Position numbers and translations under genes: made by a program
Source: Cytophagaceae bacterium
GTDB taxonomy: Bacteria > Bacteroidota > Bacteroidia > Cytophagales > Spirosomataceae
DNA length: 39,338 nt
Reading direction: 5' to 3'
NCBI GenBank assembly: GCA_024642485.1
Contig: JAHEAY010000009.1
Location: 1 to 39,338 of the forward strand
Part shown: positions 1 to 39,338 of the stretch, in pieces
Layout of the letters: every line of letters begins with the position of its first letter
How positions within the stretch are numbered: position 1 is the first letter of the stretch
Notes under the pieces: model-generated
The model's input: only the letters and a program-made list of their open reading frames with translations
Told to the model about the DNA's origin: nothing
Database searches by the model: none

Positions 1-544
1 AAGATTGCTTGATGAAACTTTCTTGCTTGTCGCCGAACAATAAATGACGGTAATTCGGGTCAAAACTGATTGTTTTGCCTTGGTTTTTGGCACTTTCTAA
101 TAAAAAATAATAGGCTGCATTTAACGGGCCATCCAAGAAAGCAGTTGCCGAGCCAAAATGGATAATATGTGTTTCTGTTAAATCAATGGCCGCAACTTCA
201 TCGACCGTTAATTGAGCATCTGCCCCCCGGTTAAATACGAAATCGCGTTCGCCGTCGAGCATTAAAGACACAAAAGCAAACGTTGTAAAGTGATTGGAAT
301 CCAAGTGAACATGCTTCGTGTCCACCTTAAACTCCGACATGACTTGATTTAATTGTTTACCAAAAGGGTCATTTCCGACCTTAGCTGATAAAGCAACAGA
401 ACCACCGAGGGCTCCAATCGCAGCAGCAACATTGGTAGGTGCTCCACCTGGTTTTTTAAGGAAATTTTGTCCGTCAGATAAGCTAGTCCCTTTATCGGTA
501 CAAATCATGTCGATTAAGGCTTCGCCAATACACAATACACTCAT
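1..544 (-). CDS. PfkB-family carbohydrate kinase (fructokinase-like), C-terminus cut by window edge
   Basis: I translated this minus-strand frame from the ATG at 544. About 181 residues are present and the frame is still open at base 1, so the substrate-closing C-terminal half and the catalytic DTxGAGD region are missing. The start MSVLCIGEALIDM and the GGAPTNVAAAIGALGG motif (about residues 33-48) are the N-terminal PfkB/ribokinase signature. An N-x-x-x-x-R-G-A-D segment near residue 105 fits sugar kinases of the fructokinase group. The product would phosphorylate a hexose, probably fructose, in the cytoplasm. The start codon overlaps the TAA stop of the upstream MFS transporter (TAATG), which suggests translational coupling with sugar uptake. 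The substrate is inferred from family and neighbour. Confidence 0.88.
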   Translation of the reverse strand, partial: MSVLCIGEALIDMICTDKGTSLSDGQNFLKKPGGAPTNVAAAIGALGGSVALSAKVGNDPFGKQLNQVMSEFKVDTKHVHLDSNHFTTFAFVSLMLDGERDFVFNRGADAQLTVDEVAAIDLTETHIIHFGSATAFLDGPLNAAYYFLLESAKNQGKTISFDPNYRHLLFGDKQESFIKQS

Positions 545-1848
545 TAGGCTTTGGTTGGGGATGGTTTAATAAAAGCGGTTGCCAGGGCTGCAATGGCCAA
601 CAACGCGCCTGCAAAGGTAATCGCATTTCTTGGATCATTATCCAAAAAGTGCTTTAAAATATATCCAAACGATATATTTTGTAGAATCATCGGGATCACA
701 ATCATCATATTGATGATGCCCATGTAAACACCGTAACGTTCTTTGGGAATGTCACCTACGACCAATAAATAAGGGATTCCCATCATGCTGGCCCAGCCTA
801 TTCCAAAGCCAGAAATCGCAAAGAATAATAAGTTCTTGTTTTCAATATTCGGGAAGGCGAAAAAACCAGCAGCCGCCAATAGTAGACAGGTCATGTGAAC
901 GGATTTAGCGCCATATTTTTTGGCAAAACCAGCCAAGGCTAACGCGGATAAGAAGGTAACGATATTGTACCAGCCATTCACTAATCCTGTCCAGGAAACG
1001 GCTTTTTCGTAAAGTTCTGGATTATCTTTAGGGGTCGCATTCCAAACAGATAAGGCAATACTTTTCGAAGAATTTTGCCAGTAGCAAAAAAGCGCATACC
1101 ATTGAAATAGGTAGACTAAGGCTAATTGCCACATGACTTTTGGCATTTCTCCGATCGCATGAAATATCTCTGCAATCGATTCGCCGACACTCACTTTTTT
1201 CGCTCGAATTTGTGCTAACTCTTCTGCCGTAGGTTCTATCTCGGAAGTTGTTCGCATACTCCACCAAATAGATCCAATAGAACAAACAGCGCCCAAAAAG
1301 AAGGATGCATACACCCAAGTAGGTAAGGAGCCCGTTTTACCAATGAAAATTAAAGGGAAGATGAAAAGCGAAAGATTCGCTAAGGTTTGGCCAAAACCCG
1401 TGAAAAAACTTTGCATCTGAAAGCCCGTGGGTTGCTGCTCCTCATTCAATTTGTCTGCCACAAATGCCCTGTAAGGCTCCATAGCGGTATTATTTCCCGC
1501 ATCTAAAATCCACAACAATCCAGCAGCCATCCATAAAGATGAACTGAAGGGGTATAGCAAAAGACAGATACTGCAAAGTAGCGCACCGATGAAGAAGAAG
1601 GGTTTTCTACGACCCCAGCGTGGATGCCAAGTGCTATCCGAAAGCGCCCCAATGAAGGGCTGAATTAATAAGCCCGTCACGGGACCTGCTAAATTCAATA
1701 AGGGAATCTCATCGGGGCTTGCGCCTAAAAAATCATAAATGGGATTAACTGCACTTTGTTGAAGCCCGAAGCTATATTGAATGCCAAAAAAACCAACGTT
1801 CATGTTGATGATTTGACTGAAACTAAGCAAGGGTTTTTTTAATGACAT
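544..1848 (-). CDS. MFS sugar transporter, SLC45/sucrose-symporter-like
   Basis: This 434-residue, very hydrophobic protein has about 12 predicted membrane segments. A loop motif GRRKPF (residues 79-84) follows the second helix, and DAGNNTAMEPYRAF (116-129) resembles the conserved D-N-x-x-G-P-x-R-A region of sucrose/maltose symporters of the SLC45/GPH type. It probably imports a disaccharide or glucoside with protons across the inner membrane. Its stop overlaps the start of a fructokinase-like gene, so imported sucrose or fructose is a reasonable guess. The ATG at 1848 gives a short cytoplasmic N-terminus before the first helix. A promoter-like sequence lies about 25-55 bases upstream. The transported sugar is inferred, not shown. 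Confidence 0.85.
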   Translation of the reverse strand: MSLKKPLLSFSQIINMNVGFFGIQYSFGLQQSAVNPIYDFLGASPDEIPLLNLAGPVTGLLIQPFIGALSDSTWHPRWGRRKPFFFIGALLCSICLLLYPFSSSLWMAAGLLWILDAGNNTAMEPYRAFVADKLNEEQQPTGFQMQSFFTGFGQTLANLSLFIFPLIFIGKTGSLPTWVYASFFLGAVCSIGSIWWSMRTTSEIEPTAEELAQIRAKKVSVGESIAEIFHAIGEMPKVMWQLALVYLFQWYALFCYWQNSSKSIALSVWNATPKDNPELYEKAVSWTGLVNGWYNIVTFLSALALAGFAKKYGAKSVHMTCLLLAAAGFFAFPNIENKNLLFFAISGFGIGWASMMGIPYLLVVGDIPKERYGVYMGIINMMIVIPMILQNISFGYILKHFLDNDPRNAITFAGALLAIAALATAFIKPSPTKA

Positions 1849-1870
1849 AGCAATAGGTTTATTTTCAGAT

Positions 1871-1902
1871 TAAATTTAATTAAACCAATCTAATGACCCA
1901 AA
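1871..1902 (-). promoter_or_regulatory. Candidate Bacteroidota promoter for the MFS/fructokinase pair
   Basis: On the minus strand TTTG (1902-1899) is followed after 20 nt by TAAATTTA (1878-1871), close to the Bacteroidota TTTG-N19/20-TAnnTTTG consensus, with the last G replaced by A. The ATG lies about 23 nt downstream of the -7 box. The surrounding sequence is AT-rich and partly palindromic. Confidence 0.35.
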
Positions 1903-1920
1903 CTGTTCTATACTGTCGGC

Positions 1921-2637
1921 CTAATATTCTTGCGAAAGCGGGTGAATCATTAACTCATCGATGACCACATGTGCCGGTTGGTTCATGACATAATAGATGC
2001 TGTCGGCCATGTCCTCAGGACTTAGCCAGCTTTGATGACTTGCATCGCCTTGTGGTTCTGCATGGAAATGCGAGTCGACTAGACCGGAATAGATGGTTGA
2101 CACCTTGATGGCATCTTTTCTTACTTCTTTGCGCAAGGCTTCATTGAAAGCATGTTGGGCATATTTGGAAGCACAATATAAAGATCCGCCATCGAAAACA
2201 CGTTTAGCGACGTCCGAAGCGATAGCAATGATATGTCCTTTTTTTGCTTGGCGCATGTGGGGTAAAACACTTTGGGAGAAAAGAAATGTGCCTTTCACGT
2301 TCGTGTCAAAAACCTGATCCCATTTTTCTTCTGTGTAAGAATCTGTAGGGCCAAAGGCTCCCACGCCCGCATTGTTGATCATGAAATCAATTTTTCCAAA
2401 CGTATGCGCTGTTTTTTCGACGGCATTTTGAACAAAATTGGCATCCGATACATCCCCAGCGAAATACAAAGGGCGATGCCCCATTTCAGTAATTTCGGCG
2501 GCTAGGTCTTTTAATTCGCCTACATTTCGGGCGATTAAACTAACTTGAAAATTGTGCTTAGCGAGTAAGATGGCTAATGCTCTTCCGATACCTCGTGAGG
2601 CACCGGTGATGATGGCGGTAGGGTAGCTATTGTTCAT
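1921..2637 (-). CDS. SDR-family NAD(P)-dependent oxidoreductase
   Basis: A 238-residue classical short-chain dehydrogenase. The Rossmann cofactor motif TGASRGIG is at residues 11-18 and NNAG at 88-91. The catalytic set is Ser141, Tyr154 and Lys158 (YCASK). There is no signal peptide, so it acts in the cytoplasm. The overall look is of a 3-oxoacyl-ACP-reductase or sepiapterin-reductase-like SDR. The C-terminus (VIDELMIHPLSQEY) matches what is common in SDRs of this group, which are usually annotated only as general oxidoreductases. It lies 72 nt upstream of the MFS transporter on the same strand and might be co-transcribed. The substrate cannot be told from sequence. Confidence 0.88.
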   Translation of the reverse strand: MNNSYPTAIITGASRGIGRALAILLAKHNFQVSLIARNVGELKDLAAEITEMGHRPLYFAGDVSDANFVQNAVEKTAHTFGKIDFMINNAGVGAFGPTDSYTEEKWDQVFDTNVKGTFLFSQSVLPHMRQAKKGHIIAIASDVAKRVFDGGSLYCASKYAQHAFNEALRKEVRKDAIKVSTIYSGLVDSHFHAEPQGDASHQSWLSPEDMADSIYYVMNQPAHVVIDELMIHPLSQEY

Positions 2638-2747
2638 AATTCAAACATACACAATATTTGGTCTACCTGTGTAGCGATTTTGCCTTCGAATTTCTTGAAT
2701 ACTTCGATATTCGGTTTTTTAGGAAAAGGCTTGTTTATTTTTGAAAC

Positions 2748-3461
2748 ATGAAGCGTCAAACATTTATTAAAAAAACGGGTTCAGTCCTCCTTGGGCCTTT
2801 TGTTGCCTTATCTTGTATAAAAAAAACGGATGATCAATCCGTCACACCTTCCACGGCCTCAACTTCAGGTACATGTAAAGTAGGCGATACTGAAACAGAT
2901 GGCCCTTATCCTTTGTATAATAAACGGGATGCCAGTATTACACATACGGATATTACTGAAGGAAAAACAGGTTTGCCTTTAAGCATGGCAATAACCATTC
3001 GAAACATAAATAATAACTGTGATGTGGTTCCTAACGCTCGAGTAGATGTTTGGCATTGTGATAAGGACGGCTATTATTCGGGTTATGTTAATCAAGGTTA
3101 TTTGGGAAATCAAGATAATACAGCCAAGACATTTTGTCGGGGAATTGCAACAGCCGACGCCTCCGGAGTTGCGCGTTTTCAAACGATATATCCGGGATGG
3201 TATCAAGGGCGAGTTACGCATATCCATGCCCAAATTTATGTGGGAGGCCAGTTGAAATTAACCACCCAAATCGCTTTTCCAGAAGATTTGAATACCGCAG
3301 TATACAATTCGGATTTGTACAAAGCGCATGGGCAAAACTCCACAAAGAATACAACGGATAGTATTATTCGTGATTCCTTGTCGAATGAACTAGCAACCGT
3401 AAATGCAAATCAGGTTTCAGGTGGTTATGATTTGATTCATACAATTAATATTGCCGTTTAA
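2748..3461 (+). CDS. Intradiol ring-cleavage dioxygenase-like lipoprotein
   Basis: A 237-residue protein related to the catalytic domain of protocatechuate 3,4-dioxygenase/catechol 1,2-dioxygenase. The N-terminus has basic residues, a hydrophobic stretch and a lipobox ending at Cys23 (VALSC), so the protein is probably a lipoprotein outside the cytoplasm. The fold is marked by TDGPYP (50-55), PNARVDVWHCDKDGYY (95-110) and YPGWYQGRVTHIH (148-160). Likely Fe(III) ligands are Tyr110, Tyr152, His158 and His160, with Arg155 as the family arginine. Family members open catechol-type rings with O2, but exported Bacteroidota versions have no firm substrate. It is a single gene, divergent from the SDR, with a TAnnTTTG-like box (2736-2743) immediately upstream. 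Confidence 0.85.
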   Translation: MKRQTFIKKTGSVLLGPFVALSCIKKTDDQSVTPSTASTSGTCKVGDTETDGPYPLYNKRDASITHTDITEGKTGLPLSMAITIRNINNNCDVVPNARVDVWHCDKDGYYSGYVNQGYLGNQDNTAKTFCRGIATADASGVARFQTIYPGWYQGRVTHIHAQIYVGGQLKLTTQIAFPEDLNTAVYNSDLYKAHGQNSTKNTTDSIIRDSLSNELATVNANQVSGGYDLIHTINIAV

Positions 3462-3520
3462 TAGACTTGTTTATTGAATTATTTTTGTATTATTTTATAC
3501 AATTCTAATCTCAATAAGCT

Positions 3521-3949
3521 ATGAAAAAGGTCAAAGACATTTTAACCAAGAAGGGGGCGACGGTGATTTCAATTCCTTCTGATGCAAAGATTATCGAGGC
3601 TTTGCAATTGATGCAAGATTGCAATGTAGGTTCGGTGGTGGTCATGGACCATGGCCAGTACCGAGGCATTTTGACCGAGCGCGATTATGCCCGTAAGGTA
3701 ATTTTATTGGATAAAAACTCTTCAGATACTTCCGTGGCGGAAATCATGTCCACCGACTTGCCTGGTGTTGAATTAGGAAGTTCGATCGAAGTTTGCATGA
3801 TATTGATGTCGGAGCGCAATATTCGCTATCTCCCCGTTGTCGAAAATGGGGAAATGATCGGCATTATTTCCAGCAATGATTTGATTAAGGCGACCATTCA
3901 AGATCATTTGGAAACCATCGAGCACTTGAAAAATTATATTCATGCGTAA
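3521..3949 (+). CDS. CBS-domain pair protein
   Basis: A 142-residue stand-alone protein made of two CBS motifs (about residues 7-62 and 73-132). The first ends in GILTERDYARKVIL and the second in IGIISSNDLIKATI, the typical end of a CBS unit. Such pairs bind adenosine nucleotides or S-adenosyl ligands and usually act as sensors for partner proteins; no catalytic domain is attached here. Its last 8 bases overlap the start of the lipid-kinase-like gene, so the two are almost certainly co-translated. A functional link to that kinase is only an inference from the overlap. Confidence 0.9.
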   Translation: MKKVKDILTKKGATVISIPSDAKIIEALQLMQDCNVGSVVVMDHGQYRGILTERDYARKVILLDKNSSDTSVAEIMSTDLPGVELGSSIEVCMILMSERNIRYLPVVENGEMIGIISSNDLIKATIQDHLETIEHLKNYIHA

Positions 3950-4766
3950 ACGGGTTGCCTTTTTGATCAACCCATCCAAGCGTGTTCGTTTGAATGCTTA
4001 TGTTCAGTGGGTGAAGTCGTGTGTTTCTTGTGAGCTTTTTATTTTTGATGAGCAATGGCCCGCTAGCCTAGACGAGTTTGATGAAGTCTGGGTAATGGGG
4101 GGAGATGGAACGTACAATTATTTTGTGAATGCTTATCCTACTTGCGGCAAACCGATCGCCTTATTCAAAGGGGGGACGGGAAATGATTTCTATTGGAAAC
4201 TTTTTGGAAATATGTCGCGGGAAATGCATTTGAAGGTTATTTTGGATTCACATGTGGAAACAATAGATGCGGGACGGGTCAATGAAATGTTATTTTTAAA
4301 TGGAGTGGGAATCGGTATTGAAGGGGAGGTGTTGGCTGCAATGGATGCGATTCGTTGGATTGGTGGTGCCCTGGGTTATTATTTAGCGGCGATTCCGGCC
4401 TTGTTTCGGTTCCAATCTTATACCATCCAAAAAACGCGTCCCGTTTTTTTGTGCATGGTTTTTAACAGTTCTCGGGCGGGGGGTGGTTTTCATTTCTTTC
4501 CAATGGCCTCCGTGCAAGATGGTTTATTGGATATGCTAATTTGTAATCCACTACCTATTTGGAAGCGATTGTTTTATATGCCGATTATTCAATCCGGTAA
4601 ACATATCAATCTTCCCTTCGTGCATTTTTCCAAAATTTCGTCGACTCAGATTAAATGTAGTCGTGTGCTGAAGGCGCAAGTAGATGGGGAGGTGCTGGAG
4701 TCAGATACGTTTGATTTTACGATTCTTCCTGCTAAATTTAGGTTTATTGTACCTATTAAACTGTAA
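3942..4766 (+). CDS. Diacylglycerol/lipid kinase-like protein (YegS/DagK family)
   Basis: A 274-residue protein with the lipid-kinase nucleotide-binding signatures: INPS at residues 9-12, GGDGT at 53-57 and GGTGNDF at 77-83. The C-terminal half carries NGVGIGIEG and the AGGGFHFFPMASVQDGLLDM segment, typical of the beta-sandwich domain of this family (VDGE near the end also fits). It probably phosphorylates a diacylglycerol-type or sphingoid lipid at the cytoplasmic side of the membrane. The start overlaps the end of the CBS gene by 8 nt, and the M20 hydrolase follows after 3 nt. The exact lipid substrate is unknown. Confidence 0.87.
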   Translation: MRKRVAFLINPSKRVRLNAYVQWVKSCVSCELFIFDEQWPASLDEFDEVWVMGGDGTYNYFVNAYPTCGKPIALFKGGTGNDFYWKLFGNMSREMHLKVILDSHVETIDAGRVNEMLFLNGVGIGIEGEVLAAMDAIRWIGGALGYYLAAIPALFRFQSYTIQKTRPVFLCMVFNSSRAGGGFHFFPMASVQDGLLDMLICNPLPIWKRLFYMPIIQSGKHINLPFVHFSKISSTQIKCSRVLKAQVDGEVLESDTFDFTILPAKFRFIVPIKL

Positions 4767-4769
4767 TAT

Positions 4770-6200
4770 ATGCGTATTCAATTATGGGCTGTTTTAGCCT
4801 TCGTTATGTTCTCCTTTGCTGTTTTAGGGCAGGAGGCCGACAAGAAAAAAGTCATTCAATCCATCCAAAATCGATCTGAGCAATACGGGCAGATTGCTCA
4901 AAAAATCTGGAACCTTGCGGAAGTAGGCTACAAAGAGAAACAGAGCTCTCTGCTGTTGCAGGAGACCTTACGCCAAGCAGGATTTCAAGTGGAGGCGGGT
5001 GTCGCAGATATCCCAACAGCCTTTGTGGCGACTTTTGGACAAGGGAAGCCGGTGATTGGTATTATGGCAGAATATGACGCTTTGCCGGGTTTGTCGCAAG
5101 ATTCAATTCCAACTAAACGTACGCTCGGCGGAAATTCAGGCCATGCATGTGGGCATCATTTGTTTGGGACAGGTTCTGTTGCTGCTGCTATTGCAGTGAA
5201 GGAATGGATGAAAGAAACCGGCCAAAAAGGAACGATTAAATTATATGGTTGCCCAGCTGAAGAGGGTGGATCGGGAAAAGTTTATATGGTTCGGGCAGGT
5301 TTGTTTAATCAGGCGGATGTGATGTTGCACTGGCATCCGAATGATGAGAATACCGTTTCGGCATCTTCATCCTTAGCGAATAAAGCGGGTAAGTTCCGTT
5401 TTTATGGCTTGTCGTCACATGCAGCTGCGTCCCCAGAACGTGGCCGTTCTGCCTTGGATGCTGTGGAGGCGATGGATCATATGGCCAACATGATGCGTGA
5501 ACATGTTCCTTCTTCTACACGCATTCACTATGTCATTACGAATGGTGGCAAGGCTCCGAATATCGTGCCTGATTATGCAGAAGTGTATTATTATGTACGT
5601 TCTCCCCAACGCGATGTAGTGATGGATGTATGGAATCGAATTGAAAAAGCAGCCGAAGGCGCAGCAATGGGAACTGGTACTCGGTATGAAGTAGAATTAA
5701 TTGGAGGTGTTTATGAGGTTTTGCCAAACGAACATTTAGTTTCTGTGATGGGTTCGAATTTGAAAACCGTTGGAGGATATACACTTAATTCATCTGAGCA
5801 GGCTTTTGCGAAACAAATTCAACAAACGCCTGGGATGCAAATGGTTGATTTAGCAACAACGAATCAGATTTTCTTAAACCATCCGGATCCAAGTGGCGGA
5901 GGCTCGACGGATGTGGGCGATGTCTCATGGGTGGTGCCTACCGTGGGTTTAGGAACGGCAACTTGGGTGCCTGGTACCGCTGCGCATAGTTGGCAAGCTG
6001 TTGCCGCTGGTGGTATGTCGATTGGTCGGAAAGGGATGTTAATCGCTGCCAAAACAATCGCTTTAACGGCCATTGATTTATTCAAAAAACCGGTGATGAT
6101 TGAAGATGCACGTTTAGAATGGTTGAACAAGCGCGGTACGGAGTTTCAGTACAAGAGTTTATTGGGCGATCGTAAGCCTGCTTTGAATTACCGCGATTAG
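4770..6200 (+). CDS. Exported M20-family amidohydrolase (AbgB/aminoacylase-like)
   Basis: A 476-residue protein with a signal peptide (residues 1-20, cut near VLGQ). Metal-site motifs of the M20D/aminoacylase group are visible: AEYDALPG (100-107), GHACGHH (124-130, with Cys127 and His129/His130), EEGG (164-167) and HWHP (187-190). The dimerisation-domain sequence SSHAAASPERGRSALDAVEAM is typical of AbgB-like p-aminobenzoyl-glutamate hydrolases. It should hydrolyse an amide bond of an N-acylated amino acid, dipeptide or similar compound in the periplasm, using two metal ions. It starts 3 nt after the lipid-kinase gene. No terminator follows; instead the gap holds a repeated hairpin. Confidence 0.9.
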   Translation: MRIQLWAVLAFVMFSFAVLGQEADKKKVIQSIQNRSEQYGQIAQKIWNLAEVGYKEKQSSLLLQETLRQAGFQVEAGVADIPTAFVATFGQGKPVIGIMAEYDALPGLSQDSIPTKRTLGGNSGHACGHHLFGTGSVAAAIAVKEWMKETGQKGTIKLYGCPAEEGGSGKVYMVRAGLFNQADVMLHWHPNDENTVSASSSLANKAGKFRFYGLSSHAAASPERGRSALDAVEAMDHMANMMREHVPSSTRIHYVITNGGKAPNIVPDYAEVYYYVRSPQRDVVMDVWNRIEKAAEGAAMGTGTRYEVELIGGVYEVLPNEHLVSVMGSNLKTVGGYTLNSSEQAFAKQIQQTPGMQMVDLATTNQIFLNHPDPSGGGSTDVGDVSWVVPTVGLGTATWVPGTAAHSWQAVAAGGMSIGRKGMLIAAKTIALTAIDLFKKPVMIEDARLEWLNKRGTEFQYKSLLGDRKPALNYRD

Positions 6201-6261
6201 ATTATCAGTTTTTTAGGGCAGATTGTCCTGAATATATCGTAGCTTTTTGCTGCCCTCTTTC

Positions 6262-6294
6262 ACCTTTGGCAAACCTTCAAGGATTGCCAAAGGT
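6262..6294. repeat. REP-like 33-nt hairpin, copy A
   Basis: An 11-bp stem ACCTTTGGCAA / TTGCCAAAGGT encloses an A-A mismatch, a 3-bp CCT/AGG stem and the loop TCA. The outer second base pair is C-G where the other three copies have G-C, a compensatory change. An additional outer stem (6247-6254 TTGCTGCC with 6296-6303 GGCAGCAA) extends this copy. No T-tract follows, so it is not a standard terminator. Confidence 0.85.
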
Positions 6295-6423
6295 AGGCAG
6301 CAAGGTCGTCGTCTTCTTCGTTTTGGATTTCATCGATTCATTCAGCCAATAAGACAATTATCATTTTTTGAATTCTGTAAAGTCTGTAAATTCGAATTAA
6401 AACCTGCTCAATCGAACATAAAT

Positions 6424-7047
6424 ATGAAGCAAGAAAAATACAGTCGCTACGAATTTTTGAAGAAAATGGGCTTTCAGGGCGGTGCTTTGATGGCCGTTTT
6501 GGCTTCATGTACCCAACAAGAAGATTCGGTTTTAGAATCTTTGATTGTCAATAAAAATGGAGAGACGGTTGCTGCGCTCGATAGCACAAAAAATAGTGCA
6601 GCTGTTAGTACACCAAGTACCTCTACGGGTGGGACAACAAGCGGCGGTACTACGACTGGAGGGACAACAACCGGAGGAAGTACATCTGCGACCACATTGC
6701 CAATTGGAAAAGTGACAACTGCCGAGTTAGCGAATGTGAAAAGTCCCTTGGTTAAATTGGATCTGACAATTTCGAGTTCATCAGCATTAGCGAGTACGGG
6801 TGGTTATATCACCGTAAACAATGCCATTGTTATCGGTCGGACTGCTTCGGGTGATTATGTAGCTGCGTCGAATTTGTGCACTCATGAGCCAAAACGCAGG
6901 GTGATTTTCAATAAAACGGAATATTTCTGTACAGACCATGGGGCGCGTTTTTCGTTGACAGGATCCAACTTAAATACTATTGCACGTTCACCACTTACTG
7001 TTTATAAAACTGCCAATGATGGGAAAACCCTAATTGTTTACGCCTAA
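6424..7047 (+). CDS. Rieske [2Fe-2S] lipoprotein with Gly/Thr linker
   Basis: A 207-residue protein. I chose the ATG at 6424 because it gives a clean export signal (MKQEKYSRYEFLKKMGFQGG) with lipobox LASC (Cys29); the frame can be extended upstream to 6247, but that stretch is repeat sequence. A low-complexity linker (69-87) carries four GGTT-type repeats. The C-terminal Rieske domain has C152-T-H154 and C169-T-D-H172, the 2Cys-2His ligand set, although the spacing is short as in ferredoxin-type Rieske proteins. It should carry electrons outside the cytoplasm. The thioredoxin-like gene follows after 4 nt, and then ApbE, so it is probably part of that redox system. Confidence 0.88.
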   Translation: MKQEKYSRYEFLKKMGFQGGALMAVLASCTQQEDSVLESLIVNKNGETVAALDSTKNSAAVSTPSTSTGGTTSGGTTTGGTTTGGSTSATTLPIGKVTTAELANVKSPLVKLDLTISSSSALASTGGYITVNNAIVIGRTASGDYVAASNLCTHEPKRRVIFNKTEYFCTDHGARFSLTGSNLNTIARSPLTVYKTANDGKTLIVYA

Positions 7048-7051
7048 TAAC

Positions 7052-7462
7052 ATGAATTTACTAACCATTGTATTGATAAGCCTTTTGTCTTGGATAGGAG
7101 ATTTCTCCCAAGCTCAAAAAGAAGCGCAAGCGAATAAGAAATTGATTTTGTTGAACTTTTCAGGTTCAGATTGGTGCGGACCCTGCATTAAATTGAAACA
7201 TGACGTGTTTGAAAGTGAGGCTTTTGGTCAATATGCCCAAGATAAATTAGTGTTAGTTCGGGCTGATTTTCCGCGTTTGAAAAAGAATCAATTACCTGTA
7301 GACCAACAAGCTCGCAATGATCAAATGGCGGAACGATACAACCCGAATGGGAAGTTTCCACTGACGGTTTTGATTAATAGCCAAGGCAAAGTCTTAAAAG
7401 AATGGGAAGGATATCAACCATCTGTCCAAAAATTCATTGCCGAAGTGGCAGCTTATCAATAA
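7052..7462 (+). CDS. Thioredoxin-like protein (WCGPC)
   Basis: A 136-residue thioredoxin-fold protein. The active site W41-C-G-P-C45 sits after a beta strand (KLILLNFSGSD), and KFPLTVLIN supplies the cis-proline loop. A hydrophobic N-terminus (MNLLTIVLISLLSWIG) suggests a signal peptide or membrane anchor, so it works outside the cytoplasm. I chose ATG 7052 over an upstream TTG at 7034 because the latter lies inside the Rieske gene and weakens the signal. It belongs to the thioredoxin_7/disulfide-reductase-like group. It is 4 nt from the Rieske gene and 4 nt from apbE, so a role in maintaining Cys residues of the partner proteins is likely but inferred. Confidence 0.88.
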   Translation: MNLLTIVLISLLSWIGDFSQAQKEAQANKKLILLNFSGSDWCGPCIKLKHDVFESEAFGQYAQDKLVLVRADFPRLKKNQLPVDQQARNDQMAERYNPNGKFPLTVLINSQGKVLKEWEGYQPSVQKFIAEVAAYQ

Positions 7463-7466
7463 TAAA

Positions 7467-8396
7467 ATGCCTTTATTTCAGCGGACTGATTTGTTGATGG
7501 GTAACCGATTCGACCTGGGTGTTGTCGCAGAAAATGCGGCGGAGGCGAAGGAAGGTCTCGCAGAAGCAGTGCTGGAAATTAAACGGATTGAAGGTTTATT
7601 AACGACATTCAATGAGTCAAGTCAGACATATCTTATTAATGAAAACGCAGGAATTTCTCCTGTGGAAGTGGATCAAGAAGTGTTTGATTTAATTACTCGC
7701 GCTCAAAAAATATCCCGCTTAACGCAAGGTGCTTTTGACTTAAGTTATGGGTCTTTGGATAAACGGTTTTGGAATTTTGACCAACAAATGACCGAATTGC
7801 CAAGTCGGAAAAAAATGGCAGAATCTGTCCGACTGATTGATTACCAAGCCATCGAACTAGATACAGAAAATCGGACGGTATTTTTACGAAATAAAGGCAT
7901 GCGCATCGGGTTTGGAGGGATAGGGAAAGGCTATGCTGCTGACCAAGCAAAAAAGCGACTGAAGCAGTTGGGCTTTCTACATGGAGTAGTGAATGCATCG
8001 GGTGATATGAGTGCCTGGGGGATGAATGAACAAGGAATGCCCTGGAAAGTGGCCATTGTTGATCCTGATAATTCTAACCAGACAGTCGCTGATTTTGATT
8101 TAACAAACGCGGCAGTGGCAACTTCAGGAAATTATGAGAAATTTGTCTTAATTGATGGAAAAAAATATTCCCATACGATTAATCCAAAGACAGGTTTTCC
8201 GATACAAGGGATTAAAAGTGTTTCTGTTTTTGCGCCCATGGCTGAATTAGCGGATGCATTGACAACACCGATTGCCGTGATGGGAGTGGAGGTTGGTCTC
8301 GATTTGGTCAACCAATTGAACGGAATATTCTGTGTGATTATTGATGACGATAATCGCGTTTATCAATCGAATAAAATAGTTGAAAGCTTAGTTTAG
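7467..8396 (+). CDS. apbE: FAD:protein FMN transferase (ApbE)
   Basis: A 309-residue ApbE-family protein. The conserved FAD/Mg site is visible as FGGIGKGYAAD (about 148-158), with VNASGDMSAWG after it, TSGNYEKF, and HTINPKTGFP. The C-terminal MAELADALTTPIAVMG matches the family A-x-x-A-D-A-x-(S/T)-T motif. ApbE transfers FMN from FAD onto a Thr or Ser of an extracytoplasmic protein. Unlike classical ApbE there is no lipoprotein signal with the ATG at 7467, nor with an upstream TTG at 7437, so secretion or a cytoplasmic site is unclear. The DUF4266 lipoprotein gene begins 4 nt after the stop, so that protein is the obvious candidate substrate. Confidence 0.92.
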   Translation: MPLFQRTDLLMGNRFDLGVVAENAAEAKEGLAEAVLEIKRIEGLLTTFNESSQTYLINENAGISPVEVDQEVFDLITRAQKISRLTQGAFDLSYGSLDKRFWNFDQQMTELPSRKKMAESVRLIDYQAIELDTENRTVFLRNKGMRIGFGGIGKGYAADQAKKRLKQLGFLHGVVNASGDMSAWGMNEQGMPWKVAIVDPDNSNQTVADFDLTNAAVATSGNYEKFVLIDGKKYSHTINPKTGFPIQGIKSVSVFAPMAELADALTTPIAVMGVEVGLDLVNQLNGIFCVIIDDDNRVYQSNKIVESLV

Positions 8397-8400
8397 CCCT

Positions 8401-8610
8401 ATGAAAAAAGTCATATTGTTTGTTGGTCTTTGTGCCACGCTGTCTTCTTGTACAGTCGTGAAGGAATACCAAAAGAGTCGCATTAACGATTCAGAAATGG
8501 AATTGTCTTCACGTAAAAGTGAAAAGTTTGAGCAGGCATTTTATTTATACCGCGAAGGTGCTTCAGGCGCAAACGGCGGGAAAAGCGGTGGAGGCTGCGG
8601 TTGTAACTAA
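8401..8610 (+). CDS. DUF4266-type small lipoprotein with Cys-rich tail
   Basis: A 69-residue protein with a lipoprotein signal (lipobox LSSC, Cys17). After a charged helix-like stretch (Lys21-Tyr50) it ends in REGASGANGGKSGGGCGCN: a Gly-rich tail with Cys66 and Cys68. This matches my recollection of the DUF4266 family, whose tails end in GGGGCGCN, and which is regularly next to ApbE and DUF3570. The segment E-G-A-S55-G-A-N resembles the (D/E)xx(S/T)GA(S/T) flavinylation sequence of ApbE substrates, with Asn replacing the usual last residue. It could be a flavin carrier or a metal/thiol-bearing tether in the periplasm. The function is unproven. Confidence 0.82.
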   Translation: MKKVILFVGLCATLSSCTVVKEYQKSRINDSEMELSSRKSEKFEQAFYLYREGASGANGGKSGGGCGCN

Positions 8611-8618
8611 GATAAGAT

Positions 8619-9860
8619 ATGAAAAAAATTGTCCTAGCAATCGGAATTTATTGTTCGCTTTTACATGGTTCAAAGGCTCAGCAGGTGGCTTATAGTCGGA
8701 GCCATGCGCAAGAATTTTTGAACGATTCAACGGAATACTCCAAACGCAAACTGAAGTTTGAGGAAGCAAACATCGTCACTGGTTATTATGATCAAGACGG
8801 GAATAATTCGGCCATTACAGGAGGTATAGGTACAGAGAAATTAACGGATTTAGCTAATTCTTTGGAGCTGCGTTTTTCCAAATTGGATCGCTACAATCGG
8901 ACGCATTCCTTTACCGCAGATTTTAATATTGATCAATATACCTCAGCATCTTCTGATAAAATTGACCCTTTAACTATTTCATCTGCTTCCCGTAAGGATA
9001 CACATATTTATCCGAGCATAGCGTGGTCAGTCAAAGATGATTTATTAGGAACCACACAAGGTTTGGCATATTCCTATTCAACCGAATACGACTATAAATC
9101 GCATGGATTTACAGCGAGTTATGCCAAATTGTCGAAAGACAAAAATACCGAATGGTCTTTCAAAGGTGGTGCGTTTTTGGATACGTATATGGCCATTTTG
9201 CCGTCGGAATTAAGGCCTGCGAACTATCCCTCGGGAGCGCATGGGGATCAAAAAGGTATTGATTACAAGCCAAGAAATTCATTTAATGCGTCTTTTGCTG
9301 TTTCTCAAGTCATCAATCAGCGTTTGCAGGTAATGGCGATGATTGAGCCTAGTTTTCAAGAGGGATTATTGAGTACGCCTTTTCATCGCGTATATTTCAC
9401 GAATGGGAATGAAACCGTTGAAAAGTTGCCTGGTACTCGTTTTAAATTGCCAGTAGGTTTCCGCCTAAGTTATTTCATGGGGGATAATACAATTATTCGG
9501 GCATTTTACCGGGCCTATATTGATAATTGGGGAATGGCGGCACATACGGCCAACTTAGAAGTACCCTATAAGATATCTCCTTTCTTCTCGATTAGTCCAT
9601 TCTATCGATTTAACATTCAAGGGAAAGTGGATTATTTCAAAGCTTACGGCCAGCATGCAACAACAGAATCTTTCTATACCTCTGATTATGACTTGTCGAG
9701 TTTCACAAGTCAATTCATGGGAGTAGGATTGCGTTTGTCCCCTCCGGGCGGGATCGCGAGTCTAGTCAATTGGAATTCCTTGGAAGTGCGTTATGGCTAT
9801 TATTCGCGTTCCAACGGAATGATCGGTCATAGTATCTCCATGAGTATTAAAATAAAATAG
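8619..9860 (+). CDS. DUF3570 outer-membrane beta-barrel-like protein
   Basis: A 413-residue protein with signal peptide (cut near SKAQ, residue 21). The body consists of alternating amphipathic strands rich in Tyr, Ser and Thr and ends in ISMSIKIK, consistent with an outer-membrane barrel, although the end is not the classic aromatic. The sequences LKFEEANIVTGYYDQDGNNSAITGGIGTE and SNSLELRFSKLDRYNRTHSFTAD match what I remember of the DUF3570 family. It follows the DUF4266 gene after 8 nt and is the last gene of the Rieske-Trx-ApbE group, with a short terminator overlapping its stop. No ligand or enzymatic role is known to me. Confidence 0.8.
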   Translation: MKKIVLAIGIYCSLLHGSKAQQVAYSRSHAQEFLNDSTEYSKRKLKFEEANIVTGYYDQDGNNSAITGGIGTEKLTDLANSLELRFSKLDRYNRTHSFTADFNIDQYTSASSDKIDPLTISSASRKDTHIYPSIAWSVKDDLLGTTQGLAYSYSTEYDYKSHGFTASYAKLSKDKNTEWSFKGGAFLDTYMAILPSELRPANYPSGAHGDQKGIDYKPRNSFNASFAVSQVINQRLQVMAMIEPSFQEGLLSTPFHRVYFTNGNETVEKLPGTRFKLPVGFRLSYFMGDNTIIRAFYRAYIDNWGMAAHTANLEVPYKISPFFSISPFYRFNIQGKVDYFKAYGQHATTESFYTSDYDLSSFTSQFMGVGLRLSPPGGIASLVNWNSLEVRYGYYSRSNGMIGHSISMSIKIK

Positions 9861-9875
9861 GCTTCGGCCTTTTTT
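9855..9875 (+). terminator. Short UUCG-loop terminator after DUF3570 gene
   Basis: AGGC (9859-9862), TTCG loop and GCCT (9867-9870) are followed by five T. A run of A before the stem could pair with the T run. The stem overlaps the DUF3570 stop codon. It separates the ApbE cluster from arsR. Confidence 0.55.
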
Positions 9876-9887
9876 ATTTACTTTATT

Positions 9888-9905
9888 CATCGTAATATTG
9901 CAATG
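9888..9905. promoter_or_regulatory. Candidate ArsR operator
   Basis: CATCGTAAT|ATTGCAATG is an 18-bp dyad with 7 of 9 complementary pairs, ending 13 nt before the arsR start. It overlaps TAATATTG (9893-9900), a near match to the Bacteroidota -7 box, so bound ArsR would block transcription. Confidence 0.5.
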
Positions 9906-9918
9906 TAATAATTAAAGC

Positions 9919-10254
9919 ATGGGAATTACCAAAACCGATTTGTTTACTGAAGAGCAAAATGCGATCGCGCAAATGGCAAAAGTGTTGGGTCATCCCGCTC
10001 GAGTGGCCATTTTGCAGTATTTGGTGAAATCGAAAACGTGCATCAATGGAGATTTGATTTCGGAATTGGGATTAGCCCAAGCAACAGTTTCTCAGCACCT
10101 TCGGGAATTGAAGGAAATCGGTTTTATTCAAGGAACCATTGAAGGGGTTTCTGTTTGTTATTGCATTAATCCGGATAAATGGGCTGAGTTTAGTCAATTG
10201 TTCGGGTCGTTTTTTGAAAATTATTTTGTTTCTCAACAATCTAACTGCTGTTAA
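9919..10254 (+). CDS. arsR: ArsR-family metalloregulator
   Basis: A 111-residue winged-helix repressor of the ArsR/SmtB family. The helix-turn-helix is at about residues 44-68, with LAQATVSQHLRELKEIGFI as the recognition region, and AKVLGHPARVAIL (20-32) is the family start helix. It lacks the ELCVCDL arsenic site; instead Cys41, Cys80/Cys82 and a terminal Cys110-Cys111 pair are present and may form the As(III) site. It should repress its own operon until arsenite binds. A dyad lies just upstream. The next gene, arsI, starts 2 nt after the stop. Confidence 0.93.
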   Translation: MGITKTDLFTEEQNAIAQMAKVLGHPARVAILQYLVKSKTCINGDLISELGLAQATVSQHLRELKEIGFIQGTIEGVSVCYCINPDKWAEFSQLFGSFFENYFVSQQSNCC

Positions 10255-10256
10255 TT

Positions 10257-10763
10257 ATGAGCTTTCCGCGTATGCACGTATCACTTTATGTCAGCAATTT
10301 GGCGGCATCAGTGAATTTTTATTCCACATTTTTTGGTCAGCCGGCTACGAAGATCAAGCCGGGTTATGCTAAATATGTATTGGATTCTCCATCGTTAATC
10401 ATTTCGTTTATCGAAAATCCTGAGCGCGTTCAAGCCAATTTTGGTCACTTAGGTTTTCAAGTGGAAACGGTGGAGGAGATGACGAATCGGCTTGTGCAGG
10501 CGAGAGCCCAAGGGATAGTTTCCAAAGAAGAAATCGGAACTTCTTGTTGTTATGCCGTTCAAGATAAATTTTGGGCGACAGATCCAGACGGAGTTCAGTG
10601 GGAAGTCTATTATTTCCATGAGGATGCGGAATTTAATGATCCGCATTATGCAGCGCAGGAAGCATCTGCTTGTTGCATGCCACCCGTAGCCGAAAAACCC
10701 AAACTTAAAATTGCCGAAATTCAATCCGCTAATTCATGTGCCCCGGGTTCGGGATGTTGCTAG
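10257..10763 (+). CDS. arsI: ArsI/CadI-type organoarsenical C-As lyase
   Basis: A 168-residue vicinal-oxygen-chelate (glyoxalase-fold) protein. Probable Fe(II) ligands His7, His64 and Glu116 match the His/His/Glu set of ArsI, and Cys97-Cys98 (TSCCYA) is the substrate-binding vicinal pair. DKFWATDPDGVQWEVYYF is highly typical of the ArsI/CadI family. ArsI splits the carbon-arsenic bond of trivalent organoarsenicals such as MAs(III) with O2. The C-terminal tail adds Cys139-Cys140, Cys161 and a final Cys167-Cys168, likely metal-binding. It directly follows arsR, so it is induced by arsenic. Family members are sometimes annotated as cadmium-induced CadI. Confidence 0.92.
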   Translation: MSFPRMHVSLYVSNLAASVNFYSTFFGQPATKIKPGYAKYVLDSPSLIISFIENPERVQANFGHLGFQVETVEEMTNRLVQARAQGIVSKEEIGTSCCYAVQDKFWATDPDGVQWEVYYFHEDAEFNDPHYAAQEASACCMPPVAEKPKLKIAEIQSANSCAPGSGCC

Positions 10764-10805
10764 GAATTATCAGTTTTTGAATCTTTTATATCGTCATAAA
10801 CCCTT

Positions 10806-10838
10806 AGCTTTGGCAAACCTCAAAGGATTGCCAAAGCT
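10806..10838. repeat. REP-like 33-nt hairpin, copy B
   Basis: AGCTTTGGCAA pairs with TTGCCAAAGCT (11 bp), around an A-A mismatch, CCT/AGG and loop CAA. It lies between arsI and the arsC-like gene. No T-tract follows, so it need not stop transcription; it may protect mRNA ends or modulate translation. Confidence 0.85.
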
Positions 10839-10862
10839 GAAGCAAGAAGCCATTCCATTCGT

Positions 10863-11462
10863 ATGAACAATACCCTGAACGAAAACCTTGAATCTATTTT
10901 AGCGCTTGAAATTTCTGATGAACGTAAATCTGTTCTTCAGCCTTTGATCGTATACATCAAGTCTAAACGCGAAAAGGAACAACCCATTCTACTGAATTTC
11001 ATTTGTACGCACAATTCGCGCCGTTCGCAATTCGCGCAAATTTGGGCCCAAACAGCCGCAGATTATTTTCAGTTGGCCGCCCAATGTTATTCTGGTGGGG
11101 TAGAAGTGACAGCTTGCAATGAGCGAACTGTCGCGTCCTTAGAACGCATGGGTTTCATCGTATCTAAACATGGTCATTCGAATCCCATATATTTTGTCTT
11201 ACATACCGAGGACTCTCGTCCCATCATCGCATTTTCAAAACTATATGACGATGTTATCAATCCTCACCGCATCTTTGCTACGGTGATGACATGTTCGCAT
11301 GCGGATGAGAATTGCCCATTTATCCCAGGTGCCGAGGTACGCATTCCGGTGCGTTACGAAGATCCTAAAGCCTTTGATGACACGGATTTAGAAGCAGCGA
11401 TGTACGATAAACGCTCTCGCCAAATTGCGAGTGAAATGTTCTATGTGTTTTCTCGCGTCTAG
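10863..11462 (+). CDS. arsC: Arsenate reductase-like low-MW protein tyrosine phosphatase
   Basis: A 199-residue protein of the low-molecular-weight PTP/ArsC fold. The P-loop is C48-T-H-N-S-R-R54-S (CX5R). A second motif TCSHADENCPFIPG (about 142-155) contributes two Cys residues, as in thioredoxin-coupled arsenate reductases and in Bacteroidota LMW phosphatases. It should reduce As(V) to As(III), or dephosphorylate protein tyrosine, in the cytoplasm. The repeated hairpin separates it from arsI by 99 nt, but the strand and theme point to one arsenic locus. Its TAG stop shares the palindrome CTAG with the stop of the convergent DUF4440 gene. Arsenate reductase is the preferred call from context. 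Confidence 0.83.
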   Translation: MNNTLNENLESILALEISDERKSVLQPLIVYIKSKREKEQPILLNFICTHNSRRSQFAQIWAQTAADYFQLAAQCYSGGVEVTACNERTVASLERMGFIVSKHGHSNPIYFVLHTEDSRPIIAFSKLYDDVINPHRIFATVMTCSHADENCPFIPGAEVRIPVRYEDPKAFDDTDLEAAMYDKRSRQIASEMFYVFSRV

Positions 11463-11878
11463 CTGGTATGGTCACGGACGACCAACCAGCGTCCGTCAAT
11501 TTTCTTGAGCAATAGCGTAAAATAACCTCCCACATCTCCTAGGCTAGGTCGTTTTAGATTCCAGCGTCCGAGTACCCAGGCTGTTTGGCCAGCTGTTACA
11601 TCCACTTCCTGAATATCAAAGGAGAGGGTTCCCATCGTTTCTCGATTCGGATAGCTTGTCTGGTATCGTTTTAATGTTGCTGCCCAACCTTTCGTGACGC
11701 CCGATTTACCGATAAACTTCAAATCCTCGGTTTTGGCATAATATTCCATAAATTCCTCGATTTTTCCCTCATTCCAAAGCTTCTCCTGTGTATGCAGGAC
11801 AGAATGGATGTCGGAAACGTCTTTATTTGATTGTGCAAAAATGGGGAGGCTTAATAGGATAAAGGCAATCAATTTCAT
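11459..11878 (-). CDS. Secreted DUF4440/SnoaL-like (NTF2 fold) protein
   Basis: A 139-residue protein with a signal peptide (MKLIAFILLSLPIFAQ). The remaining part has the NTF2-like cone pattern: an N-terminal helix (LHTQEKLWNEGKIEEFMEYYA), then strands (LKFIGKSG, LSFDIQEVDV, TAWVLGRWNL, GGYFTLLLKKIDGRWLVVRDHTS). The ending DGRWLVVRDHTS is typical of DUF4440. The role in the periplasm is unknown; such proteins bind small hydrophobic ligands or act as isomerases. It converges on the arsC-like gene with overlapping stop codons. Confidence 0.85.
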   Translation of the reverse strand: MKLIAFILLSLPIFAQSNKDVSDIHSVLHTQEKLWNEGKIEEFMEYYAKTEDLKFIGKSGVTKGWAATLKRYQTSYPNRETMGTLSFDIQEVDVTAGQTAWVLGRWNLKRPSLGDVGGYFTLLLKKIDGRWLVVRDHTS

Positions 11879-12008
11879 AACTCAATTTTTTCATAAAGTA
11901 AGTAAATTTTTGTCGACACATGTTCGATTTTCGTATCAAATTCTATGGTGGGATTTTTAATTACCAATTATTGTATCATTTTTGTAAAATAATAAATCTA
12001 GACTAACT

Positions 12009-14858
12009 ATGAAGCATTTTTTACTAGCCCTTTCGCTAGCATGTACCTCGCTCGCAGCTTTTGCGCAAGCCCCTGATGAAAATCGTTTTGTGAAGTCGGT
12101 CCTCGTTGATAAACTCGATGAGCCGATGGAATTTACCTTCTTGCCTGATGGACGTATCATATTTGTGGAACGCAAAGGAGAAGTAAAACAATATGATCCC
12201 GCAACGGGAATTACCAAGTCGATTGGTAAAATCGTTACCAATACCAAATACACTAATCGCGCGGGCCAAACGCGTGAAGCAGAAGAGGGTGTGATGGGTG
12301 TTGTTGTCGATCCTAAATTCAAAGAAAATCATTGGTTATACATCTATTATGCACATCCGAAAGAGACCAAACACGTCTTGGCTCGTATGGAATTAAAGGA
12401 TGAAGAATTGTTGGTGGACCAACAAAAAATCATTTTGGAAGTACCTACCCAACGCGAGGAATGCTGCCACACTGGTGGAGGTATGGTTTTCGATAAAGCA
12501 GGAAATTTATTCTTGACTGTAGGTAACAATACAAGTAACAGTAATTCAGATGGCTACGCGCCAATCGACGAACGTCCGGGTCAAGCTTATTGGGATGACC
12601 AACGTGGCGCTTCGAATACAAATGATTTACGTGGTAAAATTTTACGTATTCATCCAGAAAAGGACGGTTCTTATACCATTCCCAAAGGAAATTTGTTTGC
12701 ACCGGGTACAGCTAAAACCCGTCCTGAGATTTATACGATGGGACACCGCAATCCTTGGAGACCAAGCATTGATTCAAAAACGGGATTTTTATATTGGGGT
12801 GAAGTAGGACCTGATGCGTCTGTTGATTCGGAAAAAGGACCTCGTGGTTACGATGAATTTAATCAGGCTAAAGGACCAGGTTATTACGGTTGGCCTTATT
12901 TCATTGGAAATAACCAAGCATATGCGGATGTGAACTTTGAAACTTTAGCCATTGGACCAAAATTCAATCCGGCAGCTCCTGTAAATGAGTCTCCGAATAA
13001 TACAGGTTTACGTGAATTGCCACCAGCACAAAAAGCGATGATTTGGTATCCATACGGTACTTCAGAGGAATTCCCATTAGTAGGTTCTTCGGGACGTTCG
13101 GCAACGGGTGGTCCGGTATTTCACCGTTCTGATTTCCCAGGTGCGAAACGCGTATTTCCTTCGTATTATGAAGGTAAATGGTTGATCGTTGAATTTATGC
13201 GCGGTTGGATTATGGCCGTTACCTTAGATGAAAATGGCAATTATAAATCTATGGAACGCTTTATGCCAAATACGACTTTTGGATCTGCGATCGATATGGA
13301 TTTCAGTCCTGAAGGAGATTTATATGTATTGGAATATGGATCGGCATGGTTCAGAGGAAATGATAATGCTCGTTTAGTAAAGATCGAATATCAGGGAGGA
13401 AACCGGAAACCAGAAGTGGTAGCTTCAGCTGCAAGCAAAGCAGGTGCAGCGCCATTTAATACAACGCTTTCTGCTGAAGGAACAAAAGATGCAGATGGAG
13501 ATAAGTTGACTTATACTTGGACTGTAAAAAAAGCAGGAAAGTTTGTGAAAAACTTGGCTGGCGAAAAAGCAACTTTGAATCTAAAAGATGCGGGTAAATA
13601 TGCGGTAATTTTGAAAGCTACGGATTCAAAAGGCGCTAGCAATACGTCAGCTTTGGAAATCTTGGTAGGTAACGAAGCTCCCGTGGTAGATATCGATTTC
13701 GAAGGTGCTAATAAATCATTCTATTTTGCGGATTCAGCACCAAAATACAAAGTTAAAGTAAGTGATAAGGAAGATGGTGAGTTGGAAAAAGGCATCACAC
13801 CGGAATCCGTTGCAGCAACCTTGGATTACATTCCATTTGGGTATGATCCGATCGAAATGTCGCAAAGTCACCGCAAGGCAGATTCGGATTTGTTTGCTTC
13901 TGCAGGTTTGCGTTTGATTAATAAAAGCGATTGTAAATCTTGTCACCAATTGAACGTTCGTTCTGTGGGACCAAGCTACAATGAAGTTTCAGTGAAATAC
14001 AAAGGCCAAAATGTCATCGATCAATTAGCTGATAAAGTGATTGCCGGTGGTATGGGTGTTTGGGGCGAGCATGCGATGTCGGCACACCCTGCCATTTCGA
14101 AAGCAGATGCGAAGCAAATGGTATCGTATATCTTGAGTTTGAGCGAGCCTAAGGCTTCAAACAAAATTGCCTTGAAAGGTGAATTAGCCTTAGTTAAGCC
14201 AGAAGGACAAAAAGCATCAAAAGGTGTATTTGTTGTTCGTGCAACCTATGTAGATAAGGGTAATAAGAAAATTGCTCCTGTGCAATCTGAGAAGTGGGTA
14301 TTCTTACGTGCTCCACAATTGGATATCGAAAAGGCTGATGTAACAAAAGGTATTTTGCAATTGATTACACCAGGTCGTTCAACGAACATGGTGGGTCAAA
14401 ATCCTTATTTAGGTTATAAAGCTTTAGACTTAACAGGAATTTCTACTATCGATATTTCGGCTTCTGCGCAAGCACGTACGAATGCAGCAGGTGGTGTGAT
14501 TGAAATTCACTTAGATTCTCCTACAGGAACAGTCATTGGAAAAACGAATTTAATTGAGGTTTCTCAAGGGGGATTCGGAGGGCCAGCTCCAGCAGCTACA
14601 CCAGGTAAAGGCGCACCGCTAGGAACGCCTGCGGCAGCAGGTACAGCTGCACCAGCACCAGCTGCAGGAACAGCGGGAGCTGCGGCACCGGCGGCTCCGG
14701 CCCAACAAGCACCACGTCGTCCTTCGGGACCTTCAGCTCAGAAAGTAGCGATTCAGGCTACATCGGGTGAGCATGATGTGTATTTTGTCGCGGTGAATCC
14801 AAAGACAGCTGACCAGCAAATTGTTGTGCAGATTCAAGGAATCGAAATGAAAAAATAA
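12009..14858 (+). CDS. Secreted PQQ-type sugar dehydrogenase fused to PKD, cytochrome c and CBM-like domain
   Basis: A 949-residue multidomain protein with signal peptide (residues 1-19, AFAQ). Residues 25-460 form the six-bladed soluble glucose/sorbosone dehydrogenase-like domain (LDEPMEFTFLPDGRIIFVERKGEV, HTGGGMVFDKAGNLFLTVGNNT, GHRNPWRPSID). Residues about 465-555 are a PKD-type domain (DADGDKLTYTWTV), followed by a second Ig-like stretch. A c-type haem site C642-K-S-C645-H646 starts a small cytochrome domain. The C-terminal 150 residues look like a CBM6-type sandwich interrupted by a Pro/Ala-rich insertion (about 855-912). It should oxidise sugars in the periplasm and pass electrons to the cytochrome domain. 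Cofactor PQQ is inferred from the fold. Confidence 0.88.
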   Translation: MKHFLLALSLACTSLAAFAQAPDENRFVKSVLVDKLDEPMEFTFLPDGRIIFVERKGEVKQYDPATGITKSIGKIVTNTKYTNRAGQTREAEEGVMGVVVDPKFKENHWLYIYYAHPKETKHVLARMELKDEELLVDQQKIILEVPTQREECCHTGGGMVFDKAGNLFLTVGNNTSNSNSDGYAPIDERPGQAYWDDQRGASNTNDLRGKILRIHPEKDGSYTIPKGNLFAPGTAKTRPEIYTMGHRNPWRPSIDSKTGFLYWGEVGPDASVDSEKGPRGYDEFNQAKGPGYYGWPYFIGNNQAYADVNFETLAIGPKFNPAAPVNESPNNTGLRELPPAQKAMIWYPYGTSEEFPLVGSSGRSATGGPVFHRSDFPGAKRVFPSYYEGKWLIVEFMRGWIMAVTLDENGNYKSMERFMPNTTFGSAIDMDFSPEGDLYVLEYGSAWFRGNDNARLVKIEYQGGNRKPEVVASAASKAGAAPFNTTLSAEGTKDADGDKLTYTWTVKKAGKFVKNLAGEKATLNLKDAGKYAVILKATDSKGASNTSALEILVGNEAPVVDIDFEGANKSFYFADSAPKYKVKVSDKEDGELEKGITPESVAATLDYIPFGYDPIEMSQSHRKADSDLFASAGLRLINKSDCKSCHQLNVRSVGPSYNEVSVKYKGQNVIDQLADKVIAGGMGVWGEHAMSAHPAISKADAKQMVSYILSLSEPKASNKIALKGELALVKPEGQKASKGVFVVRATYVDKGNKKIAPVQSEKWVFLRAPQLDIEKADVTKGILQLITPGRSTNMVGQNPYLGYKALDLTGISTIDISASAQARTNAAGGVIEIHLDSPTGTVIGKTNLIEVSQGGFGGPAPAATPGKGAPLGTPAAAGTAAPAPAAGTAGAAAPAAPAQQAPRRPSGPSAQKVAIQATSGEHDVYFVAVNPKTADQQIVVQIQGIEMKK

Positions 14859-14878
14859 GATTTCAAAAAGTAAAATTG

Positions 14879-14915
14879 GGGCTTACTTGTCTTTATGATG
14901 AGTAAGCCCTTTTTT
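14879..14915 (+). terminator. Rho-independent terminator after the sugar dehydrogenase
   Basis: GGGCTTACT (14879-14887) pairs with AGTAAGCCC (14901-14909), with a 13-nt loop and six T (14910-14915). Two in-frame ATGs (14895, 14898) lie inside the loop; the next ATG is immediately after the T tract. Confidence 0.75.
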
Positions 14916-16214
14916 ATGCGATATACATTAGTACTACTATTTGTTTCTACGAGCCTATTCGCTCAGAAAAATATTACTGCAGCTTCCGATGCTACGGCTC
15001 CATTGCACGCTTTACAGCCTGATTATCCTACGCATTATGGTGCGGCAAAGCCGGAAGAGGTACAGTCGGTTATCGATCGTGTTTTCAATTACCTCGAAGT
15101 TGCAACCCCCAATCATTTTGTGAATAAAACGACGGGTGCTGTTTGGTCACCTAGTCAGCCCTTTGAAGATCAGACGGTTTTCTCTAAAGGAGATTTTCGG
15201 CCTATTTCGTATGAATGGGGCGTAACCTATTCGGGGATGTTGGAACTGAGCCGCATCACAGGTTCTGCCAAATACAAGGATTATGTTTTTAATCGCTTGA
15301 ATTTAATCGCCTCAGCTATTCCCGCGGCACAAAAAAATGAATCAAAACACGTATTGCATGGATTGATTCACCCGCGTGCATTGGATGACATTGGAGCGAT
15401 GGGTATGGCTGTTGTTAAAGCGAAGAAGGCCGGTTTTCAGACCGATATGTCTTTTGTGACGAAACGTGCTTCCGATTTTATTTTAAAGGAAGAGCATCGT
15501 TTACCGGATCGTACTTTGGTTCGTATTCGTCCTTTGCACCACACGATGTGGTTGGACGATATGTACATGGCGATTCCTGGACTTCTACAGTTGGGCGAAT
15601 ACGAAGAAGCGGTATTTCAATTCAATGCCTACCGCAAACGTATGTTCAATCCGAGTTTGAATATTTACATGCATGGTTATTTGGTGGATGCCGAAGAACA
15701 TCCCGAGTTTCACTGGGCGCGTGCTAATGGATGGGCCCTATTAACGACATGTGAAATGCTTGAGTTTTTGCCGGCGAATCATCCTGCCCGCCCTGAGATC
15801 TTAAATCAGTTGAAGCTTCATTTAAAAGGTTTGATGTCCTATCAAGATGGAACGGGATTTTGGCATCAATTAATTGATAAAAATGACTCGTATTTAGAGA
15901 CATCTGCAACAGCCATTTATACTTATGTGATTGCTAAAGGCATTAACATGGGTTGGTTAGATCCGAAAATTTACGGCCCTGCGGCTTTATTAGGCTGGAA
16001 TGCAGTCGCTTCCAAAGTGAACGAAAAAGGGCATGTGGAAGGTACTTGCGTGGGAACGGGCTTGGCTTGGGATCCTGCATTCTATTACTACCGACCGATT
16101 TCCCCATTTGCGGCGCATGGCTACGGGCCTGTATTATTGGCAGGATCTGCAATCATGGAATTGGTGAAAAACAAGAATTACCAAATCAATGATTCTGCTG
16201 TGCATTTGAAATAA
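14916..16214 (+). CDS. Unsaturated rhamnogalacturonyl/glucuronyl hydrolase, GH105/GH88-like
   Basis: A 432-residue secreted protein. I chose the ATG at 14916 because two earlier in-frame ATGs (14895, 14898) fall inside the upstream terminator hairpin, and because MRYTLVLLFVSTSLFAQ is then a perfect signal peptide. The alternative start at 14895 adds 7 residues. The (alpha/alpha)6 barrel shows typical motifs: SYEWGVTYSGMLELSRITG, RALDDIGAMGMAV, MWLDDMYM (Asp214/215) and HWARANGWALLTTCEMLEFLP. The WLDDxYM motif is the GH105 signature region with the catalytic Asp. The enzyme should hydrate and cleave 4,5-unsaturated uronic acids from oligosaccharides released by pectin lyases. KduD follows 69 nt downstream, fitting uronate breakdown. 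Confidence 0.87.
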   Translation: MRYTLVLLFVSTSLFAQKNITAASDATAPLHALQPDYPTHYGAAKPEEVQSVIDRVFNYLEVATPNHFVNKTTGAVWSPSQPFEDQTVFSKGDFRPISYEWGVTYSGMLELSRITGSAKYKDYVFNRLNLIASAIPAAQKNESKHVLHGLIHPRALDDIGAMGMAVVKAKKAGFQTDMSFVTKRASDFILKEEHRLPDRTLVRIRPLHHTMWLDDMYMAIPGLLQLGEYEEAVFQFNAYRKRMFNPSLNIYMHGYLVDAEEHPEFHWARANGWALLTTCEMLEFLPANHPARPEILNQLKLHLKGLMSYQDGTGFWHQLIDKNDSYLETSATAIYTYVIAKGINMGWLDPKIYGPAALLGWNAVASKVNEKGHVEGTCVGTGLAWDPAFYYYRPISPFAAHGYGPVLLAGSAIMELVKNKNYQINDSAVHLK

Positions 16215-16283
16215 GCGGTTTAGTTTTGAGATTTTCTTTGAGTAAAGATGATTTTAATTAGCCTTTAAATATAAATTTAGTTT

Positions 16284-17048
16284 ATGCAAAAGACGTTTGA
16301 TTTAAGCGGAAAATTCGCTTTGGTGACAGGGTGTAAGAAGGGGATAGGCATGGCCATGGCGATTGGACTTGCGGAAGCGGGAGCTGATATTATTGGGGTT
16401 TCGGCTACGCTTGAATTGAATGGGTCTGACATTGAAAAGGCTGTTACTGCATTAGGACGCAAATTTAAGGCTTATCAAGCCGATTTTTCTGATCGGGAAT
16501 CCTTGTATGAATTTATCAAAGCCGTATTGCGAGATTATCCTCGGATTGACATTTTAGTGAATAATGCAGGGACGATCTTACGTGATCCTGCTGCTGAACA
16601 TTCCGACGAATATTGGGATGAGGTTCTCGAAGTGAATCTTTCCTCCCAATTTATTTTAAGTCGGGAAATTGGTCGGTCGATGCTGGCCCATGGTTCCGGA
16701 AAAATTATTTTTACCGCGTCTTTATTGAGTTTTCAGGGTGGAATCAATGTTCCTGGTTATGCAGCCAGCAAAGGGGGCATTGCACGTTTGACGATGGCTT
16801 TGGCCAACGAGTGGGCAAGTAAGGGAATTAATGTCAATGCGATTGCACCGGGCTATATTTCAACGGACAATACAACGGCATTGCGCGAAGATAAAGAGCG
16901 AAGTGCTTCAATCTTAGGGCGTATTCCAGCGAATCGTTGGGGTGAGCCTGCTGATTTCAAAGGCCCTGTGGTGTTCTTAGCTTCCGATGCATCGAAGTAT
17001 GTGCATGGGACGATTTTGACCGTGGATGGCGGGTGGATGGGGAGGTAG
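16284..17048 (+). CDS. kduD: 2-dehydro-3-deoxy-D-gluconate 5-dehydrogenase-like SDR (KduD)
   Basis: A 254-residue cytoplasmic SDR. The cofactor motif TGCKKGIG is at 15-22 and NNAG at 93-96; the catalytic set is Ser146, Tyr159 and Lys163. The strings GCKKGIG, DILVNNAGTI, SFQGGINVPGYAASKGG and the end HGTILTVDGGWMGR are typical of KduD, which interconverts 2,5-diketo-3-deoxygluconate and 2-keto-3-deoxygluconate using NAD(P)H. That places it directly after unsaturated-uronyl hydrolase in pectin breakdown, and two such hydrolases flank it. Related SDRs such as gluconate 5-dehydrogenase cannot be fully excluded. Confidence 0.87.
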   Translation: MQKTFDLSGKFALVTGCKKGIGMAMAIGLAEAGADIIGVSATLELNGSDIEKAVTALGRKFKAYQADFSDRESLYEFIKAVLRDYPRIDILVNNAGTILRDPAAEHSDEYWDEVLEVNLSSQFILSREIGRSMLAHGSGKIIFTASLLSFQGGINVPGYAASKGGIARLTMALANEWASKGINVNAIAPGYISTDNTTALREDKERSASILGRIPANRWGEPADFKGPVVFLASDASKYVHGTILTVDGGWMGR

Positions 17049-17078
17049 ACCTTGGACTTTAGACGTTGGACGTTAGAC
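17047..17078. repeat. 14-bp tandem repeat
   Basis: AGACCTTGGACTTT (17047-17060) and AGACGTTGGACGTT (17061-17074) are imperfect tandem units, followed by AGAC of a third. The first unit overlaps the kduD stop codon. Confidence 0.7.
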
Positions 17079-17091
17079 CTCGTATTTGTAG

Positions 17092-17111
17092 AGACGCGAT
17101 ACTTCGCGTCT
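17092..17111. repeat. 8-bp stem hairpin in repeat-rich intergenic region
   Basis: AGACGCGA (17092-17099), loop TACT, TCGCGTCT (17104-17111). This resembles short GC-rich palindromes seen dispersed in Bacteroidota genomes. No T-tract follows. Confidence 0.65.
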
Positions 17112-17112
17112 A

Positions 17113-17206
17113 TTTAAGTAAGAGTTAAGAAGTAAGATTAAGACTTAAAATATAAGACAGACAACTAGCGACTAGTGACTATTGACTGACAACTGATTAC
17201 TGACAA
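17113..17206. repeat. Degenerate AAGA/GACT-type simple repeat
   Basis: A run of near-repeats: AAGTAAGAG, TTAAGAAGTAAG, then GACAACTAGC, GACTAGTGAC, TATTGACTGAC, AACTGATTACTGAC. The period is about 7 to 8 nt and imperfect. It fills the gap up to the GH88 start. I see no gene or RNA in it. Confidence 0.55.
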
Positions 17207-17210
17207 ACCT

Positions 17211-18374
17211 ATGAAAAAACTTATTCTCCTCGCACTATTGGCACCACTGTCAGTTTTTGCGCAAAAAATCGATGTCAACAAGCAATTCAAATTAGCTGAA
17301 CAGCAGTATCAACGCATGTTGGCAGATCATCCAGATACTTCGGTAACGGTGCATTCTGCAAAACAGGACGGTACTTACCGGAATTTGCCGTCGAGTTGGT
17401 GGTGCTCTGGATTTTTTCCTGGTGCGCTGTGGCAATTGTATGAGCGGTCACATGATGTGCGGTGGGAAAAAGCTGCACGTTTATGGACAGCTGCTGTGGA
17501 GAAAGAACAATACAATACGGGTACACATGATTTAGGATTTATGATGTATGATTCCTTTGGGCAAGAATTACGTTTGACCAAAGATCCACATGCCAAACAA
17601 GTGTTAATTCAATCAGCAAAATCGTTGGCAAGCCGATTTGATCCAGCCATTGGTTTGATCAAATCATGGAATAGCTTCAAGGGAGGTTATAAATACCCAG
17701 TGATTATCGACAACATGATGAATTTAGAATTGTTGTTCTGGGCTTCGCGGGAAACTGGGGATGCACGCTTTAGACAAATCGCCATCACACATGCGGATAA
17801 CACGATGAAGAATCATTTCCGTCCCGATAATTCCAGTTATCATGTGATTTTATATGATGTAGATGGAAAGGTTTTGGCAAAAAAACAACATCAGGGCTAC
17901 TTAGATGAGTCTTGCTGGACGCGTGGACATGCTTGGGCGATGTATGGTTATGTGGAAATGTACCGCAATACGAAGGATAAAAAATATTTGGATTTTGCGC
18001 AAAAAATCTCCGATTACTATTTAAATCATCCCAATTTGCCTGCGGATAAAATTCCTTATTGGGACTTCTATGCGCCTAATATTCCCAACGAAGAGCGCGA
18101 TGCTTCTGCTGGTGCGATTGCCGCATCTGCGTTGTTGGAGTTAAGTACCTATTCGGGTGAAAAAGGCAAGCGCTATTACGCGGATGCTGTGAAGATGTTG
18201 GAGTCTTTATCAAGTCCCGCATATCGTGCCGCATTGGGAGAAAATAACAACTTCTTGATAAAACATTGCGTAGGTGCTAAATCCTTGAATTCGGAGATTG
18301 ATGTTCCATTGATTTATGCGGATTACTACTACTTGGAAGGATTGTTGCGTTACGAGCGTTATAATAAAAAATAG
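17211..18374 (+). CDS. Unsaturated beta-glucuronyl hydrolase, GH88
   Basis: A 387-residue secreted protein (signal MKKLILLALLAPLSVFAQ). The GH88 landmarks are present: NTGTHDLGFMMYDSFG with Asp107, and YPVIIDNMMNLELLFWAS with Asp167; these correspond to the two catalytic aspartates (Asp88/Asp149) of the Bacillus enzyme. WTRGHAWAMYGYVEMYR and ERDASAGAIAASALLEL are further family motifs. It hydrates the 4,5-unsaturated uronic acid at the non-reducing end of oligosaccharides from glycosaminoglycan, ulvan or other acidic polysaccharide lyases. It is next to kduD and a GH105-like gene but behind a 162-nt repeat-rich gap. The exact glycan is unknown. Confidence 0.92.
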   Translation: MKKLILLALLAPLSVFAQKIDVNKQFKLAEQQYQRMLADHPDTSVTVHSAKQDGTYRNLPSSWWCSGFFPGALWQLYERSHDVRWEKAARLWTAAVEKEQYNTGTHDLGFMMYDSFGQELRLTKDPHAKQVLIQSAKSLASRFDPAIGLIKSWNSFKGGYKYPVIIDNMMNLELLFWASRETGDARFRQIAITHADNTMKNHFRPDNSSYHVILYDVDGKVLAKKQHQGYLDESCWTRGHAWAMYGYVEMYRNTKDKKYLDFAQKISDYYLNHPNLPADKIPYWDFYAPNIPNEERDASAGAIAASALLELSTYSGEKGKRYYADAVKMLESLSSPAYRAALGENNNFLIKHCVGAKSLNSEIDVPLIYADYYYLEGLLRYERYNKK

Positions 18375-18386
18375 GGTTCTCCGTTC

Positions 18387-18419
18387 AGCTTTGGCAAACC
18401 TTTAAGGATTGCCAAAGCT
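18387..18419. repeat. REP-like 33-nt hairpin, copy C
   Basis: AGCTTTGGCAA pairs with TTGCCAAAGCT, around an A-A mismatch, CCT/AGG and loop TTA. It lies 12 nt after the GH88 stop and upstream of the purH promoter. Confidence 0.85.
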
Positions 18420-18431
18420 AAGGGAATGGGC

Positions 18432-18462
18432 TTGCTCAAGCTAAGCAAAATGCGTACATTTG
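18432..18462 (+). promoter_or_regulatory. Candidate purH promoter
   Basis: TTG (18432-18434) and TACATTTG (18455-18462) are separated by 20 nt, matching the Bacteroidota TTTG-N19/20-TAnnTTTG pattern. It lies 24 nt before the ATG at 18487 and excludes the upstream in-frame ATG at 18460 as start. A small GCTTG/CAAGC inverted repeat overlaps the -33 element. Confidence 0.5.
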
Positions 18463-18486
18463 TGGCTTCATTTTTTATTAAGCCCC

Positions 18487-20010
18487 ATGTCAGTAAAAAA
18501 AATCCAATCAGCCTTAATTTCGGTTTATTACAAAGACGGTTTAGCACCGATTATCCAAGAACTTCATAAAAATGGCGTAACGCTTTATTCAACAGGAGGG
18601 ACACAGTCTTTCATTGAAGAATTAGGTATTCCTGTGATTGCTGTGGAGGATTTAACGGGTTATCCTTCCATCTTTGGTGGTCGTGTAAAAACCTTGCATC
18701 CGAAGGTTTTTGGAGGTATTTTACATCGTCGTGATTTGGCTTCCGACGTGGAAGTTGCCAAACAATACGATATTCCAGCGTTGGATTTAGTGATGGTGGA
18801 TTTATATCCGTTTGAAGAAACTGTGGCATCAGGTGCTTCAGATGAAGATATTATTGAGAAAATTGATATCGGGGGTATTTCCTTGATTCGTGGTGGTGCC
18901 AAAAACTTCAACGATGTGCTAATCGTTTCTTCACGTGATCAATACGCGGAGGTTTCAGCGATTTTTGCTGCACATGGTACGACTTCAACAACTTTAGCAG
19001 AACGTAGAAGCTTTGCTCAAAAAGCATTTGCTGTTTCATCGCATTACGATGGAGCAATCCAACGCTATTTTGCAGGTGAAATGGCTGATTTGGCTAATTA
19101 TACAAGCTTACCTGCGAATGGTTTGCGTTATGGAGAAAACCCTCACCAACATGGTACTTTCTACGGAGATTTGTCGGCCTTGTTCGATAAATTACATGGC
19201 AAAGAATTGTCTTACAACAATTTAGTTGACGTAGATGCTTGCATTACCTTGTTAGATGAATTTGATGAAACGGCTTTCGTGATCATTAAACACATGAATG
19301 CCTGTGGAGTTGCTACGGGTCAAACGGTGAAAGAGGCTTATGATAAGGCATTGTCTTGTGATCCTGTTTCGGCATTTGGTGGCGTTTTGGCAACGAATAA
19401 TGAAGTTGATAAAGCAGCGGCAGAGTCGATTAATCCTTTATTCTGTGAGATCTTGATCGCACCGTCGTTTACTGAGGAGGCTTTGGAGATTTTGAAAACG
19501 AAAAAGAATCGAATTTTATTGAAGCGTAATGCGGTTGAGTTTCCAAAGAAAATGTTCAAGACTTTATTGAACGGTGTATTGGAGCAAGATAAAGATTTAG
19601 TGATGGAAGGTGTGGCCGATTTCAAAACGGTGACAAAACGCGTTCCTACGGAAGAGCAAAAGCGTGCTTTGGCATTTGCTTTAAAGATCTGTAAGCATAC
19701 GAAATCGAATACGATTGTATTAGCGAATGATGGTCAGTTATTAGCGTCAGGTGTAGGTCAAACCTCACGCGTGGATGCATTGAAGCAGGCAATTGATAAA
19801 GCGAAAGAATTCGGTTTTGATTTGAATGGAGCGGTGATGGCATCCGATGCATTTTTCCCATTCCCAGATTGTGTGGAGATTGCAGGAAATGCGGGGATTG
19901 TTGCGGTTACGCAGCCCGGTGGTTCGATTAAAGACCAGGATTCAATTGCCTATTGTGATGCGAATGATATCGCCATGGTGATGACTGGAATTCGCCACTT
20001 TAAGCATTAG
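18487..20010 (+). CDS. purH: Bifunctional AICAR transformylase/IMP cyclohydrolase
   Basis: A 507-residue protein, the usual length of PurH in Bacteroidota. I chose ATG 18487 (MSVKKIQSALISVYYKDGL) because a promoter-like sequence covers the earlier ATG at 18460. The N-terminal IMP cyclohydrolase (MGS-like) domain shows YSTGGTQSFIEELGI, GGRVKTLHPKVFGGIL and DLVMVDLYPFEETV. The transformylase part shows LRYGENPHQ, KHMNACGVATG (usually KHxNPCG/KHxNACG), SAFGGVLA and the end GIRHFKH. It catalyses the last two steps of purine synthesis in the cytoplasm. It is not in a purine operon; gyrB follows. Confidence 0.97.
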   Translation: MSVKKIQSALISVYYKDGLAPIIQELHKNGVTLYSTGGTQSFIEELGIPVIAVEDLTGYPSIFGGRVKTLHPKVFGGILHRRDLASDVEVAKQYDIPALDLVMVDLYPFEETVASGASDEDIIEKIDIGGISLIRGGAKNFNDVLIVSSRDQYAEVSAIFAAHGTTSTTLAERRSFAQKAFAVSSHYDGAIQRYFAGEMADLANYTSLPANGLRYGENPHQHGTFYGDLSALFDKLHGKELSYNNLVDVDACITLLDEFDETAFVIIKHMNACGVATGQTVKEAYDKALSCDPVSAFGGVLATNNEVDKAAAESINPLFCEILIAPSFTEEALEILKTKKNRILLKRNAVEFPKKMFKTLLNGVLEQDKDLVMEGVADFKTVTKRVPTEEQKRALAFALKICKHTKSNTIVLANDGQLLASGVGQTSRVDALKQAIDKAKEFGFDLNGAVMASDAFFPFPDCVEIAGNAGIVAVTQPGGSIKDQDSIAYCDANDIAMVMTGIRHFKH

Positions 20011-20059
20011 GATTATTCGGCAAAAATTTATATTTTTAAGGCTAGGATTCAACAATTAA

Positions 20060-22072
<2,013 letters not shown>

Positions 22073-22076
22073 TCCG

Positions 22077-22295
22077 ATGGAGGTTGATTTTAAAGCCTAT
22101 CATTTGCGTGGCATTCACGCAAGCACTGCGGAGGAAAAACAACAGATCAATCAAGAGTTGAAAGATCTTTACGATTCCTTAACAGAAGCTGATAAACGAA
22201 TATTTAATTTGGAGCTTCAGAAATTCTTGGCCACTGAAATGGGGCGCCTAGGTTCTGATTATGAAGCGATCAAAAACCAAATTCCAGAAGCCTAA
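22077..22295 (+). CDS. Small conserved hypothetical protein between gyrB and ppk1
   Basis: A 72-residue, highly charged and probably all-helical protein (HLRGIHASTAEEKQQINQELKDLYDSL and TEADKRIFNLELQKFLATEMGRL look like two amphipathic helices). No signal peptide, membrane segment or Cys is present. It sits 4 nt after gyrB and 2 nt before ppk1, so it is surely co-transcribed. Codon use is like that of its neighbours and the ORF is complete, so I take it as a real gene. Its function is unknown; gene position is the only hint. Confidence 0.8.
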   Translation: MEVDFKAYHLRGIHASTAEEKQQINQELKDLYDSLTEADKRIFNLELQKFLATEMGRLGSDYEAIKNQIPEA

Positions 22296-22297
22296 TC

Positions 22298-24586
22298 ATG
22301 AGTGATTCAAAATTAGATCAAATTATTAACGAAACAGAAGATTCCTCTCAGGGGAATCTTTTGTCGTTCCTACAACCCAAGAATTGGAAGATTAATTTGA
22401 TGGCACCTCGTGAAGCAAAGCGCAAGGTGGAAAAGTCCATGCAAAAGGCGCAGGATACCATTGCTAAAGCCCGATTTATTTCACGGGATTTATCGTGGTT
22501 GAAGTTCGATGAGCGGGTTTTGGATCAAGCGAGAGATACAGAGAAAAGTCTTTTCGACCGATTGAAGTTCTTGGCGATTACCGCTTCTAATCTCGATGAA
22601 TTCTTTACGATTCGTATTGGTTCATTGTATAATTACATCGATTTCGGGAAAGAACGCACAGATTATTCTGGGTTACGTGAAGTGCCTTTCAAGCAAACAT
22701 TAATTGCATCTGCACAAGAATTCAGTCAAGAAAAACACCGACTCTTCATCGAAGAAATTCTGCCTTTGTTTCCGGATAATGGATTGATGTTGGCTACATT
22801 AGATGATTTGTCGGCCGACGAATTAGCAGATGCGGAGGCTTATTTTCATCGGACAATCTACCCGATGTTGACCCCCATGGTTTTTGACCATACGCATACA
22901 TTCCCTAGTTTATTAGCCAAAACGCTCATTTTTGGTGTCGTTACGGTCGGAATTGCTGATAAGAAAAATGCCAAAGGCAAATATGAAAAGGATCGCAAGA
23001 TTTCGTTTGTTCAGATACCTTTGAATTTGACGCGTTTATATGTGATTGAGCGTGATGATAAAGTCTTGTTTTTACCCATTGAGCAAATTATTCGTCATTA
23101 TTTACAAGTTCTTTATCGGAATGTTGAAATCGAGTCGACGACCTTGTTCCGTATTACGCGAAATGGAGATTTCGATGTGGTGGAACATGAAGATGCGGAA
23201 ACGGATTTTGTGGATGAGATCAAAAAGAAAATTAAGGATCGTCGTTTAGGGCGTGTAACTCGTGTTGAGGTGGAGGAAAATCATTCAGATTTTCTTTTAA
23301 GTGAAATGTTGAAACGCTGGAATTTAGAGCTAGCTGATATCTTTATCAAGAAATCCATACTTGATTTTACGGCATTTTGGCAAATACTTAAACACCCTGA
23401 GTTTAAATCGAAAGTCGCTGCGAATCCGGCTGTGGTTCCTCCTTTGGGACTGAAATCGATTCACATAAGTGATATTTTTGAGACGATGAAGCGCGGGGAT
23501 ATCCTCTTGCATCACCCATACAATAATTTTGAACCGGTTATTCAGTTATTGGAACAAGCAGCTGATGATCCTAATGTTTTGGCTATCAAAATTACGCTCT
23601 ATCGTATTTCAAAAAATTCTCGGATTGCTTCTGCATTATTACGTGCCGCTGAACAAGGGAAGCACGTTTCCGTGTTGTTTGAAGTAAAAGCGCGCTTTGA
23701 TGAGGAGAATAATATTCGGGAGGCGACACGTTTACAAAAAGCAGGTTGTTTTGTGATTTACGGAATTCCGGGTTTAAAAACGCATACCAAATTACTACAG
23801 GTTATTCGAAATGAAGGATCTCATGTCATGAGTTATGCCCATTTATCATCTGGTAATTACAATGAAGATACGGCGAAACTTTATACCGATTTAGGCTTAC
23901 TGACGACGGATTCGCGGATTACGCAAGATATCTCGGAGTTTTTCAATGTAATTACGGGGCATTCGATGCCTACGCATTATGAACATTTAATTACGGCTCC
24001 GCGCGATATGCGTAACCGTCTCATCGAAATGATCGAAGAGGAAATTGAAAATCATAAGCAAGGTATTTCGGCAGGTATTTGTTGGAAAATCAATTCCTTA
24101 CAAGATTTAGAAACGATGGAAGCACTCTATAAAGCTTCCAAAGCGGGTGTGCCTGTATTATTGATTATTCGTGGAATTTGCTGCATTCGTCCGCAACGTT
24201 CGGGATTGTCGGATAATATTTACATCAAATCGATCGTAGGGAATTATTTGGAGCATACACGTCTATATTATTTCCATCGAGGCGGTGAACCTAAAGTTTA
24301 TGGTGGTTCGGCGGACGTGATGGTGCGAAGCTTTGACCGTCGGATAGAATCCCTTTTTGAAATGGTGAATCCACGTGCTAAGAACATGGCAATTACCATT
24401 TTAGACTGGAATTTGCGAGATACCGTGAACTCCTATGAAATGCAGGAAGATGGGAATTATTGGAAGGTAGAAAGTAGTGAGCCATTTAATATTCACCAAG
24501 CATTTTATGAAATTACCGAGGAAGATTTGATTGAACAGCTTACCTTTGAAAAATATACCGTCAATTTGACGCAAACTGAAAACTAA
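22298..24586 (+). CDS. ppk1: Polyphosphate kinase 1
   Basis: A 762-residue protein with all PPK1 domains: N-terminal FISRDLSWLKFDERVLDQARD, the head domain, and two phospholipase-D-like catalytic domains. The autophosphorylated His is expected at 496 in GLKTHTKLL (equivalent to E. coli His435), and His515 in YAHLSSGNYNEDTAKLYTDLGLLT is the second conserved histidine. It makes polyphosphate from ATP reversibly, at the membrane. It has an extra N-terminal extension of about 65 residues with charged, low-complexity sequence before the family start. It lies 2 nt behind the small unknown gene. Confidence 0.97.
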   Translation: MSDSKLDQIINETEDSSQGNLLSFLQPKNWKINLMAPREAKRKVEKSMQKAQDTIAKARFISRDLSWLKFDERVLDQARDTEKSLFDRLKFLAITASNLDEFFTIRIGSLYNYIDFGKERTDYSGLREVPFKQTLIASAQEFSQEKHRLFIEEILPLFPDNGLMLATLDDLSADELADAEAYFHRTIYPMLTPMVFDHTHTFPSLLAKTLIFGVVTVGIADKKNAKGKYEKDRKISFVQIPLNLTRLYVIERDDKVLFLPIEQIIRHYLQVLYRNVEIESTTLFRITRNGDFDVVEHEDAETDFVDEIKKKIKDRRLGRVTRVEVEENHSDFLLSEMLKRWNLELADIFIKKSILDFTAFWQILKHPEFKSKVAANPAVVPPLGLKSIHISDIFETMKRGDILLHHPYNNFEPVIQLLEQAADDPNVLAIKITLYRISKNSRIASALLRAAEQGKHVSVLFEVKARFDEENNIREATRLQKAGCFVIYGIPGLKTHTKLLQVIRNEGSHVMSYAHLSSGNYNEDTAKLYTDLGLLTTDSRITQDISEFFNVITGHSMPTHYEHLITAPRDMRNRLIEMIEEEIENHKQGISAGICWKINSLQDLETMEALYKASKAGVPVLLIIRGICCIRPQRSGLSDNIYIKSIVGNYLEHTRLYYFHRGGEPKVYGGSADVMVRSFDRRIESLFEMVNPRAKNMAITILDWNLRDTVNSYEMQEDGNYWKVESSEPFNIHQAFYEITEEDLIEQLTFEKYTVNLTQTEN

Positions 24587-24606
24587 TTTACACCAACAAC
24601 AAACGA

Positions 24607-25845
24607 ATGGAAAGATTTACAGGCTTACTGGGGATTGTCTTGATTTTAGGCGTTTCTTTTTTAATGTCCAATAACCGCAAGGCAATTAATTACCGTACTG
24701 TAGGTGTGGGGCTATTAATACAAGTAGGCTTAGCCGTTTTTATCTTGAAAACGGAAGTCGGCCAAGCAACTTTCCAATGGTTAGGCGATTCGATTAATAC
24801 CTTATTAGGTCAGGCAGATAAAGGGGCTCAATTTGTTTTTGGATCTTTGGTTGATCGTAAATTGATGTCACAGGCTTTTGGAGCAGGCAATGATTATATT
24901 TTCTTCTTTAAAGTTGTCCCAACCATCATTTTTGTAGCTGTTCTTGTGAATATGTTTTATCACATGGGCGTGCTTCAGCGTGTTGTATCCACGATGGGAA
25001 AGGGTGTTCACTGGTTGATGGGGGTGAGTGGAGCTGAGGCTTTATCCAATGTAGCTTCGACCTTCGTAGGTCAAGTTGAGGCTCAAATCATGATTAAGCC
25101 TTATTTGAAAAACATGACGAATTCGGAGTTGATGGCATCCATGACAGGTTCTTTCGCTTGTATCGCAGGGGGTGTTATGGCCGTTTATATTTCCTTAGGA
25201 GTTCCAGCCGCTTATTTATTAGCCGCGAGTTTAATGGCTGCGCCGGGTGCTTTGGTGATTTCAAAAATCATGTTCCCTGAAACAGAGAAGTCGGAGACCG
25301 AAGGAATGGTTAAAATGGACATCATCAAAACACATGCGAATTTAGTGGATGCAATCGCAGCGGGAGCTAGTGAAGGCTTGAAAGTAGGTTTGAATGTGAT
25401 TGCGATGTTGATTGGTTTTATTGCCTTAATTGCATTGGTCGATTTAGGTTTGGGTCACATTGGTTCTTGGATCAACATGCCATCCCTTTCCATGAATTTG
25501 ATTTTAGGAAAGGTATTTTCCGTATTCGCTTTTGCAATGGGTGTTCCTGCTCAGGATGTAGAAGTGGCGGGAGCTTTGATGGGTAAAAAAATGGTTGTGA
25601 ATGAGTTTGTCGCATACTTAGATATGGTGCATTTGAAAGCAACATTAGATCCGAAGACGATTGCCATTACTAGTTTTGCTTTGTGTGGTTTTGCCAACTT
25701 TTCTTCTGTGGCCATTCAAATTGGAGGGATTGGTGAATTAGCGCCAACACGTCGTTCCGATTTGGCAAAATTAGGTTTCAAAGCCTTGATTGCAGGAACT
25801 TTAGCTTCGTATTTATCAGCAACATTAGCCGGTTTATTATTGTAA
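24607..25845 (+). CDS. Concentrative nucleoside transporter (CNT/NupC-like)
   Basis: A 412-residue hydrophobic protein of the CNT family. MERFTGLLGIVLILGVSFLMSNNRKAINYRTVG is the typical NupC start. GAEALSNVASTFVGQVEAQIMIKPYL, GSFACIAGGVMAVYISLGVPAAYLLAASLMAAPGAL and CGFANFSSVAIQIGGIGELAPTRRSDLAKLG are family core motifs, where Gln/Asn and GxS residues contact nucleoside and Na+. It imports nucleosides by ion symport through the inner membrane. It is 20 nt after ppk1 and 1 nt before dnaG, so it is probably co-transcribed with replication genes. Confidence 0.93.
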   Translation: MERFTGLLGIVLILGVSFLMSNNRKAINYRTVGVGLLIQVGLAVFILKTEVGQATFQWLGDSINTLLGQADKGAQFVFGSLVDRKLMSQAFGAGNDYIFFFKVVPTIIFVAVLVNMFYHMGVLQRVVSTMGKGVHWLMGVSGAEALSNVASTFVGQVEAQIMIKPYLKNMTNSELMASMTGSFACIAGGVMAVYISLGVPAAYLLAASLMAAPGALVISKIMFPETEKSETEGMVKMDIIKTHANLVDAIAAGASEGLKVGLNVIAMLIGFIALIALVDLGLGHIGSWINMPSLSMNLILGKVFSVFAFAMGVPAQDVEVAGALMGKKMVVNEFVAYLDMVHLKATLDPKTIAITSFALCGFANFSSVAIQIGGIGELAPTRRSDLAKLGFKALIAGTLASYLSATLAGLLL

Positions 25846-25846
25846 T

Positions 25847-27796
25847 ATGCGTATTGATCCCGAAACCGTCGAGCGAATAAAGCAAACGGCTGCCGTGGCA
25901 GACGTGATTGGGGATTATGTAACAGTAAAGAAAAAAGGGGCTAATTATTGGGCTTGTTGCCCATTTCATGGAGAGAAGACACCTTCTTTTTCTATTTCAC
26001 CTAGTAAAGGTATTTACAAATGTTTTGGTTGTGGTAAGGCGGGTGATTCGGTTCGTTTTATCATGGATATCGAAGGCTTAGGCTACGGCGAAGCCTTGCG
26101 TCATTTAGCCAAAAAATACGGCATCGACATTCAGGAAGAGGAGATGACGGACGACCAACTCCTTCGCCAAAATGAGCGGGAGAGTTTGTTGATCATCTTA
26201 GAATATGCCAAAGAATTTTTCAAGAAACAATTAACGGAATCCGACGAAGGGAAGTCCATTGCTTTGCCATATTTTAAAGAGCGGGGTTTCTCAGACGCAA
26301 CGATCCAAGCCTTTGATTTAGGCTATAGCCCGGAAGGCTGGGATGTCTTTTTGAAAACGGCGCTTAAGCATGGTTTCAGTCAAGATATCATCGAGAAAGC
26401 AGGTTTAGTGACGAATAAAAACGATGAAGGAAAAGTATATGATCGTTTCCGTAATCGCGTTATTTTTCCCATTCACAGTGTAGCCGGCAAGGTTATTGCC
26501 TTTGGTGCACGTATTCTAAAATCGGATGCGAAGAATCAAGCCAAATACCTCAACTCGCCCGAAACCGTTGTATATCATAAGTCGGCGACCCTTTATGGCA
26601 TCGCGCAGGCAAAAAATGAAATCCGACAAAAAGATGTTTGTTACCTCGTAGAAGGATATACCGATGTGATTTCCTTGCATCAAGCGGGAATTAAAAACGT
26701 GGTGGCCTCTTCGGGTACTTCTTTGACAATTGAGCAGATTAAGTTGATCGGCCGATTTACCAACCACGTCACGGTCTTGTATGATGGAGATTCCGCAGGG
26801 ATCAAAGCGGCATTGCGTGGAATGGATTTGATATTAGAAGAAGGTTTACAAGTGAATTTGGTTGTCTTCCCAGAAGGGCAGGATCCTGATTCGTTTGTGC
26901 GTTCCATCGGAAGTGAGGCATTTATTGAATACATTCAAAAAGAAGCACGGGATGTTATCTCGTTCCAAGCGAATCTATTCATGAAGGAAGCAGGGGATGA
27001 TCCCTTCAAGAAATCCGAATTGATTAAGGAAATGGTGCAAAGTATCTCAAAGATACCGGATGCCATCCAACGGAGCTTGTTTATCCAAAAGACCTCGCAA
27101 TTGATGCGTTTGGAGGAGGATGTGCTCTTGGCAGAAATGAATAAGTTGCATTTGAAGAAAGTGCAACAAAAATCGATGCCAACGCTTTCACCACAGAATG
27201 AAGCGGAGTTGCAAGCTTTGTTTGAGCCAGGTCCTGAGGTCGATGCACCGGTGGAAGTTCAAAATTTGGCTTATTACCAAGAATTGGAATGTATGCGATT
27301 ATTGGTCAATTATGGCCATTTGGAAATAAGTCCTGAAAAAGCGCCTGGTGTGAGCTTATTACAATATCTGTTACATGAATTAGAGGAGGTGCATTTTCAA
27401 ACACCATTATTCAAAGGCATCATGGATACATGTCGCACGGAATTTGGCCGCGGCATTATCCCAGAGCCATCTTTTTACCTGCATCACCCGGAAGAAGATG
27501 TTCAACGATTTGCTATTGATGCTTCGTCTGATAAACATGTTTTGTCGACCGTTTGGCGTGATCGACATGAGATTAAAGTGAAGAAGGATGAGGAGCTATT
27601 AGAAGATTTCGCATACAAGAATATTTTGCGTTTGCGTAAGGTTTACAATGATCAGCATATTAAAGATGTCATGGAACGCATGGATCAATACGTAGGTGAT
27701 CCGAATGAAATGAATGATTTATTGCTTGAATTCATTCATTTAAAGGAAATCCAGAAAAATATTTCACAGGAATTGGGGACCGTTATCGAAAAATAG
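25847..27796 (+). CDS. dnaG: DNA primase
   Basis: A 649-residue primase. The CHC2 zinc ribbon uses Cys38, His41, Cys59 and Cys62 (CCPFHGEKTPSF, YKCFGCGKAGD). The TOPRIM catalytic core shows VEGYTDV (Glu269) and YDGDSAG (Asp313, Asp315), with the RNA-polymerase basic motif GARILKSDAKNQAKYLNSPE upstream. The C-terminal DnaB-interacting domain (about 450-649) is divergent, as usual. It makes RNA primers at the fork together with the replicative helicase. It starts 1 nt after the nucleoside transporter stop. Confidence 0.97.
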   Translation: MRIDPETVERIKQTAAVADVIGDYVTVKKKGANYWACCPFHGEKTPSFSISPSKGIYKCFGCGKAGDSVRFIMDIEGLGYGEALRHLAKKYGIDIQEEEMTDDQLLRQNERESLLIILEYAKEFFKKQLTESDEGKSIALPYFKERGFSDATIQAFDLGYSPEGWDVFLKTALKHGFSQDIIEKAGLVTNKNDEGKVYDRFRNRVIFPIHSVAGKVIAFGARILKSDAKNQAKYLNSPETVVYHKSATLYGIAQAKNEIRQKDVCYLVEGYTDVISLHQAGIKNVVASSGTSLTIEQIKLIGRFTNHVTVLYDGDSAGIKAALRGMDLILEEGLQVNLVVFPEGQDPDSFVRSIGSEAFIEYIQKEARDVISFQANLFMKEAGDDPFKKSELIKEMVQSISKIPDAIQRSLFIQKTSQLMRLEEDVLLAEMNKLHLKKVQQKSMPTLSPQNEAELQALFEPGPEVDAPVEVQNLAYYQELECMRLLVNYGHLEISPEKAPGVSLLQYLLHELEEVHFQTPLFKGIMDTCRTEFGRGIIPEPSFYLHHPEEDVQRFAIDASSDKHVLSTVWRDRHEIKVKKDEELLEDFAYKNILRLRKVYNDQHIKDVMERMDQYVGDPNEMNDLLLEFIHLKEIQKNISQELGTVIEK

Positions 27797-27816
27797 CGTA
27801 TTTTCGTCCGATTAAA

Positions 27817-28326
27817 ATGAAAAGAATCCTCTCCATAATGCTATTATTCGTTCTCCTGTATCAGGCAGGTGGATTTGCATTGCGCTTTATGGCGCAGGAT
27901 ACGAATACATTTGAATCTGGGGAAACAATTGTAGTTGAAATGCCCATCTCTTTGCCCTATCAAACAGATTGGGATGCTCCACAAGCCGTTTCCGGAGAGA
28001 TTCGTCAAGGAGATAATTTTTACCAAATGAAGGACCAACAGGTCATTGATGGAAAAATCGTTACAACGTTGGTTGCGGATCAAAATGCCCGTGATCGTTT
28101 CTTTGATTTGGCGGCACAGGTGAATGAACACATGTCGGACCAACCAGAAAAAGCTCCTGCTAAATCTAAATTGATTAATACCCTTGTAAAAGAATATTGT
28201 GCGCATGCGTCTGCATGGGTTCTTTACATTATGGAATGGCCTTCGACTCAGCAAGCGCCATCTCACGAAACATTACCTACGTTGGCATTTTCTGCCGATT
28301 TCTTTTCGCCTCCACGGCAAGCTTAA
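27817..28326 (+). CDS. Secreted hypothetical protein heading the haloperoxidase/barrel gene group
   Basis: A 169-residue protein I do not recognise. The first 25 residues (MKRILSIMLLFVLLYQAGGFALRFM) are a signal peptide or single membrane anchor; no lipobox Cys is seen. The body contains ETIVVEMPISLPYQTDWDAP and a stretch QGDNFYQMKDQQVIDGKIVTTLVADQNARDRFFDLA, with EYCAHASAWVLYIMEWP near the end. It starts 20 nt after dnaG and is followed at 78 nt by an outer-membrane protein on the same strand. It could belong to that envelope gene group or be independent. Confidence 0.7.
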   Translation: MKRILSIMLLFVLLYQAGGFALRFMAQDTNTFESGETIVVEMPISLPYQTDWDAPQAVSGEIRQGDNFYQMKDQQVIDGKIVTTLVADQNARDRFFDLAAQVNEHMSDQPEKAPAKSKLINTLVKEYCAHASAWVLYIMEWPSTQQAPSHETLPTLAFSADFFSPPRQA

Positions 28327-28350
28327 ATTTTCTCGATACTCGATTATTTA

Positions 28351-28373
28351 CCCTTGATAATTTTATCAAAGGG
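28351..28373. repeat. Imperfect hairpin upstream of the first barrel gene
   Basis: CCCTTGAT (28351-28358) pairs with ATCAAAGGG (28365-28373) with one bulged A, around a short AT loop. It precedes the ATG at 28405 by 31 nt. It may be a regulatory hairpin; it is not a terminator since no T-tract follows. Confidence 0.4.
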
Positions 28374-28404
28374 AAACGTACATGTATTTCAAAATTTAAG
28401 CAAA

Positions 28405-29505
28405 ATGAAAAAAATTATATTATCACTTCTATTCGTAGGAGTAATCTCATCTGTTGTATTAGGTCAAGGTTGTGTCGCTGTTCGTCACATGAGTTGTTCA
28501 GTAGGAACTGGAGCAAACTCAAATTCCATGATGCATCCTGGCCAATGGCAAGTTTCCATGGGCTTTCGTAGCCTTCACTCTTTCAAGCATTTTGTTGGGG
28601 CTGATTATCAACCATCACGTGAGGCGGCTGGAACGAATGTGATTAATGACCAACAAGGTTTCGATTTTGGTGTGACGTATTCAATTACTGATCGCTTATC
28701 AGTAGCGTTGAATTTACCCCTTGCCTTCAATGATCGTTCATCCATGTATGAGCATTATGGAAATGCCGTTTCAGGAAACCCTGAACAAAAGCGTTTTAAT
28801 ACAAAAGCCAATGGAATCGGTGATGCGCGTATCACAGCGTCTTATTGGATGTTGGATCCAATCAAACACATGAAAGGGAATTTTTCACTAGGATTGGGAA
28901 TTAAATTGCCAACGGGTGATTGGAATGTTCAAGATCAATTTCACCGTCGTAAATCGGATGGAACGGATTATACAATTACAAAAGCCGTGGATCAATCTAT
29001 TCAATTAGGTGATGGGGGAGTAGGTATTAATTTAGAAGTTCAGGGTTACCAACAACTTTTTAATCGTACTTCTTTGTATTACAATGGATTTTATATGTCG
29101 AATCCACAGAACGTAAATACGGCTTCTAACGTAGCGCCGGATAAAGCAGTAACGGATGAAATGGTTCATTACATGTCGGTAGCTGATCAGTATGCAGGTC
29201 GTTTAGGATTGAACTACATCGTTTCTGCCAAAGCGGGAATTGGCGCGTCATTGGGTGCTCGTATTGAAGGGATTCCTGCTTATGATTTGATTGGAGGAAG
29301 TGATGGCTTTCGTCGTCCGGGTTTTATTTTCTCAGTAGAACCAGGTTTGAGTTATTCAACGGCAAAGAATACGTTATTTGTTTCTGTACCAGTAGCTACA
29401 CAACGTAATCGTATTAAGAGTGCGAATGATTGGGTAACAGGCAAGCATGGAGATGCTGCATTTGCGGATTACTTTATTTCGGCGACTTTAACTCATCGTT
29501 TCTAA
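28405..29505 (+). CDS. Outer-membrane beta-barrel protein 1 (transporter-like)
   Basis: A 366-residue protein. I chose ATG 28405 because MKKIILSLLFVGVISSVVLGQ is a clean signal peptide, and the longer frame begins in an AT-rich hairpin. The mature N-terminus GCVAVRHMSCSVG has two Cys residues. Alternating strands such as WQVSMGFRSLHSFKHF, FDFGVTYSITDRLSVALNLPLAF, FSLGLGIKLPTGDW and FISATLTHRF, ending with Phe, indicate an outer-membrane barrel, of the type often annotated as transporter or MetA-like phenol-degradation porin. It starts a tight four-gene run; the next barrel gene follows after 7 nt. Its ligand is unknown. Confidence 0.83.
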   Translation: MKKIILSLLFVGVISSVVLGQGCVAVRHMSCSVGTGANSNSMMHPGQWQVSMGFRSLHSFKHFVGADYQPSREAAGTNVINDQQGFDFGVTYSITDRLSVALNLPLAFNDRSSMYEHYGNAVSGNPEQKRFNTKANGIGDARITASYWMLDPIKHMKGNFSLGLGIKLPTGDWNVQDQFHRRKSDGTDYTITKAVDQSIQLGDGGVGINLEVQGYQQLFNRTSLYYNGFYMSNPQNVNTASNVAPDKAVTDEMVHYMSVADQYAGRLGLNYIVSAKAGIGASLGARIEGIPAYDLIGGSDGFRRPGFIFSVEPGLSYSTAKNTLFVSVPVATQRNRIKSANDWVTGKHGDAAFADYFISATLTHRF

Positions 29506-29512
29506 TCGTCTT

Positions 29513-30397
29513 ATGAAATACCTTATTATACTTTTATTGGCATTTTGTTTTGTTCTGCCTGTTGCCAAGGGCCAAATGCCGCATGATGGCATTTACATGA
29601 ATAAAAAATTAGCTTGTGTAGCATTGATTTATGGAAATTCGTCCTGGACGAATTACTGGGAAAATCAATTGTTTCGGGAGAATCAGAACATCGGTCGCTT
29701 GACGACAGAATCGATGACGGCGATGTTAGCTTACGGGATTACGAAGAAAATTAATGTGATCGCGGTAGTTCCGTATGTGCGTACGAATGCGTCGCAAGGT
29801 AATTTACTGGGTCAAAAAGGTTTTCAGGATGCCTCTATTTGGTTGAAAGCCAAAGCTTATTCAACACACGGACTAAGTTTGCATGGGGTCATAGGTTTTA
29901 GTACACCTATATCAAATTATGTACCTGATTTCATGCCGATGTCGATTGGTTTGGGAGCTAAATCCTTGATTACCCGTGGAATGATCACTTATGATTTACC
30001 AAAGCATTTATATCTAAATGGATCGATTGCCTATCAAATGCGTTCAAATGTCAAAGCTGATCGTGATGCCTATTTAAGTGGTGGTAAAATGTACCAAACG
30101 AATCAGGTAGCGGTTCCGGATGCATTTGATGCTGCTTTGCGCATTGGATATTTGAAGAAAGACAATCAATTAGAATTGTTTGCAGAGACTTTTTCATGTA
30201 CCAAGGGTGACGATATCCGCAGGAACGATATGCCTTTTATGACCAATGATATGACGATGACAACGGTGGGAGTTTATGGGAAATACCAGCCGAAAAACAT
30301 TGGTGTTAATGCCAGAATGAGTTATGTCGTGGATGGCCAAAACGTGGGTCAAAGTTTAGGACTTTCATTAGGCTTGTTGTATCAATTTAACTTATAA
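29513..30397 (+). CDS. Outer-membrane beta-barrel protein 2
   Basis: A 294-residue secreted protein (signal MKYLIILLLAFCFVLPVAKG). Like its upstream neighbour it is built of alternating strands (MTAMLAYGITKKINVIAVVPYVRT, LSLHGVIGFSTPISNY, VGVYGKYQPKNIGVNARMSYVV) and ends in LGLLYQFNL, typical of an outer-membrane barrel of about 12 strands. Motif similarity to the first barrel is only architectural. It lies 7 nt after that gene and 4 nt before the haloperoxidase-like gene, so the three are one transcript. No substrate can be named. Confidence 0.82.
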   Translation: MKYLIILLLAFCFVLPVAKGQMPHDGIYMNKKLACVALIYGNSSWTNYWENQLFRENQNIGRLTTESMTAMLAYGITKKINVIAVVPYVRTNASQGNLLGQKGFQDASIWLKAKAYSTHGLSLHGVIGFSTPISNYVPDFMPMSIGLGAKSLITRGMITYDLPKHLYLNGSIAYQMRSNVKADRDAYLSGGKMYQTNQVAVPDAFDAALRIGYLKKDNQLELFAETFSCTKGDDIRRNDMPFMTNDMTMTTVGVYGKYQPKNIGVNARMSYVVDGQNVGQSLGLSLGLLYQFNL

Positions 30398-30401
30398 TTC
30401 G

Positions 30402-31925
30402 ATGAAATATTTATATAGCATAATAGCGTTTTTCACATTGCTTTCTTGTAGCAAGGAAGTGGATGATACCTTATATAAAGTTTATTCTCCATCAAAAGTC
30501 GATGTGAATGGAGGATCTTGGAAGCCTTTTATTTTGGCTTCGCCTACGGATATTGCCATTGCAGTGCCTAAGTTGGCGACTGACGCTGCTTATTTAAAGG
30601 AAATTGATTCCTTGAAAACGATTGTCATTCCAGGATTGACGGCCGCACAAAAAAAGGCTATTGATTACTGGGGCGCAGGAGCGGTTCTTCGCTGGAATGA
30701 GATTGGTCGGGAATTAGCGGCACGTTACAATGTTCCGCCTGCATCGAATGCGGCGGGTGTTTATCCTGTACCGAATGCTGCGGATCCTTTGGCAGATCCT
30801 AAGTTTCCATTTGCCAATCCTCCCTATACGGCGCGTGCTTTGGCTTATTTGAGTATTGCCCAATATGATGCCTTAGTGGCGGCTTGGAAGTATAAATATC
30901 AATACAACCGCAAAGCACCATATGAAATCGATGCCACCATAAAACCTTTGTTGCCTGCAACGGGTGTACCTGCATATCCTTCAGAAGAAGCGGTGGTGGC
31001 CCAAGCGAGTTATGTTATTTTGTTGGCGATGTTTCCTGGCGAGGGTCCTTTTTTGAAAGAAAAATTAGCAGAGGCAAAGAATTCTGTGATTTGGGCTGCC
31101 AAAAATGTAGGAAGTGATGTGGATGCTGGGGCTGCTTTAGGTGCTGGGGTTGCTACCAAAGTGATGGCGCGCGCCAAAACAGATGGAATGAGTACAGCTA
31201 ATAATCAGGCGATAGTACCCGATTTAATTGCACGCTCAACATCTTTGGGTTTTGTGAATCCATGGAAAAGCCAGGAAATACCTGTTCGTCCGCCTATGTT
31301 ACCGAATTATGGAGCGGTGAGTACAATTAATTTTGATCGCAAGACTTTGGAGTCTATTCGTCCGTCTATACCGTATTTGGAAAACTCGGTTGAGTTTAAG
31401 AAAGATTTGGCTGAATTGAATGATATTCAAAAGAATCAAACGCGTGAGCAGGCAGCGATTGCCAACTACTGGGCGGATGGTCCTGGTTCCTACACTCCTC
31501 CTGGGCACTGGCATCGTTATGCGTGTGATGCTGGGGTTGCCGCCAAATATTCGGAATTGCGTATGGCCCGTATGCTTGCGTATGTAGGTTCAGCCTTGAT
31601 GGATGCCGGCATTGCTTGTTGGGAAACAAAATACTATTACTACAGCCCGCGTCCTCAACAATTTGGCTTAAAAACCTCCGTTGGACTTCCCAACTTCCCG
31701 AGTTACACCTCGGGTCACTCGACGTTTTCTTATGCGGCCGCGACGGTATTAAGCTCATTTTTTCCGGAGAACTCGGCTAAATACTATGGTTATGCGCAAG
31801 AGGCATCGGATTCAAGGGTATATGGGTTGATTCACTTCAGAATCGATTGTACGATGGGAGGCCAACATGGTAGATTGATTGGTGATTTTGCTGTGAAGCG
31901 CGCCAATGCGGATGGGGCACAATAA
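30402..31925 (+). CDS. Vanadium-dependent haloperoxidase/PAP2-type lipoprotein
   Basis: A 507-residue lipoprotein (lipobox LLSC, Cys16). The C-terminal third carries all three PAP2 motifs: K410-x6-RP (KYYYYSPRP), PSYTSGH (His439) and SR-x5-H-x3-D (Arg472, His478, Asp482). This arrangement, with a large N-terminal helical part, is that of the vanadium-chloroperoxidase/PAP2 superfamily group, where Lys/Arg/His bind vanadate or phosphate and His attacks. It may be a halide oxidase or an acid phosphatase; sequence alone does not decide. It sits in the periplasm, anchored to a membrane, between two barrels and a DoxX-like protein. Confidence 0.88.
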   Translation: MKYLYSIIAFFTLLSCSKEVDDTLYKVYSPSKVDVNGGSWKPFILASPTDIAIAVPKLATDAAYLKEIDSLKTIVIPGLTAAQKKAIDYWGAGAVLRWNEIGRELAARYNVPPASNAAGVYPVPNAADPLADPKFPFANPPYTARALAYLSIAQYDALVAAWKYKYQYNRKAPYEIDATIKPLLPATGVPAYPSEEAVVAQASYVILLAMFPGEGPFLKEKLAEAKNSVIWAAKNVGSDVDAGAALGAGVATKVMARAKTDGMSTANNQAIVPDLIARSTSLGFVNPWKSQEIPVRPPMLPNYGAVSTINFDRKTLESIRPSIPYLENSVEFKKDLAELNDIQKNQTREQAAIANYWADGPGSYTPPGHWHRYACDAGVAAKYSELRMARMLAYVGSALMDAGIACWETKYYYYSPRPQQFGLKTSVGLPNFPSYTSGHSTFSYAAATVLSSFFPENSAKYYGYAQEASDSRVYGLIHFRIDCTMGGQHGRLIGDFAVKRANADGAQ

Positions 31926-31951
31926 GTTGGTTTTCTTAAAACATAAAAGTT

Positions 31952-32377
31952 ATGGTAACGATAAGTAAAAATAGATTTCATGCACTTGTTGCAGCGGCAT
32001 GGATGAATCGCGCGATGATTGCGATGGTGTATATATGGTTTGGATCACTTAAGATTTTCGGAATGTCCCCGGCAGAGGGTCTGGTGACAAAGCTGTTTGA
32101 TATTACTTTATCACCCTATATGAATATCCAGCAATTCTTGTTTTTGCTAGGACTTGCTGAAAGTGCCATTGGCTTGTTGTGGTTATTTCCACGCATTAGC
32201 AAATGGGCATTTTGGATCATGATGGGGCATTTGTTCACGACTTTCTTGCCCGTTTTGTTTTTACCCAATGAAACCTGGCAGTCCTTTTTTGCCTTGACAC
32301 TGACGGGGCAATACATTATCAAGAATGTGGTATTGTGTTCAGCGGCTTGGTTTATTTATGTTTTTTCGGAAAATTAG
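31952..32377 (+). CDS. DoxX-like membrane protein
   Basis: A 141-residue protein with four predicted helices (about 15-36, 56-78, 85-108, 112-136). IWFGSLKIFGMSPAEGLVTKL and FLFLLGLAESAIGLLWLFPRISKWAFWIMMGHLFTTFLPVL fit the DoxX/DUF417-like fold, in which four helices bundle in the inner membrane. DoxX-family proteins often work with oxidoreductases or carry quinone-linked electrons. It follows the haloperoxidase-like gene after 26 nt and ends the operon before two terminators. A role as redox partner for the haloperoxidase is inferred from position only. Confidence 0.8.
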   Translation: MVTISKNRFHALVAAAWMNRAMIAMVYIWFGSLKIFGMSPAEGLVTKLFDITLSPYMNIQQFLFLLGLAESAIGLLWLFPRISKWAFWIMMGHLFTTFLPVLFLPNETWQSFFALTLTGQYIIKNVVLCSAAWFIYVFSEN

Positions 32378-32388
32378 GGGTGGGGGTA

Positions 32389-32433
32389 AACGCTGCCGGG
32401 GTTAAAAACCCCGGTAGCGTTACGCTTTTTTTT
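32389..32433 (+). terminator. Strong terminator after the DoxX-like gene
   Basis: A 15-bp stem (32389-32403 with 32407-32421, one G-T pair) of core CCGGGGTT/AACCCCGG with a 3-A loop, followed after 4 nt by eight T (32426-32433). Confidence 0.85.
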
Positions 32434-32446
32434 ATTTTCAGGCATC

Positions 32447-32481
32447 AAAAAACCCCTTATCCGTTCGAATAAGGGGTTTTT
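32447..32481. terminator. Bidirectional terminator
   Basis: CCCCTTAT (32453-32460) pairs with ATAAGGGG (32469-32476), flanked by A5 and T5 runs so that either strand has a U-tract. It serves the DoxX operon and the convergent isomerase gene. Confidence 0.85.
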
Positions 32482-32510
32482 GTTTGTATTTCAAATAATT
32501 CGATTTTAGA

Positions 32511-33563
32511 CTATATGCCTAGAATCTTCTTATTCAGCTCTTCGTCGGCTCCTGTTCCTGCGAAATCATCGAACACTTTTTCCGTTGCCTTAATGATATG
32601 GCTCGCGATAAATGGTGCTCCTTCTGTCGCTCCTTGAACCGGATCCTTGATGCAGCATTCCCATTCTAACACAGCCCAACCGTCATAGCCGTATTGCGTT
32701 AATTTCGAGAAGATGCTCTTGAAATCCACTTGGCCATCACCTAACGAACGGAAACGTCCCGCTCGGTTGATCCAAGATTGGTAACCACCATAAACGCCTT
32801 GCTTACCTGTTGGGTTAAATTCCGCATCTTTAACGTGGAACATTTTGATACGCTCGTGGTAAAAATCAATGTATTGCTTATAGTCCAAAGCCTGTAACAC
32901 AAAATGCGATGGGTCATACAACAAGTTGGCACGCTTGTGGCCTTTTACCTCATCCAAAAACATCTCAAATGTCACGCCATCATGCAAGTCTTCACCTGGG
33001 TGAATCTCATAACATAAATCTACGCCGCACTCGTCAAATGTATTCAAAATTGGTAACCAACGGCGACCTAATTCCTTAAATCCTTGCTCTACTAATCCTG
33101 CAGGACGTTGAGGCCATGGATAAACTGTATGCCACATCAATGCTCCTGAGAATGTCGCATGTGCATTCAATCCCAAGTTTTGAGAAGCCTTAGCTGCATA
33201 TTTCAATTGTTGGACCGCCCATTCCGTACGCGCCTTTGGATTTCCTTTGACAGAATCCGGTGCAAAACCGTCGAATCCTAAATCGTATGCTGGATTAACA
33301 GCAACTAATTGTCCTTGTAAGTGTGTGGATAATTCCGTGATTTGTAAGCCTTTGGCAGCTAGCATTCCCACGATTTCATCGCAATAGGTCTTAGATTCTG
33401 CCGCTTTTTGCAAATCGATGCAACGTGAATCCCATGATGGAATTTGCACGCCTTTGTATCCCAAAGATGCCACCCACGTCGTGATGCTATCTAAGGAATT
33501 GAAGGGAGCTTCATCCCCCATAAATTGTGCCAAAAATATCGCTGGCCCTTTGATCGTATTCAT
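32511..33563 (-). CDS. Sugar phosphate isomerase/epimerase-like TIM barrel
   Basis: A 350-residue protein of the AP-endonuclease-family TIM-barrel group. Metal ligand candidates are in CYEIHPGED (Glu), LLYDPSHF (Asp, His), MFHVKDAEF (His) and WAVLEWEC (Glu). It lacks a signal peptide, so it is cytoplasmic. Members isomerise or epimerise sugars, and some act as 3-keto-glycoside hydrolases. It is the last of three genes (12 nt gap to the Gfo/Idh gene), followed by a bidirectional terminator. Substrate unknown; inositol- or keto-sugar-like compounds are plausible. Confidence 0.86.
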   Translation of the reverse strand: MNTIKGPAIFLAQFMGDEAPFNSLDSITTWVASLGYKGVQIPSWDSRCIDLQKAAESKTYCDEIVGMLAAKGLQITELSTHLQGQLVAVNPAYDLGFDGFAPDSVKGNPKARTEWAVQQLKYAAKASQNLGLNAHATFSGALMWHTVYPWPQRPAGLVEQGFKELGRRWLPILNTFDECGVDLCYEIHPGEDLHDGVTFEMFLDEVKGHKRANLLYDPSHFVLQALDYKQYIDFYHERIKMFHVKDAEFNPTGKQGVYGGYQSWINRAGRFRSLGDGQVDFKSIFSKLTQYGYDGWAVLEWECCIKDPVQGATEGAPFIASHIIKATEKVFDDFAGTGADEELNKKILGI

Positions 33564-33575
33564 ATTGTTAATGGT

Positions 33576-34721
33576 TTAGATTTTAACCCACTTTTGTGCA
33601 CGTGTCGAATCCAAGATGCGCTCGCAAATCAATAACTCGCGGTATCCGTCGGCAAAAGTAGGGAACTTAGGATTTTCTGGTTGCTTACCTGCCTCAACTG
33701 CCGCGTAAACTTCCTTGAATAATTGCTTCGATGTATCTGAGAATCCTTCGTTGTGACCTCCTGGGAATGTCATTAAGGCAGATGCTTCTGGATATGCCAA
33801 AGATGGATCACGCATCAAGACTTGGTTCGCTTGATCACGGTTACCAATCCAAATTTCATTTGGCGCCTCCGAGTTGAAAGCAAACGTTTTGTTCGAGCCC
33901 GAAATCTCTAATTTCAATTGGTTTTTACGGCCCGCTGAAACCTGCGAGACCGTTACACAACCGCGGTTTCCATTGTCGAAACGCAATAATACGTTCGCAT
34001 GATCTTCCGTGTTAATATGTACATCCGCATAATCTTCCGGTTGCAACATTTTGCCTGAATAGGTTTCTACTGGCTTCAAAGGCTTTTTACGAACCTTATG
34101 AACGGTGTTGAAATCTGCCATTACTTCCACCGTTTTCAACCCTGTGATGTATTCAATGACATCCAATAAGTGAGATCCGATATCGGCAATCGCACGAGAA
34201 TCTCCTGATTTATCGGGTTCTAAACGCCAGTTGTAATCCGTGTTGTAGAACAACCAATCTTGCAAATAGCTACCCATGATCGAATAAATTTCACCCAAAT
34301 CGCCTTTCTCGCGCATGGTTTTCATTTGACGTACCAAAGGATAATAACGCAAGTTGAAGTGAACCGCATTCACTAAACCTGTTTTCGCTGCTAATTCTAC
34401 TAATTCTTCAGCCTCATGTAAATCTTTAGCCAAAGGTTTCTCACAAACCACGTGCTTGCCAGCTAATAAAGCGGCTTTAGATTGCGAGTAGTGCAAGAAG
34501 TTTGGTGTACAAATGTGCACACATTGAATGTCTTCTTGTTTTAATAAGTCTTCGAAAGTGTACCAACGGCCGATGCCCAATTGTTTTGCTTTGGCTTCTG
34601 CCAACTCGATGTTTACTTCACACAATGCAGCAACGTCGATGTTAGGTAAGCGACGAAGCGCTTCGATGTGTGCGGGTCCGATAAATCCGGTACCTACGAT
34701 ACCTACTTTAATTTTAGTCAT
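33576..34721 (-). CDS. Gfo/Idh/MocA-family oxidoreductase 1
   Basis: A 381-residue NAD(P)-dependent oxidoreductase. The Rossmann motif GIVGTGFIG is at residues 8-16, with CEKPLAKDL (about 93-101) carrying the conserved EKP Lys. A C-terminal GFO_IDH_MocA_C-like domain follows (HINTEDHANVLLRFDNGNRGCVTVSQVSAGRKNQLKLEISGSNKT). It should oxidise or reduce a sugar hydroxyl in the cytoplasm. It is 6 nt from the upstream paralogue and 12 nt from the isomerase gene. The two oxidoreductases may carry out opposite or sequential redox steps. Confidence 0.9.
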   Translation of the reverse strand: MTKIKVGIVGTGFIGPAHIEALRRLPNIDVAALCEVNIELAEAKAKQLGIGRWYTFEDLLKQEDIQCVHICTPNFLHYSQSKAALLAGKHVVCEKPLAKDLHEAEELVELAAKTGLVNAVHFNLRYYPLVRQMKTMREKGDLGEIYSIMGSYLQDWLFYNTDYNWRLEPDKSGDSRAIADIGSHLLDVIEYITGLKTVEVMADFNTVHKVRKKPLKPVETYSGKMLQPEDYADVHINTEDHANVLLRFDNGNRGCVTVSQVSAGRKNQLKLEISGSNKTFAFNSEAPNEIWIGNRDQANQVLMRDPSLAYPEASALMTFPGGHNEGFSDTSKQLFKEVYAAVEAGKQPENPKFPTFADGYRELLICERILDSTRAQKWVKI

Positions 34722-34727
34722 GATCTA

Positions 34728-35924
34728 TTAAATTTCGAATTTTGTCCATTTATTTTGGTTGTCTTTGGCTGAACGAACCACGTTCTCAATGAATGCCATC
34801 CCCATAATTCCCTCGTCTATGCCTGGGAAATCATACATCGGATCTTGTGGTTTTCCTGCCCAGCGCGCGCGTACTGCAAAAGCGAAGTTGCGGTAAATAT
34901 TCGCGAATGTCTCCACATAGCCTTCTGGGTGTCCAGCTGGTTGGCGGGAGTGTGCATTTGTTGCCGCTGATAAATTTCCAACAGCCGTACGAATCGTTCT
35001 CGCACCATCATCACGTGTTCGGAAAGTCAAGGTATTGGGTTCCATTTGATGCCAAGTAATGCCTGCTTTGCTTCCATAGATTCGGAAATTGAAGTCATTT
35101 TCTTCGCCATTGCAGATTTGTGAGCAATGTAGAACACCTTTCGCACCATTATTATAATGTAACAAGATATTGCCATCATCATCCAATAAGCGGCCTTCAA
35201 CGAAAATCGTCAAATCCGCACAAAGTTCAGTGATGTGCAATCCCGTGATGTATTCAATTAAATTCTCGCAATGGGTTCCGATATCTCCAATCGCTCCAGC
35301 GGCTCCACAACGCTCTGGGTCGGTACGCCATGCAGCTTGTTTTTGGCCGGTAGCTTCCACCAAGTCGATTAACCAACCTTGCGGATACTCCACAATAATC
35401 TTGCGAATTTCGCCTAATTGGCCCGAATCTACGAGGTGTTTCGCCTCCTTAACCATCGGGTAAGCTGTATAATTATGTGTCAACGCGAAAATCATTCCTG
35501 ATTTTTCGATGATTTTTTTCAATTCTTTTGCCTCGGCTAAATTCAATGTAGCTGGCTTATCGCAAACGACATGAAATCCATTTTCCAAAGCCATTTTAGC
35601 AGCCGGGAAATGCACGTGATTGGGCGTAACAATCGAAACGAAATCCATGCGTTCGCCTTCAGGAAGTTCTTTTTCCTTGAGAATCATCTCCTCGTAAGAA
35701 CCATAAACGCGGTTCTCTGGAAGATATAAGGCTTCGCCTGTTGCTTTGGATTTTTCGGGATTGGAGCTGAATGCCCCACAAACTAATTCAATTTCGCCGT
35801 CTAATTGAGCACCCCTGCGGTGAACGGCTCCGATAAAGGCTTCGGTGCTACCACCGATCATGCCCATTTTTAATTTTCTTCCTCGCCGACTCGCTGCGGT
35901 TGTGGACGTTCCACCTTGGATCAT
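34728..35924 (-). CDS. Gfo/Idh/MocA-family oxidoreductase 2
   Basis: A 398-residue paralogue of the downstream enzyme. MGMIGGSTEAFIGAVHRRGA (20-39) is the cofactor-binding start, preceded by 19 basic or Ser/Thr-rich residues; an alternative start at Met20 is possible. CDKPATLNLAEAKELK holds the conserved Lys in DKP, and a C-terminal domain has YGSKAGITWHQMEPNTLTFR. It heads the operon, with a TATTTTTG box (35955-35948) upstream on the minus strand. It is a different subgroup from oxidoreductase 1, which suggests distinct substrates or directions. No TAT double-Arg signal is clear, although RRGRK lies near the start. Confidence 0.88.
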   Translation of the reverse strand: MIQGGTSTTAASRRGRKLKMGMIGGSTEAFIGAVHRRGAQLDGEIELVCGAFSSNPEKSKATGEALYLPENRVYGSYEEMILKEKELPEGERMDFVSIVTPNHVHFPAAKMALENGFHVVCDKPATLNLAEAKELKKIIEKSGMIFALTHNYTAYPMVKEAKHLVDSGQLGEIRKIIVEYPQGWLIDLVEATGQKQAAWRTDPERCGAAGAIGDIGTHCENLIEYITGLHITELCADLTIFVEGRLLDDDGNILLHYNNGAKGVLHCSQICNGEENDFNFRIYGSKAGITWHQMEPNTLTFRTRDDGARTIRTAVGNLSAATNAHSRQPAGHPEGYVETFANIYRNFAFAVRARWAGKPQDPMYDFPGIDEGIMGMAFIENVVRSAKDNQNKWTKFEI

Positions 35925-35947
35925 ATATTGATAGATTTAGATTGTTA

Positions 35948-35955
35948 CAAAAATA
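35948..35955 (-). promoter_or_regulatory. Candidate -7 box for the sugar-oxidoreductase operon
   Basis: Reverse-strand TATTTTTG matches the Bacteroidota -7 box TAnnTTTG, 23 nt before the ATG at 35924. I could not identify a clear TTTG at -33. Confidence 0.35.
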
Positions 35956-35960
35956 GGGCT

Positions 35961-36014
35961 TAATTTGATTAAATTACCCTTTAAAGGGCTCAGATTTTTG
36001 AAAAATTTTCAAAA
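35961..36014. promoter_or_regulatory. Cluster of three inverted repeats in a divergent promoter region
   Basis: TAATTTGATTAAATTA (35961-35976, 6-bp arms), the perfect palindrome CCCTTTAAAGGG (35977-35988) and TTTTGAAAA-A-TTTTCAAAA (35996-36014, 9-bp arms) lie in a row between the divergent genes. They are possible operator sites for a sugar-responsive regulator, which is not encoded here. Confidence 0.4.
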
Positions 36015-36137
36015 TAAATCGGGTTTGTCGGTGGAATTCAAAAATCTTTTCGTTTTTTTGGTACGATTTTTCCAATGTTGAATTTAATTTTTTTAAGATT
36101 ACTAATTCTCTAAACATTTAACTAAAACTAATCTATT

Positions 36138-37346
36138 ATGAATCAAACTGTTAATGCCAATCGTTTATTTTTGGCGTCCTGTTTTGCACTCATCACGACT
36201 TCCATGGCTTTTGGAATCCGCGCTGGGGTTTTAACTCAATTGGGTGTCGACTTTCAATTGGACAACGAACAATTAGGCTACGTGAACCAAATGGCGTTTT
36301 TAGGTTTCCCTATCGCCATGATCATTGGAGGGCCTTTGTACAATGTCTTAGGACCTAAGAAAATTATTTGGGTTGCATTCTTTACACATGTTATCGGTTT
36401 AGTGATGACTATTTTTGCTGGTGGTTTCTGGTCTTTATTATTATCAACATTCTTTGTTGGTTTTGGTAATGGAACCGTGGAAGCAGCTTGTAATCCGATG
36501 ATTTCGGATATGTTTGAAGGTAAAGAGAAGACAAAAATGTTGAACCGTTTCCACATGTGGTTTCCAGGTGGTATCGTAATTGCAACACTTTTATCACAAT
36601 ATATGACAGGTGCTAACATGGGCTGGCAATTGCAAATCGCAGCTATTTTAGTTCCTGCGGTTATCTATGCGTATTTATTCTTCGGTCAAGCGTTCCCTGC
36701 AGCAAAAGTGGAAGGTGGTGCTTCGACAGGTGAAAACTTCAAAGCAATGCTTTCTCCTTTGTATTTATTTATGTTGGCTTGCATGGCCTTGACTGCAATT
36801 TCTGAATTCGGTCCAGAGCAATGGATTGGACCTATCATGGGCCAAGCAGGTGCAAGTCCAATGATAATTTTAGCGATTGTTACGGGATTAATGGCCGTGG
36901 GTCGTTATTTCGCTGGTCCAATCGTACATAAATTGGATGCAGGTGGAGTACTTTTAGTATCAGCTATTTTGACTGCAGTCGGTGTTTATTTGATGAGCTC
37001 TGCAACGGGTAATATGGTGTATATCTCGGCAATTATTTTCGCATTAGGTGTATGTTATTTCTGGCCAACAATGATTGGGTATGTAGCTGAAAATATTCCG
37101 TTAACAGGTGCTTTTGGTCTTTCGATCATGGGTGGTATGGGAATGTTTGCAACATCGATTTTCCAGCCGATCATTGGTAAGTGGTTGGATTCGAATACAG
37201 CTGAAGCTTCAAAAACTTTAACTGGTGATGCGGTTGCATTAGCTGCTGGTCAAGCGACAATGGCACAAATGGTGTTGTTTCCATCGATTTTGATCGTAGC
37301 ATTTGCTGGTTTGTATTTCTTCGGAAAGAAAGCAAAGCATGCTTAA
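36138..37346 (+). CDS. MFS transporter, FucP-like sugar/nucleoside permease
   Basis: A 402-residue protein with about 12 membrane segments. The sequences ASCFALITTSMAFGIRAGVL, EAACNPMISDMFEGKEKTKMLNRFHMWFPGGIV and GVCYFWPTMIGYVAENIPLTGAFGLSIMGGMGMFATSIFQPIIG suggest the FucP/NupG-like proton:sugar symporter group. It is transcribed away from the isomerase/oxidoreductase operon and shares the 213-nt control region, so it probably imports that pathway's sugar. A UUCG terminator follows. The substrate is unknown. Confidence 0.85.
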   Translation: MNQTVNANRLFLASCFALITTSMAFGIRAGVLTQLGVDFQLDNEQLGYVNQMAFLGFPIAMIIGGPLYNVLGPKKIIWVAFFTHVIGLVMTIFAGGFWSLLLSTFFVGFGNGTVEAACNPMISDMFEGKEKTKMLNRFHMWFPGGIVIATLLSQYMTGANMGWQLQIAAILVPAVIYAYLFFGQAFPAAKVEGGASTGENFKAMLSPLYLFMLACMALTAISEFGPEQWIGPIMGQAGASPMIILAIVTGLMAVGRYFAGPIVHKLDAGGVLLVSAILTAVGVYLMSSATGNMVYISAIIFALGVCYFWPTMIGYVAENIPLTGAFGLSIMGGMGMFATSIFQPIIGKWLDSNTAEASKTLTGDAVALAAGQATMAQMVLFPSILIVAFAGLYFFGKKAKHA

Positions 37347-37365
37347 TCAATTCCTTGATAATTTT

Positions 37366-37394
37366 AAAAAGGGAGCTTCGGCTCCCTTTTTTTT
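37366..37394 (+). terminator. UUCG-tetraloop terminator after MFS gene
   Basis: AAAAAGGGAGC, TTCG, GCTCCCTTTTTTTT: a 6-bp GC-rich stem extended by A-T pairs, followed by T run. Confidence 0.9.
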
Positions 37395-37410
37395 GTCCCA
37401 AATTCCCTAT

Positions 37411-37443
37411 AGCTTTGGCAAACCTTGGAGGATTGCCAAAGCT
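37411..37443. repeat. REP-like 33-nt hairpin, copy D
   Basis: AGCTTTGGCAA pairs with TTGCCAAAGCT, around an A-A mismatch, CCT/AGG and loop TGG. It ends 5 nt before the ATG of the cyclophilin gene, so in the mRNA it could cover the ribosome-binding region. Confidence 0.85.
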
Positions 37444-37448
37444 TAGTT

Positions 37449-38024
37449 ATGCGGTATTTATTTTTTTGTTTGTTCTTGATTGCCTGTAAACCCAATTACA
37501 ACGTTGATCCATCTCAAGTGGAAAAAGCCTTACGCGCTCAAGAAAAAGAATATCCCCAAACGAAGATTTTAGGCGAAACCCGCCTCGGGAATTTTGAAAT
37601 CACCCTCGCCAAAGAAACCCCTTTACACCGCATTAATTTTGTCCGCTTGGTGAAGATGGGTTATTTCACCGACCGCTATTTTTATCGGAATGTCTATGAA
37701 ATAGGCATGCAGGGTGGGGGAGAGTTTGCTGATCGTTTGGCCTATTTAGTTCCAGCGGAATATCCCGATCATCTGAAACCTGAACGCGGGACGATTGCCA
37801 TGGCACGATACGATGAAGGTAACCCGGAAAAAGCGTCTTCTCCTACGGAATTTTTCATTGTCACCAATACGGAACAAGCCGCCCGATTTTACAAGCAATA
37901 TGTCGTTTTTGGCAAGATTACGAAGGGCTTAGCTGTCATCGATTCGATACAAAAACAACGATCCTTTGATGAAAAACCGGTAATCCCCGTCAAGTTTACG
38001 CTGTCTTTGTTGAAGGACGAATAA
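37449..38024 (+). CDS. Cyclophilin-type peptidyl-prolyl isomerase lipoprotein
   Basis: A 191-residue protein. I chose ATG 37449 because it gives a lipoprotein signal with lipobox LIAC (MRYLFFCLFLIAC); the longer frame runs through the repeat. TRLGNFEITLAKETPLHRINFVRLVKMGYFTDRYFYRNVYEIGMQGGGE is the cyclophilin core (F-x-R...QGG), and GTIAMARYDEGNPEKASSPTEFFIVT and YVVFGKITKGLAVIDSIQK complete it. It should isomerise Xaa-Pro bonds in the periplasm to help fold envelope proteins. Its last 29 bases overlap the convergent transporter gene. Confidence 0.9.
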   Translation: MRYLFFCLFLIACKPNYNVDPSQVEKALRAQEKEYPQTKILGETRLGNFEITLAKETPLHRINFVRLVKMGYFTDRYFYRNVYEIGMQGGGEFADRLAYLVPAEYPDHLKPERGTIAMARYDEGNPEKASSPTEFFIVTNTEQAARFYKQYVVFGKITKGLAVIDSIQKQRSFDEKPVIPVKFTLSLLKDE

Positions 38025-39338
38025 GGCTCGCGATGCCTGCGAAGGTCATTACTAACAAACAGCCCAATACATTCAGCCACAAAAAGGCCATCAAATCAAT
38101 GTACCAGGCATAAATAACGAGGGCTTCTGCAACCAATGCTGCCCAAAATACCTGATTCCCCGAAGTCCTAGGCAAATAAAAGGCACATAAAAATACCCCC
38201 AAAATCGTCCCGTAAAACCAAGATCCCAAGATATTCACCACCTCAATTAAGCTTCCCATATTGACTGCAAATTGAGCTACGATCAGACATAAAATTCCCC
38301 AGCCCAGTGTAATCAATTTGGAAACCCACCAATAATGCTGGTTCGATCCATCCGTATGCATAAAACGCTGGTAAATGTCCACCATACTCGTGGATGTAAG
38401 CGAACCAAAAGCCGAGGCCATGGAACCCATGGAGGCCAACAAAATCATGGCGATTAAAAAGCCGACAATTCCCACAGGAAGATGGTCCGTAATAAATCGT
38501 AAAAAGACATAATTCGTATCCTGCTCCTCGAATTCAGCGTGCGACTTTTTGATTTCGGTCACCGCCTGACCTCTCAATTCCTTTTGCTTTCCTTGTAAAT
38601 CTTGAATGGATGTTTGCAGTAGGCGAGTCTTAGAAACATCATTCGATTTTATCGCCCGCACCAGCTCAATTTCCTGCTGCTTTTTTGCCTCAAATACCTG
38701 ATGGTGCTCGATATTAACTTGCTTGTAATTAGCTTGTTGGCTCCATAATCGCTCCGAATTCTTATTGAAAAATATTGGAGCTTCTTGAAATTGATAAAAG
38801 ATGTACACGAAAATACCCACCAACAGAATTAAGAATTGCATCGGGATTTTTAAGAAACCGTTCAATAATAGGCCTTTCTTGCTTGCGGTGGCTGATTGGC
38901 CAGAAAGATAGCGGCCTACTTGACTTTGGTCTGTACCAAAATACGAAAGCTGTAGGAAGAAACCTCCTATGATTCCCGACCAAATATTATACCGGTTATT
39001 GATGTCGAATTTCCAGTCGATCAAGTTGATCTTACCCATTTTCCCTGCAATAAGTAGGGATTCATGCACGCCGATTTCCTCAGGTAATTGATGAATGATA
39101 AGGACTGCTGCGAGGAACATGCCAGCAAGCACCACCGACATTTGTAACATTTGCGTGTATGAAATGGCTTTGGAACCTCCCAACATACAATAAGTAGTTA
39201 CGAGCGTTGCCGTAAGTGCATTGGTCCACGATAAATTCCAACCTAATAAAGTGGACAAAATAATGGATGGGGCAGCAATGGTTACTCCTGTAGATAATGC
39301 ACGCGGAATTAAGAACAACAAACTCGTAAGTATACGGG
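37996..39338 (-). CDS. Sodium:solute symporter (SSS family), N-terminus beyond window
   Basis: At least 446 residues, open to the right edge, so the N-terminal helices are missing. Family motifs are STGVTIAAPSIILSTLLGW, LGGSKAISYTQMLQM, FLQLSYFGTDQSQVGRYLSGQSATASKKGLLLNGFLKIPMQFLI and AFGSLTSTSMVDIYQRFM, typical of Na+/solute symporters of the SSF type. A 75-residue coiled-coil-like insertion (LWSQQANYKQVNIEHH through KSHAEFEEQDTNY) separates two helices. It takes up an organic solute with Na+ across the inner membrane. It converges on the cyclophilin gene with a 29-bp overlap. Substrate unknown. Confidence 0.9.
   Translation of the reverse strand, partial: RILTSLLFLIPRALSTGVTIAAPSIILSTLLGWNLSWTNALTATLVTTYCMLGGSKAISYTQMLQMSVVLAGMFLAAVLIIHQLPEEIGVHESLLIAGKMGKINLIDWKFDINNRYNIWSGIIGGFFLQLSYFGTDQSQVGRYLSGQSATASKKGLLLNGFLKIPMQFLILLVGIFVYIFYQFQEAPIFFNKNSERLWSQQANYKQVNIEHHQVFEAKKQQEIELVRAIKSNDVSKTRLLQTSIQDLQGKQKELRGQAVTEIKKSHAEFEEQDTNYVFLRFITDHLPVGIVGFLIAMILLASMGSMASAFGSLTSTSMVDIYQRFMHTDGSNQHYWWVSKLITLGWGILCLIVAQFAVNMGSLIEVVNILGSWFYGTILGVFLCAFYLPRTSGNQVFWAALVAEALVIYAWYIDLMAFLWLNVLGCLLVMTFAGIASLIRPSTKTA

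Follow-up and report, generated by a model that had tools for sequence, protein, structure and literature searches.

We have found that the Rieske gene standing at the head of an operon for thioredoxin-like, ApbE, DUF4266 and DUF3570 proteins is a fixed member of that operon in its bacterial family, and both the composition of the operon and its conservation are well supported. We propose, with a probability of roughly 0.55, that the operon is a version of the DUF3570 flavinylation system to which a Rieske protein has been added and in which thiol electrons would move to an FMN-carrying barrel, from there to a Rieske protein at the cell surface and finally to an acceptor. A fixed Rieske partner would give the DUF3570 system a one-electron outlet.

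Gene order and family assignments

The five genes are all on the forward strand, at positions 6424–9860 of the window (the whole stretch of 39,338 nucleotides that was analyzed), and are separated by only 4, 4, 4 and 8 nt. Coordinates and Pfam matches agree here with the run of five genes described in the sequence-only reading, and all five families exceed the Pfam cut-off. The Rieske [2Fe-2S] lipoprotein gene (6424–7047, 207 aa; PF00355, 24.3 bits over a cut-off of 20.3) is followed by the thioredoxin-like gene (7052–7462, 136 aa; PF13899 Thioredoxin_7, 1.7e-12, 47.7 bits), with its WCGPC codons at 7172–7186, and by the gene of the ApbE FAD:protein FMN transferase (7467–8396, 309 aa, N-terminus MPLFQRTDLLMGNRF; PF02424, 9.9e-76, 255 bits). 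Then come the DUF4266 lipoprotein gene (8401–8610, 69 aa; PF14086, 1.3e-19, 71.3 bits), with the CXC codons of its CGCN tail at 8596–8604, and the DUF3570 gene (8619–9860, 413 aa; PF12094, 3.8e-27, 95.6 bits), coding for a predicted outer-membrane barrel and predicted FMN acceptor. NCBIfam assigned neither the Rieske protein nor DUF4266 or DUF3570 to a family, and a promoter and terminator scan at the locus gave no excess over shuffled sequence. Since the identical order recurs across the bacterial family, the grouping is more than chance. The host genome is that of an Aquirufa-like freshwater bacterium.

The cluster of DUF3570, DUF4266, ApbE and thioredoxin is the "DsbD system" of Méheust et al., 2021 (PMC8238504), where 316 clusters without DsbD were counted as well and the first scan left out signal-less genes. 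The association of ApbE, DUF4266 and DUF3570, which the sequence-only reading gave as occurring in other genomes, was already in print, together with the thioredoxin, and the view that its biochemical role is open matches that paper, which calls the function of the DUF3570 system uncertain. For DUF4266 and for DUF3570 the open-licence literature came down to one and the same paper. Our operon shares with the published system four families, the CXC tail of DUF4266 and two ApbE-type motifs in DUF3570, and DsbD adjoins the cluster in some relatives. It differs in the added Rieske gene, in an ApbE without recognisable signal, in motifs that read TSAS and SSAS instead of SGAS and in the absence of DsbD from the contig, the one DsbD_TM match of the genome being on another contig (C229). 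The main text of PMC8238504 does not mention Rieske proteins. Searches of the open-licence literature returned no paper linking Rieske with ApbE and flavinylation, and nothing apparently relevant on flavin, Bacteroidetes, extracellular electron transfer and Rieske together.

Conservation of the Rieske gene

The Rieske gene is inside the operon in 85 of the 101 loci of the bacterial family. Among the 16 other loci, 12 are clusters of a different type that lacks Rieske, and two lie at contig edges. Matches of at least 150 bits to the operon Rieske were found in 85/94 genomes with DUF4266 and in 0/128 without it, a line that was set after the list was seen and below which the best genome without DUF4266 reached 144.4 bits, over the domain alone; domain-level Rieske matches occur in 219/222 genomes. 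These counts lead us to reject the Rieske gene as a chance neighbour; the Fisher p of the co-occurrence takes no account of phylogeny, and we do not read it as a probability. The search for co-occurrence of the families that had been suggested thus bears out the association, and the recurring gene order in relatives does the same for Rieske and thioredoxin as conserved neighbours. Beyond the family the picture is more varied, the Rieske gene being absent from 51/60 loci of the phylum sample and from 40/80 named loci with related clusters. In an unrooted tree with few columns, the operon Rieske proteins of the family stood apart from those of the Sphingobacteriaceae operons.

The Rieske protein and its anchor

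The product is a Rieske-fold protein with the C-x-H...C-x-x-H ligands (C152-x-H154 and C169-x-x-H172, invariant in 41/41 alignment rows), for which binding of the cluster is predicted. Its N-terminus has a single-Arg Tat-like signal (SRYEFLK) and a lipobox (LASC, Cys29), followed by TQQED; a disordered linker rich in Thr, Gly and Ser extends over residues ~31–90 and the Rieske domain over ~95–207. In the AF2 model the means of 10-residue blocks are 88–96 from residue 91 onwards, with the exception of 76 at 151–160, beside the first ligands. Foldseek matched the model to ferredoxins and other Rieske proteins, with a best E of 2.5e-4. Predicted fold and ligands are shared with Rieske ferredoxins and soluble Rieske domains, namely BphA3 (2e4q), toluene dioxygenase ferredoxin (3dqy) and Chlorobaculum 8hn2, but the operon protein is a lipoprotein with a long flexible linker that sits with a flavinylation system. 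An extra Cys was absent at the two places tested in 93/93 cluster Rieske proteins, and 90/93 have HGA instead of HGS (L133, the remaining one of the 94, lacked the motif). Both features are linked to a low Rieske potential.

The anchor of the Rieske protein resembles a surface-export signal and that of DUF4266 does not, suggesting that the Rieske protein may be exposed at the surface. At least two acidic residues at +2 to +7 after the lipidated Cys were found in 73/83 cluster Rieske proteins (two of 85 rows, in which no lipobox was located, being excluded) and in 0/101 DUF4266 proteins. By the same rule the counts in seven family genomes were 24/27 for SusD (a sample of 30 taken from the loci of best matches, less three without a lipobox call) and 0/7 for BamD. 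The LES rule for surface-exposed lipoproteins of Bacteroidota is C-X-K-(D/E)2-X (PMC5080379). The family consensus of the Rieske anchor, C-[VIT]-[RKH]-E-E-D, fits this rule, which was derived outside this bacterial family, and the anchor in the window, CTQQEDS, is shifted relative to the known LES. The acids are mainly at +3/+4 in the family SusD, at +4/+5/+6 in Rieske and at +4 to +6 in the LES.

The predicted DUF3570 barrel and its proposed flavinylation

DUF3570 is predicted to be an even-stranded outer-membrane beta-barrel with a signal peptide and both termini on one side. The AF2 model (pLDDT 89.9) has about 16 strands and an N-terminal hydrophobic helix at 2–19, and its fold matches outer-membrane barrels in the PDB. 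Most of the short turns are on the side of the two termini, and the long loops are on the opposite side; since two outer-side loops (157–158 and 303–306) are short, this side rule is imperfect. Two candidate flavinylation motifs, both conserved among relatives, are TSAS (residues 108–111, 8940–8951, forward strand), within DQYTSAS and with D at -3, and SSAS (residues 121–124, 8979–8990, forward strand). They lie at the long loop 109–125, opposite the termini. Residues 118–124 of this loop are below 50 in confidence, so the loop could be placed either in the lumen or outside.

Two [ST][GS]A[ST] motifs, at least one of them with an acid at -3, were present in 98/98 family DUF3570 proteins of at least 350 aa. 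Ser replaces Gly in 184/196 of the motif copies. The window protein lacks the two strict [S/T]GA[S/T] motifs of the published cluster, and its TSAS and SSAS retain the acceptor Ser. In another substrate, a G-to-A change in the motif cut flavinylation to about half (PMC12052999). Covalent flavinylation of DUF3570 by its own ApbE has been reported for the Chlorobium luteolum homologue (PMC8238504), and together with the motifs this suggests that the window DUF3570 would also be flavinylated.

By a simple hydropathy test and by inspection of its N-terminus, the window ApbE has no hydrophobic stretch and no recognisable signal peptide, and the N-termini compared across the bacterial family are generally alike in this respect, suggesting that ApbE is probably cytosolic rather than extracytoplasmic. 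The earlier label of an extracytoplasmic flavin and electron-transfer system holds as regards flavin and thiol electron transfer, Rieske included, while "extracytoplasmic" is probably not true of ApbE. Signal-like ApbE N-termini do occur in some relatives (13/25 in group f7, 3/4 in f3 and 2/2 in f16), and one locus (L162) has a thioredoxin-ApbE fusion carrying a signal; the modification site therefore seems to vary between lineages. In our operon the motifs face away from the termini in the model, and modification should therefore precede barrel assembly. Sec may let an FMN adduct through. A signal-less ApbE beside an outer-membrane substrate whose motifs are predicted to face away from the periplasm poses a sharp question on where barrels are flavinylated. 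The cytosolic ApbE of Klebsiella pneumoniae likewise has no signal peptide, but its substrate is a soluble fumarate reductase (PMC12052999) and the neighbouring substrate here is a predicted exported barrel.

Thioredoxin, DUF4266 and DsbD

Judged from their N-termini, thioredoxin and DUF4266 appear periplasmic. The thioredoxin has an N-terminal hydrophobic signal by eye, the WCGPC motif and a partial match, below the cut-off, to the thioredoxin domains of DsbH/DsbD; proteins under 250 aa that matched the DsbD C-terminal domain were taken as the thioredoxin and not as DsbD. The DUF4266 tail is GCGCN in the window and in 155/161 homologues, GCGCG in four and CGCAK in two. DUF4266 had been put forward as the likely flavinylated protein, but the published substrate is DUF3570 (PMC8238504) and 158/161 homologues lack [S/T]GA[S/T], so we do not support DUF4266 as flavin carrier. 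The other three are all homologues from group g9, with PSGAS. DsbD-family genes lie beside the cluster in Emticicia (L083), Flectobacillus (L047) and group f18. In Emticicia DsbD is directly upstream of the Rieske gene, at 144 nt (six loci by BLAST grouping), tying the Rieske gene to the published DsbD version.

Proposed electron path and alternatives

The composition and conservation of the operon, the predicted barrel fold, the motifs and the missing recognisable ApbE signal peptide are read from the sequence or predicted; flavinylation of this DUF3570, the direction of flow, the surface exposure of Rieske, the kind of acceptor and the place of ApbE we infer as follows. While still in the cytosol, the DUF3570 precursor would receive two FMN from the signal-less ApbE; after export it would form the outer-membrane barrel, and the loop bearing FMN would lie either in the lumen or on the outer side. 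DsbD would re-reduce the exported thioredoxin, and thiol electrons would reach FMN through thioredoxin and through the CXC tail of DUF4266, the lipoprotein in the periplasm. At the FMN, the two-electron step of the thiols would be divided into one-electron steps, and the electrons would go on to the Rieske lipoprotein, which has a long tether and is predicted to face the surface. This lipoprotein would reduce an acceptor located at the outer membrane or beyond it; our favoured guess is a metal, ferric iron or another one. A surface-exposed Rieske would mean that many Spirosomaceae and Sphingobacteriaceae possess an outer-membrane electron path without cytochromes.

In a stronger version, which we offer as tentative, the operon would be a haem-free outer-membrane conduit, where cytosolic ApbE loads FMN on the unfolded barrel precursor, the flavins end at the outer side and the surface Rieske is the terminal one-electron carrier. 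If true, this would be the flavin and iron-sulfur counterpart of porin-cytochrome conduits such as MtrCAB. Like MtrCAB-type conduits, the operon is proposed to use a barrel and a surface lipoprotein for a redox route that lies at the outer membrane or crosses it, but it has no haem, with FMN proposed on the barrel plus a Rieske cluster, and we claim no homology. We know of no earlier outer-membrane barrel that would receive a covalent redox cofactor while still in the cytosol.

It is possible, although rather unlikely, that all partners are periplasmic, Rieske and DUF4266 relaying electrons between DsbD/thioredoxin and the barrel mouth that opens to the periplasm, with the FMN loop in the lumen, for periplasmic repair or metal reduction. 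The N-termini of thioredoxin and DUF4266, the low confidence of the FMN loop and an LES consensus unproven in the family, where the acids of SusD and Rieske differ in position, would suit this arrangement; the acid-rich Rieske anchor, unlike those of DUF4266 or BamD, and the motifs opposite the barrel termini argue for the surface path instead. Flow in reverse, in which Rieske and FMN would take electrons from a donor outside the cell and pass them to DUF4266 and thioredoxin in an oxidising system (of disulfides or metals), seems improbable to us: the DsbD-family neighbours would supply reductant and Rieske has no high-potential features, even if neither gene order nor sequence fixes the direction and reversal is possible in principle (PMC8238504).

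We give as little weight to the idea that Rieske is a co-regulated passenger, for example one that works with an oxygenase or some other redox enzyme, sharing only the promoter. Rieske-less clusters exist, one of the same cluster type (L107) and several in Pedobacter, and presence or absence of Rieske changed state at least 11 times on a 145-row tree. Against this stand the co-occurrence across genomes and the fixed position of Rieske before thioredoxin in two families; moreover, judged by eye, the 30 neighbour groups that recur most often included no oxygenase-like gene.

Further neighbours

These 30 groups contained no universal extra partner gene, and besides thioredoxin only one of them, a short-chain dehydrogenase, is represented in the window's flanks. 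Genes for response regulators, CzcA/CusB-type RND proteins, VIT1, TonB-like proteins and YceI recur in some genera; we count in favour of the proposed path that a VIT1-type transporter is present in 16/161 loci and a CzcA-type RND in 21/161.

Operon and published background

We have found that the sequence-only reading of five co-directional genes on the plus strand of the window, coding for a Rieske protein (6424–7047), a thioredoxin (7052–7462), ApbE (7467–8396), DUF4266 (8401–8610) and DUF3570 (8619–9860), is borne out: the gaps are 4, 4, 4 and 8 nt and every gene scored above its own Pfam cut-off. The window is an entire contig of a 2.5 Mb Bacteroidota genome with a completeness of 89%. 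Its closest named relatives are Aquirufa, which also provided the nearest rows in an ApbE plus DUF3570 tree of 145 rows, and its DUF3570 has a 75% match in A. rosea CAR-16, so that its genus (g1) is Aquirufa or near it. Comparison of named matches with the family genomes indicated that the family (f1) includes Spirosoma, Runella, Dyadobacter, Emticicia and others.

The observation holds, and the core of the system is already known. Méheust et al. (2021, PMC8238504) described gene clusters that combine ApbE and DUF3570 with DUF4266 and a PF13899 thioredoxin; they counted 285 flavinylation clusters that include DsbD and 316 four-gene clusters that do not, and the DUF3570 of C. luteolum was flavinylated by its own ApbE at two [S/T]GA[S/T] sites. 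The first screen of that study kept only genes with a signal peptide or a lipid site, and the word Rieske is absent from its main text. In the open-licence literature we found no further paper naming DUF4266 or DUF3570. Three features of the window variant are new: its additional Rieske protein, an ApbE without a recognizable signal, and where its FMN sites are predicted to lie.

The Rieske gene within the family

A PF14086 profile search gave 102 matches in 94 of the 222 family genomes. We compared 101 loci, 100 fetched plus the window as its own copy (a partial match of 35.7 bits in genome G164 was excluded). A Rieske homologue was present in 86 of them, and in 85 it lay on the same strand within 4.5 kb, as the operon family member immediately before the thioredoxin gene. 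The Rieske gene is a fixed operon member in the family. It was doubled before the thioredoxin gene in five loci of genus g11 (L033, L034, L053, L054 and L061) and in L094, the first copy being broken in L053. Among the remaining 16 loci, L092 has the Rieske gene 2.6 kb ahead of its thioredoxin gene, L107 (genome G087) has none, and L110 and L111 are contig edges whose genomes (G042 and G043) carry it on another contig. The other twelve (L121–L132, with L122 and L128 as odd members) form a separate Rieske-less cluster type, found mostly in Dyadobacter (g7), in which the sequences of ApbE (mostly MGSAFE) and DUF4266 (VKPYQ; mostly REGATP or REGDTP) differ. Seven genomes contain one cluster of each type.

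Over whole genomes, operon-Rieske matches of at least 150 bits were found in 85 of the 94 genomes with DUF4266 versus 0 of the 128 without it, a line that was set after the list was seen, the best genome without DUF4266 (G102) reaching 144.4 bits over positions 70–176. Most of the 85 matches cover model positions 1–176 and four are partial (G042, G101, G143, G213); domain-level Rieske matches appear in 219 of the 222 genomes. Nine genomes with DUF4266 fell below the line: five carry only the Rieske-less type (G057, G067, G090, G092, G096), three have an operon Rieske that is short, split or barely below 150 bits (G130, G173, G217), and the last is G087. In genus g1, DUF4266 was found in 9 of 38 genomes and the Rieske gene in those same 9.

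Distribution outside the family

DUF4266 was detected in 113 of the 395 genomes of a phylum sample, from which 60 loci were taken, all 52 matches outside the family and family f18 plus 8 from f18 (8 of its 62 genomes). The Rieske gene preceded the thioredoxin gene in 9 of the 60 (f4 5/6, f7 3/25, f3 1/4) and in none of the 8 f18 loci, where two weak matches of the CTHLGC type were found 6 kb away. The f3 homologue (L133) is without ligand cysteines, and the f3 cluster (L133–L136) is possibly a decaying or changed version. The DUF3570 motifs in these four loci are ASAS and S[ST]PS.

We also took the best 80 of 561 confirmed named loci, a set that overlaps with those above. Of these, 40 have a Rieske gene, close upstream in 39; they include Runella, Spirosoma, Emticicia, Dyadobacter, Mucilaginibacter, Pedobacter, Chitinophaga polysaccharea and a Ferruginibacter. 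In the 145-row tree, a single group of 73 rows (SH-aLRT 95) unites the family with Sphingobacteriaceae and contains 65 of the 68 rows that have the Rieske gene. The simplest reading is an early gain followed by losses, with presence and absence requiring at least 11 changes as counted on the unrooted tree.

Predicted location of Rieske and DUF4266

From the lipid cysteine onward, most Rieske proteins of the clusters read C-[VIT]-[RKH]-E-E-D. Two or more acids at positions +2 to +7 were found in 73 of 83 of them and in 0 of 101 DUF4266 proteins; in seven family genomes, the same count gave 24 of 27 for SusD surface lipoproteins, with acids mainly at +3/+4, and 0 of 7 for BamD. These anchor counts make a surface location plausible for the Rieske protein and a periplasmic one for DUF4266. 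The window anchor, CTQQEDS, is a shifted form of the Capnocytophaga surface-lipoprotein signal C-X-K-(D/E)2-X (PMC5080379). TatC was found in the window genome, and the window Rieske signal has one arginine (SRYEFLK). In the AF2 model, about 50–60 low-confidence residues, presumably a disordered linker, precede the Rieske domain. In all 93 cluster Rieske proteins, extra cysteines were missing at both tested places, and 90 of the 93 have HGA rather than HGS. Both traits would point to a low-potential Rieske cluster.

DUF3570 and its predicted flavinylation

In the AF2 model (mean pLDDT 89.9, pTM 0.81), the window DUF3570 is a barrel with about 16 strands that matches outer-membrane barrels in general terms (Foldseek, VIA-align), for example OpdK (E 2.7e-9, TM 0.39–0.43), OmpG (Z about 17) and the BamA barrel (Z 21.5). 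By strand count, loops 61–74, 109–125, 192–215, 250–272 and 335–361 are on one side, the opposite one having mostly short turns and both termini. The two candidate FMN motifs, TSAS (108–111) and SSAS (121–124), are at or within loop 109–125, so that by the usual rule both would be on the outer side; residues 118–124 have pLDDT below 50, and the flavins could therefore also face the lumen. Exactly two [ST][GS]A[ST] motifs are present in all 98 family DUF3570 proteins of at least 350 aa, and one or both have an acid at -3. None was found in 4 of 4 from f3 and one from f5. Serine replaces glycine in 184 of 196 family motifs versus glycine in 16 of 16 from f18; in another substrate, Gly-to-Ala lowered flavinylation to about half (PMC12052999).

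ApbE is without a recognizable signal peptide across the family by a hydropathy test (mean of at least 2.0 over 9 residues, within the 45 residues that precede the first domain motif). No such stretch was found in 93 of 100, 2 have no motif, and the 5 borderline cases (2.0–2.2) are TTG-started extensions with a nearer ATG. It was equally absent in f4 (6/6), f6 (2/2), f11 (1/1), f18 (8/8) and f5 (7/7, including the fusion L162 in genome G472, a single thioredoxin plus ApbE frame with one signal-like N-terminus that adjoins DUF4266 and DUF3570). Signal-like N-termini appeared in f7 (13, with 12 lacking it), f3 (3/4) and f16 (2/2), and two from f35 were at the threshold (1.8 and 2.0). A second, longer ApbE-family gene (about 504–512 aa) lies no more than a few kb from the operon in L049, L057 and L059.

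A cytosolic ApbE with a soluble substrate is known in K. pneumoniae (PMC12052999). If the operon ApbE is cytosolic, flavinylation would precede export, and since an outer loop is unreachable for an intracellular enzyme after assembly, ApbE would be expected to modify the chain while it is unfolded. The E. coli expression of DUF3570 with its ApbE, in which DUF3570 was mostly pelleted and was flavinylated, fits this action; that DUF3570 was cloned like the signal-truncated pair described (PMC8238504).

Proposed electron path

DsbD and thioredoxin would supply thiol electrons, which the CXC of DUF4266 may relay; the FMN on DUF3570 would turn two-electron steps into one-electron steps, and the Rieske protein would then take the electrons on. 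A DsbD gene (DsbD_TM plus Thioredoxin_7, 456 aa) is immediately upstream of the Rieske gene in the Emticicia locus L083, and homologues are likewise placed in five further loci of genus g8; DsbD is downstream in L047 (Flectobacillus-like), and the f18 order is Trx-DUF4266-DUF3570-ApbE-DsbD. The single DsbD match of the window genome (G000:C229:40023-43381) is on another contig, with TatC 2 kb away. Iron would be the favored acceptor solely on account of recurring neighbors of such clusters, namely VIT1-type transporters (16 of 161 loci, 5 with Rieske and 11 without it or with it far) and metal RND pumps (21 of 161). VIT1 is also mentioned in PMC8238504.

Flanking genes

Upstream of the operon, 223 nt separate an M20 peptidase gene from its first gene; on the downstream side, 58 nt lie between the operon and a gene for an ArsR-type regulator. 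The region 9919–11462, directly 3′ of the operon, contains this regulator, a glyoxalase-family protein that has a tail rich in cysteines and by eye resembles ArsI/CadI, and a weak LMWPc match that by eye resembles arsenate reductase (19.9 bits, below the cut-off). It is likely an arsenic cluster that seems to have no connection with the operon. At 2748–3461 we found an intradiol-dioxygenase-family lipoprotein with a single-Arg Tat-like signal, MKRQTFIKK, of the same kind as that of the Rieske protein.
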